DNA of 64,000 nt, from NCBI GenBank assembly GCA_021821465.1, contig JAKACM010000008.1, forward strand, positions 1 to 64,000. Reading direction: 5' to 3'. Under the pieces are notes generated by a model that had not been told where the DNA came from, ran no database searches, and was given only the letters and a program-made list of their open reading frames with translations. A program made the translations under genes and the position numbers. Each line of letters begins with the position of its first letter. Positions within the stretch are counted from its first letter, which is position 1. The DNA is from Bacillota bacterium. Its GTDB lineage: Bacteria; Bacillota; Sulfobacillia; Sulfobacillales; Sulfobacillaceae. This document shows, one piece after another, positions 1-64,000 of this stretch.

Positions 1-243
1 ACGGAATTAGATCATCTCTTGCGTGCTTTGGACGTCAATACTATTGTTATTGGCGGGATTGCCACAAATATCGGTGTCGAAAGCACCGTCAGAGTGGGGG
101 CTGATCTGGGCTACAATTTTGTCGTTGCTCAAGATGCCACGGCCGCCCTCAGCCCCGAAGCGCATGAAGCCTCCCTGAAATATGCATTGCCATTTTTTGC
201 CCGAATCACCACCGTGGACGAGTTAACGTTTCACGTGGAATAA
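1..243 (+). CDS. Isochorismatase-family hydrolase, C-terminal fragment
   Basis: The frame is open from base 1, so only the last 80 residues of a gene that begins before the window are seen. The segment VIGGIATNIGVESTVR matches the strand and helix that carry the catalytic cysteine in cysteine-hydrolase members of the isochorismatase superfamily (nicotinamidase, N-carbamoylsarcosine amidase). Here the position is glycine, as in YecD-like members and the true isochorismatases, so the usual thiol mechanism is probably absent. The following GYNFVVAQDATAALSPEAHE fits the family C-terminus. Substrate cannot be told. It ends 56 bases before the convergent acetoacetyl-CoA synthetase gene. Confidence 0.75.
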   Translation, partial: TELDHLLRALDVNTIVIGGIATNIGVESTVRVGADLGYNFVVAQDATAALSPEAHEASLKYALPFFARITTVDELTFHVE

Positions 244-299
244 ATGAGGCCTCAACTCTTCGTACGGTTTGCGGAGTAAGGGGGTGTAACGAGCCCCCC

Positions 300-2258
300 T
301 TACTCCGAGAACTTGGGCCTGATCTGTTCAAGTATATAATCCATGGCGCCTGGGTTCGCCATGGTTCCCGGATTAAATGCTTTCGCCGGATCGACCCCTG
401 TGAGAACGCGTTTTAATGGAATCTCCATCTTCTTGCCATTCAGAGTTTTTGGGACTTCGGGAATAAAATAGATTTGGTCGGGTTCATGACGAGGTGATAA
501 CTGCTCTCGCAGTCGTGTCCGTAAAGATGTTTTCAGTTCAGTTGTTCCGTCAGAAGGATTCACGGTGACAATAAACAAGATTAAGCGGCTGGGATGACCA
601 GGGACACTGAGATCAATAATGATACTGTCCGCCACCATGGGATCTGTTTCCACGACACGATAAAAATCACTGGTTCCCATTCTTACCCCACCGCGGTTAA
701 TCGTAGCGTCCGACCGACCATATATCACCACACTGCCGTCATCATGGATCAGGATCCAGTCGCCGTGGCGCCAAATACCGGGGTACATGTCAAAATAACT
801 GGCTTGATACCGTTCTTTGTTCCTGTCTCCATAGAGATACACCGGCATGGATGCAATAGGCTCGGTCAGGACCAATTCGCCCACTTCATTCATTACTGCC
901 TTGCCATTGACATCAAAAGCCTCAACCTTTGAGCCTAAATATCGGCACTGGATTTCGCCCTTGCGTACCGGTAAAATCGGAACACCTCCGACCACTGCAG
1001 TGCAGACGTCAGTTCCCCCGCTTAGGGACGTTAGCCATAGATCGGAAGAAACGTGCCGATAAACCCATTCAAAAGATTCGGGGCTCAAAGGGGACCCGGT
1101 AGATCCAATTCCACGCATTGCGCTTAAGTCTCTGGTTCGAGGTTCCAATTCGGCCTTTTCACACATCGTGAGATACGCGGCACTCGTACCGAAAAACGTC
1201 AACCGCGTTTCTTCTGCCAATTGCCACAACGTATCCCGAAATGGATGGGTAGGACTGCCGTCATAGAGAACAATAGTAGCCCCCACTAGCAAACCTGATA
1301 TCAGCATATTCCACATCATCCATCCCGTCGTCGTAAACCACATAAAACGGTCCTTAGCCCGCAAGTCGAGATGAAATGTCAACGCCATCAAATGAGACAG
1401 CAAGATACCGCCGTGTCCCTGTACGATAGCTTTAGGCAACCCCGTAGTTCCGGACGAGTAGAGAATCCACAGAGGGTGCTCAAAGGGCACCCTCTGGAAT
1501 GATAGCGGTTCCGAAGATTCAAGATCGTTATAGGACAGCATGTGCGCATGTCTCGCATGGGGATCCAGGTAGGGCACCAAGATCGTGGCCACCACAGATG
1601 ACAGCTTTTCTTGCAATATCTCAACAACCGGCACACGGTTGTAAGTTCTGCCGCCATATAAATAGCCGTCAACTGCCAACAAGATCTTGGGCTCAATTTG
1701 CTGAAAGCGGTCCAAGACCGCCTGAAGGCCGAAATCCGGCGAGCAGCTCGACCACACAGCTCCGAGACTCGCGGTAGCCAAGAAAGCGGCCACACTCTCG
1801 GGAATATTCGGAAGATATGCGGCAACACGGTCTCCCGCCTGCACTCCCAATTTCTTGAGCCCCCCCCTAATCCTCCTCACTTCATCTTCTAGTTCCTTCC
1901 ATGACCATTGGAGTTGTCTACCATCCTCACGGCGAAAAATTAACGCAGGCCCCGCATTCTTGAAGCGAAAGGCATACTGGGCGTAATTCAGTTCCGCTCC
2001 TTCAAACCAATGGACATCCGGCATAGTGTCGCCTGTCAAAACCGCTTGATATGGAGTGTCCGTCCTCATCCCAAAATACTGCCACAGTGACAACCAAAAG
2101 TCCGGAACGTGGGTTACGGACCACTCCCACAATTTCTGGTAATCATGAAGATCTTTCAAACCTTGGTTCTCCTCTAGCCATCTTTGATATTGTGTAATAT
2201 TCGCGGTATTTATCGTTTCTTGATCCGGTTGCCACAGGATTCTGCCCCGCGCTTCCAT
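300..2258 (-). CDS. aacS: Acetoacetyl-CoA synthetase
   Basis: This is an adenylate-forming enzyme of about 652 residues that would convert acetoacetate, ATP and CoA to acetoacetyl-CoA in the cytoplasm. It has the AMP-binding loop YSSGTTGLPK at about residues 267-276, the TTTGWMMWN segment typical of acetyl/acetoacetyl-CoA synthetases, the hinge motif YGRSDATINRGGVRMG, and the C-terminal LNGKKMEIPLKR with the catalytic lysine. Length and the N-terminal ILWQPDQETI match AacS rather than acetyl-CoA synthetase. The frame is open for 37 codons upstream, but the ATG used here follows a good AGGAAG Shine-Dalgarno and starts where the family starts. The gene stands alone, convergent with the isochorismatase fragment. 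A role in ketone-body or polyhydroxybutyrate-derived acetoacetate use is inferred. Confidence 0.9.
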   Translation of the reverse strand: MEARGRILWQPDQETINTANITQYQRWLEENQGLKDLHDYQKLWEWSVTHVPDFWLSLWQYFGMRTDTPYQAVLTGDTMPDVHWFEGAELNYAQYAFRFKNAGPALIFRREDGRQLQWSWKELEDEVRRIRGGLKKLGVQAGDRVAAYLPNIPESVAAFLATASLGAVWSSCSPDFGLQAVLDRFQQIEPKILLAVDGYLYGGRTYNRVPVVEILQEKLSSVVATILVPYLDPHARHAHMLSYNDLESSEPLSFQRVPFEHPLWILYSSGTTGLPKAIVQGHGGILLSHLMALTFHLDLRAKDRFMWFTTTGWMMWNMLISGLLVGATIVLYDGSPTHPFRDTLWQLAEETRLTFFGTSAAYLTMCEKAELEPRTRDLSAMRGIGSTGSPLSPESFEWVYRHVSSDLWLTSLSGGTDVCTAVVGGVPILPVRKGEIQCRYLGSKVEAFDVNGKAVMNEVGELVLTEPIASMPVYLYGDRNKERYQASYFDMYPGIWRHGDWILIHDDGSVVIYGRSDATINRGGVRMGTSDFYRVVETDPMVADSIIIDLSVPGHPSRLILFIVTVNPSDGTTELKTSLRTRLREQLSPRHEPDQIYFIPEVPKTLNGKKMEIPLKRVLTGVDPAKAFNPGTMANPGAMDYILEQIRPKFSE

Positions 2259-2798
2259 AAATATCTTCCTTTCTTCCGGTAGCGAGGCCCCTCCTTCAAG
2301 ACAGAGAGGGAGGCCGTCTCTCTTTTTTCGCTCAATCCTTTTAACTGACTGCATATACGAACTTGTCATAACAATCTAAACAATTTTGCAAAAATGATGC
2401 ACTCAACTTGCCGGGCCGAGAACGTCCGATAACACGTGATCGCTTGGCTTCCGGTGGCTCGACCCCAGTGGAGCTATGATGCCGTCATGGAGCGAATATT
2501 TTTGCCCCTCCTTGATTATATGTTCCCAATTTCGATTCCTCAACGTCCCGCCTTTCTCGGGAATTGATCAAGCCATCTGTCCGGTCAATCCCTCAATGAG
2601 AATACTTCGGTACCATCCGCCCCTAACCCTTTTCCCGTCAGTTGATTGCCGTAAACTCTTTCCCTTTAACTCTGGTCCACCCGGTAAAGAGCACGCAATT
2701 CGTCAAATCACCATCCTTCCACACCTTGGCATTCCTATGAATGACTCTAATTGACCTGCCATGCCTTTGTGCCGAAAAAAAAAAGAATAGCGAGAGAC
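2259..2798. other. Intergenic region, no gene supported
   Basis: About 540 bases separate the aacS start from the end of the SDR gene. A 92-codon plus-strand open frame at 2476-2754 has no Shine-Dalgarno and its translation looks unlike a protein (rich in Pro, Cys and Ser). The part nearest aacS should hold its promoter. I recognise no RNA or repeat here. Confidence 0.5.
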
Positions 2799-3596
2799 TT
2801 ACCGCCTTCCAATCTTTAAAATGCGGACAAAAGGCATAATTTTCTCACTGACTCTGGCTGACCAAGGTATCGTCCGTATAGCGCGGGGGTGGGGCCGGTT
2901 GATTACCCTTTCGATGTCGCGGACCACAATTTCCGGACGCAGGGCATAACGGCGGATGCGATTAAATATTTTTTCTCCGGTCTGATATTGCTGCCAGTAT
3001 GGAGATCTTGGAGTCACCCATCTTTCAGACCGTTCATGGGATTTCGCCAGCAATTCCGTGTCGGTCAATCCGATTCGCAACACAATGACGGAAATTCCCC
3101 ATGGACTCAGTTCTCGCCCAAGAGCCATGCTCACGGTTTCCAGAGCCGCTTTGCTGCCGGCATAAGTTCCTAAAAACGGTGTTCCCCACACCGTTGACAA
3201 AGTTGTCACGTTAACGATCCGGCCGTGACCTTGTTGACGGAAGTGGGGCGCGAAGGCTTGGATCATACGCACGGGGCCCATAACATTGACATCGAAAAGA
3301 TGTTGCCATTGCCCTTCGGTAACATCTTCCACACTGCCTTTGAGCGCGATTCCGGCATTGTTAATCAGCACATCAATACGGCCAAATTGCTCTTTGACCA
3401 GTTCGGACGCATTTTTAACATCCTCTGTTTTCGTTACATCCAACGTCAAACGGGCTTGGACGGGAAGATCCGCAAGCGATTCTCTGTGCCGGGCCGTAGC
3501 CACAACACGGTAATTCTTTTCGCCCAGCGACTTGGCCAAAGCCCGCCCAATGCCCCGAGAGCACCCGGTAATCACGATGACGGGAACTGATTTCAT
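2799..3596 (-). CDS. Short-chain dehydrogenase/reductase (SDR family)
   Basis: A 265-residue classical SDR, a cytoplasmic NAD(P)-dependent oxidoreductase. The N-terminal TGCSRGIG is the Rossmann dinucleotide loop, NNAGIAL follows near residue 80, and the active-site Ser and the YAGSK (Tyr-x3-Lys) lie near residues 135-150. The Arg/His after the second strand (ATARHRE) suggests NADPH preference, but that is weak inference. The substrate is unknown: SDR sequence alone does not tell it. No clear Shine-Dalgarno precedes the ATG, and the gene is not tightly linked to neighbours. Confidence 0.88.
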   Translation of the reverse strand: MKSVPVIVITGCSRGIGRALAKSLGEKNYRVVATARHRESLADLPVQARLTLDVTKTEDVKNASELVKEQFGRIDVLINNAGIALKGSVEDVTEGQWQHLFDVNVMGPVRMIQAFAPHFRQQGHGRIVNVTTLSTVWGTPFLGTYAGSKAALETVSMALGRELSPWGISVIVLRIGLTDTELLAKSHERSERWVTPRSPYWQQYQTGEKIFNRIRRYALRPEIVVRDIERVINRPHPRAIRTIPWSARVSEKIMPFVRILKIGRR

Positions 3597-3866
3597 CTAT
3601 TGGTGAGGGAGGCCTGACCCTTCGGAACAAAGGATAGCGCCCGCCTGTTCTCCTTTCTCCGAAATGGCCATATTACCTGGGATCCATCAGCTGCCAAACT
3701 TTCTGGGTGCTTATGCTGTCAACACCTTTAAGCCCGCATCCAAACCCGTAAGGTTTTGAAGGGGTCGTCATGACAAGATGGCACCTGAACCCTGCAACCG
3801 TACACCTAGGTGAGATCCACCATCCATGGGTCACCAGTGTGCCTTAAAGACTTAAATATCGTTCAT

Positions 3867-4160
3867 TCAAGATAAGGGGGCCGATGGGTCTAAGTGCTCC
3901 CAATCCAGCAAATCCCATATCTTCAAGACCAAACTCCGTGCTTGGGAAGTTACCGCCGGGTCATTGCGAGCCAAATCCTCTGCCTCGTCACTCGTCATGG
4001 CCTGATAAACCACCATCCCCCCCGATTTATCGGAAAAAGGTCCGGCCCAGGCCACTTTTCCTTGCTGATACAAGGCCTTGACATAACTCAGATGCTGGGG
4101 TCGGACTTTTTGATTTAATTCCGGATCCACAATTGTCAACCACGCGGCATATAAAGCCAT
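3867..4160 (-). CDS. YciI-like (YCII-related) domain protein
   Basis: A 97-residue protein of the YciI family, a ferredoxin-like fold found in small cytoplasmic proteins of mostly unknown function. Visible family features are the N-terminal ALYAAWLTIVDPELN strand, the RPQHLSYVKALYQQGKV helix containing the conserved His, AWAGPFSDKSGGMVVYQA, and the DDP-like pattern LARNDPAV. Two ATGs lie in tandem after AAGGAGG; the second is used because its spacing of six bases is better. The gene appears monocistronic. Confidence 0.78.
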   Translation of the reverse strand: MALYAAWLTIVDPELNQKVRPQHLSYVKALYQQGKVAWAGPFSDKSGGMVVYQAMTSDEAEDLARNDPAVTSQARSLVLKIWDLLDWEHLDPSAPLS

Positions 4161-4163
4161 CAT

Positions 4164-4828
4164 GTTCCTCCTTTGGTCAAACAATTTCTCTTAACCTTAT
4201 AGCATTTCCTATCCCAAATGCCAACGGTAGCAATCCCCGCACCTGCGATCTCCCCAAGATCTTTCGACACCGGCTTCCCAAGAGCACCTTTCTTAGGCGA
4301 TGTGCCATTAGGCCTCTTCACATGCGAGAAATCCTTTCAATGGATCTTCCTTCCATACTTTACCGAAGTGCGGGGCAAATCCTTCCGTTCAGAACGGAGA
4401 TGACAGACGTTCGCCTGTAGGCGATGGCCTTTATCGTCAATGCTCTCAGATACAAAGTGTGTGATATACTAAAAAAGTCTTTGCTCTTTGCAAACCGGAT
4501 ACGTGGGTGCCTGTCTTCCGCCATCGCGGGAAACGTAAAATGTCTCGCGTCGTCAAGAGATAAAAAAGTGGGCCCCACACGCCATTTATTCAACAGAACC
4601 GGTAACCACAGACTCGATTACAACGGTTCTAGGGGGATTTTGGCGAATCCCTGTGGGTGAATCTCGTCAGGCACTTTCCCAAAGAATCCGCTCCTTTCCT
4701 GCAAAGGCGGGTCAAGACCCATACTGAAAGAAATTGCACCTGATTCCCTATAGTATGGATGGAGCTAGCAGTTTACCGTTACGATAAAATCATATAACAA
4801 TAAGGGCGAAGGAGCGGCATTAGCACCA
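4164..4828. other. Intergenic region, no gene recognised
   Basis: About 660 bases lie between divergent genes (YciI-like leftward, pxpB rightward), so both promoters should be here. Short open frames on either strand lack ribosome sites and look random. Small hairpins are present (for example GGATT/AATCC near 4634-4650 and GGGTC/GACCC near 4706), but I cannot match them to a known riboswitch. Confidence 0.45.
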
Positions 4829-5536
4829 TTGGCCATTCGTTTGTACATTTTGGGAGATTTCAATCTACGACTCGACTTTTCTATGGAACCCGGGTATGAA
4901 AACATGGACAACGTGTACCACATTTTCGAAAGACTGCAAAAAGACCCTGGGGCTTTCTCATGGTACGTCATTCCGGCTTATCAGAGCTTGACCATTTCAT
5001 ATCCGTGGAATCAGTCGCTGCCGGAAGTACTAAAGATCGTCCACAACGCGATAAACCGGCAGACGGCAGCCACCTTTCCTTCCCGGCGGTTTGTGATTCC
5101 GGTTTGTTACGGAGGCGATTTAGGACCCGACTTGGCTTTTGTGGCTGATTTTCACCACTTGTTGCCGGATGAGGTCATTCGCTTGCATAGCCGAGCGGAT
5201 TACCGCGTCGAAGCGATCGGTTTCTCTCCTGGATTTCCCTATTTGTCGGGCCTGCCCTTGGAATTGGTTACAGCAAGAAAAGAGACTCCCCGAGTGCGTG
5301 TCCCTGCCGGTTCGGTAGCCATCGGAGGACAACAGAGTGGTATTTATCCGGTGAGTTCCCCGGGGGGATGGCATCTGATTGGTCGTACTCCCCTTATACT
5401 GTTCGATCCCGTCAGCACCTTCCCAATTCCCTATCGACAAGGGGATTGGCTTCATTTTACGCCCATAAGCCCGGCTGAGTACCAGGAACTCCTGGCACAT
5501 CCCTTGGCCCTCGAAGTTTGGGAGAAGAGGGCATGA
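4829..5536 (+). CDS. pxpB: 5-oxoprolinase subunit PxpB (KipI family)
   Basis: A 235-residue cytoplasmic protein of the PxpB/KipI family. The second half carries the signature stretch FSPGFPYLSGLPLEL, then RVPAGSVAIGGQQSGIYP and SPGGWHLIGRTPL, which define the family. With PxpA and PxpC it forms the ATP-dependent 5-oxoprolinase that opens pyroglutamate to glutamate. PxpA is not in the window. The start is a TTG with GGAG about 15 bases upstream, which is long, so the exact start is uncertain. It overlaps pxpC by the sequence ATGA, showing translational coupling. Confidence 0.88.
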   Translation: MAIRLYILGDFNLRLDFSMEPGYENMDNVYHIFERLQKDPGAFSWYVIPAYQSLTISYPWNQSLPEVLKIVHNAINRQTAATFPSRRFVIPVCYGGDLGPDLAFVADFHHLLPDEVIRLHSRADYRVEAIGFSPGFPYLSGLPLELVTARKETPRVRVPAGSVAIGGQQSGIYPVSSPGGWHLIGRTPLILFDPVSTFPIPYRQGDWLHFTPISPAEYQELLAHPLALEVWEKRA

Positions 5537-6492
5537 GCGAGATAGAAATCATACATCCGGGACCCTTTTCGCATATACAAGACAGTGGCCGACGGGGATA
5601 TGAACATTTGGGTCTAAGCCGCTCGGGCCCGGCAGATTTTCGCCTGTTTGCCATCGCTCACACGTTGGTCGGTAATTCTTTGGAGGATGCTGCCATCGAA
5701 ATGACCTATCAAGGTTTAGAATTTATTGCCGACACCCCGATTATCTTTTCCGTTGCCGGTGTTCAAGATATCCGGATTGGTTCGCACCTCTATCACAACA
5801 AAGCCACCTTCTCCGCCAAACTTGGCGAAGTTGTGCGTCTGACGAAGCTGCGGGGCCAGCGAGCATATCTGGCCATTCGGGGCGGACTGGACACCCCTTT
5901 GATGCTGGGCAGCCGCGCCACCGACTTTACTGCCGCCATTGGCGGCTGGCAAGGGCGATCGCTTCGTAAGGGTGATCGGATTCCCATCAAGAACTCCTTA
6001 GATACTTCTATTTCCCAAGATACCCCCTCTTCTCAAAATGTAGAATGGCCACAAGACCTTTGGGATGACTATTCGCCCTTTCGAGTCGTGGTGGGCCCGG
6101 ACGACAAAGAATTTTCAACCCAGGCTCTTCACACCTTTTTCGCCGGGGATTATTCCATGACCCCGGCGAGCAATATCATGGGAATTCGCCTCAAGGGCGT
6201 TCCCGTCAAAGGTCATGGCGAATCCGCGACCAAACTGTCTAAGGGAACTGTCCCGGGCTCCATTCAAGTTCCGCCGGACGGGCAGCCCATTATTCTTTTG
6301 AATCAGCGCGGAACCATAGGGGGATATCCCGTGCTGGCCACTCTGCCGAGTCCGGAACTGTGGCGACTCGCGCAATGGCCGGCTTCAAAGAAATTATCGT
6401 TTATGGCAATCACTCCCGCTCAAGCTCGGACTCTTGGTTACAACGCCTTTCAGAGCTTGATGGCATGGCGTCGGCACGTCATGGCAGATTAA
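5533..6492 (+). CDS. pxpC: 5-oxoprolinase subunit PxpC (KipA family)
   Basis: A 319-residue protein of the biotin-dependent carboxylase-like/KipA family, partner of PxpB. Family marks are GPFSHIQDSGRRGYEHLGLSR at the N-terminus, GPADFRLFAIAHTLVGN, then LRGQRAYLAIRGGLD, and near the end GSIQVPPDGQPIILL followed by TIGGYPVLA. The ATG overlaps the pxpB stop by four bases and has a purine-rich ribosome site; an upstream in-frame TTG is less likely. Its last four bases overlap the end of the convergent spoIIM gene. Confidence 0.9.
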   Translation: MSEIEIIHPGPFSHIQDSGRRGYEHLGLSRSGPADFRLFAIAHTLVGNSLEDAAIEMTYQGLEFIADTPIIFSVAGVQDIRIGSHLYHNKATFSAKLGEVVRLTKLRGQRAYLAIRGGLDTPLMLGSRATDFTAAIGGWQGRSLRKGDRIPIKNSLDTSISQDTPSSQNVEWPQDLWDDYSPFRVVVGPDDKEFSTQALHTFFAGDYSMTPASNIMGIRLKGVPVKGHGESATKLSKGTVPGSIQVPPDGQPIILLNQRGTIGGYPVLATLPSPELWRLAQWPASKKLSFMAITPAQARTLGYNAFQSLMAWRRHVMAD

Positions 6493-7124
6493 ATACCCCA
6501 CCTTGCCGCCATATGAATCAAAAAGGGTGAGCCATAAGCCTCCACAGCACTCCCCACCGCAATAACCAGGGCCATTAGCACAACCAAGGTGGTAAAGGCC
6601 CCGAATTTCTGAACCAATGAACTTCTGCCGACAGTGCCCCTGGCGGCAATTAACTGCCAGGAAAATCCCAGCGCCACTCCGCTGACAATAATGAGAGCCG
6701 GGACAATAAACACATTTTGTAAGACGACGGCGATGATGGTTAAAGCGATTCCTTGCCAGTGAAGAGATGAAATGAGAAAGGCACCGGTAAAACCCAGGAC
6801 AAATCCACGGAAAAACAAGACGACCAGTACCAGAGGCATTCCGGCTACAGATATCCCCAGAACATAGAACAACCCCAAGATTTTAAGGTTGCCAATCAGA
6901 GCGGGGGGGAATATCCCCGCATAAGGAGGGGTAGTTGATGTTTCCACATGAATAAAATGACGGAGATATGTGGAAAGCGATAAAATATCCGCCTGTGTTA
7001 ATGTTTCAATGGCCAAGGCCCCAAAGACTATGCCTACGGCAAACATGGCCAGGGCAATATAAATAGGTATCAGGTATTGGCTGAAATATTCATCCCATAT
7101 AGTGATAGGGCGTCTTGCGATCAT
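6489..7124 (-). CDS. spoIIM: Stage II sporulation protein M
   Basis: A 211-residue polytopic membrane protein of the SpoIIM (DUF95) family. Hydrophobic segments lie at about residues 18-40, 85-110, 112-135, 140-165 and 180-205. In B. subtilis SpoIIM joins SpoIID and SpoIIP in the peptidoglycan-degrading machine that drives engulfment of the forespore. SpoIID and SpoIIP are not in the window. A GGGGGG-containing ribosome site precedes the ATG. The neighbours downstream of spo0A and the Nudix gene recall the Clostridia arrangement of nudF and spoIIM. Confidence 0.88.
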   Translation of the reverse strand: MIARRPITIWDEYFSQYLIPIYIALAMFAVGIVFGALAIETLTQADILSLSTYLRHFIHVETSTTPPYAGIFPPALIGNLKILGLFYVLGISVAGMPLVLVVLFFRGFVLGFTGAFLISSLHWQGIALTIIAVVLQNVFIVPALIIVSGVALGFSWQLIAARGTVGRSSLVQKFGAFTTLVVLMALVIAVGSAVEAYGSPFLIHMAARWGI

Positions 7125-7158
7125 AGGCTGTCCCCCCTGCCACAGCCTATGACGACTA

Positions 7159-7914
7159 TCAGGGATCTAGACCTAAGAGTTGTGATTCAAATTTTTCGCT
7201 TGATCTCCAACTCTCGTGGTCATCCTCATGCATTTCTTCGCGGCTCAAACGCGCCACCAATTGCAACACGATCATCTCGTCTTCAGCATCCAAATTAGGC
7301 CATAATCGTTTTAACGTGTTCCAAAACAAATCCTGCGGCTCCATTTGATTTTGATAGGCCTCAGGCACTCGCCAGTCCCGAAGAGAGATATCCAACTGCT
7401 CGACTAAGTGAATAATTAATGTCGCACTCGGAACCATCTTCCCTTGTTCCACGCCACATATCGTCTGCTTGGTGACACCCACTCTCGCCGCCAATTGGGT
7501 CTCTGTCCAGTCCTTGTGATGACGATAATGGCGTACATACCAGCCGAACTCGATCAGCAAAGCCGGACAACAAATTCGTGCGATTTGAAGTTGAGTATGC
7601 AAGGCATGCGCCAATTCATTGACACCGGGTTCCCCAGGGCTGTCCTGAAAGTGGCGCCAAACAATTGGCGGGATTTCCAGTGTTTCGAAAATTTTGGACA
7701 GCTTGCCTTCGCTGAGCACTGCGTTGCCGCGCTCAACACGCGTAACCAACACCTGCGACACACCGATCCGGTGAGCCAGTTCCGTGACTGTGAATCCTCG
7801 CTTCTCACGGTGCTGGCGCATCCAAACACCAAAACGTTTCAGTAATTCGTGACCATTATGCTTGGCTTCCAGTAATTGCGCATGGATATCCTCAATCAAC
7901 GGCACCGATTCCAC
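7159..7914 (-). CDS. Transcriptional regulator with two XRE-type HTH domains
   Basis: A 251-residue cytoplasmic protein with two helix-turn-helix units. The first, at about residues 28-80, reads GFTVTELAHRIGVSQVLVTRVERG; the second, at about residues 130-185, reads ETQLAARVGVTKQTICGVEQGK. Both fit the Cro/C1 family and suggest binding to a pseudo-palindrome by one chain. The C-terminal tail, rich in acidic residues, is unrecognised. The GTG start has AGGAG eight bases upstream. It sits between nudF and spoIIM on the same strand, with short gaps, so co-transcription is likely. Targets are unknown. Confidence 0.82.
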   Translation of the reverse strand: MESVPLIEDIHAQLLEAKHNGHELLKRFGVWMRQHREKRGFTVTELAHRIGVSQVLVTRVERGNAVLSEGKLSKIFETLEIPPIVWRHFQDSPGEPGVNELAHALHTQLQIARICCPALLIEFGWYVRHYRHHKDWTETQLAARVGVTKQTICGVEQGKMVPSATLIIHLVEQLDISLRDWRVPEAYQNQMEPQDLFWNTLKRLWPNLDAEDEMIVLQLVARLSREEMHEDDHESWRSSEKFESQLLGLDP

Positions 7915-7942
7915 GGAAAACTCCTCCTCATGGCCGGGTGTC

Positions 7943-8479
7943 TCACGGGCTCCTATCCAATTTTCGACACAGCCACCATTGTAGGCCGATCAACGCAATA
8001 CCATTCACCCCTTGAGTGGATTGGACAAAATGCTCAGTGTCCTCCAAGGTCCACAATTCCGTCTCGATTTCTTCATCCGCATCAAGGCGAGATTGACTGT
8101 ATGACAATCCCGAGGCATGGTACAAAAAGACTTTTTCGTCAGTATACCCGGGACTGGGATAAAATGTTGTCACCAATTGCCACTTCTCGGCTTGGTATCC
8201 CGTTTCTTCGAGCAATTCCCGTTTGGCAGCTTGGATGGCGCCTTCACCGTGGTCCATTTTCCCCGCCGGCAATTCGAAAAGCGTTTGGCGAACAGCCCAT
8301 CTGTGCTGTTTTATGACCACGAGCCGGGAGTCCTCGGTTTCGGCAAGGACAGCGACGGCAGGCACACGAACCACCACTTCGCGAGTCGTTATCACCGTAT
8401 TCACCTGCACCGGGTCGACACGCACGGATATCGTTCTCCCTTGGTAAGGCCATTCTTCCGGGCCTAATCGCTGTTCCAT
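7943..8479 (-). CDS. nudF: Nudix hydrolase, ADP-ribose pyrophosphatase type
   Basis: A 178-residue Nudix protein. The Nudix box is intact: GKMDHGE then seven residues then RELLEETGY, with the metal-binding glutamates. The preceding RWAVRQTLFELPAGKMDHGEG matches the ADP-sugar pyrophosphatase subgroup that cleaves ADP-ribose to AMP and ribose 5-phosphate. Placement next to spoIIM is typical of NudF in Firmicutes. AAAGGA precedes the ATG. Specificity for ADP-ribose is family inference. Confidence 0.87.
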   Translation of the reverse strand: MEQRLGPEEWPYQGRTISVRVDPVQVNTVITTREVVVRVPAVAVLAETEDSRLVVIKQHRWAVRQTLFELPAGKMDHGEGAIQAAKRELLEETGYQAEKWQLVTTFYPSPGYTDEKVFLYHASGLSYSQSRLDADEEIETELWTLEDTEHFVQSTQGVNGIALIGLQWWLCRKLDRSP

Positions 8480-8661
8480 GACTAAAAATCCTTTCCCGAG
8501 CCACCTTCTCTAAGGCATGCTGTCGGCACATGTGATTCTGTGAAGAACCTGAAGACTGACAAAGCACGTCATTTTGCACCGGCGTACCGGAATTTCAACT
8601 CAAGTTAAAATGACTTAACCTTAATCGGCCAATTATTATCTCCCCTTACATATTTTATATC

Positions 8662-9006
8662 TTACACGTTTTTTTCTGTATTTCCATCGCCTAAGTACAA
8701 ATGAATATAACGAATTGCCGATTTAAAAATCAGAATTTCCTCACTCTTGCTCAAAAGCAAAATAGCATATGTATCAAAGCCGTCGATGACACCAATCAAC
8801 GGTTCCCCGTCAAGAAAAAGAACTTCCACCAACGCCCGTTGGGTCATGAGGTGCTGGTAAAATGCGTCTTGAACATAACTTGTCCGGTTACCCACTGGTC
8901 CCGTCGAGGTCTGCGGAGTCGGAGCCTGCCGCGAAGACGGTTTCCGGACTCTCGCCTTATCCGTTCGGTTAGGATGGGGAACCTCAATCCATTTGTCATT
9001 TGACAT
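8662..9006 (-). CDS. hfq: Hfq-like Sm-fold RNA-binding protein with N-terminal extension
   Basis: The last 65 residues match Hfq: YVQDAFYQHL (helix with the conserved Gln), VEVLFLDGEPLIGVIDGFD (Sm1) and ILIFKSAIRYI at the place of the Sm2 signature YKHAIST. The key His of YKHA is Ser here, and a 45-residue basic, Pro/Thr-rich extension precedes the domain, so the protein of 114 residues is a divergent Hfq. Hfq forms a hexamer that binds small RNAs and U-rich or A-rich RNA. The ATG used has AGAGGG upstream and lies 16 bases after the stop of the preceding gene; earlier in-frame ATGs would overlap that gene and lack a ribosome site. Probably co-transcribed with the 248-residue gene. Confidence 0.78.
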   Translation of the reverse strand: MSNDKWIEVPHPNRTDKARVRKPSSRQAPTPQTSTGPVGNRTSYVQDAFYQHLMTQRALVEVLFLDGEPLIGVIDGFDTYAILLLSKSEEILIFKSAIRYIHLYLGDGNTEKNV

Positions 9007-9022
9007 AGCTAACCCTCTTTTC

Positions 9023-9769
9023 TCAAGACTCTGGTGAGTCAAGATCGCCGCCATCATCACTTTCGGCCTCTACCCCATCACTTGGGGGGTGTTTGACCGG
9101 TTTGAGGCGCTGAATCTCGGACAATTTGCGGTTTATCGCGTCCAAAACCGCATTAACGGCCGCCCCTTGGGGACCGTCTCGTCTTTCGGGTGCCGCTCCT
9201 ACTAAAATTTCTTCTCGTCCCCTCGATGTGATGTAACTGAGAGCCACGGCTATAACTGTTCTGCCGACCATGGTAAAAGTCTCCATCTGGGCCAGCACCA
9301 CAGGTTCACGCAACTCCGGAATATGATTTAATGCATCTACACAGGCCCATGCTACCATGTTGTGATGCTGGCTCGGTACATAATGGCCCTGCCAACGGCC
9401 TTCATAATTTGTGGTATCATCGTTACCGGGTTGAAGTCGGACATAAGTGTGTGCCAATTGCGAAATCGCGTCCAAATCCATCCGAAATTCAGCCACGGTC
9501 AACCGCGGAAACGCTTCCATGGGTCCGTCATCAATGATTTGGGCCACGGAGATCTTCTTATGGTCCACTCGCAAATCCCATTGTGCCAACAAAGCGCTTT
9601 CCACATCGCGGACAATTTGCTTTGGTGAGCGCTCCAAGGTCGTTAGCACATGAATTTCTTCCACTGCCCCCCACTCATTGACAGCGAGGTGACAGCGCAA
9701 CACTGTGGGCAAACGTTTAATCAGTGTTTCAATCTCTGAAACGGACACCTGCTCGAATTCCCCACTCAT
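9023..9769 (-). CDS. Conserved hypothetical protein
   Basis: A 248-residue soluble protein I cannot name. The N-terminal 80 residues have a regular alternating pattern with LPTVLRCHLAVNEWGAVEEI, then HVLTTLERSPKQIVRDVESA and DLRVDHKKISVAQI, a segment I associate with conserved proteins of Firmicutes and Actinobacteria but without an assigned role. The middle (residues 120-215) contains VAWACVDALNHIPEL and VVLAQMETFTMVGRTVIAVALSYI and may be a second alpha/beta domain. The C-terminus is acidic and low-complexity. AAAGGAG precedes the ATG. It lies directly upstream of the Hfq-like gene and after the terminator of the dehydrogenase gene, so these two form a unit. Confidence 0.75.
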   Translation of the reverse strand: MSGEFEQVSVSEIETLIKRLPTVLRCHLAVNEWGAVEEIHVLTTLERSPKQIVRDVESALLAQWDLRVDHKKISVAQIIDDGPMEAFPRLTVAEFRMDLDAISQLAHTYVRLQPGNDDTTNYEGRWQGHYVPSQHHNMVAWACVDALNHIPELREPVVLAQMETFTMVGRTVIAVALSYITSRGREEILVGAAPERRDGPQGAAVNAVLDAINRKLSEIQRLKPVKHPPSDGVEAESDDGGDLDSPES

Positions 9770-9805
9770 GAATACGGAAACTCCTTTATAAATCAGCGTA
9801 ATTTC

Positions 9806-9841
9806 GGAAAAAAGAGGATATCTATTACTTCGATATCCTCT
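9806..9841 (-). terminator. Rho-independent terminator of the dehydrogenase gene
   Basis: Read on the minus strand, AGAGGATATC, a nine-base loop and GATATCCTCT form a perfect 10-bp stem followed by TTTTTT. It lies 27 bases beyond the stop of the leucine-type dehydrogenase and separates it from the hypothetical/hfq pair. Confidence 0.9.
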
Positions 9842-9867
9842 CCATCATTCCTGTATTTTACTATTCT

Positions 9868-10935
9868 TTATTCGGGAATGTACGTCGAATTAATTTTGCC
9901 TAATTCATGGATGCGCCGTTCGGCAACCCGGTCTGCGGCGTCCTGAGTCGGAATATTCTCCTCCTTGGAGTGCAAGAGAATTTCATTGACCTGTTTGCCT
10001 ATCTGACGCACGCGCGAATAGGCCCGCTCTTTGTGGTACCCGTCCCGGTGAAACTCGTCGGCCACGTTGACAACCCCTCCGCCGTTAATCACGTAATCCG
10101 GAACATAGACAATCCCCTTGCGCAACAGTTCCAAACCGTGGCGCGGTTCCTTTAATTGATTATTGGCCGAACCGGCAATCACTTTGCACCGAAACTCGGG
10201 AATCGTGTCGTCATTAATCACGGCTCCCAGAGCACAGGGCGCAAATATATCGGCCGACACGCCATAAATTTCATCGGGCTGCACCCACTTTGCACCTAAT
10301 TCTTCCGCGACTTCCCGTCCATCTTCGGGGTGAATGTCGGTGACAATCAGCTCTGCTCCTTGTTCGAGGAGCATACGTCCCAATAAACTGCCCACATGTC
10401 CCAATCCCTGTATAGCCACAGTTCGTCCGTGAAAATCATCGGAGCCGAATGCCATGATCATGGCGGCTTTCATGCCTTCCAACACGCCCACGGCCGTCGC
10501 CGGGGAGGGATCGCCACTGGTCTCTTTTAATCCTCCCACAAATTCCGTCTCCCGAGAGATCACTGCCATATCATCTGCGTTGACCCCGACATCTTCGGCC
10601 GTAATATACCGGCCATCCAAACTTTGAATGAGACGACCAAATGACCGCAGCAGGGCTTCAGATTTGTCATGACGGGAATCGGCCCAAATTACTGATTTGC
10701 CCCCTCCTAAATCGAGTCCCATTGCCGCATTCTTGTAAGTCATGCCTCGGGACAATCGAAGGGCATCAGTGATGGCCTCATCCTCCGTCTCGTAAGGCCA
10801 CATTCTCAGACCACCCAAGGCCGGGCCCAGTGTCGTATTATGGATAGCGACAATGGCCTTTAGCCCTGTTGTCTGATCATGCCAAAAGACCAACTCCTCG
10901 TGACCATACTGTTCCATCGCCTCAAATATTTTCAT
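9868..10935 (-). CDS. Leucine/valine/phenylalanine dehydrogenase
   Basis: A 355-residue NAD-dependent amino acid dehydrogenase of the Leu/Val/Phe type, which interconverts branched-chain (or aromatic) amino acids and 2-oxoacids plus ammonia. It begins MKIFEAMEQYGHEELVF like Bacillus leucine dehydrogenase, has LGPALGGLRMWPY, the catalytic-lysine region GMTYKNAAMGLDLGGGKSV, and the Rossmann motif VAIQGLGHVGSLLG. The ATG is chosen on family match. A GTG ten codons upstream is in frame, but its AGGAA is too close. A 7-bp hairpin sits between that AGGAA and the ATG (see separate entry). The gene has its own terminator and no close upstream partner. Confidence 0.9.
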   Translation of the reverse strand: MKIFEAMEQYGHEELVFWHDQTTGLKAIVAIHNTTLGPALGGLRMWPYETEDEAITDALRLSRGMTYKNAAMGLDLGGGKSVIWADSRHDKSEALLRSFGRLIQSLDGRYITAEDVGVNADDMAVISRETEFVGGLKETSGDPSPATAVGVLEGMKAAMIMAFGSDDFHGRTVAIQGLGHVGSLLGRMLLEQGAELIVTDIHPEDGREVAEELGAKWVQPDEIYGVSADIFAPCALGAVINDDTIPEFRCKVIAGSANNQLKEPRHGLELLRKGIVYVPDYVINGGGVVNVADEFHRDGYHKERAYSRVRQIGKQVNEILLHSKEENIPTQDAADRVAERRIHELGKINSTYIPE

Positions 10936-10942
10936 CGCGACC

Positions 10943-10960
10943 CCGCACGGATGTGCGGGA
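10943..10960 (-). promoter_or_regulatory. Hairpin between ribosome site and start codon
   Basis: On the minus strand CCCGCAC-ATCC-GTGCGGG is a perfect 7-bp GC-rich hairpin. It lies between the only good Shine-Dalgarno (AAAGGAA at 10966-10972) and the dehydrogenase ATG. The linear distance is about 30 bases; with the stem folded it would be about 12. The stem could bring the site into reach or be a control point. The effect is inference. Confidence 0.6.
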
Positions 10961-11087
10961 CTCACTTCCTTTCTCTTTTCTGGACTCTTGTCTGTGGATC
11001 ATGGGAATCAAACAATCCCATCTCCGTTCCTCATCATGTCACAAACCCATCAAACGGTAAACCGGTAGAATGCACAGTGTCTGCAAC

Positions 11088-11110
11088 AAAAAAGCCCCAA
11101 AGGGGGCTTT
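11088..11110 (-). terminator. Terminator overlapping the spo0A stop codon
   Basis: On the minus strand AAAGCCCC-CTTT-GGGGCTTT followed by further Ts forms a classical terminator. Its first arm begins inside the TAA stop of spo0A, so the coding region ends directly in the hairpin. Confidence 0.9.
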
Positions 11111-11897
11111 AACCGGCTTTGATTTGCATCCGCAGCTTATCCGCAACCATTGCAATGAACTCGGAATTTGTTGGTTTGCCCCTGTCCCGGTTAACAGTGT
11201 GCCCGAAAATTCCATTAATTACGTCGACATTACCTCGGGACCACGCCACTTCGATGGCATGCCTTATTGCCCTTTCCACTCGACTGGGTGTGGTTTTGTA
11301 TTTGGAGGCAATTGCGGGATATAATTCTTTGGTTACGCCGCTCAACAAATCCACCCGGTTTATCACCATGATTATGGCTTCACGCAGATATAAATATCCT
11401 TTGATATGGGCGGGAATGCCAATCTCATGGATCACATTCGTCACTTCCACATCCAGATTTCTCGTCGGAACGACACTGATTTTTCCGCTCAAGCTGCTGG
11501 TTTTCTTTCCCGGAGACGCACTCGCCGCCAGTTGTTTGACCCGTGAAGCCAAAACCTTCAAATTAAATGGCTTGAGAACAAAATAATCGGCACCGAGTTC
11601 GAGTGCCTTCTGTGTCATGGTTTCTTGTCCAAATGCGGTGAGGACAATCACACGAGGAGGATTCGGTAATTCCATCTGAGCGAGTCGTTCTAAGACGCCG
11701 ATGCCGTCTAAATGAGGCATGATAATGTCGAGAACGATAACATCCACAGGTTGTTGGGCCAGCATTTCCAGTACTTCCATGCCATGATTGGCGATTCCCG
11801 CCACTTCCAGTCCTTCTTCGCCGCGTATCGCCTCTTGCAACAGTTCGCAGAATTCGCGGTTATCGTCGGCGATTAACACCTTTGTTGCCATTTCCAT
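11109..11897 (-). CDS. spo0A: Sporulation master response regulator Spo0A
   Basis: A 262-residue response regulator that commits the cell to sporulation when phosphorylated. The receiver domain (1-120) has the acidic pair D11/D12, the phospho-acceptor D57 in VIVLDIIMP, the switch Thr in [10 protein letters not shown] and Lys in FVLKPFNLK. The C-terminal Spo0A DNA-binding domain (about 145-262) shows [21 protein letters not shown] and [17 protein letters not shown], the recognition-helix region. AGGAGG lies seven bases before the ATG. The gene follows spoIVB as in Bacillus and Clostridia and ends in its own terminator. Confidence 0.97.
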
Positions 11898-11944
11898 TTC
11901 TTAGCCTCCTGCAATTTATCTACAAATTAACACACATCTTACCC

Positions 11945-12178
11945 TTACGATTGTGCCTCATCCCTATCATCTTGCGAAGAGTCTTTTCCTTCTAAATTGT
12001 TACATTCCTTGTCATCAACCGACAGCAATCCCAGATGTTTAAGATAAAGGATCTGCAAATAGCTCGCTTGGGCGTAATCCCACAAATTGCGACTATATTG
12101 CAGCAACACCCACATGAGCCCTGTGGTCACACTCAAAAAAATCCAGATTGCCAAAGCAATTTCAGGGGATTTTTCCAT
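11945..12178 (-). CDS. Small single-span membrane protein
   Basis: A 77-residue protein that I do not recognise. One hydrophobic segment at about residues 5-27 (IALAIWIFLSVTTGLMWVLL) is followed by an amphipathic stretch rich in Tyr and Leu and a highly acidic, Asp/Glu/Ser-rich tail. A strong purine-rich ribosome site (GGAAGGGG) precedes the ATG, which supports its being real. It lies between spoIVB and spo0A on the same strand, so a sporulation link is possible but is inference. Confidence 0.65.
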   Translation of the reverse strand: MEKSPEIALAIWIFLSVTTGLMWVLLQYSRNLWDYAQASYLQILYLKHLGLLSVDDKECNNLEGKDSSQDDRDEAQS

Positions 12179-12255
12179 GACGTTTTCCCCTTCCCTTTAG
12201 GGAATTATGACGAACGATTTCGCCATCATGTGTCGAATATCCTGCCAAAATTCCC

Positions 12256-13500
12256 TTACGAAAAAGATTTTTGTTTCACCATCCAATAAGCGTAACATCC
12301 GTAACCCAATGTTGGATGACTTAATAACACATGGGTGACGGCCCCTACCAATCGGCCATCTTGAATAATGGGACTGCCGCTCATGCCCTGAATGATACCT
12401 CCGGCGCGTGAAAGCAATTGGGGATCTGTCACTTGCAACAATAATCCTTTCGTGTGAGGGTGCCATTGCACATATGTCTTTAAAATCCGTATGGAAAATA
12501 ATTGCGTCTTTTGTCCTTTGATTACGGTGAGAATGTGCGCGGTTCCCGGATGGACCTGGTCCGGAAGAGCAATAGGCAAAGGTTTTTCGCCCCCTGGGAG
12601 GGGTTTATGGGTCAGACTTCCGGTAATTCCAAATATGCCATTATGATTCACTTCGCCCTGAATGTTTTGTCCGTTGGCGAGCACACCGATTTTCTGACCC
12701 GGGGAGTTTCGAGTGCCCGCAACCACCCCCACAATTCGGGCCCCGGTTAGTCTACCCCCTGTGATCTTAATCGGAGTATGGGTTAAGCCGTCGGTAATAC
12801 TATGGCCCAGCGCCGCAAATTTCAAGGTTTTAGGATTGTAAAAAGTCAATGTGCCGACTCCTGTGGCTCCTCCTTGCACAATGATTCCAATATGCCAAAT
12901 CTGTTGAGTCGGGGAAAAGATTGGTTTAACATACCGAAGATGAAATCTTCTGGCCCCTTCGACACCCAAAGCCAAGTTTCGGTGCTTCTTGCCCGCATAC
13001 TGCACCGCTTTTTGCAAAGCTTGGCTGGACGTAACCAGGCGATGGTTGGCTTGGATAATGACGTCCCCGGGGTCTATACCCGCCTCTCTGGCGGGATCTA
13101 GTTTCCGCCCCTCTGCCGTAATGGGAGCATACCCCTGCACAACCAGCCCCTCGGTCTTGACAGCCACCCCAATTGACTGACCTCCCGGTACTTCATAAAG
13201 AGGACTGGTAACATCCACCGGCAAGGGACGCCAAGGAATCCATCCCCACAATTTCGATCGAATAACGAAATGGCCCGGCACCATTGCCCGTATATGGATC
13301 ACTCCGGATTTGACGAACACTCTTTTAGCACTGCTGGCCTTTACACCGAGCCATCTGCTCCAAGGGAAAGAAATCCTTTGACCCGATGGAACAATGACCG
13401 CACGCGGCAAGTTAATTGAGGCCCGCACCGGCTGAAGAAACCCCAAAGCAACAATAAATGCGGCTCCTAAAACGCCGCCAATCCGGGCCTTGTTCTTCAC
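12256..13500 (-). CDS. spoIVB: Sporulation signalling peptidase SpoIVB
   Basis: A 414-residue secreted serine peptidase (family S55). An N-terminal hydrophobic segment at about residues 8-28 would take it to the intermembrane space around the forespore. A PDZ domain (about 105-180) contains GIDPGDVIIQANHRLV. The peptidase domain has the catalytic His in AALGHSITDG and the Ser in IIQGMSGSPII. In B. subtilis SpoIVB activates the SpoIVFB protease that processes pro-sigma-K, so it fits with the sigma-K fragment further right. It is followed by the small membrane protein gene and spo0A. Confidence 0.95.
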   Translation of the reverse strand: MKNKARIGGVLGAAFIVALGFLQPVRASINLPRAVIVPSGQRISFPWSRWLGVKASSAKRVFVKSGVIHIRAMVPGHFVIRSKLWGWIPWRPLPVDVTSPLYEVPGGQSIGVAVKTEGLVVQGYAPITAEGRKLDPAREAGIDPGDVIIQANHRLVTSSQALQKAVQYAGKKHRNLALGVEGARRFHLRYVKPIFSPTQQIWHIGIIVQGGATGVGTLTFYNPKTLKFAALGHSITDGLTHTPIKITGGRLTGARIVGVVAGTRNSPGQKIGVLANGQNIQGEVNHNGIFGITGSLTHKPLPGGEKPLPIALPDQVHPGTAHILTVIKGQKTQLFSIRILKTYVQWHPHTKGLLLQVTDPQLLSRAGGIIQGMSGSPIIQDGRLVGAVTHVLLSHPTLGYGCYAYWMVKQKSFS

Positions 13501-13706
13501 CGATCTTCACCTCCCCGAAAATAGCTTTCCGGTTTTAAGATCCCGGAAACGGGGAGAATTCATGCCCGGAATTCCGACCAAGGTTTAACTTTGACTCCAG
13601 GTTTATGACAAAAATCTCGCCAGATTTTCCGCTCCGCTGCCATCCTTGCGGTACGAATAGGAATTATTGCACATCTCATCATAAAGATTGGTGTAAAAGT
13701 CAGACA

Positions 13707-14759
13707 CTATAACCGCAGCAAGTGTTGGGCAATATCGAATGCGGCGTGTGGGCGCGCCCACATCTTTTGTTCATGTATAATTTGATTGCGAAGAGGGGAA
13801 TCTTCCGGTAGCAGTTCATGGACCCATTTTAACAACTCATCGTCTCCGCGAAGGGCTAAATGATGAAGTAACAGCCTGTCGCGATTGGCTTCTTCCTGGC
13901 CGGGTATCCAATGGGTCATAATAAACGGCACTTGCGATTGAGCCACCTCTGCTGCCGTAACCCCTCCCGGCTTGCCTACGACAATGCGGGCATGATGCAG
14001 CAATAAAGGCATCTTTTCCACATACCCTACAATAGTAACGGTATTGGGCCATGAATACTGATCCAAGTGCCATCTCAGTCTTTCATTGTGCCCACACACC
14101 GCCACGACGGGATAACCGGCTTTCGCCAACTTGCGCAAAATGCGGTAATAGGGTCCCATTCCCAATCCGCCGCCTAATAGTACAATCGGGTCTCGGGCAA
14201 ATAAGGGCAATTCCCATCTCGGGGCATGAAAAGCTCGGCGAATGGGGATTCCGGTCATCCATATCCGCTCTTTCGGCACATTAAACCGTGCCAGATCATC
14301 GACTTGTTCCGGCAACCACACCGTATAGGCATCTGCTAAGGGCTCGTACCAAAAACGATGCACGGACAAATCCGTCAAAATCCCCACAATTTTCAACCGG
14401 GGATGTCTCTGCTTTATCCCCGACCAGGCATTTAAGGCAAAAGGATGCGTGGCCAAGACGATATCGGGTTGATAAGCCTCATAGATCCTTTCCAACTGCA
14501 ATCTCCCAATATGCATCCATCGTCGTCGGTGTTTGGTCCAATGGCCGGGCGAATGATCCGCCCATCGGAATAGAGCGCCATATTGCCGCGGAACATAGTG
14601 CAAAGCCCAAAAGTACAGACCGGTTTCCACACGGGCTCTGCCTACCAAATGTTCGGAAAACTCCACATCCATATTCAGTCTCAGACAGGCTTCCGCTAAG
14701 GCTTTGGCCGCGCTGTCATGACCGGTTCCTATGGGCAAGCTTGCTATTAATATCCGCAT
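13707..14759 (-). CDS. MGDG-synthase/UgtP-like glycosyltransferase (GT28)
   Basis: A 350-residue GT-B glycosyltransferase. MRILIASLPIGTGHDSAAKAL at the N-terminus matches the processive diacylglycerol glycosyltransferases (UgtP, MGD synthase), and the C-terminal nucleotide-sugar site shows LLGGGLGMGPYYRIL and later VVGKPGGVTAAEVAQSQVPFI. It probably transfers a sugar to diacylglycerol at the inner face of the membrane. The ATG has AAGGGG six bases upstream; an in-frame TTG five codons earlier would place that site within the gene. It follows the DUF212 gene closely. Confidence 0.85.
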   Translation of the reverse strand: MRILIASLPIGTGHDSAAKALAEACLRLNMDVEFSEHLVGRARVETGLYFWALHYVPRQYGALFRWADHSPGHWTKHRRRWMHIGRLQLERIYEAYQPDIVLATHPFALNAWSGIKQRHPRLKIVGILTDLSVHRFWYEPLADAYTVWLPEQVDDLARFNVPKERIWMTGIPIRRAFHAPRWELPLFARDPIVLLGGGLGMGPYYRILRKLAKAGYPVVAVCGHNERLRWHLDQYSWPNTVTIVGYVEKMPLLLHHARIVVGKPGGVTAAEVAQSQVPFIMTHWIPGQEEANRDRLLLHHLALRGDDELLKWVHELLPEDSPLRNQIIHEQKMWARPHAAFDIAQHLLRL

Positions 14760-14786
14760 CGGGTTCCCCTTCAATCGACCAGCATT

Positions 14787-15218
14787 TCAGTAAAAAAACC
14801 GGCTTGTGATGAGACCCCATATCATTCCCGCAATAACCTCCCAGGGAGTATGACCCACAAATTCCGGAAAATCACGGTCCGTGTCGGCTAAATACCCGGA
14901 TCGCGAAACGAGATTAAGGTAGCGAGACTGCAATCCCACCACACGTCTGACATGGATGGCATCGTAAAGCACAATCATGCCAAAAATGGCCGTTACGGCA
15001 AATTGTCCCGATTTCCATCCATACTGATAACCGATAGAGGAAGCTAAGGCCATAACCATCGCCGAATGTGATGATGGCATCCCGCCCGCTCCCACCAGGC
15101 GTTCAAAACGCGGCTCACGACGAGACAGAAAATAAATAACAAACTTCAATATCTGTGCGGTCGCTGCGGCCACGACCGCACTAACCAAAACCCGGTTCGT
15201 GTCGAGGAGCCATTGCAA
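14787..15218 (-). CDS. Divergent PAP2-family membrane protein (DUF212, YuiD-like)
   Basis: A 143-residue membrane protein with about four hydrophobic segments. GGMPSSHSAMVMALASSIG is the DUF212 equivalent of the phosphatase SRSGH motif, and VRRVVGLQSRYLN plus GHTPWEVIAGMIWG complete the family pattern. Related to acid phosphatases of the PAP2 type; substrate unknown. The TTG start has GGAGGG upstream and follows the recN stop almost directly, so it belongs to the recN transcript. Confidence 0.85.
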   Translation of the reverse strand: MQWLLDTNRVLVSAVVAAATAQILKFVIYFLSRREPRFERLVGAGGMPSSHSAMVMALASSIGYQYGWKSGQFAVTAIFGMIVLYDAIHVRRVVGLQSRYLNLVSRSGYLADTDRDFPEFVGHTPWEVIAGMIWGLITSRFFY

Positions 15219-15219
15219 A

Positions 15220-16881
15220 TTAATCCCTCCGTTTTCCCCGGATCAGCAAGTGTCGCGCGTGTTCCCTCGCCATTTGATCGGATTGACCGCTCAGCATGCG
15301 CGCAATCTCCCCTTCTCTGTCTTGACCTTCCACGAACTTTACGGAGCTTTGAACCTTTGCATCATCCAGCACTTTAACGACAGTCCATTGATAGTCAGCA
15401 CTGGCCGCCACGGAGGGTTGGTGGCTAATTGCAATAACCTGCTGGCGTGCTCCCAGACTCCGAAGCAAAAACCCCACCTTGGCTGCGCTCTGCCCTCCCA
15501 GCCCTTGGTCCAGTTCGTCAAATATCAGACTCGTCGACCCCTGGGTCCCACCCATTACCGCCATGCCCAAGGCAATTCGTGACAGTTCACCCCCCGACGC
15601 AACCTTCGTTGCCGGTCTTAATTCCTGCTGTGCCGACGGAGCATAAAGAATAACGGCATGATCCAACCCCGAAGCCGTGGGATCCCCTGATTCTAACCCA
15701 AATAGCAGGCTTGAACCCGGCATTTCCATCTCGCGCACGAGGCGACACAACTCCCGGCTCACCTCCTTGGTGGCAGTCTGACGCGCCTGCGACAATTCCC
15801 GGGCCAAGCGAAAATATTCGTCTTCCGCCTCCTGCAATTTTCTTTCCGTAATATGTAATTGCCATTCGAAGTCGTCCCACCTTGTCAAATCCTCTTCCAA
15901 TGACTTTGCGTACCGCAAAAGTTCGTCGATAGACAGCTTATACCGGCGTTTGACTCGTGCCAGTTCATTGGCTCGAGTCTCCAGCGTCTCCAATTGACCG
16001 GGATCTTGATCCAACCGACTTGCCCATTCGCTCAACTCCACGCGCAATTCCTCGGCGATGGCAACGGCTTGTTCCGTTAGGCTCCCCAAATTTGCAGCAC
16101 TTGGGTCGATCCGAATTAAATACGTGACATGGTGAGACATGTGATTCAAGAGGGAAATGACATTGCCCGAGTCGTTGCTTTCCAAATCTTGCTCAATCAT
16201 CTGGAGCGACTCGAGTAAGCGGTGCCGTGAATGCAGACGCGCCAAATCTCCGGTCAATCGTTCCTCTTCTTCCGGATCAAGGTGCAAAGCATTGAATTCG
16301 TCCAATTCCCGACGTTTCGCGGCCAAAACCTCCGGACTCGGGGTATTGGTCAGTAAGGCATTATGTGCGGCTTTAGCATTTTTCCAGGCGTCATAGGCTA
16401 GATCTGTATCCTTACGCAGACTCTCCAAGTCAGCATAACGATCCAGCCACAGCAAAAGCTGATTGGACTCAAATAGCCGTAAGGCATGATGCTGTCCACT
16501 GAAATCGATTAATTTCGGTGCTAATTCCCGCACCGCCTGCCGGGTAACGATTTGTCCCTGTACACGGTACGTTGAACGTCCTTCCTGACTCATGTCCCGT
16601 TGAACAATTAAGACGTCATCCTCATCGATTCCCCATTGGCGCAACCCGTCCCATAAGAGATCAGAGCGGGAAAGGGAAAATACCGCGCGAATTCGAAATC
16701 CGGATCCGAAGGGACCAATAAGGTCTTGGTTTGCACCAAGCCCGAAGACCGCTGGAATGGCTGTAAGCAAAAGGGATTTGCCGGCACCGGATTCACCGGT
16801 CACCGCGATAAATCCGTCATCGAATTGCACTTCCGCCTGACGAATGAGTCCGAAGTTCTCCACTTTTAATAGGCTGAGCAT
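15220..16881 (-). CDS. recN: DNA repair protein RecN
   Basis: A 553-residue SMC-like ATPase acting in recombinational repair of double-strand breaks. Walker A GESGAGKS at residues 29-36; ABC signature region VASGGELSRIALGMAVM and Walker B SLIFDELDQGLGG near residues 440-490; the long middle is coiled-coil-like (Leu/Glu/Arg-rich, about 150-380). The start MLSLLKVENFGLIRQAEV matches RecN; a longer open frame upstream lies inside argR and is not used. The ribosome site is weak, and the gene follows the argR stop by 13 bases, so coupling is likely. Confidence 0.95.
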   Translation of the reverse strand: MLSLLKVENFGLIRQAEVQFDDGFIAVTGESGAGKSLLLTAIPAVFGLGANQDLIGPFGSGFRIRAVFSLSRSDLLWDGLRQWGIDEDDVLIVQRDMSQEGRSTYRVQGQIVTRQAVRELAPKLIDFSGQHHALRLFESNQLLLWLDRYADLESLRKDTDLAYDAWKNAKAAHNALLTNTPSPEVLAAKRRELDEFNALHLDPEEEERLTGDLARLHSRHRLLESLQMIEQDLESNDSGNVISLLNHMSHHVTYLIRIDPSAANLGSLTEQAVAIAEELRVELSEWASRLDQDPGQLETLETRANELARVKRRYKLSIDELLRYAKSLEEDLTRWDDFEWQLHITERKLQEAEDEYFRLARELSQARQTATKEVSRELCRLVREMEMPGSSLLFGLESGDPTASGLDHAVILYAPSAQQELRPATKVASGGELSRIALGMAVMGGTQGSTSLIFDELDQGLGGQSAAKVGFLLRSLGARQQVIAISHQPSVAASADYQWTVVKVLDDAKVQSSVKFVEGQDREGEIARMLSGQSDQMAREHARHLLIRGKRRD

Positions 16882-16894
16882 ATCACACATCCAT

Positions 16895-17350
16895 TCAACG
16901 CAACTCTTCGAACCGCTGCGCCAATTTTGGCGCCTCTTCCTTGGAACGAGCCACCACCAGTACCGTATTTTCCCCGGCCAGTGTGCCCACAACTTCCGGC
17001 CAATCCATCTTGTCAATTGCCTCGGAGACCACCTCGGCACCGGCCGTCAACGTTTTCACGACGACCAAATTTTCGCTCACCGTATACCCCGTCAGTACTT
17101 CGCGCAAAAGACGCCGAAGTCGATCTTTTGTCGCCCCTAATGCCCGTTCCTCCGGCAGCGCATAGCGGTGAGTTTCCTGGTAAGGCACTTTTATGAGCCC
17201 TAAATCTTTGATGTCGCGGGAAATTGTCGCCTGAGTCGCCGGCATTCCCTTTGACGCCAGAATTTCCGAAAGTTCTTCCTGGGTTTCGACAGGTTGCGCT
17301 ATGATAATTTCTTGAATCAGTGATTGGCGCGTGCGCTTGTCATGACGCAT
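16895..17350 (-). CDS. argR: Arginine repressor ArgR/AhrC
   Basis: A 151-residue regulator with an N-terminal winged helix (TQEELSEILASKGMPATQAT then ISRDIKDLGL) and a C-terminal arginine-binding, hexamer-forming domain (VVVKTLTAGAEVVSEAIDKM, then VVGTLAGENTVLVVARS). It senses arginine and represses its synthesis or activates its breakdown. AAAGGGG precedes the ATG. Position between nadK and recN matches the Clostridia order. Confidence 0.95.
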   Translation of the reverse strand: MRHDKRTRQSLIQEIIIAQPVETQEELSEILASKGMPATQATISRDIKDLGLIKVPYQETHRYALPEERALGATKDRLRRLLREVLTGYTVSENLVVVKTLTAGAEVVSEAIDKMDWPEVVGTLAGENTVLVVARSKEEAPKLAQRFEELR

Positions 17351-17353
17351 GGT

Positions 17354-18208
17354 CTAATGCCCCTTTCGCCAGCCCCTCAGCACTTGGAAGAAACTCCATC
17401 CCGGCCGGCGAAACAATCGAATTTTGGTGGGGCTGGTTTCCACTATTACTTCGTCGCCGTCTATGAGTGGATAAGTCTCTTGCCCGTCCACTGTCACAAG
17501 AGTGTCACGATGCATCGCGCGCACTCTGATTTTCACTTGCTGATCGCCGTTTATGACAATAGATCGGTCAAAAAAAGAATGCGGACAAATAGGAGTTACC
17601 ACCATAACCCCGAGGGCCGGACTCAATATCGGCCCCCCTGCCGAAAGCGAATAGGCTGTAGAACCTGTCGGGGACGATACAATCAGTCCATCAGCGGGAT
17701 AAGTTGTCACATACGCTTCATCGACGAATGTCTCCAAGTTTATGAGCCGGGCGAAAGGTCCCTTAGTCACGACCACATCATTCATGGCTTCAAAACGCAC
17801 CAATTCATGATGCCCTCTCATAACCCGCATCGCCAAAAGGTCACGTTGGTCGATTTCATACCGGTCATTGACCATCGCCGTCAATGCCGACATCAAATCC
17901 GGAACCTCCACCTCGGTCAAGAACCCTAAATGCCCTAGATTCACGCCCAATATCGGACAATTGAGAGCCGCTAAAGCTTTGGCCGCATGAAGCAAAGTGC
18001 CGTCTCCACCCAACACGATAATTCCGTCGACACTGCCCTCAGACAGTTCCTCCATGCTCCGGCCCAGGTCCTGGTACCCTATCGCCTCAGCCAACACTGT
18101 AGGAATCACGGTGTCAATCCCATGATCCAAAGACCACCGCCAAATCCTCCCGGTTAATCCTCTGACTTGATCCTTGTCCGTATTTGGCCAGATTAACAAC
18201 CGTTTCAA
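17354..18208 (-). CDS. nadK: NAD kinase
   Basis: A 284-residue enzyme that phosphorylates NAD to NADP using ATP. The family motif GGDGTLLHAAKAL is at about residues 69-80, NLGHLGFLTEVE follows, the NAD-site DGLIVSSPTGSTAYSLSAGG is in the second half. The start is taken as TTG, overlapping the tlyA TGA, because AGGAGG in the 3' end of tlyA lies seven bases before it and the protein then begins MKRLLIWPN as kinases do. The ATG seven codons upstream would place AGGAGG inside the gene. Confidence 0.93.
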   Translation of the reverse strand: MKRLLIWPNTDKDQVRGLTGRIWRWSLDHGIDTVIPTVLAEAIGYQDLGRSMEELSEGSVDGIIVLGGDGTLLHAAKALAALNCPILGVNLGHLGFLTEVEVPDLMSALTAMVNDRYEIDQRDLLAMRVMRGHHELVRFEAMNDVVVTKGPFARLINLETFVDEAYVTTYPADGLIVSSPTGSTAYSLSAGGPILSPALGVMVVTPICPHSFFDRSIVINGDQQVKIRVRAMHRDTLVTVDGQETYPLIDGDEVIVETSPTKIRLFRRPGWSFFQVLRGWRKGH

Positions 18209-19017
18209 TGATGTTCCTCCTGATCCCATGCCTGGTCAACGACTCGAATGACATCCAAATGGGTCAGCGTCGTCACGGGTTTTTGATGGCTAAGCAAACT
18301 CAAAAATTCCACATTGCCTTCGGGCCCCCGTATAGGAGAGAAGGTCAAGTCCAACACGTTGAATCCCAACACCTTAACCCGATCAATAAACTTTTCCAAG
18401 ACATTCACATGTACCTCGGGCCTGCGAACTACCCCATGTCGTCCCACAGATTCCCGTCCGGCTTCAAATTGCGGCTTGATGAGTCCGACAATCAGACCGC
18501 TTTCTTTCACCAAAGAAGTCAGTGGCTTTAGCAGCAGGGTCATACTGATAAACGAGGCGTCTATAGAAGCCGCATCGACCGGGTGCTCGATTTGCAAAAT
18601 ATCGGAACTCAACCAACGCGCATTGGTTTTTTCCAGTACGCTCACCCGAGGATCCTGTCGCAATTGCCAATTTAGCTGCCCGTATCCCACATCCACGGCC
18701 CATACATGTTTCGCTCCATGCTGCAGCCAACAATCCGTGAAGCCGCCCGTGGACGCCCCTATGTCAATAATCTCCCAATTCCTGGGCTCTAAGTGAAAAT
18801 AGGTTAAAGCTCTCTCCAATTTGAGTCCGCCACGGCTGGCATAAGGATTGGATCGTCCCCGAATTTCAATTGTCGCGTCCCGACTCACCAAAATGCCCGC
18901 CTTGGTAAGTTTTTCTCCGTTAACAAAAACTTGTGCCGCCATAACCAAGGCTTGCGCTTTGGAACGTGTCGGCGCAAGCCCTCGTTCAACCATTACGCAA
19001 TCCAAACGCTCATTCAT
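18205..19017 (-). CDS. tlyA: TlyA-family rRNA 2'-O-methyltransferase
   Basis: A 270-residue protein with an N-terminal S4 RNA-binding domain (residues 4-60, MNERLDCVMVERGLAPTRSK) and a FtsJ-like methyltransferase domain with the SAM loop DIGASTGGFTDCWLQ near residue 80. TlyA proteins methylate cytidine 2'-OH in 16S and/or 23S rRNA; some act as hemolysin-like factors. The ATG overlaps the dxs stop as ATGA; an upstream in-frame ATG inside dxs is rejected. Confidence 0.92.
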   Translation of the reverse strand: MNERLDCVMVERGLAPTRSKAQALVMAAQVFVNGEKLTKAGILVSRDATIEIRGRSNPYASRGGLKLERALTYFHLEPRNWEIIDIGASTGGFTDCWLQHGAKHVWAVDVGYGQLNWQLRQDPRVSVLEKTNARWLSSDILQIEHPVDAASIDASFISMTLLLKPLTSLVKESGLIVGLIKPQFEAGRESVGRHGVVRRPEVHVNVLEKFIDRVKVLGFNVLDLTFSPIRGPEGNVEFLSLLSHQKPVTTLTHLDVIRVVDQAWDQEEHH

Positions 19018-20921
19018 TTGATCTGCTTTTTGATTCTTTCCTCTTGCGGAAGCCACGTCCTCACCCTCCGTGCTATCCCTTCCCCATTCAGTTCGTACAA
19101 ATTCAAGTAATAATCCGTCGCCCCTTGATCAATGAATTCATCCGGCAGTCCTGCGTTGAGGATGGGCAGGGATACGCCTTGGTCGTTGCACCATTCATTG
19201 ACGGCAGATCCAAACCCCCCTGCGACGGCATGTTCTTCCAATGTGATTAACGCTCGAGTCCCAACAATGACTTGCCGTAACAATTCACTGTCTAAGGGTT
19301 TAATGAAGCGGGCATTGACAACGCCGATGCGGTATCCTTCATGCACAAGAATTTCCTGAGCAGCCAAGGCCTGATAAACCATTGGACCTATAGCAATAAT
19401 AGTGGCGTCTTCACCCTTCACCATCCATTCCCCTTTGCCCCAGGGAATGGGTGTGAGAGAAGCGGCATTCGCATCAGACCCCATACCCGCCCCCCTGGGA
19501 TAGCGCAATGCCACGGGATGCGGGATGTTCAAAGCCGCCGCCAACAATTGCCGCAGTTCCTGCTCATCTTTGCCCATGGCAATCTCCATATTGGGTACCG
19601 CCCTCAAAAAAGCGATATCATACACTCCTTGGTGCGTGGCTCCGTCCCCTCCCACCAGTCCGGCCCGATCGACGCCTAATATCACCGGTAAATCCTGATG
19701 ACAGATATCATGGATAAGCTGGTCATACGCTCGCTGCAAAAATGTACTGTACACGGCAAAGACCGGACGCATGCCTCCTAGAGCCAATCCCGCAGAAAAA
19801 GTGGCTGCATGTTGTTCGGCAATGCCCACGTCAAAAAACCGATGCGGGAAGGCTTTCTGGAATAAATCAAGCTTGGTGCCATCCGGCATCGCTGCTGTGA
19901 TCGCCACGATTTCGGGATGCGTTTTGGCCAATTCGACCAAGGTTTGACTAAACACCTGGCTATAAGACTGTGGCTGGGATTTTTTGATAAACCGGCCCGA
20001 ATGAATTTCAAATGGACCCGGCCCGTGAAATTCACCGGGCCGCTCTTCGGCAGGGCGATAACCATGGCCTTTTTGGGTGATGGCATGAATAACCACAGGA
20101 CCTTGGACCAACTGGGCATTGCGTAAGACCGGTATTAATTCACTCAAATTATGCCCGTCTATGGGCCCATAATACTTAAATCCCAGTTCCTCAAAAACAT
20201 TGCGCGGCAAAACCGCCCGATGCAATAAATCCTTGATCCGTTCCACGGATTTGCGCAGTGGCCCACCAAATACGGGAATCGAATCGAGCAATTGCTCCAC
20301 TTCTTGTTTCATGCGAGTGTATGCGGGTGCCGCCCGCAATTCCGTCAAATACCGCGAAAATGCCCCAACATTTGGGGCAATAGACATCGAATTGTCATTG
20401 ACAACCATGACCAAATTCGTTTTGGTTTGCCCTATTTGATTCATGGCTTCCCACGCCATCCCCGCAGTTAAAGCTCCGTCTCCGATGACCGCCACCACCC
20501 GGTAGGATTCATGACGTAAATCCCGGGCACTGGCTATCCCCATGGCTGCTGACAGTGATGTGGAAGCATGCCCCGCTTCCCACACATCGTACTCGCTTTC
20601 ACGACGTTTCAGAAATCCGGACAGCCCATTAAGCTGCCTTAAAGTGGCAAACACCTCACCCCGTCCCGTCAGTAATTTGTGGGCATAGGCCTGGTGCCCG
20701 ATGTCCCAAATGAGTTGGTCACGAGGTGTGTCATAAGCATAATGAAGCGCAACGGCCAATTCTACGGCTCCCAGGCTTGCTCCAATGTGTCCCCCACTTT
20801 GAGCCGTAGTCTCAATGATAACCTGGCGGATTTCCCTGGCCAGTTCCTCCAATTGCGCAACCGGCCAATTTCGGATAGCTTTAGGGGATTTGACCGATGT
20901 CAGCAATTTTGTCTCCACCAC
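19014..20921 (-). CDS. dxs: 1-deoxy-D-xylulose-5-phosphate synthase
   Basis: A 635-residue thiamine diphosphate enzyme that joins pyruvate and glyceraldehyde 3-phosphate, the first step of the MEP isoprenoid pathway. Motifs in order: SGGHIGASLGAVELAVALHY, WDIGHQAYAHKLLTGR, the ThDP-binding GDGALTAGMAWEAMNQIG with VVNDN, and the transketolase-type second domain with the catalytic Glu region DVGIAEQHAATFSAG. Two consecutive GTGs lie after AGGAGGG; the first is used, the second is equally possible. It follows ispA, so both ends of early isoprenoid synthesis are co-transcribed. Confidence 0.96.
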   Translation of the reverse strand: MVETKLLTSVKSPKAIRNWPVAQLEELAREIRQVIIETTAQSGGHIGASLGAVELAVALHYAYDTPRDQLIWDIGHQAYAHKLLTGRGEVFATLRQLNGLSGFLKRRESEYDVWEAGHASTSLSAAMGIASARDLRHESYRVVAVIGDGALTAGMAWEAMNQIGQTKTNLVMVVNDNSMSIAPNVGAFSRYLTELRAAPAYTRMKQEVEQLLDSIPVFGGPLRKSVERIKDLLHRAVLPRNVFEELGFKYYGPIDGHNLSELIPVLRNAQLVQGPVVIHAITQKGHGYRPAEERPGEFHGPGPFEIHSGRFIKKSQPQSYSQVFSQTLVELAKTHPEIVAITAAMPDGTKLDLFQKAFPHRFFDVGIAEQHAATFSAGLALGGMRPVFAVYSTFLQRAYDQLIHDICHQDLPVILGVDRAGLVGGDGATHQGVYDIAFLRAVPNMEIAMGKDEQELRQLLAAALNIPHPVALRYPRGAGMGSDANAASLTPIPWGKGEWMVKGEDATIIAIGPMVYQALAAQEILVHEGYRIGVVNARFIKPLDSELLRQVIVGTRALITLEEHAVAGGFGSAVNEWCNDQGVSLPILNAGLPDEFIDQGATDYYLNLYELNGEGIARRVRTWLPQEERIKKQIK

Positions 20922-20930
20922 ATACCCTCC

Positions 20931-21806
20931 TCACCATTGACGGTCCACCGCAAAATCAATCAAACTGTGCAAAATCTCGGCGCCAGGCTCCGAACCAATG
21001 GCGATTTTGGCCCGAATGCGGTGATCCTCCGCCAGCCGCCGGGCCTCTTCAACTCCTACCAGCCCGGGATAAGTCGCTTTTCCTCGTTCCCTGTCGGTAC
21101 CTATATTTTTGCCCAACAACGCGGGATTTCCAACAACATTCAGGATATCATCCACGATCTGAAAGGCCAGACCAAAATGTTCGCCATACTGACCGAGTGT
21201 CTGTTGGCGCATATGATTGCCGCTCAATAAAGCCGGAATCACTAAAGCCGCGCGAAAGAGTGCACCCGTTTTGTTTCGGTGGACTATTTTCAATTCGGAC
21301 AAGCCCACTGTCGCGTGTTCTGCCGCCAAGTCCATGACCTGACCGCGAATGAGTCCCTCCCTTCCCACCGCTGAAGCCAAGTAATCCATAGCGGACAAAA
21401 CATCTTCGGCCTTGGCACTTTGGATCCGGCTCATCTTCACAAACGCTTCCGTCAACAGCGCATCCCCCGCCAAAATAGCCATGGCTTCGGTAAACATCTT
21501 ATGGGCAGTAGGCTGACCCCGCCTCAAATCGTCATTATCCATGGCCGGCAAGTCATCATGAACCAAAGAATATGTGTGAATGTATTCAACAGCCAAGGCA
21601 ACTTCGCGAAAGGTTTCCGGAGGCAGACCCAAATAAGCCGTGCTGGCCATGACCAACTGCGGTCTGAGGCGCTTGCCGCCAGCCAAAAGGGAATAGCGCA
21701 TTACTTCCTCCACACTCCCTATATCGGCGAAGTGCACAATATCGTCCTCTTTGATCCACTTTTCAACGGTTGTCCGGCTGTCTCTCAGCCACTTTTCAAT
21801 GTCCAC
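20931..21806 (-). CDS. ispA: Farnesyl/geranyl diphosphate synthase
   Basis: A 291-residue trans-prenyl diphosphate synthase. The first aspartate-rich motif DDLPAMDNDDLRRG (near residue 80) is intact with the two-residue insertion typical of bacterial FPP synthases. The second is FQIVDDILNVVGN: the last Asp of the usual DDILD is Asn, a point to check. It would condense IPP with DMAPP/GPP. The start is GTG with GAGG upstream; xseB ends two bases before it. Confidence 0.93.
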   Translation of the reverse strand: MDIEKWLRDSRTTVEKWIKEDDIVHFADIGSVEEVMRYSLLAGGKRLRPQLVMASTAYLGLPPETFREVALAVEYIHTYSLVHDDLPAMDNDDLRRGQPTAHKMFTEAMAILAGDALLTEAFVKMSRIQSAKAEDVLSAMDYLASAVGREGLIRGQVMDLAAEHATVGLSELKIVHRNKTGALFRAALVIPALLSGNHMRQQTLGQYGEHFGLAFQIVDDILNVVGNPALLGKNIGTDRERGKATYPGLVGVEEARRLAEDHRIRAKIAIGSEPGAEILHSLIDFAVDRQW

Positions 21807-21808
21807 GC

Positions 21809-22006
21809 CTAAGCCTCTATTTGAGGCTTCAATAACGTCTCGGCCTGGTTGAGCAGGGTATTGGCTTTCTCACTGAGTGTTTTGGCTTCCTTGAACATTA
21901 CCAGGCTTTCTTTCAAGGAAATCCGCCCTTCCTCCAACTGACGAACAATCACTTCGATGCGGAGTATAATATCTTCAAATTGTTCCAGTTCGGTATTCTC
22001 TGTCAC
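21809..22006 (-). CDS. xseB: Exonuclease VII small subunit
   Basis: A 65-residue helical protein, the usual size for XseB. The core LEQFEDIILRIEVIVRQLEE then GRISLKESLVMFKEAKTL is the family pattern. It binds XseA to form the nuclease that degrades single-stranded DNA from both ends. Its ATG overlaps the xseA stop as ATGA. Confidence 0.93.
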   Translation of the reverse strand: MTENTELEQFEDIILRIEVIVRQLEEGRISLKESLVMFKEAKTLSEKANTLLNQAETLLKPQIEA

Positions 22007-23208
22007 GTATTATCCTCTTCCCCCGATGTTTCAGACCTCATCCAACAAGTCCCATTATACCAGTGTACCTCATATCGTCCCCCTTGACGAACATCGTCTT
22101 TGGCAACCAGGTGGCCGCGTTCGTCGGACACATAGGTATATCCCCGGATCAGAACGGCTGCCGGATTCATCGCTTTAAGTGATGCATAAAGGCGTTCCAG
22201 GCGTAGATGCCATGCCTGAATCATCCGCTCCCACGCCCGGTCCCGCCGTTCATCCAATCGGTCCAATATTTCCCGCCGCACATCGACAAGTCTTGTTCCA
22301 TCCGACAAAATTCCGTGGGTGGTCCATCCTTCAACACGCGTCCGTTCCCATTGTACCCGCCTTTTCATGGCTTGCAGCAAACGTTGATCCAGTTGGTCCA
22401 GCCATGCGATCAATCGAGCTTTTTCGGGTACTGCCACCTCAGCCGCAGCCGAGGGTGTCGGAGCACGAAAATCCGCCACCAAATCGACCAAGGTCGTGTC
22501 AATCTCATGACCCACAGCGGAGATGACAGGCACAACTGAGCGGGCCACGGTGCGCACTACCTCTTCGTCATTAAAGGCCATCAGATCTTCTTTGGATCCT
22601 CCCCCTCGACCAATAATCAGCACACTAATGTCCTCGCGATAAGCCTGTTCTAGAGCTGAGACAATGGCACGGGGGGCCTCGGATCCTTGTACCAGAACCG
22701 GAAAGAGTTTAAGAGGCATGCCGGGAAAGCGTCTGTGTGCAACAGTTTCAATGTCGTATCGGGCGGCTCCCTGTCCCGATGTGATCACGCCTATGGCTTT
22801 GGGAAGCCCAGGGATTGCCCGCTTAGGGCGAGAGAACAATCCCTCTTCGTAGAGTTTTTTCTTTAACGCCTCTAATTTTTGAAACTGAGCCCCCGCCCCG
22901 ATATCTTGGATGATAGTCGCATACACTTGCGTTTGCCCATCCCGCTCAAAGACTCCGATGCGTCCGAAAACCAAAACCGACATGCCATCCGTTAAGGGCT
23001 TGGTGAGAGACTGGGCATCGCGGCGGAACATCACTCCACGGATTTGAGCCAATTCATCTTTTAACGTGAAATACCAGTGACCCGAACTATGATGTTTGAC
23101 CCCGGACAACTCTCCTTGAACCCATAACCTTTGCCATGGCTCTACGCTCTCCACGAGTTTACGAATCCCTTGGACAAGTTCATGAACGCTGAGAGGCCCC
23201 TGGTTCAT
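22003..23208 (-). CDS. xseA: Exonuclease VII large subunit
   Basis: A 401-residue nuclease subunit. The N-terminal OB fold (about 1-100, LWVQGELSGVKHHSSGHWYF) is followed by the catalytic domain with AIGVITSGQGAARYDI, LIIGRGGGSKEDL and SAVGHEIDTTLVDLVADFRA, then the helical C-terminal region. The normal AA in GAA is here GQGAARYD, within family variation. The ATG overlaps the folD stop as ATGA; ten codons of open frame upstream are inside folD. Confidence 0.95.
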   Translation of the reverse strand: MNQGPLSVHELVQGIRKLVESVEPWQRLWVQGELSGVKHHSSGHWYFTLKDELAQIRGVMFRRDAQSLTKPLTDGMSVLVFGRIGVFERDGQTQVYATIIQDIGAGAQFQKLEALKKKLYEEGLFSRPKRAIPGLPKAIGVITSGQGAARYDIETVAHRRFPGMPLKLFPVLVQGSEAPRAIVSALEQAYREDISVLIIGRGGGSKEDLMAFNDEEVVRTVARSVVPVISAVGHEIDTTLVDLVADFRAPTPSAAAEVAVPEKARLIAWLDQLDQRLLQAMKRRVQWERTRVEGWTTHGILSDGTRLVDVRREILDRLDERRDRAWERMIQAWHLRLERLYASLKAMNPAAVLIRGYTYVSDERGHLVAKDDVRQGGRYEVHWYNGTCWMRSETSGEEDNT

Positions 23209-24050
23209 GCGCCAACCGTTTCCTGAAAGGCCTGCCACGTATTTTGCAGTAACATCGCAATCGTCATGGGCCCTATCCCTCCGGGAACCGGGGTAATTCG
23301 GGCCGCAATAGGAAGAATGCCCGGAAAATCCACATCACCCACCAAACCTTCCGGAGATCGATTGATTCCCACGTCTACGACGGTGGCTCCGGGTTTAATC
23401 CAGTGGCTCTCGACCAATTTGGCATGTCCTACTGCAGCCACAACCACATCCGCCTGTTGAGAAATCTCCCAGGGTTCGCGTGTTTTGGAATGCATAATGG
23501 TTACTGTGGCATTACGTTCCACCATCATCAAAGCCAAAGGGCGACCCACTAGTTGCGAACGCCCTATCATAACGGCTCTTTTTCCTTCCAATGACACTTG
23601 ATAGCGGTCCAAAAGTTCAATAATGCCCAGCGGAGTGCAAGGTCTGAGTCCGGGTTGACCCGCCATTAATCGGCCCATATTGCTAGGGGTTAAGCCGTCG
23701 ACATCCTTTCTGGGATCCATATGGCGGAGAATCAACCCGGCGTCAACTTGTTCAGGTACGGGAAGTTGTAGTAAAATGCCATGGATAGTGGGGTCTTGAT
23801 TTAACATCTCGATACTTTCCAAAACCTGGCTCGTCGTGGAATGAGTCGGTAAGACAACTTGACGGGAATCCATGCCCACCTGAGTGCTGGCGCGCTGTTT
23901 ATTGCGCACATAAATTTTGGAGGCCGGGTCATCTCCGACCAAAACCACTGCCAAGCCCGGTCTTCTGGCAGTACGCAGGAAATTCTCCTCGACTTTTTTC
24001 GCCAACTCTTCCCGAATTTTTTGAGCAGTGGCCTTTCCGTCTAGTATCAC
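23205..24050 (-). CDS. folD: Methylenetetrahydrofolate dehydrogenase/cyclohydrolase
   Basis: A 281-residue bifunctional enzyme of C1-folate metabolism. The active Lys lies in KIYVRNKQRAS, the substrate region is ILLQLPVPEQVD and KDVDGLTPSNMGRL, the NADP site is VMIGRSQLVGRPLALMM, and the C-terminal PVPGGIGPMTIAMLL is present. The start is GTG with AAGGAG twelve bases upstream, which is a little long. Works with GlyA and the glycine cleavage system encoded further right. Confidence 0.95.
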   Translation of the reverse strand: MILDGKATAQKIREELAKKVEENFLRTARRPGLAVVLVGDDPASKIYVRNKQRASTQVGMDSRQVVLPTHSTTSQVLESIEMLNQDPTIHGILLQLPVPEQVDAGLILRHMDPRKDVDGLTPSNMGRLMAGQPGLRPCTPLGIIELLDRYQVSLEGKRAVMIGRSQLVGRPLALMMVERNATVTIMHSKTREPWEISQQADVVVAAVGHAKLVESHWIKPGATVVDVGINRSPEGLVGDVDFPGILPIAARITPVPGGIGPMTIAMLLQNTWQAFQETVGA

Positions 24051-24153
24051 AGTTTATGCAACTCCTTGTGTTTAGGCAATATCTCTTGGCAATCCGGCTT
24101 TTGCCGGTCAGCTCAATATCATGACCCGAGCCGTATTATCTCTATCCCCCGCA

Positions 24154-25116
24154 TTATGCCATCAGAGCGGAATAGCCCAAACGCGCTATTCCCACAGCAT
24201 TATCGCGGCTCAGCTCAGGACTGGCAAAGTAGATATCCTGAGATTTCTGAAGAATGAGGGAAAATTGGCTCCGAAAAGTCTGGTTCGCGGCCACACCACC
24301 CACGACAACCAATGGCCATTTAGGGTTCGTCTTCTCCACGAGACGGGCCATCGTGTGAACTAACAAGAGTTCTAGGCCTCGTGCCAAATCCGCCCTTTCC
24401 ACTCCCTGAGCCCATAGACGACGGGCTTGCGACTCCGGTCCCGAAAAACTCGTACGCCATTGTGACCCATCATACCAAACCCGAGGAATGGTGAGAACAA
24501 CGGGATTCGTGCTATAGCGGGCCAAATCCTGTAAATATGGCCCGCTAGGAAAGGGAAGACCCAAAAGGACTCCGATTCGGTCCACCAATTGACCGGCATA
24601 AAGATCGTCTGTGGCCGCCATCGGTTTAAGATCGAAACCTGTGGCACCACTTCGACGAACCTGCAACAATTCGGTGGTACCTCCGGAAATATGGAGCGCG
24701 GAAAATTGCTCCCATTCTTCATGACGAATGCTCCATAATGCAGCCTGAATATGCCCTTCCTGGTGGGTCGAGCGCATCAACGGCACATGGTACGCGCTGG
24801 CCAAAGATCTGGCAAAGCCCACCCCCACGGAAAAAGGGGGTAAGTAAGAATGAGGGTCGGGCCGAGGTTTTGCGGACACGCATATGCCCTTGATTTGGTA
24901 CTGTGCCATGGAAAGTGCCATCTCTTCAATGAGTTCGGGCAGGTTTTGCACATGGGCAAAAACGGCATCCGATGGCCGCAATCCTCGACGCGAAGCCGGG
25001 ACGGGAATCACATGGCGTTTCTCACAAATCACCTCGTTTCGCGACACCAAAGCGACTGAAGCGGTATACGCACTGGTGTCAAATCCCATCACACACTCAG
25101 GAATTGGCCTCGTCAT
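24154..25116 (-). CDS. TsaD/Kae1-like paralogue
   Basis: A 320-residue ASKHA-fold protein related to TsaD (YgjD), which makes the t6A modification of tRNA. It keeps the metal-site pattern HxEGH in [14 protein letters not shown], a phosphate loop [10 protein letters not shown] in place of SGGHTQL, and [16 protein letters not shown] near the C-terminus. The sequence is divergent from housekeeping TsaD, so it is probably the extra copy found near nusB in some Clostridia; its role is unknown. The ATG has GGAG eight bases upstream within the nusB end, and overlaps nusB by 20 bases. Confidence 0.8.
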
Positions 25117-25573
25117 CCTCAATCTCCAAACTCTCTTTGGGTGGTCTGGCAGGCGCAGCCACTCGGTCTTGGTCTCCCTCGGGACGAATGGTTTTAGAGG
25201 CTGATGACAAAACCCCGTTAACGAAGCGCTTGGCCTCATCGGTACTGTAATCCCCTGCTAATTCCACAGCTTCCGCGATAAGCACCGAGATTGGTGTTGT
25301 GGGTTCAAATAACAATTCATAAACAGCTATGCGAAGCACATTGCGATCAATTGTCGGCATGCGCTGAACCCGCCAATCCACTGATGATTGAGCAATGATT
25401 CGATCGATTTGTTCTTGATGATCCAGCACACCATGCACAATGGATTGTGCAAACTCGCGGTCCAGACTCTCCTGACTTTTCAGACGGTCAACGAGTTCCT
25501 CCGGATCGGTGTGGGCTAAATCATACTCGAATAAGACACGCAATGCCATTTCCCGTGCATGATGCCTGGCCAT
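25097..25573 (-). CDS. nusB: Transcription antitermination factor NusB
   Basis: A 158-residue all-helical protein, with [16 protein letters not shown] at the N-terminus and [20 protein letters not shown] in the middle as in NusB. It binds boxA RNA with NusE and acts in rRNA antitermination. AGGAGG lies seven bases before the ATG; the GTG two codons upstream is too close. A 25-residue charged C-terminal tail is longer than usual. Confidence 0.93.
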
Positions 25574-25630
25574 TTCCACTCCTCCTCTTTAAGGGAATTT
25601 CCTCGGATTTTTCAATGCCTTGCGGTCGAT

Positions 25631-26032
25631 TCATGGTTCATGAGAGCTTGGGTTTCCGCCCTCATCCGAGAAGTCGCCGTCTGTCGCATCAAATGACACT
25701 CCTTGAACATGAATATTCACGTCGGACACGCTAAATCCCGTCATTGTTTCGATTTTGTCCTTCACGTGAGCCTGAACGCGTGAAGCCACCTCGGGAATTT
25801 TAAAACCGTAGTGCACTACGACATACAAGTCGAGGCTTACATGTATATCCTTCATTTCGAGTTTGACTCCACGTCCCAAAGACTTCTTCCCGAGCCTTTC
25901 GGTGATTCCTCCCGTTAACCCTCCGCTCATTGCGGCAACGCCTTTAACCTCCATCGCCGCAATGCCCGCTACCTGGGCAATCACATCATGAGTTACTCGC
26001 ACACTGGCCTCAGTTTTCAACTCCTCAGGCAT
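25631..26032 (-). CDS. Asp23/Gls24 family protein
   Basis: A 133-residue protein of the Asp23 (DUF322) family, the YqhY type that sits between accC and nusB in many Firmicutes. Family marks are VTHDVIAQVAGIAAMEVKGV, KLEMKDIHVSLDLYVVVHYG and the C-terminal VNIHVQGVSF. YqhY is linked to control of acetyl-CoA carboxylase in B. subtilis. AAAGGAG precedes the ATG. The acidic tail (DGDFSDEGG) is unremarkable. Confidence 0.92.
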   Translation of the reverse strand: MPEELKTEASVRVTHDVIAQVAGIAAMEVKGVAAMSGGLTGGITERLGKKSLGRGVKLEMKDIHVSLDLYVVVHYGFKIPEVASRVQAHVKDKIETMTGFSVSDVNIHVQGVSFDATDGDFSDEGGNPSSHEP

Positions 26033-26141
26033 TGTTCACTGCTCCTTTCTTGGCAATGCCGGGGTACAATTCCCTTTTGACCGCATGCTCTCTCGATTCC
26101 AAGAAAGAGCATTAATATGGGCCGGATCCTTTTAAGCCTTT

Positions 26142-27488
26142 TTAAGCACCCTTAATCCGTTCGGCCAAGAAGTTGGTGTGGATTCTCCCTGCACAAAAAT
26201 CCTCATCTTGCATCAGCTGCTTATGTAACTCTAGTGTGGTCTTGACTCCCTCGATCTTAAACTCGCTCAAAGCCCGGCGCATTCTGTCAATCGCCTCGTC
26301 GCGGCTGCGCCCCCATGTTAGCACTTTCGCCAAGAGTGAATCATAGAAAGGCTGAACCTGATAACCTGTCTCCGCCCCGGAATCCACCCGAACCCACGGA
26401 CCGCCGGGTTCCAGCCATTGTGTCACATGTCCGGGGCTGGGGCGAAATTGGTGTTCCGGATCCTCAGCGTTAATACGACATTCAATGGCCCAACCCTGTA
26501 AAGCCACATCGGCTTGAGTCATCGACAGCGGCAGGCCCTCGGCCACACGAATTTGTTCTTTGACGATGTCGACCCCGGTTATCATTTCCGTGCATGCATG
26601 CTCCACTTGCACACGGGTATTCATTTCCATAAAATAAAATTTTCCTTCTTCATCCAATAAGAATTCGAGAGTACCGGCACTGGTATAGTTCACGGCACGG
26701 GCGGCGCGAACAGTCGCCTCACTCATCTTCTCCCGTAAGTCGGGGACGATGGCGGTCGAGGGTGCCTCCTCAAGAACCTTTTGCCGTCGACGCTGAAGCG
26801 AGGACTCGCGCTCGCCCAAGGTCACAATGTTCCCGTGCTCATCGGCCAATACTTGAATTTCAATATGCCGTGGGCGGTGTAAGTACTTTTCGATATACAT
26901 GTCACCTTGACCAAAGGCGGATTTGGCTTCCCGACTCGCCCGCTCCAAAGCCTCTCCCAGTTGCTGAGAGGACTCAACAACGCGAATTCCTCGTCCTCCT
27001 CCTCCGTAAGATGCTTTCACCAAAACCGGGTATCCAATTTCTTCCGCAATGCGTTTGGCTGCGTCCATGTTTTCCACAGTACCCGCCGTCCCCGGTACCA
27101 CGGGAACACCTGCTTCCTTCATCATTTGCCGTGCCTGAGCCTTAATGCCCATTTTCTCTATGGCGTCAGCCGGAGGACCAATGAACTTAATTCCCCAAGT
27201 TTGACAAACGGCCGCAAAATGGTGATTTTCAGACAAAAATCCGTACCCCGGATGAATAGCCTCAGAGCCGGTTTGCACAGCGGCGTTAATAATATTCGGG
27301 ATATGTAGATAACTCAAATTTGATGGGGCCGGGCCAATGGGAAAAGATTCATCCGCATATTTTACATGCAGAGCCTCTTTGTCGGCATCGGAATAGACCG
27401 CCACCGTTTTGATGCCCAATTCCCGGGCCGCCCGCATGACTCGAATCGCGATTTCGCCCCGGTTAGCCACCAAGATTTTCTTGAACAA
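26142..27488 (-). CDS. accC: Biotin carboxylase subunit of acetyl-CoA carboxylase
   Basis: A 448-residue ATP-grasp enzyme that carboxylates biotin on AccB. It begins MFKKILVANRGEIAIRVMRA, has the Gly-rich ATP loop KASYGGGGRGIRVV, HIEIQVLADEHGN, and MEMNTRVQVEHACTEMITG, where the usual HPVTE reads HACTE. The start is TTG with GGAGGTG eight bases upstream. The expected accB partner is not next to it: the region upstream holds an IscB element and a DsrE gene. A pyruvate carboxylase subunit is possible but less likely given the asp23-nusB context. Confidence 0.92.
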   Translation of the reverse strand: MFKKILVANRGEIAIRVMRAARELGIKTVAVYSDADKEALHVKYADESFPIGPAPSNLSYLHIPNIINAAVQTGSEAIHPGYGFLSENHHFAAVCQTWGIKFIGPPADAIEKMGIKAQARQMMKEAGVPVVPGTAGTVENMDAAKRIAEEIGYPVLVKASYGGGGRGIRVVESSQQLGEALERASREAKSAFGQGDMYIEKYLHRPRHIEIQVLADEHGNIVTLGERESSLQRRRQKVLEEAPSTAIVPDLREKMSEATVRAARAVNYTSAGTLEFLLDEEGKFYFMEMNTRVQVEHACTEMITGVDIVKEQIRVAEGLPLSMTQADVALQGWAIECRINAEDPEHQFRPSPGHVTQWLEPGGPWVRVDSGAETGYQVQPFYDSLLAKVLTWGRSRDEAIDRMRRALSEFKIEGVKTTLELHKQLMQDEDFCAGRIHTNFLAERIKGA

Positions 27489-27798
27489 CGTTGCACCTCC
27501 GATTCTCTTTCATTACTAGACCACAATCACAAGGGATTGTCTAGCCTGTCTTAGCGGCCTCGTAAGCCCATTACGGGTGCTCTGGATCATGAAACAACGG
27601 CACCCATTCTTTCATTTATTGAGAAGAGGATCACGATTTCCGCAATATTTTCCGTTTAGCTCTGTGCTATCTTAAAGAATAAGAAACCCCTAGACGGCTC
27701 AAATCCGACATTTCGGGAAAATGAGGAACCTAGGGGTTGTCTTAACCAGAAAATGTGCTGAATTGATGGCCAAGAAATCAGAAAGGCAGGCTACAATC
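27489..27798 (-). promoter_or_regulatory. accC leader with hairpins
   Basis: No gene is seen in these 310 bases. On the minus strand the leader of accC can form CTAGACAATC-CCTTGT-GATTGT with the outer arm closed by TCTAG (about 27519-27545), a GGGTGC/GCACCC stem (about 27576-27605), and further up AACCCCTAG/CTAGGGGTT arms at 27686-27738 about 35 bases apart. None matches a riboswitch known to me. They may control accC or mark the pre-insertion junction. Confidence 0.45.
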
Positions 27799-27799
27799 T

Positions 27800-28010
27800 G
27801 TCAATCACCCCGCCGTAAACGGCGAGGCTTGGAAAGCCTCAGATTGACTAGCCTAAGTGCCTAGCGCACTACGTTGGGATTGTCACGACACCTTGGGATG
27901 CGCGTCCTAGTTCCAGGCCCTGTCGTCCGTGGTTAAAAGTCCTGTGGAGTCGGGGCGGTGCTGCGGACATACCAAGCGATTCCAACATTTGCGAAGGACA
28001 ATTTACTCCG
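27800..28010 (+). ncRNA. Putative omega RNA (HEARO-type) of IscB
   Basis: Directly upstream of iscB the sequence folds into a three-way unit: outer stem GTCAATC (27800-27806) with GATTGAC (27842-27848), enclosing hairpins CGCCG-taaa-CGGCG (27811-27824) and AGGCTT-gga-AAGCCT (27825-27839). More pairing potential follows up to the ribosome site. IscB guide RNAs are encoded in this place and orientation, with the guide lying just 5' of the element, here host-flank bases before 27800. The 3' limit is a guess. Confidence 0.65.
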
Positions 28011-28026
28011 AAAGGAGATGGACGCG

Positions 28027-29280
28027 ATGCTCGTCTATGTACTGAATAGACACGGTCACCCATTGATGCCTTGCTCTCCCAGAAAGGCTCGCCTGCTGTT
28101 GAAAGAAGGTAAGGCTAGAGTCCTCCAACGGACTCCGTTCACTATCCAATTGCTCTATGGCAGTTCAGGCTATAAGCAGTCCGTTTCTCTTGGCGTGGAT
28201 GCGGGGACTAAACATATCGGTTTATCGGCAACCACCGAAAAGAAAGTGCTATTTGAAGCCGAAGTCATGCTGAGAACCGATATTCAGGAACTTCTTTCTA
28301 CCCGGCGTGAGTTCCGCCGATCAAGAAGAAACCGCAAAACACGTTATCGTAAGCTTCGGCTTCTGAATCGAAAGAGGCCAAAGGACTGGTTGGCTCCATC
28401 AATACAAAACAAGGTGGATACTCATGCCAAACTGGTAGAACAGGTCAAAAAGATTCTGCCCATCACCGACGTCACCGTCGAAGTGGCTCAATTCGATATT
28501 CAGAAGATCAAGAACCCTGACATTGCCGGGGTGGAGTACCAGCAAGGCGACCAGATGGGATTCTGGAATGTGCGGGAGTACGTGCTGTTTCGGGATAAGC
28601 ATATCTGCCAATTTTGCCAGGGCAAATCCCCGGATAAAGTGCTCAACGTTCATCACATCGAAAGCCGTAAAACGGGTGGGGATGCACCGGGCAACCTGAT
28701 CACCCTCTGCGATACCTGCCACGATAAGATCCACCGGGAAGGGATGGCCCATCTCTTTCAGCGGCGGCCAGACTCCTTCCGAGACGCTAGCCGCATGACG
28801 GTGATGCGGTGGTTTATCTATCGAGGGATCCAAGAGGTATTCCCGGATGCAAAACTAACCTATGGGTACATTACCAAGAACATCCGTATCCGAAACGGCC
28901 TAGAGAAGAGCCACAGGGTCGATGCGCGGTGTATTAGCGGGAATCCGTTGGCCGCTCCTCTTGCCACCACTCATCTCATCAAACAGGTACGGGGTCAGAA
29001 TCGGCAACTGCACAAGGCGATGATCCTCAAGGGAAGGGTTCGTAAAGCTCACAAGGCTCCGCGATACGTCTTGGGGTTCCAACTGTTCGATAAGGTACGG
29101 TACAACAGACAAGAGTGCTTTGTCTTTGGCCGGAGAGCAAGCGGTTACTTTGACCTTCGCTTGCTGGATGGGACAAAAATCTCTGTCGGAGTTAGTTGCA
29201 AAAAGATTACGCCACTAGAGTGCGCTTCAACACTCTTGATCCAAACCACGAAAGGAGGGAGCGGCGCTTCCTCGGCCTAA
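28027..29280 (+). CDS. iscB: IscB RNA-guided endonuclease
   Basis: A 417-residue nuclease of the IscB family, ancestor group of Cas9. Order of parts: PLMP motif at 12-15 (HPLMPCSPRKARLLL), RuvC-I with D58 in GVDAGTKHIGLS, an Arg-rich bridge helix at about 92-111, RuvC-II with E152 in VTVEVAQFDI, an HNH domain at about 190-237 with zinc-type Cys pairs (CQFC, CDTC), HH at 209-210 and N223, then RuvC-III with H296 and D299 in SHRVDARCIS, and a C-terminal target-recognition region. All catalytic residues seem present, so it may be active. The ATG has AAAGGAG nine bases upstream; an ATG three codons earlier is too close. Its stop lies in the loop of the right-end hairpin. Confidence 0.9.
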   Translation: MLVYVLNRHGHPLMPCSPRKARLLLKEGKARVLQRTPFTIQLLYGSSGYKQSVSLGVDAGTKHIGLSATTEKKVLFEAEVMLRTDIQELLSTRREFRRSRRNRKTRYRKLRLLNRKRPKDWLAPSIQNKVDTHAKLVEQVKKILPITDVTVEVAQFDIQKIKNPDIAGVEYQQGDQMGFWNVREYVLFRDKHICQFCQGKSPDKVLNVHHIESRKTGGDAPGNLITLCDTCHDKIHREGMAHLFQRRPDSFRDASRMTVMRWFIYRGIQEVFPDAKLTYGYITKNIRIRNGLEKSHRVDARCISGNPLAAPLATTHLIKQVRGQNRQLHKAMILKGRVRKAHKAPRYVLGFQLFDKVRYNRQECFVFGRRASGYFDLRLLDGTKISVGVSCKKITPLECASTLLIQTTKGGSGASSA

Positions 29281-29301
29281 AGGCCGGGATTTCCGCGCCG
29301 C
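29261..29301 (+). repeat. Right-end hairpin of the IscB element
   Basis: GCGGCGC at 29261-29267 pairs with GCGCCGC at 29295-29301, and CGGCC-TAAA-GGCCG forms an inner stem. IS605-family right ends carry such subterminal hairpins for transposase binding. It includes the iscB stop codon and ends nine bases before the ATG of the DsrE-like gene. Confidence 0.75.
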
Positions 29302-29309
29302 GATTTCTG

Positions 29310-29660
29310 ATGAATAATGCGCCAACTTTGGTCGTGCTCACCACAGGAAAGGAAGCATTTGTAAGGGCTAATGCCATATTACAGATGACATTAATGCTCC
29401 GAAAATTCGGTCAGAATCCCGTCGAATTGCTTGTATTGGGACCGGGCATTGAGATTCTTCGGTCTAACCAAAAGAATTCGCCGCTGTTTTCGCAGCAATT
29501 AGAGGCCATGAAAAAGGCGGGCATAGAAATTGCCGTCTGCGAACAATCCATGGAAAATTTAGGGCTTACCCCCGATCAAATGTTTGAAGCCACAATCGTC
29601 CGTGGTGGCGAGGAAGTTGCCCGTAGGATACAGGGCGGTTACACCATTCTCACATTCTAA
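29310..29660 (+). CDS. DsrE/DsrF-like family protein
   Basis: A 116-residue protein of the DsrE-like fold. Starting MNNAPTLVVLTTGKEAFVRA, it has the family pattern of an N-terminal strand and helix, the central LLVLGPGIEIL, and the end EVARRIQGGYTILTF. EIAVCEQSMENLGL contains a Cys at the position often reactive in sulfur-carrier members. Function unknown; sulfur transfer is possible. The ATG comes nine bases after the right-end hairpin of the IscB element and has no ribosome site of its own, so the element seems to have cut it from its leader. A terminator follows. Confidence 0.82.
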   Translation: MNNAPTLVVLTTGKEAFVRANAILQMTLMLRKFGQNPVELLVLGPGIEILRSNQKNSPLFSQQLEAMKKAGIEIAVCEQSMENLGLTPDQMFEATIVRGGEEVARRIQGGYTILTF

Positions 29661-29713
29661 TCGGTTTGGTTAGCGCCAGGCGAGCTTACTCGAACAAAAA
29701 GTCACAAATTCGG

Positions 29714-29747
29714 AAGAGGGAACCCGATTGAGGTTCCCTCTTTTTTA
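29714..29747 (+). terminator. Terminator after the DsrE-like gene
   Basis: AGAGGGAACC and GGTTCCCTCT form a 10-bp stem with a seven-base loop, followed by TTTTTT on the plus strand. It ends the DsrE transcript and stands against the convergent spoIIIA operon. Confidence 0.93.
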
Positions 29748-29764
29748 TATGGTGAACGGCCAAA

Positions 29765-30271
29765 TCACGATTTCGGCAGAATCACCACGTCTTGAGGTGG
29801 CAAGCTCGTAATTTCCGTAATAGTATTCGCGATCCGTCCGATTTGCTGGGAGTCCAGATGACTGGCACCCACCACCACCACTGCTTTGTTCTGGGTAATC
29901 GTCACCGCACTAAGAGGAAAACCCCGTGCCGACAAAAGGCCTTCGGTTTGTGTCTCGGCCTTAAGTTCCTGAGTGTCCCTGACCATTGTCGCCGTGGCCT
30001 GGTCCTTTGCGGACTGAGATATCGAGGGGTTCGTGGTCAAAGCCTTCAATGTAGCAATCTCCTCTGTCATAACCTGGTCACGGTGCATACGGTAATTGAC
30101 AAAATAGTTTTCCAAATTACTGACATTATGAGACGACTTTTTCTGGGAGGTAACGGTGGTGTATGCCGCAGCATTTGGAGATGGAGATGTGCGGTGATAG
30201 ACGACATAGCCCAATAAGACGGCCAATACTGTGACAAATGCTGCAAATCGTACAACTTGGGGACGGTTCAT
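29765..30271 (-). CDS. spoIIIAH: Stage III sporulation protein AH
   Basis: A 168-residue protein, last of the spoIIIA operon. One N-terminal membrane segment (about 8-25, FAAFVTVLAVLLGYVVY) is followed by a long polar stretch and a C-terminal ring-building YscJ/FliF-like domain (SAVTITQNKAVVVVGASHLD, then IGRIANTITEITSLPPQDVV). SpoIIIAH in the mother cell binds SpoIIQ of the forespore to form the channel between them. GAGAGGAGAG precedes the ATG. Confidence 0.9.
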   Translation of the reverse strand: MNRPQVVRFAAFVTVLAVLLGYVVYHRTSPSPNAAAYTTVTSQKKSSHNVSNLENYFVNYRMHRDQVMTEEIATLKALTTNPSISQSAKDQATATMVRDTQELKAETQTEGLLSARGFPLSAVTITQNKAVVVVGASHLDSQQIGRIANTITEITSLPPQDVVILPKS

Positions 30272-30305
30272 GTTTTTTCTCTCCTCTCAATATCCGTAAT
30301 CGTTA

Positions 30306-30818
30306 TTACGCTTGGGGCAGAATAAGTACTTGATAAGGTTGGACTTGCAACAAAGTCTCAACAGCCTGGGCCAGTTCGGCCCTAACCAACGGATTGCGAG
30401 CAGCGGGTGTGACCACCACCACCCCTTGGACCGCCGGGCCTATTTCATCCAAGGGCACTACCGCTTCTCCTGAATTGGTTGTGATAACAACCGGAGAAGA
30501 ACCTTGAGAATTGGCATTGGATGACGCATACTGTGAGGTCATGCTGCGGCTGAGAGTCACGGCTACCGAGACTCCGTGCACTTGGGGAATAGCCTGTAAA
30601 ATCTGACGCAATTGCTGGGATATTGCTTGTTCCTGCTGGATTAATGGCCCCTTGGTCGTGGACTTTTGAGAGGAATGGGGGGGCGAAGGAACCGAAGGAC
30701 CGAAACTGCCGAATCCCAGCAAAAGCACCCCCAACAGGCCAATGCCAACCAGTCGATACAATTGGGGACGGTCCTGGCTGGATATCTTTTTCCACCACTC
30801 TTGAAAATTACTGGCCAT
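30306..30818 (-). CDS. spoIIIAG: Stage III sporulation protein AG
   Basis: A 170-residue protein with one membrane segment (about 22-40, LVGIGLLGVLLLGFGSF) and a C-terminal ring-building domain (QILQAIPQVHGVSVAVTLSR and VRAELAQAVETLLQVQPYQV). In B. subtilis SpoIIIAG makes a large ring in the mother-cell to forespore channel. AAAGGAG lies nine bases before the ATG. Confidence 0.9.
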   Translation of the reverse strand: MASNFQEWWKKISSQDRPQLYRLVGIGLLGVLLLGFGSFGPSVPSPPHSSQKSTTKGPLIQQEQAISQQLRQILQAIPQVHGVSVAVTLSRSMTSQYASSNANSQGSSPVVITTNSGEAVVPLDEIGPAVQGVVVVTPAARNPLVRAELAQAVETLLQVQPYQVLILPQA

Positions 30819-30863
30819 GACTTCTGTTCTCCTTTAAGGTTGTCGGGCAACCTACCATGATAT

Positions 30864-31349
30864 TTATCCGGGCTTGGAACCGGACGAGTGGCCCTGAACA
30901 ACCACTCGGACAGTGATTTGATTTTGGTTGTGGCCGGTTGTCACCGCGAGGGCTGCCTGAATATATTTACTGAGAGTGTTTGATGAAATCGGCGACCGCG
31001 TCTTGACATAAGCCTCATAATGACCGGGGCTGATATAACTTACGTGACAAGAGACGACCTGGGGATAATCGAGCACCATTGCCTCGGCTTGGCCCAGCTG
31101 TTCTTGTTGTACAACCGTCTGAAAATTGCCGCTGTTTCCCAGACCCATTCCCGTCATCTGAGCCGGGGTGTTTTCTAATCGGTGTATCAACCCCCACACC
31201 GGAGATATCATCGCGAGCAGCAATACCAAACCGACAATCAATCCCGCATATCTTTTCAAATCACCCTTGGGCAAAAGAAATTGAACCAGATTTCCCAAAA
31301 GCACAATAATTATGAGAGATTTCACCCACTGTCCAATCAGCGCCATCAT
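30864..31349 (-). CDS. spoIIIAF: Stage III sporulation protein AF
   Basis: A 161-residue protein with two N-terminal membrane segments (about 10-27 and 37-55, LIIIVLLGNLVQFLLP and AGLIVGLVLLLAMISPVWG) and a soluble C-terminal alpha/beta domain. The pattern and place in the operon identify SpoIIIAF. The ATG follows the spoIIIAE TAA directly, so translation is coupled; its own ribosome site is weak. Confidence 0.9.
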   Translation of the reverse strand: MMALIGQWVKSLIIIVLLGNLVQFLLPKGDLKRYAGLIVGLVLLLAMISPVWGLIHRLENTPAQMTGMGLGNSGNFQTVVQQEQLGQAEAMVLDYPQVVSCHVSYISPGHYEAYVKTRSPISSNTLSKYIQAALAVTTGHNQNQITVRVVVQGHSSGSKPG

Positions 31350-32513
31350 TTACAGTCCCGCTCCGTTGGATGCTGTGAGGACCACGGTAATCATTAGAAA
31401 GAACATCAAAGCTACGGACCCCGTTACGGCCAAGAGCCATCCTACGGCACTCGCCATCGTTTCCAAGGTTTTATTGACTCCCGCTACTCCTAAGGGCTCC
31501 GTAGCGGCTGCGCCCAAACGGTATAAAACCATCATGATAAAGAGCTTGATCAAGGGAAAGGCCACCAACACAATGATGGTTAAGGCTCCGACTACCGACA
31601 CGGCATTTTTTAACAGCAGGGAAGACCCTAAGACAGCTTCCATGGCATCCGAAAAGGCTTTACCGACCACCGGCACAAAGGTATTAGCCAAAAATTTTCC
31701 TGTGCGCAAACTCACCCCGTCGGCAACAGAACCGGCAGATCCCTCCACCGCCATCACCCCCAAAAACAATGTCATTAATCCACCCAATAAGGTCAGACCG
31801 GTCTGTCTGAGCAGCAAAGCCAAGTTCTTGAGGGAAAAATGAGGAAGCCAGTGCCCTACCAAATCAATAATGGTCGCCAAGAGAACCAAGGGCAGAACCC
31901 AGGACCGTGTCAGAACAGCAACCATATTGACCGTCAACATCATAATGGGGTGAAAAATTCCAGCCGATGCCACTTCGCCACTTCCTGCCATGAGCACAAC
32001 CAGGAGCGGAATGATGGATTGCATCAGATGCACCAAATCACCCAACAGATGATGCACCATCGATAACGCCACACCAAAGGAATGGAGAGCAATCAATATC
32101 AACGCGGAGACGATCGCCATTTGGGCCAATTCGGCCAGGTTTCCCGAGGCATCAATCGATTCGGATAGTCTGGAGAGAATCGCAGCCAACACCGACAAGA
32201 GAAAGATGACGCCCAAAACCCGGCCTTCCTGGGCCAAGTCCCCCCCAATGGCTTGCCCTATGGCAGAAAACAACGCATTTAAGGGAAAGGGATTCTTATG
32301 ATGGAGAAGCGCTGACACAATTTCCGAGACGGTCGGCACGTGGATTTGAGGATAGGGGTTGACCAGTTGCGAAACTTGATGATCTAAGGACTGGGTGTTG
32401 ATACTTTGGGCTTGGCGCGCTACGAGGGTATTAACCGATTGAGCGAAGACACCCGGCGAAAACCATCCAATGATTCCCATCGCCAAAATAACGACCCAAA
32501 TGCCCTTGCGCAT
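31350..32513 (-). CDS. spoIIIAE: Stage III sporulation protein AE
   Basis: A 387-residue membrane protein with an N-terminal signal-like segment, a polar stretch (about 30-80) and about seven further hydrophobic segments. It contains TFVPVVGKAFSDAMEAVLGS and LGAAATEPLGVAGVNKTLET, typical of SpoIIIAE. It is thought to be part of the channel base. The ATG is preferred over a GTG three codons upstream because of the position of GAGGGG. Confidence 0.92.
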   Translation of the reverse strand: MRKGIWVVILAMGIIGWFSPGVFAQSVNTLVARQAQSINTQSLDHQVSQLVNPYPQIHVPTVSEIVSALLHHKNPFPLNALFSAIGQAIGGDLAQEGRVLGVIFLLSVLAAILSRLSESIDASGNLAELAQMAIVSALILIALHSFGVALSMVHHLLGDLVHLMQSIIPLLVVLMAGSGEVASAGIFHPIMMLTVNMVAVLTRSWVLPLVLLATIIDLVGHWLPHFSLKNLALLLRQTGLTLLGGLMTLFLGVMAVEGSAGSVADGVSLRTGKFLANTFVPVVGKAFSDAMEAVLGSSLLLKNAVSVVGALTIIVLVAFPLIKLFIMMVLYRLGAAATEPLGVAGVNKTLETMASAVGWLLAVTGSVALMFFLMITVVLTASNGAGL

Positions 32514-32525
32514 GTCCTCCACCCC

Positions 32526-32918
32526 TCACGAAGGAATCATTTTCAAGACCGTTTGCAAAATTGCACTGACCAAAGGCAAAGCGAGGGCTAAAATGATGAT
32601 CTTGGCGCCGACTTCAATTCGCCACCCGATTCCCGCTTCTCCCGAATCATTCGCAATATTGGCTGCAAAGGTTGCCAGGTAAGCAATTCCGATGACCTTT
32701 AACAGTAATCCCAGATACAAGCCTTTAATCTTAACCTGGTTCACGACTTGCAAAATACCTGACAAGACATGGGATAAGGGGTTGAGCAGCAAAAGAAGCA
32801 AGGCCACTCCAATTCCCAGGCGCAAAATAACCCCGATATCCCGGCGTTCCTCTCGGATGATCACCAAGAAAACGGTTCCGATAATGCCGAGGACAACCAG
32901 CTTGAGGAGGATTTGCAA
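32526..32918 (-). CDS. spoIIIAD: Stage III sporulation protein AD
   Basis: A 130-residue membrane protein with about four hydrophobic segments. The segment GLYLGLLLKVIGIAYLATFA then DSGEAGIGWRIEVGAKIIIL is the SpoIIIAD signature. It resembles SpoIIIAC, and the two probably arose by duplication. Confidence 0.92.
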   Translation of the reverse strand: MQILLKLVVLGIIGTVFLVIIREERRDIGVILRLGIGVALLLLLLNPLSHVLSGILQVVNQVKIKGLYLGLLLKVIGIAYLATFAANIANDSGEAGIGWRIEVGAKIIILALALPLVSAILQTVLKMIPS

Positions 32919-32934
32919 CGGCTCCCTCTCCTTT

Positions 32935-33135
32935 TTACAGGTTAAACAGGGTACGTACGGTATTAAAGAGCTGCTGAACTTCCCGGAGGACCAAAAGAAA
33001 TCCCACGGCTACACCAGCCAATGCAACCAGTTGTCCCCATTCCTTCCGGTCCAGCCGTTCCAAAACGCTGTATGCTACCGTCACAAGAATGCCAATGCCT
33101 GCAAGGCGCACGATTAAATCAATATTGCTCGTCAT
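32935..33135 (-). CDS. spoIIIAC: Stage III sporulation protein AC
   Basis: A 66-residue protein with two hydrophobic segments (about 8-24 and 36-50). The N-terminal half LIVRLAGIGILVTVAYSVLE and the loop LDRKEWGQLVALAGV are typical of SpoIIIAC. It lies between spoIIIAB and spoIIIAD in the usual order. Confidence 0.92.
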   Translation of the reverse strand: MTSNIDLIVRLAGIGILVTVAYSVLERLDRKEWGQLVALAGVAVGFLLVLREVQQLFNTVRTLFNL

Positions 33136-33152
33136 ATCTTCACTCCATTTGC

Positions 33153-33653
33153 TCAGATAAGAACGACCACGATGGCAACACCGGTCAAAGACACTAAGAC
33201 TTCAAGCATCCGTGCCGTTTTTAATCCTTGCGTCCTGGCTTCAACAAGTTGCCGTGCCAATTCCTCATGAGTCCCTTGCATATAGTCGAGTTCATAATCC
33301 ACCGAGGATTTCCCGATCACCTGAGCCAAGTTTCCCCAGATTTCCCGGTCTTTGTCCCAAAGACCGGGAACACGATTGAGGGCGTTATGAAAAGCCGTCG
33401 GAAAATCGTCCTCGTGATCCATAATTTGCTGAGACAAATACTGCGCCATGGGTCCGTAGGCCGGATAGGAGAGGCTGGCCCGTAAAAAAGCCTCGGTGAG
33501 GACACGTCGATGCCAGCCAATTTCCGAACGCAACTGATCGAGCAAGCCAAGGCCTTGCTCCAGACATTTGATTCGCTGACGATAAGGATCGGCCAATGAC
33601 CGTCCCAACCACCATCCCGCCAAGACCACCAGCAAGGCACCGATCACTTTCAT
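33153..33653 (-). CDS. spoIIIAB: Stage III sporulation protein AB
   Basis: A 166-residue protein resembling type II secretion GspF proteins. It has an N-terminal membrane segment (about 3-20), an amphipathic helical body with LEQGLGLLDQLRSEIGWHRR, and a C-terminal segment VLVSLTGVAIVVVLI. The ATG overlaps the spoIIIAA stop as ATGA; the start five codons earlier is inside spoIIIAA. Confidence 0.92.
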   Translation of the reverse strand: MKVIGALLVVLAGWWLGRSLADPYRQRIKCLEQGLGLLDQLRSEIGWHRRVLTEAFLRASLSYPAYGPMAQYLSQQIMDHEDDFPTAFHNALNRVPGLWDKDREIWGNLAQVIGKSSVDYELDYMQGTHEELARQLVEARTQGLKTARMLEVLVSLTGVAIVVVLI

Positions 33654-34558
33654 GACGCATCTCGCCAAACCCTTTGACGGTTATGCCAGATTTCTTGAAT
33701 GACTCCCGGGGGTCCGAGATTTTTAAGAATCACCACCGAGTCAAAAATATCCGGCAAAGATAAACCCCCTTGCTCCTTGCGGCGCACATGTTCATAAGTG
33801 CCGGCATGAACACTGGCAACGACTTTTACCCCTGTATGTAGAGCATGGCTCACCGCAGGAAAATCCTCTGCATCACCCAGTTCGTCCACGACAACCCGGT
33901 CCGGGCCCAAGGTTCGGGTCGCCAAGTTCATACCGTCCGCCTTGGACCACCCGTCCAAAACATCGATATGCACACCCAAATCAAACCCATAGTGCCCTCC
34001 ATGGTACGCCGCCAATTCCGACCGCTCGTCAATCACCGTAACGCGCTCTGCATTTTCGCTGAACCAGCGAATCAAATCCCGCAAAAGGGTGGTTTTACCG
34101 CTACGCGGGGGACCCGCGACGAGTATGGATCCCAGATCTAGCTCTTGCTCGTGAAATATCTCTATCAGTGCCTGCGCCGATCCCTCAACATTGCGCGCAC
34201 GACGAAAATTCAATCCGGAAATATCCGTCATGGTTACGATGTCTTTGTCCTTCCATACAGCTTTTCCGGCGACTCCGACACGGTGACCTCCGGGCAATGT
34301 CAGAAATCCTTGACGCAACTCCTGCGTACGGGCATACAAAGAATGTTCGGCGATAATAGCGATGATGTGGTCCAAATCGCTTTGCCGCACCCTCCGCAAC
34401 TGATTTTCGACACGCAAGGGTACCGTGTCCGTCGTACCATAGCAATAAACAGGACGATCCAGCCGAAACCGTACTTCTTCCAACCAATCCAGGAATTTAT
34501 CAGGCAACGCCAAAACGGCGGTCCTCCATGGGTTAGGAAGATATATCCAAGGTTCCAT
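33650..34558 (-). CDS. spoIIIAA: Stage III sporulation protein AA, ATPase
   Basis: A 302-residue ATPase related to type II/IV secretion ATPases. Walker A is GPPRSGKTTLLRDL (near residue 148), Walker B is VVVDELGDAEDF, and SVHAGTYEHVRRKEQGG follows. It drives the SpoIIIA channel from the mother-cell side. The operon spoIIIAA to AH is complete and in canonical order. The ATG with AGGAG ten bases upstream is preferred to an in-frame ATG seven codons earlier. Confidence 0.95.
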   Translation of the reverse strand: MEPWIYLPNPWRTAVLALPDKFLDWLEEVRFRLDRPVYCYGTTDTVPLRVENQLRRVRQSDLDHIIAIIAEHSLYARTQELRQGFLTLPGGHRVGVAGKAVWKDKDIVTMTDISGLNFRRARNVEGSAQALIEIFHEQELDLGSILVAGPPRSGKTTLLRDLIRWFSENAERVTVIDERSELAAYHGGHYGFDLGVHIDVLDGWSKADGMNLATRTLGPDRVVVDELGDAEDFPAVSHALHTGVKVVASVHAGTYEHVRRKEQGGLSLPDIFDSVVILKNLGPPGVIQEIWHNRQRVWRDAS

Positions 34559-34647
34559 CGTTCTCTCACTCCTGTTCATTCACTGGATCTCAATTCCAGT
34601 TGTTTGATGTTTATGGGAGTCGTAGACAAGTTATGCCAAGGAAAGTT

Positions 34648-34680
34648 CAAAAGCCCACGGCCTATTGGCTGCGGGCTTCG
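34648..34680 (-). terminator. Possible terminator before the spoIIIA operon
   Basis: On the minus strand AAGCCCGCAGCC-AATA-GGCCGTGGGCTT forms a 12-bp stem with mismatches, followed by a short TTTTG. It follows the CD1247-type gene by 25 bases and would isolate spoIIIA, which needs a mother-cell promoter of its own in the next 90 bases. Confidence 0.65.
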
Positions 34681-34705
34681 TGGCTATCAAATGCAAAAAC
34701 GAATG

Positions 34706-35218
34706 CTAGCGATAAAATCTGCTCATGTCTTCATCGTCATCGGATTCTTCCATGATGATGAAATCTTCGTCACTGTCAAAGATCACATTGCCGCAATGAG
34801 GACAGGACAACTGAATGCCATCTTGGTTGAAAAGTCTATGATTGTAAGACGACTCCTGATGACACACAGGACATTCCAGGGCAATATAAGAAGGGTTTTT
34901 TTCATCACGACCGTTTATAAACGTCTCATCCCTCGATATAGTGTCCCCGTCCCACTCAAAGTCGTTCGTAACGTCTTCATCATCGTCATCATCGTCCTGA
35001 TACACTTCTTCTTCTACATCAAGCAAATCCCCATCCAGTTCCTCGAGAAAATCTTCGATTTCGGCTTGATTCACGGCGACTTCTTCCACATCCAGCGCCA
35101 AATCTCTCAACACACCAATCATCTCTTCAATAATTTTTCCTTCGCGACTTTTAGAACCCACGTCGTAGCGCTCGGCCAAGCCGACCAACTGTGAAACTCT
35201 GCGTCGAAGATCTGCCAC
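34706..35218 (-). CDS. CD1247-type protein with C-terminal zinc ribbon
   Basis: A 170-residue soluble protein. The N-terminal 60 residues (MADLRRRVSQLVGLAERYD and LRDLALDVEEVAVNQAEIED) match the CD1247 N-terminal domain found between efp and spoIIIAA in Clostridia. Then comes a very acidic linker (runs of Asp/Glu), and a zinc ribbon CPVC...CPHC at about residues 115-142. Function unknown; nucleic acid or protein binding is likely from the ribbon. The GTG start has AGGAGG eight bases upstream. Confidence 0.85.
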   Translation of the reverse strand: MADLRRRVSQLVGLAERYDVGSKSREGKIIEEMIGVLRDLALDVEEVAVNQAEIEDFLEELDGDLLDVEEEVYQDDDDDDEDVTNDFEWDGDTISRDETFINGRDEKNPSYIALECPVCHQESSYNHRLFNQDGIQLSCPHCGNVIFDSDEDFIIMEESDDDEDMSRFYR

Positions 35219-35292
35219 CGATCACACCTCCTCCTTAGACCTTCCTTAGACCTTACACTCGATACTATCTCCGGAGCGGAACATTTTCATGT

Positions 35293-35318
35293 AAAAAAAA
35301 GACTGGGATTACTCCCAG
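35293..35318 (-). terminator. Terminator of efp
   Basis: On the minus strand CTGGGA-GTAA-TCCCAG is followed by TC and eight Ts. It lies 27 bases beyond the efp stop. Confidence 0.93.
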
Positions 35319-35344
35319 CCTTTGAAAGGTCTAAACTCTGTGGT

Positions 35345-35902
35345 TTAAGCACGACCTAAGTACTGCCCCGTTCGTGTATCCACCGAAATCATTTCTCCTT
35401 GTTCCACAAATAAGGGTACTTTAACCACCGCACCCGTTTCCAATTTAGCCGGCTTAGTACCTCCGGCAGCGGTGTCCCCTTTAAATCCCGGTTCCGTTTC
35501 CACAATCTGAAGATCCACACTGTTGGGAAGATCCACGCCGATACTGGTATTTTTGTACAGCATGACGTAACAGGTCATATTCTCTTTCAAAAAACGTACA
35601 CCCTCACCAATATCCGCGCTATGCAGGGTCAATTGCTCAAAGGTTTCCGTGTCCATAAACGTGTAATCGTCTCCGGTACTATATAAAAACTGCATTTCGC
35701 GTTTTTCAACACGTGCCGCCGACACTCTTTCCCCAGCGTTAAAGGTGCGATCGACGACACCGCCCGTTTGCAAGTTTTTCAGCTTAGTGCGAACAAAGGC
35801 CGAACCCTTTCCGGGTTTCACATGCTGAAACTCAATGACCTGATAAAGAACCCCGTCTAACTCGATTGTGACGCCATTGCGAAAATCGTTAGAAGAAATC
35901 AC
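35345..35902 (-). CDS. efp: Elongation factor P
   Basis: A 185-residue, three-domain EF-P that rescues ribosomes stalled at polyproline. Domain I has [20 protein letters not shown] with the Lys at the tip of the loop; domain III ends with [20 protein letters not shown] and YLGRA. The start is the GTG that gives [11 protein letters not shown], the usual N-terminus, with AGGAG eleven bases upstream; a GTG four codons earlier overlaps that site. Confidence 0.96.
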
Positions 35903-36137
35903 CGCTAAAATCACTCCTATCCCAACTCACATCTGAATCTCTGATTGCGGTTCCCATAGACTTTATTTCTCTTTAACCCCTTAATTGGTCGCCATCCCCT
36001 TCATAGATCATGGTCTCGTCTCTCGCGAGATCTCAAGAGGCGGCCCTTCAACGGGTCTACTGGGTTAAATAATTTGCACTCAGTGCCGTAAGCCAATTAG
36101 TCGGCATCTCACGACTAAAACTTCAGAGCATTCTCCT

Positions 36138-37205
36138 TTATCGGGTCATTGATTTGTCCCATGAAGTCAGTGGCGTACACCCCTCTTTGGTCACCAGCAA
36201 CATGTCTTCCAGTCTCACGCCCCCCACTTCCGGCAAATAAATGCCCGGTTCAATAGTAACAACCATTCCCGGTTCAATCATCATGTCCCCGGGCGCCATG
36301 GGCCCTAATAACGGAGCCTCATGAACCTCCAGTCCTACACCATGACCGGTTCCGTGTCCGAAATATTCACCAAATCCCGCTTCTATAATAACCCTACGCA
36401 CGCTTTCATCAACTTGTGAGGCGCTCACTCCCGGCTTAAGTGCTTCAATGCCCGCTTTCTGAGCCTTCAATACAATGTCATAAATAACCGGCAGTTTCCC
36501 GGATCGGGCCTTTTTTGTCACCGGTATCGTCACCGTTTCATCGGAATGATATCCGTCATAGACTGCCCCAAAATCAATAGTCACCCAATCATCCTCTGCA
36601 AACAAGCGATCGGTCGGTCTGGCATGTGGCATAGAGCCACGAGGGCCCGAGGCCACAATAGTGGGGAAAGACACCCCTTGGGCTCCCTCATTTTCCATGG
36701 CATGTTCCAAAGCCAATTGAAAGGATCTCTCAGAAACTCCCGGACGCAACCAATCCAAAACTAACGACAAAGCCCGCTCGGCAATTTTTGCCGCTTGCCC
36801 AAGGTTCTCGATTTCCCCATTGTCCTTGAGTTGTCGTTTTCTCTCAACAATTCCCGTTAAGGGCACCCACCGGAGATCAGGGTATTGTCTGAGAACTCCG
36901 AGGTATTCATGAACGCTGACATGTTGCGCTTCGAATCCAATACGTTTCCATCCCCAGCTAAGAGCCAGTTTGGCGACCTCTTCATAGATTCTTGAGCATT
37001 GGATAATGTCAAACAGTGGACTTTCTCGTCGAGCTTGCTCCGTGTACCGAAAATCCGTTAAAAGAAATCTCTTGTCACCGTCTATTAATAAGCATCCCGT
37101 CGAACCTGTGAAGTTACTTAAATACACCCGGTTTTCTCGAGAACAGACGAGAAACGCATCAATTTCAGGACCACAGTCCTTCCATGTTGCTTCAATACGC
37201 GACAC
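36138..37205 (-). CDS. pepP: Xaa-Pro aminopeptidase (M24 family)
   Basis: A 355-residue metallopeptidase that removes N-terminal residues before proline. The creatinase-like N-terminal domain (1-125) is followed by the pita-bread domain with all five metal ligands: D in TIDFGA, D in HSDETVT, H in GHGTGHGVGLEVHE, E in TIEPGIY and E in VRLEDM. It lies between aroQ and efp as in Bacillus (aroQ/yqhT/efp). The GTG start has only a weak AGGG. Confidence 0.93.
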   Translation of the reverse strand: MSRIEATWKDCGPEIDAFLVCSRENRVYLSNFTGSTGCLLIDGDKRFLLTDFRYTEQARRESPLFDIIQCSRIYEEVAKLALSWGWKRIGFEAQHVSVHEYLGVLRQYPDLRWVPLTGIVERKRQLKDNGEIENLGQAAKIAERALSLVLDWLRPGVSERSFQLALEHAMENEGAQGVSFPTIVASGPRGSMPHARPTDRLFAEDDWVTIDFGAVYDGYHSDETVTIPVTKKARSGKLPVIYDIVLKAQKAGIEALKPGVSASQVDESVRRVIIEAGFGEYFGHGTGHGVGLEVHEAPLLGPMAPGDMMIEPGMVVTIEPGIYLPEVGGVRLEDMLLVTKEGCTPLTSWDKSMTR

Positions 37206-37231
37206 ACAACATCCCTGCCAATCGAAGTGGA

Positions 37232-37660
37232 TTAAAGGTGGGCTTCACACAAGTAGGCGAGAGCCAGGCGGTATCCATCAACACCAAACCCACTTACTTG
37301 GGCGGTAACCACGGGTGCAATCACGGAATGAGCACGAAAACCCTCCCGGGCGTAAATATTGCTGATATGTACTTCGATGATAGGAATCGAAAGAGCGGCT
37401 AATGCGTCTCGGATGGCATAACTTTGATGAGTCCATGCTCCCGGATTAATGACCAGTCCTTCGACCCCTTGCCCACTAAGATCTTCAATATAATCGATAA
37501 CCGCGCCTTCATGATTCGACTGAAAATACACCAAGGTAGAGTCTTTAAACCGCTCTTGAAGGGCATCATAGATCTCTTCCCAATTGCGATTGCCATAAAT
37601 GTGAGGCTGACGGCGCCCCAGAGTGCCTAAATTCGGCCCATTCACGATAGCACATTTCAT
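37232..37660 (-). CDS. aroQ: 3-dehydroquinate dehydratase, type II
   Basis: A 142-residue dodecamer-forming enzyme of the shikimate pathway. The lid region is [17 protein letters not shown] with the catalytic Arg and Tyr, [13 protein letters not shown] follows, and [16 protein letters not shown] carries the conserved His. The ATG overlaps the glyA stop as ATGA. In the standard motif NLNLLG the residue pair reads GT here, within variation. Confidence 0.95.
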
Positions 37661-38916
37661 ACCGAATCTAATCCCGGCAAGGGAAAGTCATGAGCTAAAC
37701 TTTCAACTCGCTGTCTAAGAGGGGCGGGATCAAAGTTCGAGGAAGCCGTAATTGTCTTCGCAATAATGTCTGCCACAATGCCGACTTCTTCCTCCCCAAA
37801 TCCTCTGGAAGTAATCTGGGGGGTTCCCAAGCGAATTCCCGATGTAACGGTCGGTTTCTCTGTCTCAAACGGTATCGTATTCTTGTTTACGGTAATTCCC
37901 ACCTGTGCCAAACGGTTTTGAGCTTCCAGGCCCGTAATACCGCTGTGTTTGACGTCAAGCAACATAAGGTGGTTGTCGGTACCACCGGAAACCAGCCGCA
38001 GCCCATGTTCTGTCAGTTGTTCCGCCAGAGTTTTTGCGTTAGCCACGACTTGTGCCTGATATTGGCGAAACTCCGGAGTCAAGGCTTCCCTGAAGGCCAC
38101 TGCTTTACCCGCAATGAGATTCATCAAAGGTCCGCCCTGAAGTCCGGGAAAAACAGTCTTGTCGATTTTCTTTCCCCACGCTTCGTTACATAAAATGAAC
38201 CCCCCGCGAGGTCCGCGCAGAGTCTTATGCGTCGTCGATGTAACAAAGTCGGCAAATCCGACGGGAGTCGGGTGAAGTCCTGCCGCCACCAATCCGGCAA
38301 TATGCGCCATATCCACCATTAAGAGAGCGCCGACTTCGTCGGCAATCTCGCGAAACGCTTTGAAATCCAGAACCCGAGGATAAGCTGAAGCCCCGGCAAC
38401 GATCATATCGGGGTGATAGGACCGGGCCACTTGCCGCACACGGTCCATGTCCAGACGTTCCGTTTCGGCATCGACTCCGTAGCTCTCAACTTGATAGAGC
38501 CGCCCGGAAAAATTTACCGGACTGCCGTGAGTCAAATGCCCACCGTGAGTCAAGTTCATTCCTAAGATTTTGTCCCCGGGTTTCAAAGCGGTGAAATAAA
38601 CCGCCATATTAGCCGGCGCTCCGGCATGGGGCTGAACATTCGCATAGTCCGCAGAGAATAATTTCTTGACTCGCTCTTGGGCCAGTCTCTCTACGACATC
38701 CATATATTCGCATCCGCCGTAATAGCGGTGACCCGGATACCCTTCCGCATATTTGTCGGTCATGACCGACCCTACCGCTTGCCTTACCGCCTTAGATGTC
38801 CAATTCTCCGAGGCAATCAACTCCAAATGGCCGGATTGTCGCGCTTCTTCGTCAAGAATGGCCTGGTAAACATCGGGGTCAATTTGAGCTAATACCTCCA
38901 AATCTCTCCGGCTCAT
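37657..38916 (-). CDS. glyA: Serine hydroxymethyltransferase
   Basis: A 419-residue PLP enzyme that converts serine and THF to glycine and methylene-THF. Family marks: [32 protein letters not shown], the PLP Lys in [15 protein letters not shown] and [16 protein letters not shown]. It lies downstream of the gcv genes, linking glycine cleavage with serine formation. GAGGAGG precedes the ATG. Confidence 0.97.
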
Positions 38917-38958
38917 GGAAATCCTCCTCTGCGTCCTGGGTATTCGGTAAGAAGATCC

Positions 38959-40413
38959 TCAGGATTTTTTTTGGAAAAACGTTAAAATCGGGTGCCGAGC
39001 CGCTTGAGCTTCATCAAGACGGCCCACTATGGTGTGATGGGGAGCATCATGCAATAACTGGGAATTGTCATCAATTTCGTCATCAACTTCAAGCATGGAT
39101 CGGGCAAACGAATCAAGGGATTCTTTGCTTTCGGTTTCCGTAGGTTCCACCATGAAAGCCTCTTCGACCACCAAGGGAAAGTACACGGTAGGCGGATACA
39201 CGCCGTAATCGATCAGTCGTTTCGCCACATCCAAGGCTTTGGCTCCCCGTTTTTTTTGAGCACTTAACGATAAGACGAATTCATGTTTAACCACACGGTC
39301 GTATGGAGTATGGTACCGCTCCTTCAACAAGTGCAAAAGGTAGTTCGCATTTAACACGGCTACTTCCGCCACTTCTTGTAAGCCCTGGGCTCCATGACTT
39401 CGAAGGTAGGCATAGGCTCGTACCAGAACTCCGGGATTACCGTAGAAAGATCGCATTTTACCGATAGATTGCGGGCGATCATAGTCCCAAGACCACTGAT
39501 CTTCCTTATTGACAAGACGAGGCAAGGGAAGAAAAGGCTCCAATTTCTTCTTGACACCGACGGGGCCCGCTCCCGGTCCCCCTCCGCCGTGAGGCGTAGA
39601 AAATGTCTTGTGTAAATTCAAATGCACTACGTCAAAACCCATGTCGCCCGGCCGAGCTTTGCCCATGATGGCATTCATGTTTGCCCCGTCATAATAGAGC
39701 AATCCCCCGGCCTGATGAACGATATCCGCAATTTCCAAGATATCTTCCTCAAACAGCCCCAAAGTGTTGGGATTTGTCAGCATCAGACCGGCAGTCTGTT
39801 CATTGACCGCTTCTCGCAATTTCTGAACATCCACCCCGCCTCGCGGTCCGGAAGGCACCACCTTAACTTGGAAGCCGGCCATACTCGCAGTGGCCGGATT
39901 GGTCCCGTGAGCCGAGTCGGGTATCAGTATGGTGGTTCGCTTTTGTCCCTGTGCCTCCAGATAGGCCCGGATAATTAATATTCCCGTCAACTCCCCGTGG
40001 GCACCCGCCGCCGGTTGCAAACTTATGGCGTCCATTCCGGAAATCTCCGCCAAAGCCGCTTCCAAAGAGTGCATCAAGGTTAACATACCCTGAACCGTTG
40101 GGGGTGGCTGCAAAGGATGAATATCCGCAAAGCCGGGAAAGAGCGCCACCGTTTCATTGACTCTCGGGTTATACTTCATTGTGCAGGAACCCAGCGGATA
40201 AAAGCCGGTGTCGACACCGTAATTTAGTGTAGATAAGGAGGTGTAATGGCGCACAACGTCAACTTCCGAGACCTCGGGTAAATGGAGATCCGATTTCCTA
40301 GTAAACTCCTTGCCCAAGACTTCTTCCGCGGTCAATTCCGGAACATCACACTCCGGCAAGCGGATGCCTCGCCGACCCGGAACCGATCTTTCAAAAATCA
40401 CCGGGACATCCAT
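38959..40413 (-). CDS. gcvPB: Glycine dehydrogenase (decarboxylating) subunit 2
   Basis: A 484-residue PLP-containing half of the P protein. It has [20 protein letters not shown] at the N-terminus, the PLP Lys in [18 protein letters not shown], and the C-terminal [10 protein letters not shown]. With GcvPA it decarboxylates glycine and passes the aminomethyl group to GcvH. GGGGAGG precedes the ATG, which overlaps the last 16 bases of gcvPA; 23 codons of open frame upstream are inside gcvPA. Confidence 0.96.
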
Positions 40414-41729
40414 GCTTTCACCTCCCCGACGAACTGGTCCAATTGTGCACGCGAGCGCTTCTCTGTCACGGCAATCTGCCACAACCCTTCAAACTTCTTG
40501 TCCCATTGCCCCATGTCCATACCGCCCAGAATTTTCTTTGACAGCAAATAACGGTTCAGCGCAGCGACGGATCCGGGCACTTTTACCACAAATTCGTATA
40601 AAAACGGATCGGAGGAATCGACCCGCAAACATCCTGCTTCGGCCAGGGCTTGAGCCAGATAATGGGCTTTCGCCATGGACAGTCCGGCAACGTGCTTTAA
40701 GCCACCCGGTCCTAAAAGAGCCATATAAATGGTGGCTTGCAACGCATTGAGGGAATGATTCGAACAAATATTAGAGGTGGCCCGTTCTCGGCGAATATGT
40801 TGCTCCCTGGCCTGCAAGGTCAAGACAAATCCTCTATGGCCTAGGTGGTCATAACTTTGGCCAACCAACCGTCCCGGTAACTTTCGCACCAATTGTTCCG
40901 TCACCGCAAAAAAACCGAATGTCGGCCCTCCATAGTTCAGATGATTGCCCAAGGGTTGGCCCTCTCCGACCACAATGTCGGCTTCCCATTCGCCCGGAGG
41001 CTTAAGTATGGACAATGCCACCGGATCGGACGAAACGATGGCTAGAGCTCCAAACCGATGCGCCACGTTAATAGCATCCGGTAAAGAAGTGAAACTTCCC
41101 ATAATGTCCGGATATTGCCAAATGACCCCGGCCGTTTCTTGTGTGCTCAACACTTTTTCTAAATCCTCGACACTGTCCACGACACTGACGCCGGCGCCGT
41201 GGGCATGAGCATAGGTGCCGACGACGCCGAGACTGTCGGGATGAAGATAGCGCGATACCACCAGATGCGCACGACCGGTTTGCCCAAGAGCTAAAAGAGC
41301 GGCTTCACCCACGGCCGACGCTCCGTCATACATTGATGCCTGAGCCGCATACATACCGCATAAACCCGCAATCATTGTCTGAAACTCAAAAATCGCGGCC
41401 AGTGTTCCTTGTGACAGTTCGGCTTGGTAAGGGGTATAGGCGGTAAGAAATTCTCCCCGCTCCACTATTTGGACAATGGCGGCCGGTATAAACCGGTCAT
41501 AAAAACCCGCTCCCAAAAAAGACACAAGACGGCGGCTGTCTTGATCATTTTCCGCTAACTCCGCCATGTGTTCCTGCAATTCCAACTCGGACAATGCGGG
41601 CGGCAAATCCAGCAAACTTTCGAGACGTGCCGGCCGAGGAATGTCGGCGAAGAGTTCATCGACTGAGGTATATCCCAGAGTCTCTAGCATGGCGCGTTTG
41701 TCCTCGCCGGTGTGAGGTATGTACCGCAA
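40398..41729 (-). CDS. gcvPA: Glycine dehydrogenase (decarboxylating) subunit 1
   Basis: A 443-residue half of the split P protein. It starts as the family does, (M)[19 protein letters not shown], from a TTG with AAGGAG ten bases upstream and five bases after the gcvH stop. Further marks: [35 protein letters not shown] and [16 protein letters not shown] longer open frame upstream is inside gcvH and not used. Confidence 0.95.
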
Positions 41730-41734
41730 TGAAT

Positions 41735-42103
41735 TTATTCTCCTTCGACTTGCTGCTGATAACTCTTGGCATCCAACAAATCCGTGCCGAGATTTTTTAC
41801 GTCCACCTGTATGATCCATCCTCGTGTATAGGGATCTTGATTGATCAATTCCGGGGTGTCTTTGAGATTTTCATTAACCGCCTTGACCGTCCCCTCAACA
41901 GGGCTGTATAAATCGGATACAGATTTGACCGATTCCACCACCCCAAAAGCTTCTCCGATTTTTATTTCGCGGCCCACTTCGGGAAGTTCCACAAAAACTA
42001 CATCTCCCAAAGACTCCTGCGCATAATCGGTCACGCCGACCCTTCCGTCGTCGGCAATCCACTCATGATCTCGGGTATATTTCAAGTTTTCGGGAATGTT
42101 CAT
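41735..42103 (-). CDS. gcvH: Glycine cleavage system H protein
   Basis: A 122-residue lipoyl carrier. The lipoylation Lys is in GVVESVKSVSDLYSPVEG near residue 59. It shuttles the aminomethyl group between P, T and L proteins. GGAGG precedes the ATG. The L protein and lipoate synthesis genes are not in the window. Confidence 0.96.
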   Translation of the reverse strand: MNIPENLKYTRDHEWIADDGRVGVTDYAQESLGDVVFVELPEVGREIKIGEAFGVVESVKSVSDLYSPVEGTVKAVNENLKDTPELINQDPYTRGWIIQVDVKNLGTDLLDAKSYQQQVEGE

Positions 42104-42159
42104 GTGTGTCCTCCTATCCTATTTCCAAATAAAGATCCACCGGGGCATTTCATCACCCC

Positions 42160-43245
42160 TCAATTGGAAGGGCGGCGGTAAAATGGGGTCTTGACAATTG
42201 TTGCCGCAACGGCCCGGTTTCGAACCATAACCTTTAAGCTGGTACCAATTTTGGCCTCGGCAATATCCACCAAAGCTAAGGCAATAGGATGTTTTAACGT
42301 CGGTGAATAACTTCCGGAAGTCACGATTCCCACACGATGGTTTTCTTCATTGTGAACGGGATACCCCGGGCGGGCTATACCGCCATCCAATGTTAATCCC
42401 ACGCTTTTTCTTTTCAATCCGTTCGTCTTCTGTGTCCACAATGCCTCACGTCCAACAAATTCATGGTCGTCAAATTTCACAAACATGCCTAGCCCTGCTT
42501 CTAAGGGTGAGATCGTCTCATCCAGTTCATGTCCGTAAAGAGGAAAGCGGGATTCGAGACGCAAGGTGTCGCGAGCACCTAAACCGGCGGGTTTAACCCC
42601 CAGTTCGTCCAAGGCTTCCCACAACAGAAGAGACTTATCCACCGCAACATATAACTCGAATCCGTCTTCTCCGGTATAACCCGTCCGTGACAGATGGGCT
42701 GTCGTCCCTCTCACCAAAACATCAAATACGGCATGATAATAAGCGAGTTCATTCGCTGACGCAGCCGTCAAGGATTGAATGACATTCTTAGCCAGAGGAC
42801 CTTGGACTGCGATAAGTGCGATATTATCCGAAATATCTAGGACTTCCACATGCGCGAAGGGCCTGGCCTGAAGGGTAATCCAATTCCAGTCTTTCTCCCG
42901 ATTTGCCGCATTAACCACCATGAGAAATTTATCCGGTTGCATGCGATATATTAAGAGATCATCTATGGTGCCCCCGTGAGGATAACACATCGGTGTATAA
43001 AGAGCCTGCCCGACTTGCAGTTTGGAGGGAAGATTGGTTACCAAATTGTCCAGAAATTGTGGAGCATCTGTACCCTGAAATGTGAATTCTCCCATATGAG
43101 ACACGTCAAACATCCCGACCGCATTCCTGACTTGCTCGTGTTCCTCTATGATACCCGTATATTCCACAGGCATCTCATAACCACCAAATTCCGTCATTTT
43201 GGCATGATGTTGACGGTGCCATGTTGTAAGCGGTGTTGTCTTCAA
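42160..43245 (-). CDS. gcvT: Aminomethyltransferase (glycine cleavage T protein)
   Basis: A 361-residue THF-dependent enzyme. Beginning (M)KTTPLTTWHRQHHAKMTEFG, it has GMFDVSHMGEFTFQG, the folate region and TGYTGEDGFELYV, and GTIDDLLIYRM. The start is TTG with AGAGGGG upstream, matching the family N-terminus; 64 codons of open frame before it are unlikely to be coding and run into aroB. First gene of the gcvT-gcvH-gcvPA-gcvPB-glyA set. Confidence 0.95.
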   Translation of the reverse strand: MKTTPLTTWHRQHHAKMTEFGGYEMPVEYTGIIEEHEQVRNAVGMFDVSHMGEFTFQGTDAPQFLDNLVTNLPSKLQVGQALYTPMCYPHGGTIDDLLIYRMQPDKFLMVVNAANREKDWNWITLQARPFAHVEVLDISDNIALIAVQGPLAKNVIQSLTAASANELAYYHAVFDVLVRGTTAHLSRTGYTGEDGFELYVAVDKSLLLWEALDELGVKPAGLGARDTLRLESRFPLYGHELDETISPLEAGLGMFVKFDDHEFVGREALWTQKTNGLKRKSVGLTLDGGIARPGYPVHNEENHRVGIVTSGSYSPTLKHPIALALVDIAEAKIGTSLKVMVRNRAVAATIVKTPFYRRPSN

Positions 43246-43411
43246 TCGATTCCCCTCTTTGAAGAGAAGTATGTACCACCGATCCAGTCCTGTCTTTATG
43301 ATCGTGATTTTCGTGAGTCCCTCTTCTGATGATACCGTGAGCCTAGGGACACTGCAATCCGACAAAGGATTAAATCTCGCATCAAAGAGGCTTCGCGAGA
43401 CATCCCTCTTT
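43246..43411 (-). promoter_or_regulatory. Leader of the glycine cleavage operon
   Basis: The 166 bases before gcvT hold no gene. On the minus strand they can pair TCTCGC with GCGAGA (around 43377-43402), and an outer AGGGA...TCCCT pairing is possible. Glycine riboswitches often sit here, but I do not see their conserved core. Unassigned. Confidence 0.4.
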
Positions 43412-44500
43412 TCACGCCCTGAGGCCGAGGGACCCAAGGGCCATCATGACCAGATTCGGATCGATTTCTCTAATCACCCTCGGCTTCCCTATTTCCTCTA
43501 ACAACACCCATTGCAGTCCATAGCTCCGAGCCTTTTTGTCCTGAAGCATTATGTTCATGAGAGACGCGGGATCAAACTGGTTCGCGACAGTCGGTAACCC
43601 CCACCTCATGAGCCATGTTTTCAGTTCCGCACGGACGGTGTCATTAAGGCCAAGCAACCTTTCCGAGAGATATAAAGCCACCAGGCAACCCAAGCCCACA
43701 GCTTCTCCATGTGACAGTGTGCCATATCCAAAATAATTTTCGAGCGCATGTGCAGCCGTATGTCCGAAATTTAAAAACATTCGCTGATCTTTTTCGTAAA
43801 GATCCGCTTGCACAATCTCGGCTTTAAGCTGGGCCGTCTCGGCAATGATATGAGCCCAACCGGGAGTCATTTCCCCTAAAGGCTCCTGACTCTGTTTTAC
43901 TCGGTCATATAAAGTTCCTCCGGCTATCAGTGCCGATTTGATCACCTCACCCAGTCCCGCACGCCATTCTCTTAAAGGCAACGAAGTCAAAAGTTTCGTA
44001 TCAATGGCCACGATGGCCGGCAAATGAAAAGCACCCACCAAATTCTTGCCGAAATGGGTATTCACGGCCACCTTACCCCCAATGGCCGCATCGACTTGGG
44101 CAAGCAGGGTCGTGGGTACGGCCGCCCACCGCAGCCCGCGTAAATAGGTTGCGGCGGCATATCCCGTTACATCCGTAAGAACACCGCCCCCCACTGCCAT
44201 TATCAGGGTGTCGCGGGTGACTCGATTTTCTCCGAAGTCTTGGTACAATCCCGCCACCGTCTCTAACGTTTTATCATGTTCTGAAATGGTCCTGGTCAAA
44301 ACCGTCACAAATTTCTTTTCCGTGCGAAGTTCATGAAAGAGAGCCTCCATTTGCGGTTGCACTTGAGGATCGACAACCACGAGCACACCACCGTCATGTG
44401 CCAACCAGCTTGACCAGGGCCAGTCTTCCAAAACATGGTGGCCAATTATAACCCGTGATGCTTGTGAATTATGGGACTCAATTAAAATTTCGGTATTCAT
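43412..44500 (-). CDS. aroB: 3-dehydroquinate synthase
   Basis: A 362-residue NAD- and metal-dependent enzyme, second step of the shikimate pathway. It has VMAVGGGVLTDVTGYAAATYLRG type motifs (GGGVLTDVTG), VPTTLLAQVDAAIGGKVAVN, and the zinc His in LNFGHTAAHALE and SHGEAVGLG. The ATG giving MNTEILIESHN is used; an ATG two codons earlier is equally possible. It overlaps the end of aroK by 23 bases. Confidence 0.95.
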   Translation of the reverse strand: MNTEILIESHNSQASRVIIGHHVLEDWPWSSWLAHDGGVLVVVDPQVQPQMEALFHELRTEKKFVTVLTRTISEHDKTLETVAGLYQDFGENRVTRDTLIMAVGGGVLTDVTGYAAATYLRGLRWAAVPTTLLAQVDAAIGGKVAVNTHFGKNLVGAFHLPAIVAIDTKLLTSLPLREWRAGLGEVIKSALIAGGTLYDRVKQSQEPLGEMTPGWAHIIAETAQLKAEIVQADLYEKDQRMFLNFGHTAAHALENYFGYGTLSHGEAVGLGCLVALYLSERLLGLNDTVRAELKTWLMRWGLPTVANQFDPASLMNIMLQDKKARSYGLQWVLLEEIGKPRVIREIDPNLVMMALGSLGLRA

Positions 44501-45014
44501 CCCCATTTGCCCCCAGCCTCTGCATAATCGTACAAACAATAACATCAGGATCTTGGGCCGAATCCACCTGCCAGGTCGCGGCCTGGGCGTAAGCCGCCCT
44601 CCGTTCCAGATGCATTTGGCGAAAGGCTTCGAGCCCTTTTTGTACCAAAGGTCTGGTGCTGTCACCGACCCGCTGCCACAGGGTCTCGGTAGGGCAATCC
44701 AGCCAAATAACACAATAATCTTGAATTAAGGACAAGACTTTTTCCTGCCCGAGACTTCCTCCGCCCAAAGCTATTACGACGGATGTGGATTGAGACAAGA
44801 TCTGGCTCAGCTTCCCCGATTCCCATTCACGAAACCTGGCTTCGCCATACCGCTCGAAAATTTCAGGGATAGACAATGTCACAGTCGAAACAATCTCCTC
44901 GTCCAAGTCGTAAAAGGGACGGTGCAAAGCTTCTGCCAATTTGGGTCCCACTGTGGACTTACCGCTTCCCATCATGCCTGTCAACAAGACATGGCCATTA
45001 ATATTCCTTAACAT
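44478..45014 (-). CDS. aroK: Shikimate kinase
   Basis: A 178-residue P-loop kinase. Walker A is LLTGMMGSGKSTVG at residues 11-24, the shikimate site has FYDLDEEIV and FREWES, and LGGGSLGQEKVLSL follows. The ATG giving MLRNINGHV is used; it overlaps the aroC end by 17 bases. Part of the aroC-aroK-aroB set. Confidence 0.94.
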   Translation of the reverse strand: MLRNINGHVLLTGMMGSGKSTVGPKLAEALHRPFYDLDEEIVSTVTLSIPEIFERYGEARFREWESGKLSQILSQSTSVVIALGGGSLGQEKVLSLIQDYCVIWLDCPTETLWQRVGDSTRPLVQKGLEAFRQMHLERRAAYAQAATWQVDSAQDPDVIVCTIMQRLGANGDEYRNFN

Positions 45015-46155
45015 ATCGTTTCCAGTACTCGACTCGTTCGAGAATTTCAGGCAGGCTATCCCCTCCAAACTTTTCTGTTACCGCGTCAGCCAGAACATGC
45101 ATAACCATGGCTTCCCCGATCACGACCGCTGGGGGCACGGCGGTAACATCCGATCGCTCCACTTGGGCCAAAAATGGTTCCTTGCTCTCGATATCAAAAG
45201 ATCCGAGAGGAGACAACAGAGTGGACAAAGGTTTCATCGCCACCCGTACCGCAACCGGCATACCTGTGCTAATTCCTCCCTCAATTCCCCCGGCACGGTT
45301 GGTCAAACGACTGAACCCCTGCTCCTTGTCCCACCAAATGGCATCATGAACCTGAGATCCCGGAACTTCCGCTTGTGCCATTCCTGTTCCCACCTCTACG
45401 GCCTTCATGGCGGGAATGCTCAGCAAGGCCTGAGCCAATTGTCCTTCGAGGCGGCGATAGAATTGCACATAGCTGCCCAAGCCAACGGGCAGGTTAAATG
45501 CCCGAATTTCAAAAATTCCGCCGAGGGTATCCCCCTTCTCTTTGGCCTGGTCTATCGCTTCGGTCATAGCTTTTTCTACGGAGGGATCTACAACCCGCAC
45601 CGAAGAATTCTCTGAAGACAGCAGATCCTCAAGCGTATAATCCCGGTAAGGAGCATGAACATCGCCGATACTCAAGACGTGACCTCTCACTTCAATTCCG
45701 AGCTCACGGAGAAAGCTGCGGGCCACGGCCCCCAATGCCACGCGCATCGTCGTTTCACGGGCAGAGGCTCTTTCCAGCACATTGCGCAAATCGCGGTGTC
45801 CGTACTTTATCCCCCCTACCAAATCCGCGTGTCCGGGCCTGGGACGAGTGACGATACGATCCGCTTGTCCCTTTCCCGGTGCCATCGACTCCTGCCAATT
45901 GGCAAAGTCGCGGTTTTTCACTAAAAGAGCCACTGGGCTGCCCAATGTTTTACCGTGACGCACCCCTCCGAAGAACTCCACTTGGTCCTTTTCAATGGTC
46001 ATGCGTCCCCCACGTCCATAACCCTTCTGACGCCGCGATAAATCCTCGTTGATGAATTCCGCGCTTAATGGAATTTGAGCCGGAACCCCCTCGACAATTC
46101 CCACAAGCCCCGGTCCATGCGATTCACCGGCTGTCATAAAACGCCACAGGCCCAT
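44998..46155 (-). CDS. aroC: Chorismate synthase
   Basis: A 385-residue FMN-dependent enzyme, last step to chorismate. Signatures: FMTAGESHGPGLVGIVEG, RRQKGYGRGGRMTIEKDQ, and RPRPGHADLVGGIKYGHRD, ASARETTMRVALGAVAR. The ATG is the one with AAAGGA nine bases upstream; another lies six codons earlier. Heads the aroCKB set. Confidence 0.96.
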   Translation of the reverse strand: MGLWRFMTAGESHGPGLVGIVEGVPAQIPLSAEFINEDLSRRQKGYGRGGRMTIEKDQVEFFGGVRHGKTLGSPVALLVKNRDFANWQESMAPGKGQADRIVTRPRPGHADLVGGIKYGHRDLRNVLERASARETTMRVALGAVARSFLRELGIEVRGHVLSIGDVHAPYRDYTLEDLLSSENSSVRVVDPSVEKAMTEAIDQAKEKGDTLGGIFEIRAFNLPVGLGSYVQFYRRLEGQLAQALLSIPAMKAVEVGTGMAQAEVPGSQVHDAIWWDKEQGFSRLTNRAGGIEGGISTGMPVAVRVAMKPLSTLLSPLGSFDIESKEPFLAQVERSDVTAVPPAVVIGEAMVMHVLADAVTEKFGGDSLPEILERVEYWKRYVKEY

Positions 46156-46238
46156 TCTCAGCCATCCTTTCATCCATCATTACAATCGTAAGGGCATTTC
46201 TTATGCGAATCCAGAGAAATTTTTACCTTAAGGTTAAA

Positions 46239-46847
46239 TTATCTCAGGCTGCCTGCAAAAATCCCCAGCAAACCGCTAAATGCCCCCAGAACCAAAAAGG
46301 GCCCCAGTGCAATGGCTTCGGAACGGGAACGACGGAAAACCACAAGCAAAATCAATGAATAAATCCCTGCCGTCCAAAGACCAATGACCGATGCCATCAA
46401 TCCTTGCGGCCATCCCAACACCAGGCCTTCGGCGGCACCGAATTTCACGTCGCCCAAACCTAATCCTCCCCGAGTGATGATATAAACTACCAGATAAAAA
46501 ATAAATAGGCCAAGAGCCGTGAATCCGTGTTGAACTATGAGCTTGGTAGACCAAGGTGTCGACAAAAGTCCCCAAATAACCGTGGCAATCACCCACCTAT
46601 TCGGGATAATTTGCTCTTTCCAGTCCACATACGCCACCACGGTCCAAATTCCCAGATAAATATCGGCCGTCCACAGCCAATGCCCATCATACCAGGCAGA
46701 GCCTACGGCCAACACGACGATCACGCTCAGGATACTTAATCGGGTCTTCCAGGAAACTGCCCCACTCAGCCCCCAATATGATGCCAAAGCAGTGATGACA
46801 GCACCACAGATCAAAGCGACCCAGAAATTTAAGAGAACGCTGTTCAT
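46239..46847 (-). CDS. Type IV prepilin peptidase-like aspartyl protease (A24)
   Basis: A 202-residue membrane protein with about seven hydrophobic segments. The two catalytic Asp sites are in VVAYVDWKEQIIPNRW and RGGLGLGDVKFGAAEGL, as in prepilin peptidases. The N-terminal methyltransferase domain of full PilD/TapE enzymes is missing, so it is the short form that only cleaves leader peptides. No pilin genes are in the window. The ATG overlaps the aroE stop as ATGA. Confidence 0.88.
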   Translation of the reverse strand: MNSVLLNFWVALICGAVITALASYWGLSGAVSWKTRLSILSVIVVLAVGSAWYDGHWLWTADIYLGIWTVVAYVDWKEQIIPNRWVIATVIWGLLSTPWSTKLIVQHGFTALGLFIFYLVVYIITRGGLGLGDVKFGAAEGLVLGWPQGLMASVIGLWTAGIYSLILLVVFRRSRSEAIALGPFLVLGAFSGLLGIFAGSLR

Positions 46848-47632
46848 TGAGAGAAGTCCCGAAGTGCATCGGCCATAATATCACGCGGACCCGCCAGGTC
46901 AAACCATAGATGCCATGACAATGCGGCTTGATCAATAAGAAGCGTTAATCCATCCACTACGGCGCATCCGGCTTGATTCGCCATGCGAATCAAGGGAGTG
47001 TCGTTGGGACGATACACCCAATCGACAACCAAGGTGGCTGCATCAAACACCGGAGAAACCAACCATGGGGCTTCTCCCATTTGGCCAAGAGGGGTGGCAT
47101 TGACAAAAATATCGCAGCGTGGATGCTCCAACCGAGAATAATCCCACTGCACCCAGTCTACATGCTTTAAACCTGGGGCTCGGTGTCGCCCGAAGACCAC
47201 GACCTCATAGCCCTGGGTTTGCAAAGCTACGATAGTGGATCGGGCAACTCCCCCCTGGCCCAAAACCCAAGCCGTCCCCCCAAAATGATTGTGGAAGGTT
47301 GTAGGAATTCGCGATATTAGTGCCTGAACATCGGTATTATCCCCGATCCATCCCCCTTGATCCCAAACGAGGGCATTGGCTGCCTGGGTTTTGTCCACCC
47401 ATATTGACCCGGCCTTCAATTTGGGCACCACCAGTTCTTTCAAGGGACGTGTCAAATTCACTCCCCGCCCATTTAAACGGCGAAAGGCATCAAGGCGATC
47501 CCAAAAAACCTCGGGTGGACACTGAACAGGAACGTATGAAGCCCGTCGCCCCACAGCTTGAAAAGCTGCATTATGCATCCGGGGGGAAAGAGAATGATCT
47601 ATTGGATCACCAAATACTGCAAACAAATCCAT
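46844..47632 (-). CDS. aroE: Shikimate dehydrogenase
   Basis: A 262-residue NADPH enzyme, with MDLFAVFGDPIDHSLSPRMH at the N-terminus, the active Lys in GRGVNLTRPLKELVVPK (where His of the usual PHK is Leu), the Rossmann loop VLGQGGVARSTIV, and NATPLGQMGEAP. The ribosome site for the ATG is weak, and a GTG lies just before it. Open frame continues 72 codons upstream but does not look like the family. It precedes the prepilin peptidase gene. Confidence 0.92.
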   Translation of the reverse strand: MDLFAVFGDPIDHSLSPRMHNAAFQAVGRRASYVPVQCPPEVFWDRLDAFRRLNGRGVNLTRPLKELVVPKLKAGSIWVDKTQAANALVWDQGGWIGDNTDVQALISRIPTTFHNHFGGTAWVLGQGGVARSTIVALQTQGYEVVVFGRHRAPGLKHVDWVQWDYSRLEHPRCDIFVNATPLGQMGEAPWLVSPVFDAATLVVDWVYRPNDTPLIRMANQAGCAVVDGLTLLIDQAALSWHLWFDLAGPRDIMADALRDFSQ

Positions 47633-47869
47633 CACAAAATTGGCGGTGGACACTCCGGCCCCTTTGCACCGGAGAAGAAGCCGCTTCTCCTTTCTTTGGT
47701 TTGAAGGGTTCAACTGTGCCGCTTGCCTCAGCGTTACGCGATGCACAGGGCGTCTTACGTAGACGTCCCACTTATATCCAAAGTTGGAATCTCGATGGAG
47801 TTCCCTCGTCCCCAAAACCTTGTGATCAACCCAGAGCGGATCTTCCACACAGCCGGCAACTCAAGATTA

Positions 47870-48235
47870 TTAAACCCTGGCCAAATATCCCGCATACTCT
47901 TTGGGTTGATCTAAGCCCAAGGTAAAAAGTACTTCATTCACCACGATTTGCCATGAAAAAGGGGCCCGAAAAATGCGGCGGGCCAACCCACGGTGCAAAG
48001 TTCCCGATAAATCTATGATCATCAGAGTTGTCATCTGTTCCCCTCTTAGGATCATGCGCCGCTCCCTGGGCGTACATTGCAACCAGTCTATGATAAGACA
48101 GCGGATTATCTTGTTCTTATCTTCCCGCGCCAGTTCTGTAATCGTCAGCGTCCGAATTTGGTAAGGTTTCAACAAAAGTCGAACGATTTCTTCTAATTCA
48201 CTGTTTCGTAAGACAGTACCCACCACATATTCCAT
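47870..48235 (-). CDS. Hypothetical protein
   Basis: A 121-residue soluble protein that I do not recognise. It is rich in Arg, Leu and Ile with predicted helices (LRNSELEEIVRLLLKPYQIR, then CTPRERRMILRGEQ) and no membrane segment or metal motif. It lies between the YqeG phosphatase gene and aroE on the same strand, where B. subtilis has yqeH; it is too short for that GTPase and lacks its P-loop. Confidence 0.6.
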   Translation of the reverse strand: MEYVVGTVLRNSELEEIVRLLLKPYQIRTLTITELAREDKNKIIRCLIIDWLQCTPRERRMILRGEQMTTLMIIDLSGTLHRGLARRIFRAPFSWQIVVNEVLFTLGLDQPKEYAGYLARV

Positions 48236-48303
48236 ACTCAGTTTCCCTCCCCGCTTAGGATAATCCTAGCCGGAGGATACTAAGAAATGTGTCGAGCGGT
48301 GTC

Positions 48304-48813
48304 TTATTGAGAAAAACCTTGGGGAAGATGTGGCCTTTTGACGACGTAGCGCTCCACACGCCGCACCAACTGGGTCGTCCAATACTCTTGAGCATCGATG
48401 GGATGCACCAAAATCGTGAATAACCGAAGGCGATTTCCTCCCAAAATATCCGTAAATACTTGATCGCCAATGACTGCAGTATTGTGGTTGGTTGTCCCCA
48501 TTCGCCGCATTGCTGTTCGAAATGAACGACGACGCGGCTTCGCGGCCCTGGGAATAGCCATGACTCCCACCTTTTCGGCAAACTGATCGACGCGCTCGGT
48601 TAAATTATTGGATACTATACACATCTTAAATCCGGTATCACGCACGCTCTGAAACCACACTTTGAGTTCATGACTTAATTCGGGACGATTCCATCCAACC
48701 AAGGTGTTGTCCAAGTCCATTATCAAGCCTTGTACTCCCCGAGCATGCAAGCGCTGTAAGTCCAAATCAAATATAGAGGCCAGAAAAAGACGAGGCTGAA
48801 ATAATTTAATCAT
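48304..48813 (-). CDS. YqeG-type HAD phosphatase (IIIA)
   Basis: A 169-residue HAD-superfamily protein. The nucleophile motif is LIMDLDNTLVGWN near residue 31, motif II is CIVSNNLTERV, Lys and the acidic motif IV are in AAKPRRRSFR and VIGDQVFTDILGGNR. YqeG is a conserved Firmicute phosphatase of uncertain substrate; phosphatidylglycerophosphate phosphatase activity is known in related members. The start at MIKLFQPRLF matches the family; 21 codons of open frame before it are not used. Confidence 0.88.
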   Translation of the reverse strand: MIKLFQPRLFLASIFDLDLQRLHARGVQGLIMDLDNTLVGWNRPELSHELKVWFQSVRDTGFKMCIVSNNLTERVDQFAEKVGVMAIPRAAKPRRRSFRTAMRRMGTTNHNTAVIGDQVFTDILGGNRLRLFTILVHPIDAQEYWTTQLVRRVERYVVKRPHLPQGFSQ

Positions 48814-49007
48814 TCCATAGGCCGCTCCCTTCCTCCACCCATCATTTAGTATACCATGGCCCGGCAACCATTCCACTGTGATCTCTTGTTGATTTCCTCC
48901 ATTGTGCCCAAGTATTGTGCATTTACTCTCAACAGCAACCTCGTGTATATCTGCCGCTGCCCATCATCCCAAAGAGCCATGTTAAATCGGAAAAACTAGG
49001 TGACCTG

Positions 49008-49061
49008 TTGACTTTTACAACAAGTGGAATACACTGATTATAAATACTGAGTAAGTTACTC
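49008..49061 (+). promoter_or_regulatory. Probable suf promoter with palindromic operator
   Basis: TTGACT (49008-49013), a 16-base spacer and TACACT (49030-49035) fit a sigma-A promoter. Just downstream is the perfect palindrome GAGTAA-G-TTACTC (49049-49061), placed where a repressor would block transcription. The AGGAGGGG ribosome site of sufC follows. The palindrome could be the site of an Fe-S-sensing regulator; that is inference. Confidence 0.6.
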
Positions 49062-49084
49062 GGAAATGAAGCAGGAGGGGTCTC

Positions 49085-49852
49085 ATGCCAGCACCAGTTC
49101 TCGAAATCAAGGATCTGCACGTGAATATTGATGATAAACCCATTCTGAAAGGTGTTAACCTGACAGTTAAAGGTGGTGAAATTCACGCCGTTATGGGTCC
49201 AAACGGAACCGGCAAAACGTCTTTGGCTCAAACTTTGCTGGGACATCCCCGTTACCAGGTAACACAAGGAGAGGTGTTATTGGATGGCCAGGACGTATTG
49301 AAAATGAAAACAGATGCACGGGCAAAAGCGGGTTTGTTTCTGGCCATGCAATATCCGAGTGAAATATCTGGCGTAAGCACGGCGAACTTTCTGCGCACCG
49401 CCATCAATGCCAAGCGAGGTGAAGGCAACCAGATTTCTTTAAAAGAATTCCGTGATAAATTGGATGAGCAGATGCGCTATTTAGACATGGACCCGAAATT
49501 CGCCAATCGCTATGTTAATGAAGGGTTTTCCGGCGGAGAAAAAAAGCGCAATGAAATTCTGCAAATGCTCATGTTGGAACCCCGTATCGCCATTCTTGAT
49601 GAAATTGACTCGGGACTCGACATTGACGCTATAAAAGTGGTGGCCAAGGGCGTTCAGTCCTTAAGCAGCCCCGAGTTCGGAGTCTTGTTAATTACGCATT
49701 ATCAACGAATTCTCTCCTATTTAAAACCCGACGTGGTTCATATTATGATTGATGGACGCATCGTTAAATCCGGCGATTTTCGGTTGGCAGAAGAACTGGA
49801 AGCCAAAGGCTATGAATGGGTTCGAAACGAATTACTTAATCAAATCCAGTAA
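49085..49852 (+). CDS. sufC: Fe-S cluster assembly ATPase SufC
   Basis: A 255-residue ABC-type ATPase of the SUF system. Walker A is GPNGTGKTSL at about residues 39-48 (TS replaces the usual ST), the Q loop is near FLAMQYPSEISGV, the signature is FSGGEKKRNEI and Walker B is IAILDEIDSGLDID. It joins SufB and SufD in the scaffold complex. AGGAGGGG precedes the ATG. First gene of the operon sufC-D-S-U-B, the Bacillus order. Confidence 0.97.
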   Translation: MPAPVLEIKDLHVNIDDKPILKGVNLTVKGGEIHAVMGPNGTGKTSLAQTLLGHPRYQVTQGEVLLDGQDVLKMKTDARAKAGLFLAMQYPSEISGVSTANFLRTAINAKRGEGNQISLKEFRDKLDEQMRYLDMDPKFANRYVNEGFSGGEKKRNEILQMLMLEPRIAILDEIDSGLDIDAIKVVAKGVQSLSSPEFGVLLITHYQRILSYLKPDVVHIMIDGRIVKSGDFRLAEELEAKGYEWVRNELLNQIQ

Positions 49853-49863
49853 GGAGGCTCCCA

Positions 49864-51153
49864 TTGACTATGTCGACCGATGTGAAATGGCTCGAGAATC
49901 TTCGTTCTCTCACCTTAGACCGGCAAGAGGAGCCTGAATGGCTTCGCAACCGGCGCCTGTCCTTTTTGGAAAATCTTGCGGAATATGCCTGGCCCAAACG
50001 ACAAAAAACGGCCCTCAAGGCACGCCAACTCGATCAAATACCTTTAACCGAAGAATTTTCCGAGGCCAGGGTACCGCTGCGAGACTTGCATTCTATTGAA
50101 ACACCCCTTCACGTGGTTTTCGCGAATGACCGAATGGTGGAACAAGAAGTGAGTGCTGACGCCCGGGAAAAAGGACTCGTCGTCTTAAGCTTACGCCGGG
50201 CCGCTGCTCAATATGAAGTCGAGGTAAAGAAGTGGCTCGGCCAAATCGTCCCTGCACCATTAAACAAAGCCGAGGCTCTCAATTCGGGATTATGGGATCA
50301 GGGACTGTTCGTTAGAGTTCCTGACGGAGCCGATATCAGCGATCCTTTACTGATCCTTCACTATGGCCATTTTGATAATGAAGTGACGAGTTTATTTCCG
50401 CGCACCTTGATCCTGGCGGGGGTCAACAGCCGCATTACCATTGTTGAACGGTACATTTCGAACGACTTTGAAGGACAATCCCTGTTTGCAAATGTGGTCG
50501 AAATTGCGGCACAGGAGGGGTCGCGGATACATTATGGATCTGTCCAAGACCTTTCGGACCACGCCGAAGTCTTTGTGACCCGCTCTGCAGGCGTCGCCAA
50601 AGATGCCAGTGTGGACTGGAGCATCGGCGAGTTTGGGGGCCATACCACCGTGGCGCGCGATCATACCCGTCTTCAGGAATCCGGTGCACAAGCCAACCAC
50701 ACCATGGTTTTCTTTGGTTCCGGAAAACAACGGCAGGACTACGACACCGAAATCATCCACAAAGCTCCTTACACCACCAGCCGGATAGTGGCCAAAGGCG
50801 TGATGAAAGACAAAAGTCGTAGCGCATTTCACGGAATAACCGATATTGAACACGGTGCCGTTCGCTCCGACGGCCGGCAAAAAGAACAAACCCTGATGCT
50901 CTCGGATGAATCTCGGGCGGATGCTGTGCCTTCCTTGTTGATCAATGATAATGATGTCTTCGCCGCCCACTCCGCCAGTGCCGGGCCAATCGATCCTCTA
51001 TCCCTGTTTTACCTGATGGCACGTGCACTGTCCCAAGAGGAAGCCATACGACTTTATGTTCACGGCTTTCTGGCACCGGTGGTTGATGCCATTCCCGGAC
51101 TCATTCTCCGTAATTCGGTATGGGACTCCGTAGAAAGGAAGTTAAAGGCATGA
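49864..51153 (+). CDS. sufD: Fe-S cluster assembly protein SufD
   Basis: A 429-residue SufBD-family protein with the beta-helix core and the C-terminal pattern YDTEIIHKAPYTTSRIVAKG and SAFHGITDIEHGAVRSDGRQ, ending HGFLAPVVDAIP. The TTG start is six bases from AAGGAGG; an ATG two codons later is 12 away. It is followed by sufS with an ATGA overlap. Confidence 0.95.
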   Translation: MTMSTDVKWLENLRSLTLDRQEEPEWLRNRRLSFLENLAEYAWPKRQKTALKARQLDQIPLTEEFSEARVPLRDLHSIETPLHVVFANDRMVEQEVSADAREKGLVVLSLRRAAAQYEVEVKKWLGQIVPAPLNKAEALNSGLWDQGLFVRVPDGADISDPLLILHYGHFDNEVTSLFPRTLILAGVNSRITIVERYISNDFEGQSLFANVVEIAAQEGSRIHYGSVQDLSDHAEVFVTRSAGVAKDASVDWSIGEFGGHTTVARDHTRLQESGAQANHTMVFFGSGKQRQDYDTEIIHKAPYTTSRIVAKGVMKDKSRSAFHGITDIEHGAVRSDGRQKEQTLMLSDESRADAVPSLLINDNDVFAAHSASAGPIDPLSLFYLMARALSQEEAIRLYVHGFLAPVVDAIPGLILRNSVWDSVERKLKA

Positions 51154-52373
51154 TTACGTCATTGGTTGATATCGCAGGGGATTTTCCGATCTTGAAACGG
51201 CAGGTCAATGGACATCGGCTGACCTACCTGGATTCCGCCGCAACCTCACAAAAGCCCTCAATTGTCATTGACCGCGTCAGGGAATATTACGAAACCTCCA
51301 ATGCTAATGTCTTGCGGAGTGTTCACACTTTGGCGGAAGAATCTACCGTGGCAATGGAAGAGGCTCGGGAAAAGATTGCGCGCTTCATACACGCCAATTC
51401 TTCCCGGGAGGTGATATTTACTCGGGGGACGACGGAAAGTCTCAATACTGTTGCCAGGGCCTGGGGCGATAAGTTTTTGGAAGCGGGAGACGAAATAGTG
51501 CTCTCCCCCATGGAACACCATTCCAATCTTATTCCATGGCAGCAGTTGGCCAAGCGCACGAAAGCCTCTTTACGGTATATTGATCTGAACAGGGACGGAA
51601 CTGTTAGTGTCGATGCCGTGAAACAGCAAATTACCGGTCGAACTCGAATTGTGACATTGTCCGCAGTATCTAACGTTTTAGGCACGATCAATCCCATAGC
51701 GGCAGTAGCTAAATTGGCCCATGAGGTCGGCGCCATTATGGTTGTTGACGGCGCTCAGTCGGTTCCTCACCAACCCACGGATGTCCAAAACTGGGGTATT
51801 GATTTTCTCGCTTTTTCCGGCCACAAAATGTTGGGACCCACCGGTATCGGCATTTTGTGGGGCAAGGAAGCCTTGTTGGAAGCAGCCGATCCGGTGATCT
51901 TCGGAGGGGAAATGATCGCCTATGTAGATCGGGAAGATGCCACATGGGCCGAACTCCCCGCAAAATTTGAAGGAGGAACTCCTCATATTGCCGGAGCCAT
52001 TGGCTTAGGGGCTGCCGTCGACTATCTGAATTCCATCGGCATGTCCCGTGTCGAAGAACACAGCCGGGAACTGGCGGAAGAAGCCTACCGAAGACTGGCC
52101 AACATTTCCGGAGTCACGGTCTATGGTCCTCCCTATCCCCGAACCAGTGTCGTGGCGTTTAATCTTTCAGGAATCCACCCTCATGACGTATCACAGGTGT
52201 TTGATGCCCGCGGCATCGCCATTCGTGCCGGTCATCACTGCGCTCAACCCTTGATGCATTGGTTGGACGTAGGTTCTACGGCACGTGCCAGCTTCTATTT
52301 GTATAACAGTGCCCAGGACATTGAGACTTTGGTGGACGCCATTGAGGCGACAAAGAGGTACTTTAAGCGATGA
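51150..52373 (+). CDS. sufS: Cysteine desulfurase SufS
   Basis: A 407-residue group II cysteine desulfurase. The PLP Lys is in AFSGHKMLGPTGIGIL, the reactive Cys is in RAGHHCAQPLM near the C-terminus, and YLDSAATSQKPSIVI starts the chain. It takes sulfur from cysteine and gives it to SufU. The ATG overlaps the sufD stop as ATGA; an earlier in-frame ATG lies within sufD. Confidence 0.96.
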   Translation: MITSLVDIAGDFPILKRQVNGHRLTYLDSAATSQKPSIVIDRVREYYETSNANVLRSVHTLAEESTVAMEEAREKIARFIHANSSREVIFTRGTTESLNTVARAWGDKFLEAGDEIVLSPMEHHSNLIPWQQLAKRTKASLRYIDLNRDGTVSVDAVKQQITGRTRIVTLSAVSNVLGTINPIAAVAKLAHEVGAIMVVDGAQSVPHQPTDVQNWGIDFLAFSGHKMLGPTGIGILWGKEALLEAADPVIFGGEMIAYVDREDATWAELPAKFEGGTPHIAGAIGLGAAVDYLNSIGMSRVEEHSRELAEEAYRRLANISGVTVYGPPYPRTSVVAFNLSGIHPHDVSQVFDARGIAIRAGHHCAQPLMHWLDVGSTARASFYLYNSAQDIETLVDAIEATKRYFKR

Positions 52374-52795
52374 ATCTTGATGATATTTACCGTGAAACGA
52401 TCTTAGACCATAACCAGTCGCCGCGAAATTACGGACATTTGGACCATCCCACCAAAAGTGCCGGATTGCTAAATCCGACCTGCGGTGACCAAATTCAGTT
52501 GGAAGTGACCCTGCATGAGGGCAAAATCCATGACATCCGTTTCAGCGGACAAGGATGCTCAATCAGCATGGCCTCGGCGTCTATGTTGACAGAAGCCGTG
52601 AAAGGGAAAACTTTAGACGAGGCCATGGCCCTGACATCGAATTTCAAGACCTTCATTACAGGAGGACAATCGTCCGTTCCTTTAGGCGATTTGGAAGCGC
52701 TGCACGGCGTGTCTCAATTTCCCAGCCGTGTAAAATGTGCAACATTAGCACATAATGCCTTCGAGAAAGCGATGACCGAGTCCTCCGACGAGTAG
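52370..52795 (+). CDS. sufU: Sulfur transfer protein SufU
   Basis: A 141-residue zinc-dependent sulfurtransferase. The ligand set is visible: C and D in [13 protein letters not shown] in [13 protein letters not shown] and C in [12 protein letters not shown]. It accepts persulfide from SufS. The ATG overlaps the sufS stop as ATGA. Confidence 0.95.
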
Positions 52796-52854
52796 GGACC
52801 GGAAAACGGAGTACGACGACTATAAGCTTGGAAGTTCAGCAAGGAGGGACTTTA

Positions 52855-54255
52855 ATGGCCAGTAAGTCAACAATGATCAACGAAGACTATCAATACGGAT
52901 TTAACGATGGTGACGTAGGAATTTTGAAATTCCAACGCGGACTGCAGCGGGAGACTGTCGAGGAAATTTCCAAAATAAAGCAAGAGCCCAAGTGGATGCT
53001 GGACTTTCGCTTGCATGCTCTCGACGTATTCTTCCAGAAACCCATGCCAAATTGGGGCGCCGATCTGCATCAACTGAATTTTGATGACATTATTTACTAC
53101 GTGAAACCTTCGGAAAATCAAGGGCGCACCTGGGACGATGTGCCTCAAGCCATTAAGGATACCTTCGAACGTTTGGGAATCCCCGAAGCCGAAAGAAAAT
53201 TCCTGGCAGGCGTCTCGGCTCAATATGAGTCAGAAGTGGTTTACCACTCTATTCGTAAGGATTTGGAAGAAAAGGGCATTATCTTTCTGGATACCGACTC
53301 CGCTCTGCGTGAATATCCCGAATTACTGCGTGAGTATTTCGGAACGATAATTCCTCCCGAAGACAACAAGTTTGCGGCGTTGAATTCTGCCGTGTGGTCC
53401 GGAGGATCCTTTGTATATATTCCGAAGGGAGTCAAAACCGACATCCCGTTACAAGCCTACTTCAGGATTAATTCCGAGAACATGGGACAATTTGAGCGTA
53501 CCTTAATCATTGCCGAAGATGATTCTTTTGGACATTATGTCGAAGGGTGTACGGCACCCAGTTACAACTCTGAGTCATTACATTCCGCCGTTGTGGAAAT
53601 TATTGTTAAGGACAATGCCCGTATGCGTTACACGACGGTGCAAAATTGGGCTTCCAACGTTTACAACTTGGTTACCAAACGAGCAGTTGCCCACAAGAAT
53701 GCCACCATGGAATGGGTGGATGGCAATATCGGTTCCAAAGCGACCATGAAGTATCCTTCCGTTTATCTCATGGGCGAGGGAGCCAAAGGAAGCGTACTCT
53801 CCATTGCCGTTGCCGGACGCAATCAGCATCAGGACACAGGTGCCAAAATGATTCACCTGGCTCCCAATACCACGTCAACTATTGTCTCCAAATCCATTAG
53901 CCAACATGGAGGCAAAACCACCTATCGCGGTTTGGTGCATTTTGATAAGTCGGCCATTAGCGCCAAATCTAACGTCAAGTGCGACACATTATTGATGGAT
54001 GATACGTCAATTAACGACACCTTGCCCTATAGCGAAGTCGAAACCAGTCAGGCCCAAATGGAGCATGAGGCAACGGTCACCAAAGTCAGCGAGGAACAGC
54101 TCTTCTACCTGCAAGCGCGAGGTTTAAACGAAGAGGAAGCCACACGACTCATCATCTTGGGCTTCATCGAACCCTTTACCCGTGAGTTGCCGATGGAATT
54201 TGCTGTGGAAATGAACCGCCTCATCAAGTTTGAGATGGAAGGAGCCATTGGCTAA
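52855..54255 (+). CDS. sufB: Fe-S cluster assembly protein SufB
   Basis: A 466-residue scaffold protein. Marks: [57 protein letters not shown] with the conserved Cys, and [20 protein letters not shown]. Clusters are built on the SufBCD complex. AAGGAGGG precedes the ATG; a TTG nine codons upstream is rejected because the site would lie inside. Confidence 0.97.
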
Positions 54256-54573
54256 TTGGCAAAATGGGTTCGGGTTGCTTCCGTGGATGAACTGAAAGAG
54301 CACAATCCACTGTTGGTAACGGTAGATGATGAGGATGTCGCCTTATATCGGGTTAAAGACCAGTATTATGCCACCGATGATCTCTGTTCTCATGCCGAGG
54401 CGTCCTTGTCCGAAGGAGATCTCAAGGGGTTCGTCATTCATTGCCCCCGTCACGGAGGACAATTCGATGTTCGGAGTGGCGAGGCTCGACACTTTCCCGC
54501 GCATGCTCCAATCCGGGTCTATCATGTCAAAACCGAAGGTCCCGACATTTTCGTCGAGATAGAACAAGACTAG
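54256..54573 (+). CDS. Rieske [2Fe-2S] ferredoxin-type protein
   Basis: A 105-residue Rieske-domain protein. The cluster ligands are CSH (in DDLCSHAEASLSEG) and CPRH (in FVIHCPRHGGQFDV), as in small Rieske ferredoxins and nitrite reductase small subunits. It begins with TTG directly after the sufB TAA, with GAAGGAG inside the sufB end, so it is part of the suf operon. It may serve as an Fe-S acceptor or electron carrier; that is inference. Confidence 0.9.
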   Translation: MAKWVRVASVDELKEHNPLLVTVDDEDVALYRVKDQYYATDDLCSHAEASLSEGDLKGFVIHCPRHGGQFDVRSGEARHFPAHAPIRVYHVKTEGPDIFVEIEQD

Positions 54574-54596
54574 GCGGATTCTTCGCCTAGTCTTGT
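54564..54596. terminator. Bidirectional terminator shared by convergent genes
   Basis: ACAAGACTAGGCG and CGCCTAGTCTTGT form a perfect 13-bp stem with a seven-base loop. Both stop codons (TAG of the Rieske gene and TAG of the PLP enzyme gene) lie inside the arms, so one hairpin ends both genes. There is no long T tract. Confidence 0.8.
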
Positions 54597-55816
54597 TGCA
54601 TGATTACTGAGTCGTCTCGTTGCTGGGCACTTTTGGCTGCCTGAATGATGTCTCTGACCACATCCTCCGGATCTTCCAATCCCACCGACACGCGCACCAT
54701 GCTGTCGGTAATACCCATTGCGTCCCGCTCTTTAGGAGTTTGATTGCGATGTGACGCTACTACCGGATAAAGACAAAGCGTGTAGATATCTCCCACGGTC
54801 GTGGCTGAAGCGACCAGCTTCAACTCATTCAAGAAGCGAAATACCGTATCCTTGCTTCCCCCTAAATCCAGTGTTACCACACCTCCGCCTAATGTCGGTG
54901 GCAATAAGTGCTTGGCCGTGGAGTAAGTGGGATGATTCGGCAGCAAGGGATAGAACACGCGGGAAAACACTTGCGCGTCCAACAATGATTGAGCTATTTG
55001 AGCGGCATTCTGACACTGCCTTTCAAACCGAACCCCCAAAGTTCTCAGACCGCGGTGGATCAGCCAAGCCTCAAACACTCCCAATACGGCCCCTCGCAAT
55101 TTGACATATTGCACAAGCCTGTCATGATAGTGGTTTGATGCCAAGACAACACCGCCCATAGCATCTCCGTGACCTGCGAAATATTTGGTTGCACTGTGTA
55201 CCACTATATCTGCCCCCAATTCCAGAGGCTGCATCATTAAAGGTGTGGTAAAAGTGTTGTCGACAATAAGCTGGGATCCGGCCTGGTGTACCAGTTTCTC
55301 TATGCGGGGCAAATCCAAAACCTTCAATAGAGGATTGGACAGAGTTTCCATAAGAACACTTCGCGGCTTGTGTTCCTGCAATAAAGACTCAAAACGTGCC
55401 AAGTCGGTCAAGTCTGCAACAATCAACTTCACATCGGCCTCGGTCCAAATGCTACCCACAAGATTCAACGAGGCACCGTACACATCCTGGCTTACCAACA
55501 CCGTGTCGTTGGGCCGTACGTGCGTGGCATATAAGGCCGCGTCAATGGCCGCCATACCAGATGCCGTAGCAATTCCAGTCTCTGCCCCTTCCAATTGTTT
55601 CACTGCCTCCACCAAGGCTTGAACATTGGGATTGCCATGCCTCGCATACGAAAACCCCGGTATGTCCCCTGCCATTAATTGGTCAAGTTTCTCGGCCGAT
55701 TCGGATTGATAAGTGGTGGAGGGAAAAATAGGCAGGGCCGTAGGTTGAATGTGATCTATCTGAGGAGTACCTGCATGCACCAATAACGTGTTTCTTTGCC
55801 ACGCCTTTTCACCCAC
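54587..55816 (-). CDS. Cystathionine gamma-synthase/lyase-type PLP enzyme
   Basis: A 409-residue enzyme of the Cys/Met metabolism PLP family. It has YARHGNPNVQALVEAVKQLE, TASGMAAIDAAL, the PLP Lys in VHSATKYFAGHGDAMGG, and the C-terminal RVSVGLEDPEDVVRDI. Gamma-synthase, beta- or gamma-lyase and O-acylhomoserine sulfhydrylase cannot be told apart by eye. The SAM riboswitch upstream points to methionine synthesis. The GTG start, seven bases from AAAGGAGG, is chosen because a longer open frame would run through the riboswitch terminator. Confidence 0.88.
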   Translation of the reverse strand: MGEKAWQRNTLLVHAGTPQIDHIQPTALPIFPSTTYQSESAEKLDQLMAGDIPGFSYARHGNPNVQALVEAVKQLEGAETGIATASGMAAIDAALYATHVRPNDTVLVSQDVYGASLNLVGSIWTEADVKLIVADLTDLARFESLLQEHKPRSVLMETLSNPLLKVLDLPRIEKLVHQAGSQLIVDNTFTTPLMMQPLELGADIVVHSATKYFAGHGDAMGGVVLASNHYHDRLVQYVKLRGAVLGVFEAWLIHRGLRTLGVRFERQCQNAAQIAQSLLDAQVFSRVFYPLLPNHPTYSTAKHLLPPTLGGGVVTLDLGGSKDTVFRFLNELKLVASATTVGDIYTLCLYPVVASHRNQTPKERDAMGITDSMVRVSVGLEDPEDVVRDIIQAAKSAQQRDDSVIMQQD

Positions 55817-55840
55817 GGCGGCGCCTCCTTTGTCTGTCAA

Positions 55841-55866
55841 TAAAAAATCCTCCCATCGAGGGAGGG
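55841..55866 (-). terminator. Expression-platform terminator of the SAM riboswitch
   Basis: On the minus strand CCTCCC-TCGAT-GGGAGG is followed by A and six Ts. It lies between the aptamer and the ribosome site of the PLP enzyme gene, and would stop transcription when SAM is bound. Confidence 0.9.
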
Positions 55867-55880
55867 CGGCGACACCCATT

Positions 55881-55995
55881 CCCTCTCATCTTGAAAGACA
55901 CAGTCTTTCAGGATTTGGCACCAACTCGACTGTCTTACGTCTAGGGGTTGCCGGGCTTCATCGGGCCAGTCCCTCCGCCACTCTCGATAAGAGGT
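55881..55995 (-). promoter_or_regulatory. SAM-I (S-box) riboswitch aptamer
   Basis: On the minus strand the conserved S-box core is plain: CTTATCGAGAGTGGCGGAGG, then GACTGGCCCGATGAAGCC and CGGCAACC, later GGTGCCAAATCCTG, and GATGAGAG at the 3' end. P1 pairs CTCTTATC with GATGAGAG. It binds S-adenosylmethionine and shuts off the downstream PLP enzyme gene through the adjoining terminator. Confidence 0.95.
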
Positions 55996-56004
55996 GTTAA
56001 TAAT

Positions 56005-56695
56005 AATAAGTGGCACTTTACCACACATTGAGCCACAATGCAATGAACCCAAACTCAAAGAATGTAAATAATTCCCGGCTTTTGAACTAAACAAAACTAA
56101 CCCGCATTACCGCATGACTGAGGAACACACAATCACCGGCGAGTTTCTAAAGAATTCCCCGGTCCTTGTGAACACTCATTTCGCGATGTCCTATCCGGGA
56201 CTCTTAAGACGGCATCATGGAGACAGAGGGAAAATCAAATGTTTTTGGGCGAAGTTTCTTGTGGGAACGACAAATAGGATGGCCTCAAATGAGTCACAAC
56301 CGTGATACGCTAGCGGACAAGGAATCGGCCAAAAACTTCTCTTTAGGAAATATCGTCTGAATAATCCCTTCAACGCGCTCAAAAAGGTTTGCATACCCAT
56401 CCAAAAATCCCACTAGCACGGAAATAGCCGGAATTCTTAAAGGTGGAATCCCGCGGTTTCTGCGTACCGTCTTTCAAATTGGCCTCACAATATGTTAAAG
56501 TCATTGTTCTTGGGAATGTACGCGGCTTTTGTTAGCATGTGCCACAATTTACCGTCGGCAATAACCATGGGATTGCGGCGAACATATTCCCAAGAATATT
56601 GACGAATTCAGCCGATAATCTCATCATAGTCATGGAGTATATTATGTAAAGCAAAATGCAGAGAACCGCTTCGCACTCCAACACACGACGAAAGG
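56005..56695. other. Intergenic region with an 11-bp inverted repeat
   Basis: About 690 bases divide the riboswitch leader from the DUF4012 gene. No coding frame is convincing. TTCTTGGGAAT at 56507-56517 and ATTCCCAAGAA at 56586-56596 form perfect arms 68 bases apart, which could close a folded RNA or mark a small element. Promoters for both divergent genes should be here. Confidence 0.5.
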
Positions 56696-58528
56696 GTGAT
56701 TCGCACGCGATTCGGCAAGTCGATAAGACATCCTCTGCGAGTGGGAATCATAGCAGGAAGTCTGGGGCTATTAGGAATCATTGGGTTGCCGTTTTTAACG
56801 CTTGCCGGCACCATCTCCACGGCCGGAGCCGCTGCAATATACGCAGCCGTTGGCATCAAGACGCGCCAAACTGCAAGTATCGACACGGGCATCACTTATC
56901 TGAATGATACGGTTCAGTGGTACCGCAGTATGATCTGGACGTTTTGGCCGCTGAGAATTCTGGATCCCCACAATGCATTCCTCAAATCTTTGGAGTTGTC
57001 GGGAAAAAACCTCAGAGAATTGGGGCAATCCACCCGTCAAGCCGAACCCGACATCAATGACATTTTAGGATCAATCGGATTCGCCACATCCACACATGCC
57101 GATCCGTCGTTATCTCACAGTCAATTACAGGCAGCCTTATTTCAACAATTGCCGAATATCGATCAACTTATCAACATCTTTTATCCGAGTGTGACTCAGT
57201 GGAACCAATGGATTTCGCACACCAACCTGCCGACTTGGTTGGTGTCGTCCGGCCATTGGCACCAATTTCAAAACGAGAGTCAGTTACTGACTTTGGATTT
57301 GCAAGAGGTACGCACACTCTTGCCGATTGCGGCCAAAATGGTTCCGGCACACGGCACCCAACGCTATTTCTTGATCTATGAAAACCCGGGAGAGCTGCGG
57401 TCTACCGGCGGATTTCTGACTGCATACAGCTACGTGACATTTAAGAACGGGCGTTTGCAACCCCTGCATTCACACAACATTTATGATTTGCAGGCGCATA
57501 TTCGCTACCGCCCGCCTGCACCCTTACCCATTCACACCTGGGTGTACACACCCACTTGGCACTTACGCGATTCCAATTGGTCACCCAATGTGCCCACAGC
57601 TGTGCAGCAGATGTACAAATTTTATAATTCGATTCCGCACGCTCCTCATTTGAACGGAGTGATATTTGTCAACACCTGGGTAGCTGACACATTACTCAAA
57701 GATATTGGCGGCATTACCATGCCCAAAACGTATCATAATGTGCGCATTACATCGACAAACGCGAACTATGAAATGGAGTACATTGCTGAACGTTCCCACT
57801 TATCTGCGGGTTCCAAAAAGCAATTTATTGGCACGATGCTTCATTTGATTTTTCATAAGCTAGCCCACTCTTCTGTGCCTACCTTGTTACGCACAGTCAA
57901 CAGCGGCTACCAGTCGCTAAATCAAAAGAACGTGATATTTTACTTCAATAACCCCCAACTGGAGGCCATGGTCAAAGCCCACAACTGGGCAGGGATTATC
58001 GACCCTCACGTCAATGGAGACTATCTCGAGGTGGTCGATGACAATCTCGGAGGACATAAGGACAATTTTTATATGCATTACCATGTTACGTCTCAAATCC
58101 AAAAAGTGGGCTCTCGGTACCGTCAGACCACAACTGTCACTTGGACCAACACAGGTATTTTCAACAATTGGCTGGTAGTGCCTTACACTTCATGGGTACG
58201 TTTTTATGTTCCCTATGGATCCCGGCTTATCTCGCTAACAGGAGGTAATGCGGTAACTCAAGCGTACAATAACACGCAAATCCATAAAACGGTTTTCGGC
58301 AATCACTTGACAATGCCGGCTCGCTTGAACCAACATCAACCGCCGACCACGCGGTCGATGACGGCAACATATTGGTTGCCGAAAGGCATCAATATGTCCA
58401 CGTACACCATTCAAAAACAACCGGGGATTGTAGTCGACCATGAAACGGTGACGGTTAACGGCCATCGTATTCCACCATTTAATCTCTACACGGATAAGTC
58501 CATCTCCTTGTCACCTTCACACAATTAA
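56696..58528 (+). CDS. DUF4012-domain secreted/membrane protein
   Basis: A 610-residue protein with an N-terminal membrane segment (about 14-45, VGIIAGSLGLLGIIGLPFLT) and a large outside part. The DUF4012 core is seen at about 210-270: KMVPAHGTQRYFLIYENPGE, then LRSTGGFLTAYSYV and NIYDLQ. DUF4012 proteins are surface-exposed and of unknown role. The GTG start has a purine run but poor spacing; no better start exists. The sequence is Asn/Thr/His-rich in the second half. Confidence 0.8.
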   Translation: MIRTRFGKSIRHPLRVGIIAGSLGLLGIIGLPFLTLAGTISTAGAAAIYAAVGIKTRQTASIDTGITYLNDTVQWYRSMIWTFWPLRILDPHNAFLKSLELSGKNLRELGQSTRQAEPDINDILGSIGFATSTHADPSLSHSQLQAALFQQLPNIDQLINIFYPSVTQWNQWISHTNLPTWLVSSGHWHQFQNESQLLTLDLQEVRTLLPIAAKMVPAHGTQRYFLIYENPGELRSTGGFLTAYSYVTFKNGRLQPLHSHNIYDLQAHIRYRPPAPLPIHTWVYTPTWHLRDSNWSPNVPTAVQQMYKFYNSIPHAPHLNGVIFVNTWVADTLLKDIGGITMPKTYHNVRITSTNANYEMEYIAERSHLSAGSKKQFIGTMLHLIFHKLAHSSVPTLLRTVNSGYQSLNQKNVIFYFNNPQLEAMVKAHNWAGIIDPHVNGDYLEVVDDNLGGHKDNFYMHYHVTSQIQKVGSRYRQTTTVTWTNTGIFNNWLVVPYTSWVRFYVPYGSRLISLTGGNAVTQAYNNTQIHKTVFGNHLTMPARLNQHQPPTTRSMTATYWLPKGINMSTYTIQKQPGIVVDHETVTVNGHRIPPFNLYTDKSISLSPSHN

Positions 58529-58546
58529 TCTTACCAAGGTGACAAG
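58507..58546. terminator. Hairpin at the end of the DUF4012 gene
   Basis: CTTGTCACCTT and AAGGTGACAAG are perfect 11-bp arms with an 18-base loop that contains the TAA of the DUF4012 gene. It lies between convergent genes. No T tract follows, so terminator function is likely but not certain. Confidence 0.6.
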
Positions 58547-58607
58547 AAGGGAAAATGAGGCAGGCTCGACTGCTTAAGTTTCTCACCCAGTCGAATGCCA
58601 GGGCAAT

Positions 58608-58970
58608 TTATGTGGGCAAGCTTAATGCCGCCAAAATCTTTTCAACAGCCTTTTTTTCGATGCGCGAAACGTAACTGCGAGAAATTCCCAAGCGTTCCGC
58701 AATTTCCTTTTGAGTGTACCGTCTGTCCTGGCCATTCAATGCAAAACGTAAATTCAGCACCAAACGCTCTTTTCGGGTAAGATTGGACACAAAATCCGTC
58801 ACCCACGCCATAATCATATTGACTTCAACCGTATCGGGAACTTCATCTCCACTGGCTAATATATCCAGCAACAAGATTTCATTGCCTTCTCGGTCCACAC
58901 CTATAGGGCTGTAAATGCTCACTTCACTTTTGAGCTTCTTCTGGTTGCGTAAATGCATTAACACCTCGTT
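58608..58970 (-). CDS. spoIIIC: C-terminal half of sigma-K (SpoIIIC part), split gene
   Basis: The 120 residues from NEVLMHLRNQKK to the stop match the second half of mother-cell sigma factor K: SPIGVDREGNEILLLDIL (region 3) and TQKEIAERLGISRSYVSRIE (region 4.2). PIG.D.EGNEI and ISRSYVSRIEK are sigma-K rather than sigma-E features. Region 2 and pro-sequence are missing. The homology stops at the Asn-Glu codons (AACGAG); upstream codons read PQPPVSD and no longer fit the expected CIENE. The piece is not a functional sigma factor alone. It should join the N-terminal half, expected beyond 64000, when the intervening element is excised. Confidence 0.88.
   Translation of the reverse strand, partial: NEVLMHLRNQKKLKSEVSIYSPIGVDREGNEILLLDILASGDEVPDTVEVNMIMAWVTDFVSNLTRKERLVLNLRFALNGQDRRYTQKEIAERLGISRSYVSRIEKKAVEKILAALSLPT
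58966..58970 (-). other. Probable recombination core of the sigK intervening element
   Basis: AACGA on the minus strand, encoding Asn-Glu, is the last sequence fitting sigma-K. In B. subtilis the two sigK halves join at a five-base AATGA repeat coding the same residues (from memory of the skin work). Inverted repeats around it are not obvious. Confidence 0.6.
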
Positions 58971-59005
58971 GTCACTGACAGGAGGTTGCGGAAATAATTG
59001 GCAAT

Positions 59006-60586
59006 TTACTTCAAAGACATGGTCACGATTAGGGGGTTTTGGGGCGAGACGCTGGGTGATTGCACCACCGTAGGGATTGTCGCCTTAATGGAAACCGTAT
59101 CATGTCCGACGACAATTTCTTTGATGAACTGGTGAATAATTTCTCGCTTGTCCTCAAAAGTTAAATGGCCCTCTACCTGCTCAATCGACTGAATCAGGTT
59201 TTGCGCTAAGATCCTATATGCCTCCCAGTCCAGCGAGCGAGACTCCTCAAGCAAAGTTTGTTGCAGACTGGCCCGCTGGGTCAAGAGCGCCGTTTCTTGC
59301 TTTTTCAGCCGATTCAATCGATCCAGCACGTCATCAATGTTCGACACCGCTCCCTGCTCCAATACTCTAAGCAAATTCTCTTGTCCTGTTCGGATACGCA
59401 CGAGATCAACATCCGTCCGGCTGAGTTCCACTTCGATTAACTGGGTATCGGCTGGGGGCTGCAACAAATCTGCCAGCAGTTTCGGATTACGGAGCCAGTT
59501 GACGACATGCTCCCACACCCAGGCATCCAAAGCATGAGACTGTACTCGGGGTCTGTGCGTACACCCGGGATGTCGCCGTCCTGCTGTGGTTTTCCGGCAG
59601 GTATATTCCGGTTCAATGCGGCCCCAATTGCGCTGCCGTTTTCCGGTCATCGTTTGACTGCACAGACCACACCGAAGAAGGCCGGACAAGAGATATTCTT
59701 CTCTTCCTCGGGCTGTCCTCCAATTCATTTCCGCCTTGTTCATCACCGTCTGCGCTCTGGCCCACGTGTCTTCATCGACTATTGCCGGAACGCTTACGGG
59801 GATCCATTCAGAGCGGTCGCGAGTTTTCAGTCCGATTTTTTCGTTCTCGGGACGAAACTTATTGGTGTACATGCCGCTGGTATCCAAACGATTCGCATAG
59901 AAGATGCCCATGTATACGGGATTTCTGGCAATTTGACGCACAACCTGCCGATGCCAGATTGTGCGTCCCTTTTGGGTTAGGATGCCATCGGCGGTTAGAC
60001 GTTTAGCCGTGCCGTTTAATCCCCATCCGCTTGCCACTTCAGAAAAAATGCGGCGCACAACCTGCGCTTCCACCTCGACAATGTGGAGTTGACCCTCTTC
60101 ATAGCGGTAGCCATATGGCGCGATCCCCAAGGGATATTTCCCTTGGCGGGCTTTCTCCGTCCGACCCGTCATCGTCCGTAATCGGATTTTTTCCCGTTCA
60201 TATTCGGCAATGGCACCGCGCATCGAATAGAATAGCTTGCCTTCGGGAGTATTTTGCCAGTCAAAATTCACAAATTCGAGCCGCACTCCGGCGCGTTCAA
60301 TTTCTTCTGTCACGATTAATTGGTGGGAAAGATGTCGGGCAAACCGATCCGGATCATAAATCACGACCCGTTGGAGTTGCCCTTGCCTTACCGCAGAACG
60401 CAGGGCACGGAGTCCCGGACGGTCCAGCACCGATCCCGTAACCCCTTCGTCGGCAAATTCAATGATCTGAGATGCCCCCATAGCCCGGGCGCGCTGCGTA
60501 CAGCTTTCACGTTGAGCAAAGAGGCTATACCCATGGCGAGCCTGATCCTCACTGGATACCCGGAGATAGATACCGACAATCATCAT
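59006..60586 (-). CDS. spoIVCA: Large serine recombinase, SpoIVCA-like
   Basis: A recombinase of about 526 residues. The catalytic Ser is in GIYLRVSSEDQ, followed by VVIYDPDRFARHLSHQ and the rest of the resolvase domain (1-150), the recombinase domain (about 165-280, APYGYRYEEGQLHIVEVEAQ), a zinc ribbon with CGLC and later Cys (about 305-345) and a coiled coil (about 390-470). Its stop lies 36 bases from the sigK break, so it should excise the element. In B. subtilis spoIVCA is at the other (spoIVCB) end, as I recall. The second ATG is used since AAAGG is six bases upstream; the first ATG, at 60592, overlaps the preceding stop as ATGA. Confidence 0.9.
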   Translation of the reverse strand: MMIVGIYLRVSSEDQARHGYSLFAQRESCTQRARAMGASQIIEFADEGVTGSVLDRPGLRALRSAVRQGQLQRVVIYDPDRFARHLSHQLIVTEEIERAGVRLEFVNFDWQNTPEGKLFYSMRGAIAEYEREKIRLRTMTGRTEKARQGKYPLGIAPYGYRYEEGQLHIVEVEAQVVRRIFSEVASGWGLNGTAKRLTADGILTQKGRTIWHRQVVRQIARNPVYMGIFYANRLDTSGMYTNKFRPENEKIGLKTRDRSEWIPVSVPAIVDEDTWARAQTVMNKAEMNWRTARGREEYLLSGLLRCGLCSQTMTGKRQRNWGRIEPEYTCRKTTAGRRHPGCTHRPRVQSHALDAWVWEHVVNWLRNPKLLADLLQPPADTQLIEVELSRTDVDLVRIRTGQENLLRVLEQGAVSNIDDVLDRLNRLKKQETALLTQRASLQQTLLEESRSLDWEAYRILAQNLIQSIEQVEGHLTFEDKREIIHQFIKEIVVGHDTVSIKATIPTVVQSPSVSPQNPLIVTMSLK

Positions 60587-60588
60587 GC

Positions 60589-60753
60589 TCATCCTTTCGG
60601 TTGGGATTGATTGGCATGAAAGCGTTTCACGACAATCTCCAGGGCCCGTTTTTGGGCCTCATCCCCCTCTTGGGGTGTCCCCACCGGAATAATCGTGACA
60701 TGCCAGGTCGTAGCCTGTCTACCAGTACGTGACTGTTTTTGGTTATCTGTCAT
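60589..60753 (-). CDS. Small protein coupled to the recombinase
   Basis: A 54-residue protein of unknown family. The N-terminal 16 residues are polar and basic (MTDNQKQSRTGRQ), then come a strand-like TWHVTIIPVG and a helix EAQKRALEIVVKRF. AAGGAGG lies seven bases before the ATG. Its stop overlaps the first ATG of the recombinase as ATGA. Size and coupling recall a recombination directionality factor, but no homology is seen. Confidence 0.72.
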   Translation of the reverse strand: MTDNQKQSRTGRQATTWHVTIIPVGTPQEGDEAQKRALEIVVKRFHANQSQPKG

Positions 60754-60902
60754 CCGGTTACCTCCTTGACACATCCTATGCGCCACGGCTTGGCCGACTT
60801 GCATGACTCAAAGATCAAAAACGCATCAGGGCTGTGCAAAAGAAAAAAGCGACAGTCTGTGATGCGCACTCATCCCCTTCCTGCAGGCGCTCTTCTCCGA
60901 AC

Positions 60903-61139
60903 TTAGCCTACAATTTTGACATCGCTTTCTGTACGCAAGGCATGCCAGTCAAAACATTCCCGGTACCCGGCCTGAAAGCGCAAAACCACAAATTCCGGAC
61001 GACACTGTTCCACAATTGCCCACTGACAACTCCACTCCTCTGCATCGTTACAACGGGCCACCATCAGGGATTGCCCTGGCCACACCCAGTATTCGGTCGA
61101 TGCGGCTGCGGGATTTTGGTCAAACATTTGCGACATCAT
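60903..61139 (-). CDS. Small protein of the duplicated module, copy A
   Basis: A 78-residue protein I cannot name. It has WPGQSLMVARCNDAEEWSC and CRPEFVVLRFQAGYRECFDW, with three Cys that may bind metal. AAGGAGG precedes the first of two ATGs by eight bases. A second copy at 63110-63298 keeps most residues, which supports coding. Copy A appears intact. Confidence 0.65.
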   Translation of the reverse strand: MMSQMFDQNPAAASTEYWVWPGQSLMVARCNDAEEWSCQWAIVEQCRPEFVVLRFQAGYRECFDWHALRTESDVKIVG

Positions 61140-61422
61140 GAACAGGACCTCCTTCTTTTGAGCGAAGAGTACGACACACAAATAAGCCCCGGGTCACTGC
61201 ACCCCGGAGCTCTAGCCAAAACGGATGGTTCTCCGAATCCTTATTGTCGATTCACTCCACTATACGATTGGGCTCGGGTAATCCGATCCGCTTGACGGCG
61301 GGACGACCTTGCAGCCCGTGGAGCTCCATCCATCCGGTAATCCTTGACACGGACCCAAATAGCTTCCCGTGCGCAAGACCCACCCGGTATCCAAGAGAGC
61401 CAATCCGGTGCGTTTGGTGGCA
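60911..61422. repeat. Duplicated module, copy A
   Basis: About 510 bases nearly repeated in direct orientation at 63077-63582. It holds the small-protein gene, a hairpin (AGCCCCGG/CCGGAGCT, one mismatch, 61185-61211) and the 3' end of a second gene. Differences are scattered base changes plus a four-base insertion. Confidence 0.88.
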
Positions 61423-61499
61423 TAGGGGGCCTGGCGGCCTTGGCCGCCGATGAACTGCTCTTGCTTGGGACCTGGTTCTATCAGCAGGTGACGCACCAT
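61241..61499 (-). pseudogene. Frameshifted copy of the 166-residue module gene
   Basis: The minus-strand segment reads KRTGLALLDTGWVLRTGSYL then GPCQGLPDG like copy B (63406-63906), then a CCAT repeat (four extra bases in CCATCCATCC on the plus strand) shifts the frame. The C-terminal APRAARSSRRQADRITR continues in another frame. The N-terminal part of copy B is not found here. A decayed, truncated copy. Confidence 0.7.
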
Positions 61500-61555
61500 C
61501 CGGCATTTTCTCCGGCTTTTGGGCTCTCACCGTCCTCATCCTCGCACTCGTCCTG

Positions 61556-61810
61556 ATGAGTGTCGCGCATCCCCGTCAGGATGGATCCCGAGATCATGCA
61601 GACTCTATGACCGAGGAGCCCCGTGACAGCCCTGCCGACCCTATGACCGGATTAACGGATCGGGAGCGAGAAGTCTATTATCATCTAAAGCAAGCGCACA
61701 GTATCGCAGACATTGCCCGGCTGTGCCAGATCGAGCCCACCACCGTCAAGACACATATTCGCCATATTTACCGCAAACTGGGGATCACGAACCGCGAAGA
61801 ATTACCGTAG
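61556..61810 (+). CDS. LuxR/GerE-type HTH protein
   Basis: From the ATG, 84 residues with a C-terminal LuxR-type domain: LTDREREVYYHLKQAHSIAD then IARLCQIEPTTVKTHIRHIY and RKLGITNREEL. The frame is open for about 35 codons before the ATG and encodes a hydrophobic stretch (FWALTVLILALVL) but has no ATG, GTG or TTG, and the ATG has no Shine-Dalgarno. It may be a membrane-anchored regulator with an unusual start, or a remnant. Lies alone on the plus strand of the element. Confidence 0.65.
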   Translation: MSVAHPRQDGSRDHADSMTEEPRDSPADPMTGLTDREREVYYHLKQAHSIADIARLCQIEPTTVKTHIRHIYRKLGITNREELP

Positions 61811-62225
61811 TCCCCCGGATCCCTGAATGTACACCGGGAGTACTCCCGATCTCCACCCGAAGTACTCCCCGAGTCAAGAGACAGCGAGAGCGTCCCCAGG
61901 GACTTACCCGGAGCCTGATAAGTTCTCCGCTCATAAACCCCCAGGAGGTGCAGACACAATATGGAAGTCTCCCCATTTATCCGGCCATGTCGCCATCCTT
62001 CCCGGCGAAATCCGTATTTCCTATGCTCCGGAGTCAGAAGAAAGAGACATCCCAACTCATTCTTCACCCCATCATGACCAAGGTGTTTAGCCCGACACGG
62101 GCTGTTCAGTTCGGTCGGTGAAGGAACGACGCCATCGGCAACTCAAGACGAAGTAGGGCCCTAAACCGACAATCAAACACAAAGACGGGGTTGTTATCTG
62201 TTGAATGGCGCACGGAACGTCCCAA
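61811..62225. other. Gap with AGTACTCCC repeats
   Basis: No gene is convincing here. Just after the LuxR-type gene, CGGGAGTACTCCCG (61835-61848) is a perfect 14-base palindrome, and AGTACTCCC recurs at 61861-61869, 22 bases on. These could be operator sites. Confidence 0.5.
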
Positions 62226-62672
62226 TCAAAACATTTCTGGCCCGAAACGTTTCAGAAAATCAGCAGGGGTCAGGACAGTAAAATATTCCTCAATCTCAGG
62301 CGTGTGGAAATCCTTATCGCCCGTAACCAGAATATCGGGCTGTGCGACCATAGCGGATACCAGTATGGGGAGATCCGCGGGATCGCGGATTGGCGGAACC
62401 GCAACGGCTGATAAATCCACAGGCGTGTAAGCCACTTCAAATTCTAACGATGTAAGAAAGCGATCCCACTTTGACACCAAGTTGGGGAACTTTCTTTGCA
62501 GCACTCTCGCAATCTCCGTGATGGAATAACTACAAAGAATCAGTTGATGTTCTTCAATCACGAACGTCAAAAGTTTGCCGGCTACCGAGCGTTGAGAAAG
62601 AATGGCCGAAATCACAATATTGGAGTCAACAAATACCCGAAGTGCCAACTCACTTTTTGGTGTTTCGTTCAT
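62226..62672 (-). CDS. PIN-domain toxin
   Basis: A 148-residue PIN-fold ribonuclease of the toxin type. The acidic active-site residues are in RVFVDSNIVISAIL (Asp), SITEIARVL (Glu), RDPADLPILVSAM (Asp) and LVTGDKDFHTPEI (Asp). It overlaps the antitoxin gene by 23 bases, with AAGGA before the ATG. A toxin here could hold the element in the cell line. Confidence 0.87.
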   Translation of the reverse strand: MNETPKSELALRVFVDSNIVISAILSQRSVAGKLLTFVIEEHQLILCSYSITEIARVLQRKFPNLVSKWDRFLTSLEFEVAYTPVDLSAVAVPPIRDPADLPILVSAMVAQPDILVTGDKDFHTPEIEEYFTVLTPADFLKRFGPEMF

Positions 62673-62919
62673 TCCACATTTCCTTCCGCACCTGTTTCAA
62701 TTCGTCCAAGAGGTCTTGTTCTGTCATCCCTTTCTGCTGAGCTTCTCTACTCATTGCTTCCTGTAGATCCCGCAATGCGACCACGCTCGCCTTTGTAATG
62801 ACAACCTTCCCATTCTCCTCGATAAAAGCCACACGGTCCCCTTCACTCAAATTCAGCAATTCACGAATGCCTTTCGGAATTGTCACCTGACCTTTGGCAC
62901 TGATCCGTGATACTTCCAT
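62650..62919 (-). CDS. AbrB-family antitoxin
   Basis: An 89-residue protein with an N-terminal AbrB/SpoVT-like swapped-hairpin domain (ISAKGQVTIPKGIRELLNLS then EGDRVAFIEENGKVVI) and a helical tail (MTEQDLLDELKQVRKEMWNE) that would bind the PIN toxin. A purine-rich site precedes the ATG. It would also repress its own promoter, as in such pairs. Confidence 0.87.
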   Translation of the reverse strand: MEVSRISAKGQVTIPKGIRELLNLSEGDRVAFIEENGKVVITKASVVALRDLQEAMSREAQQKGMTEQDLLDELKQVRKEMWNERNTKK

Positions 62920-63109
62920 AGCGCCCCTCGCCCCTTCTCCAGCTGCTTTACTTGTTTACTTCCTTACTTCATATTTTATCCCCTTGATGGATTCTTAAGC
63001 AATTGTTTCAACCGATGTTAGATCGCGGAAAGAGGCTTCACGGCAATCACACCTGAGCAGAAACACCTTATCTTAAAATTTTCACGCCCTTTTGTGTATG
63101 CAAAGCATG

Positions 63110-63298
63110 TCAATCAAAACATTCCCGATACCCGGCCTGAAAGCGCAAAACCACAAACTCTGGACGGCACTGTTCCACAGTGACGCGGTGACAACTCCAC
63201 TCCTCTGCGTCATTACAGCGGGCCACCATCAGGGATTGCCCTGGCCACATCAGGTATTCAGCAGATGAGGCTGCAGGATTTTGGCAAACATTGGCCAC
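63110..63298 (-). pseudogene. Small protein of the duplicated module, copy B, altered
   Basis: It shares CQNPAASSAEYLMWPGQSL and CRPEFVVLRFQAGYRECFD with copy A. A one-base deletion shifts the ATG pair out of frame, and Trp after ECFD is a TGA stop, so it is 16 residues shorter at the end. A GTG at 63298 might still start a 62-residue product. Confidence 0.6.
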
Positions 63299-63343
63299 AT
63301 CATGAACAGGACCCCCTTCTTTTGAGCAAGGAGTACGACACAC

Positions 63344-63376
63344 CAAAAAGCCCCGAGGTCACTGCACCCCGGGGCT
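63344..63376 (-). terminator. Terminator between the module genes, copy B
   Basis: On the minus strand AGCCCCG and CGGGGCT are 7-bp arms with a 14-base loop, followed by TTTTT. It follows the 166-residue gene. The copy A version has a mismatch in the stem. Confidence 0.8.
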
Positions 63377-63405
63377 CTGGCCAGAACGGATTGTTGTGCG
63401 AATCC

Positions 63406-63906
63406 TTATTGTCGATTCACTCCACTATACGATTGGGATCGGGTAATCCGATCCGCTTGCCGGCGGGACGACCTTGCGGCCCGTGGAGCCCCATCAGGTA
63501 ATCCTTGACACGGGCCCAAATAGCTTCCTGTGCGTAAGATCCAACTCGTATCCAAGAGAGCCAGTCCGGTACGTTTAGTGGCTTGAAAGGGTTCGGGAGG
63601 CGGAGAACCGTCATCACCGGCGAGTCCTCCGGATCCATAATCTCCCGCGACCCAGGAACAGCCATGAGGACGGTTAACACTGGTAGAACCCTGCGGGCGC
63701 CCGGATCCGTCTCGCTTGCCCCCTTTGGCCGCGGGTTGAAAGTGAATGTGGTGACGTTGCGCGGTGCGATTCAGGGCGGCGTAAGTGAAAATCATGCCAT
63801 CTTCTGTCGCGAGGATATCCAATGTCTCGCGCAGAGTGTGATGTGGAGCAAGATCGCGCAAGCGGGCCAATAACGTTGCCCGAGATCTTGAGGATGGGGC
63901 CGGCAT
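63406..63906 (-). CDS. Hypothetical protein of the duplicated module, copy B
   Basis: A 166-residue protein of unknown family. The N-terminal 50 residues are helical and may be DNA-binding (LLARLRDLAPHHTLRETLDI, TYAALNRTAQRHHIHF), followed by a Gly/Pro-rich linker and a basic C-terminus (APRAARSSRRQADRITR). AAGGAGG lies upstream of the ATG. In the part shared with copy A about ten of thirteen differing codons are synonymous in this frame and few are in the overlapping frame, which supports this frame as coding. Confidence 0.65.
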   Translation of the reverse strand: MPAPSSRSRATLLARLRDLAPHHTLRETLDILATEDGMIFTYAALNRTAQRHHIHFQPAAKGGKRDGSGRPQGSTSVNRPHGCSWVAGDYGSGGLAGDDGSPPPEPFQATKRTGLALLDTSWILRTGSYLGPCQGLPDGAPRAARSSRRQADRITRSQSYSGVNRQ

Positions 63907-64000
63907 AATCAGCAGTCCTCCTTGATGGACAAGTGGTGAATCAGTTATTGGGGTGGGTACGAGGGGAATGCGTTCCAAATTCGATGGTGTTCGCATTGAT

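Follow-up and report, generated by a model that had tools for sequence, protein, structure and literature searches.

The stretch of DNA analysed here (the window) comprises 64,000 nucleotides of contig JAKACM010000008.1 from an acid-loving, spore-forming bacterium of the Sulfobacillus group. On its minus strand, positions 58608–58964 encode the C-terminal half of sigma-K, with SigK models as the top two NCBIfam matches. PRK05803 (NCBIfam) gave 140.9 bits and TIGR02846 gave 136.6 bits, the latter covering only profile positions 110–225 of 227. Homology to sigma-K begins with N-E-V-L-M-H, the codons AAC GAG lying at 58970–58965, and a large serine recombinase ORF ends 36 bases from the core of this half (Table 1). 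The preliminary description had claimed that only the SpoIIIC part of sigK lies here, that its homology stops at AACGAG (Asn-Glu), and that a large serine recombinase follows 36 bases beyond at the spoIIIC end, and each of these points was borne out. It had also judged the cargo, as far as could be told, to be unrelated to that of the Bacillus subtilis skin element; the cargo found is not phage structural.

Table 1. Features of the sigK locus and the adjoining element (positions in the window)
Feature	Position	Strand	Support
spoIIIC-like C-terminal half of sigK, from AAC GAG (Asn-Glu)	58608..58970	-	SigK models; pN/pS vs G015
Predicted crossover dinucleotide GA of attR	58966..58967	-	symmetry centre of rebuilt attP in 6/7 family genomes
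Element arm of attR, contains TTTCCGCAACCTCCTGT	58968..59002	-	33/35 bases as in G015 attR
Large serine recombinase, 528 aa	59006..60592	-	Resolvase (PF00239), Recombinase (PF07508) and Zn-ribbon (PF13408), all above cut-off; phrog_95 (integrase), 358 bits
54-aa ORF, candidate recombination directionality factor	60589..60753	-	overlaps recombinase start; AAGGAGGT at 60767–60760
First copy of ~515-bp direct repeat	60902..61421	.	84–90% identical to 63067–63582
LuxR-type HTH ORF, cargo	61556..61810	+	PF00196, 46.6 bits
PIN-domain protein, toxin-like cargo	62226..62672	-	PF13470, TIGR00305 over cut-off
AbrB/MazE-type protein, antitoxin-like cargo	62650..62919	-	TIGR01439, PF04014 over cut-off
Second copy of ~515-bp direct repeat	63067..63582	.	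84–90% identical to 60902–61421
196-aa ORF, no match in NCBIfam, Pfam or PHROGs searches	63406..63996	-	

The element extends past the window as far as contig position 75315. Eight of its proteins were compared with PHROGs; the matches were to integrase, helicase-loader-like, DNA-binding and sigma-like families, and no phage structural or lysis family was found among them. The 54-aa ORF directly upstream of the recombinase gave no significant match in family searches, and its structure model is a single helix (mean pLDDT 72.5). Similar ORFs precede the recombinases of the relatives G004 and G005 (41–55% identity), with a weaker likeness in G030; similarity among the small ORFs was clear only among G000, G004 and G005 and between G029 and G031, and that of S. 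acidophilus showed no clear similarity to the 54-aa ORF. We regard the 54-aa ORF as a candidate directionality factor.

Only attR is present in the assembly of this genome. In relatives, attL and attR have a common core and inverted-repeat arms, and the left arm of G015 holds an inverted copy of the attR arm sequence. Contig C186, which has 39 bp matching the left arm, was considered as attL of this genome and rejected, as this copy does not lie beside sigK. When attP was reconstituted in silico by joining the element ends in the seven family genomes with both halves, GA was the best of nine symmetry centres compared in six of them. Against shuffles of the right arm, attP symmetry gave p ≤ 0.0035 in four of the seven and p 0.022–0.035 in two, and was not significant in S. 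acidophilus (G020; p 0.10).

Among 34 genomes of the family, seven carry both sigK halves, split at Asn-Glu, three carry one half and 21 have an intact gene. In the split relatives, the two halves end and start at the same Glu, and joining CIENE to EVLMHL gives the reading frame of the intact relative G013. The elements in relatives are 2.7–14.5 kb in size; the smallest divides sigK at this Asn-Glu in the finished chromosome of S. acidophilus DSM 10332. The split gene with a linked recombinase, proposed for this lineage in the preliminary description, is complete in relatives. The spoIIIC end is where the recombinase is located in the present genome and in G004, G015 (where only its tail was available), G020, G029 and G031; in G030 it is internal to the element and closer to the N half, and in G005 it is found beside the N half on the opposite strand. 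Recombinase matches were found in 12 of the 34 genomes. Seven were at ≥50% identity, every one in a split genome, and recombinases this similar occurred among the 34 only beside a split sigK; the five at ≤40% identity all come from genomes outside the ten with a split sigK. The same family search did not find the recombinase gene in the split genomes G003, G015 and G032; in the first two the C-half contig begins within 370 bases of the C half, and in G032 the C half of sigK was not found.

The sigK halves are under purifying selection: dN/dS between G029 and G031 was 0.011 for the C half and 0.006 for the N half, and that of the C half between G003 and G004 was 0.076. The recombinase tree conflicts with the host tree (SufB being the sole marker, with some branches weak), both host-like topologies tested having been rejected; therefore, the elements have moved. 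Recombinase and SufB identities were uncorrelated (Spearman 0.05, 21 pairs), and with the rejected topologies this leaves a single ancient, vertically inherited element unsupported.

Taken together, we propose, with a probability of about 0.86, that a sigK-intervening (skin-type) element occupies the locus in this Sulfobacillus-group bacterium and is excised by its own serine recombinase, the halves being rejoined in frame. The recombinase encoded at the spoIIIC end would recombine attL with attR, with the GA within the Asn-Glu codons as the presumed crossover point; the element would be released as a circle and the sigK halves rejoined in frame. Because relatives are cut at the same spot and keep both halves in working order, the element is probably removed during spore formation, and by analogy with known systems excision may be timed to the mother cell.

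The element is a variant of already known skin-type elements. With the B. subtilis skin element and its recombinase SpoIVCA, it has in common a divided sigK, an encoded large serine recombinase and a joining that restores the frame, and we take the B. subtilis element to split sigK at the same Asn-Glu codon pair; it differs in that no phage structural family occurs among the cargo proteins compared. The recombinase of the fdxN element, XisF, which acts in developmental excision of that element in cyanobacterial heterocysts, is related to the recombinase described here (106.7 bits), but this score is below the model cut-off of 375, so under the curated threshold they do not count as one family. 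Here the recombinase gene lies at the spoIIIC end and is read with sigK, whereas B. subtilis spoIVCA is placed downstream of the 5′ part (PMC10747680). The Clostridioides difficile skin element (recombinase CD1231, directionality factor CD1234) likewise has a serine recombinase and inverted-repeat half-sites, and its small separate directionality protein is the type of partner expected here (PMC5025042); unlike in C. difficile, the small ORF here directly precedes the recombinase. sigK in relatives starts with a hydrophobic leader resembling a pro-sequence, whereas the C. difficile sigma-K is described as being without one (PMC5025042). The gin element of B. cereus, a non-phage element, is comparable in that it sits inside a sporulation gene of the mother cell (gerE) and has a serine recombinase (GirC) and a small protein (GirX), but it differs in its target gene, its size (28.6 kb) and its three recombinases (PMC5595907).

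It is possible, but rather unlikely, that excision is constant or random in growing cells instead of being tied to the mother cell, leaving sigma-K in a fraction of cells. A search for sigma-E promoters of the B. subtilis type recognized no sporulation-type promoter (p 0.045–0.74 before the operon and 0.1–0.83 before sigK, uninformative either way), and the C. botulinum yin element was found to be excised at all time points (PMC10747680). The lack of a recognizable promoter is nevertheless non-diagnostic, because C. difficile produces its recombinase at all stages and relies on a directionality factor to confine excision to the mother cell (PMC5025042).

The preliminary description had suggested looking to the right of position 64000 for a minus-strand N half; the contig runs to 75315 and ends without one. 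With the SigK model, neither an intact sigK nor an N half was found across all 199 contigs of the assembly (98.16% complete, 5.11% contamination). The model gave 11 matches, one being the C half and one full-length; the latter (C42:19814–20446, 253.7 bits) adjoins a sigF/sigG-like gene and is taken as sigE, not sigK. A match on C177 was rejected as the N half; it looks like part of an RpoD-like gene, contains a stop and has apparent transposase remains after it. Contig C96 carries the mutY-like neighbour of sigK and breaks off in the start of an IS607 transposase about where sigK is expected. Since the contig expected to carry the N half ends in this IS607-type sequence, the missing half is likely an assembly gap. 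An insertion sequence at that place in so complete an assembly would also suit a sigK that is dead in this genome even if relatives excise, the N half having been lost, perhaps when the IS607-type sequence inserted, with a C half that is a recent remnant. We consider this improbable: the C half has no stop codon and shows pN 0.038 against pS 0.771 in comparison with G015, and a gap is the simpler explanation because the neighbouring contig breaks there. A misjoining of the recombinase gene to sigK in assembly or binning, which the 199 contigs and the contamination might suggest, is very improbable, the same junction arrangement and matching half-sites being found in a finished chromosome and other assemblies; for the relatives it is already refuted, since the finished S. 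acidophilus chromosome carries the split sigK element and this is no metagenome binning artefact.

In a wider sample of 249 genomes from across the phylum, 16 had sigK split at the same site with both halves present, two of these cases having elements of about 1.8 kb. The follow-up of partial matches covered 34 genomes picked by eye as being without a strong full-length match, leaving out 177 genomes above the cut-off, a few just below it and 34 without a match. By eye, 13 of 80 loci were split (L071, L073–L075, L077, L095, L097, L102, L104, L113, L120, L122 and L127), and no recombinase was found in the stretch examined around L095, L120 and L127. Literature searches, with subscription papers mostly outside their scope, found nothing on a Sulfobacillus skin element, on Sulfobacillus sigK, on sporulation sigK in Symbiobacterium and Thermaerobacter, or on 'skin-like element' together with sigK. 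Serrano et al. (2016; PMC5025042) call the skin element an exception in clostridia, and PMC5595907 cites a 2013 Mol Microbiol paper on the spread of skin. We put at even odds a broader view in which, throughout the spore-forming Bacillota, one dinucleotide of sigK has served repeatedly as a landing site. At least three serine-recombinase lineages would have settled there, with elements moving from host to host into the same GA. Some of these elements would have been reduced to about 1.8 kb with just one recombinase gene, in effect behaving like introns that are taken out of the DNA itself, and the recombinase clade of the Sulfobacillus group would be target-specific and have a small directionality protein of its own, encoded immediately upstream.

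The compact elements are simple natural systems for studies of recombinase directionality, and the 2.7-kb element of a cultured acidophile offers a way to test the gating of sigma-K by excision. If the halves rejoin in sporulation, DNA excision from sigK would be a recurring way of gating sigma-K.

The preliminary description held that only the SpoIIIC part of sigma-K is present here, that its homology ends at Asn-Glu codons and that a large serine recombinase lies beside that end, and profile searches bore out all three points.

Features at the sigK C half and in the adjoining element (window coordinates)
Feature	Position	Strand	Remark
Sigma-K C-terminal (SpoIIIC) half	58608-58970	-	Two best NCBIfam matches are SigK models, from about position 110 onward only
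End of sigK homology, AAC GAG (Asn-Glu)	58970-58965		
Large serine recombinase, 528 aa	end at 59006, 36 bases from sigK homology	- (same direction as sigK half)	Three expected Pfam domains
54-aa ORF overlapping recombinase start	60589-60753		Ribosome-binding site AAGGAGGT
Block of about 515 bp, one copy	60902-61421		84-90% identity between copies
Block of about 515 bp, other copy	63067-63582		

Farther into the element lie a LuxR-type HTH ORF and a PIN/AbrB pair (NCBIfam/Pfam-type matches), which the two copies of the repeated block flank. Onward to 75,315, the contig encodes an SH3 protein, a reverse transcriptase, a DNA-binding protein of HTH type and a protein with weak resemblance to helicase loaders. 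Two small ORFs are paired there as well, one DUF4258 and the other MqsA-like below its cut-off. None of eight element proteins, a subset of the ORFs, matched structural or lysis phage families in PHROGs.

The source assembly (199 contigs; completeness 98.16, contamination 5.11) gave 11 matches to the SigK model, and no intact sigK was found elsewhere in it: the sole full-length match, on contig C42, is read as sigE, since the next gene is sigF/sigG-like, the second is the SpoIIIC half, and the rest are other sigma factors or fragments. No N (5') half is among these 11 matches across the 199 contigs. Upstream of sigK in the relative G013 is a gene of the MutY family (scoring 230.5 bits, short of the 286.5 cut-off), and G015 shows this order too, with one extra gene between. 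The source genome carries its MutY-family gene near the start of contig C96, which stops about 470 bases past it, inside the start of a MerR-type HTH. A copy of this HTH sequence on contig C59 (79% identity over 165 bases) belongs to an IS607-family transposase (186.7 bits, above the cut-off) followed by a weakly TnpB-like ORF. Given that C96 ends inside the start of such a transposase, the missing N half is likely, though not proven, to fall in a gap of the assembly at that insertion sequence.

When 34 genomes of the family were searched with the SigK model, sigK was uninterrupted in 21 (20 above the cut-off, including S. harzensis, G022, plus S. thermotolerans Kr1, G019, at 297.5 bits). In AMDSBA1 (G013), also scored as intact, the gene runs through the split site before the contig end cuts it; about 170 bases of that contig (C82, locus L055) remain beyond the junction site. 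Both halves were found in seven genomes, namely Sulfobacillus acidophilus DSM 10332 (G020), S. benefaciens AMDSBA4 (assembly label; G029), G003 and the Bacillota metagenome assemblies G005, G015, G030 and G031. A single half was found in three (the C half in the source genome, G000, and in G004; the N half in G032), and the model detected no sigK in any form in G014 and G033, both incomplete. Every N half seen ends C-I-(E/D)-N-E, every C half begins at that Glu, and the halves in the relatives are open up to the split.

Where an element lies on one contig, its length is about 2.7 kb in S. acidophilus, 5.2 kb in G029 and G031, and 14.5 kb in G030. Cargo varies between elements: S. acidophilus has ferritin-like and Fur-like proteins, G031 has BacA and SurE, and similar ORFs occur in G029 and G030. 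In G000, G004, G020, G029 and G031 the recombinase gene lies directly against the C half, as does a recombinase tail in G015; it is internal and closer to the N half in G030, and adjoins the N half on the opposite strand in G005. In S. acidophilus (locus L043, 4493-5956) the recombinase frame crosses the core of attR, the element end at the C half, and ends within the spoIIIC half, so that excision would alter the enzyme's last residues; the element is possibly self-limiting in this respect. The second S. acidophilus contig matches plasmid CP003180.1 at 100% over 6000 bases.

Six of the seven elements have a small ORF (about 54-62 aa) that overlaps the recombinase start or stops no more than some six bases from it. 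These small ORFs share 41-55% identity among G000, G004 and G005 and 71% between G029 and G031; the G030 ORF has weak similarity to each of these groups, and for the one in S. acidophilus no convincing relationship to the others is seen. From its position, its size and the analogy to CD1234 of Clostridioides difficile skin and GirX of the Bacillus cereus gin element, we propose this ORF as a candidate recombination directionality factor.

For the seven family genomes with both halves, the joined element ends (attP) were rebuilt in a script by joining roughly 35 bases from either side of the predicted crossover dinucleotide GA, and nine centres were tested. GA was the best attP symmetry centre in six, the exception being G020 (12 at another centre vs 10). 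Shuffling the right arm gave p ≤ 0.0035 in G003, G005, G015 and G030, 0.022 in G029, 0.035 in G031 and 0.10 in G020. The empty site (attB) was best centred on GA in five of seven, with a tie in G003 (8 and 8) and a loss in G015 (8 and 9). The attR arm of the source genome equals that of G015 at 33 of 35 bases. Among eight split loci outside the family, GA was the best attP centre in six; the exceptions are L097 (15 vs 17) and L199, whose halves as placed do not meet at GA. Far from sigK, contig C186 of the source genome (locus L068, 6648-6686) holds a 39-bp stretch with 92% identity to the left arm of the G015 element. The flanking genes are presumably OsmC-like and ornithine-cyclodeaminase-like; both flanking regions recur on contig C152 (at 84% and 97% identity), where they are farther apart.

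The window recombinase (E ≤ 1e-50) matched 12 of the 34 family genomes, seven at ≥50% identity, all of them split, and five at 33-40%, none from the ten split genomes. At this threshold it was not found in the split genomes G003, G015 and G032, whose assemblies break at that point or are incomplete. Pairwise identity among the seven recombinases is 45.6-81.1%. In their tree G000 pairs with G004, and G005 comes next (support 83.5/80 and 100/100); by SufB, G000 falls within its own genus, apart from G004 and G005, and two host-like topologies were rejected for the recombinase (AU p 1.9e-5 and 6.4e-7).

In a sample of 249 genomes of the phylum, not a curated census, the SigK model matched 215, 177 above the cut-off. 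Among 34 chosen by eye as being without a strong full-length match, 16 had both halves at the same site, on different contigs in three and on opposite strands in G202 (locus L201), with some 6 kb between them, as though an inversion had affected one end. Partial cases were G154 (N half only), G263 (C half and part of the N half) and G201 (C half only). On reading, 13 of 80 loci were split, five of them from Sulfobacillaceae. Elements of 1.8 kb are built around one recombinase gene, convergent with the N half in G230 (L195) and beside the C half in G180 (L196); those of Desulfocucumis palustris and Peptococcaceae BRH_c4b (3.2-3.3 kb) have it next to the C half. In other families, sigK is apparently split near model position 140 in G039, G060 and G176, and matches beginning near position 61 in G061, G196 and G279 suggest another split site. 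A 26-row tree places the sigK-linked recombinases in two clades, one of 8 rows uniting the Sulfobacillus group with YP2.bin78 and one of 7; one further row stands alone, and four others form a distant group. Fewer than half of the columns are filled in six rows, and long branches come together, so we claim only that the sequences point to at least three lineages.

This kind of element is already known. One paper reports elements interrupting sigK in Bacillus and in Clostridium and describes them as spread among spore-forming bacteria (PMC5595907); the C. difficile half-sites, recombinase and directionality factor (PMC5025042) and the C. botulinum yin element (PMC10747680) are described, and B. 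subtilis skin and SP-beta are treated (PMC4191935). The literature searched yielded nothing on Sulfobacillus with sigK; what seems new is the occurrence in this lineage, together with the compactness of the elements, the clade of recombinases and the candidate small factor.

The divided gene appears to be maintained. For the C half, pN/pS was 0.009/0.505 (G029/G031), 0.058/0.489 (G003/G004) and 0.038/0.771 (G000/G015); for the N half it was 0.005/0.499 (G029/G031) and 0.048/0.767 (G015 vs intact G013), ratios being given only where computable since many pS values were saturated. In all these pairs pN is far below pS, which decaying halves would not give. At their start the N halves have a hydrophobic, pro-sequence-like leader, and excision may thus be an extra layer of sigma-K control.
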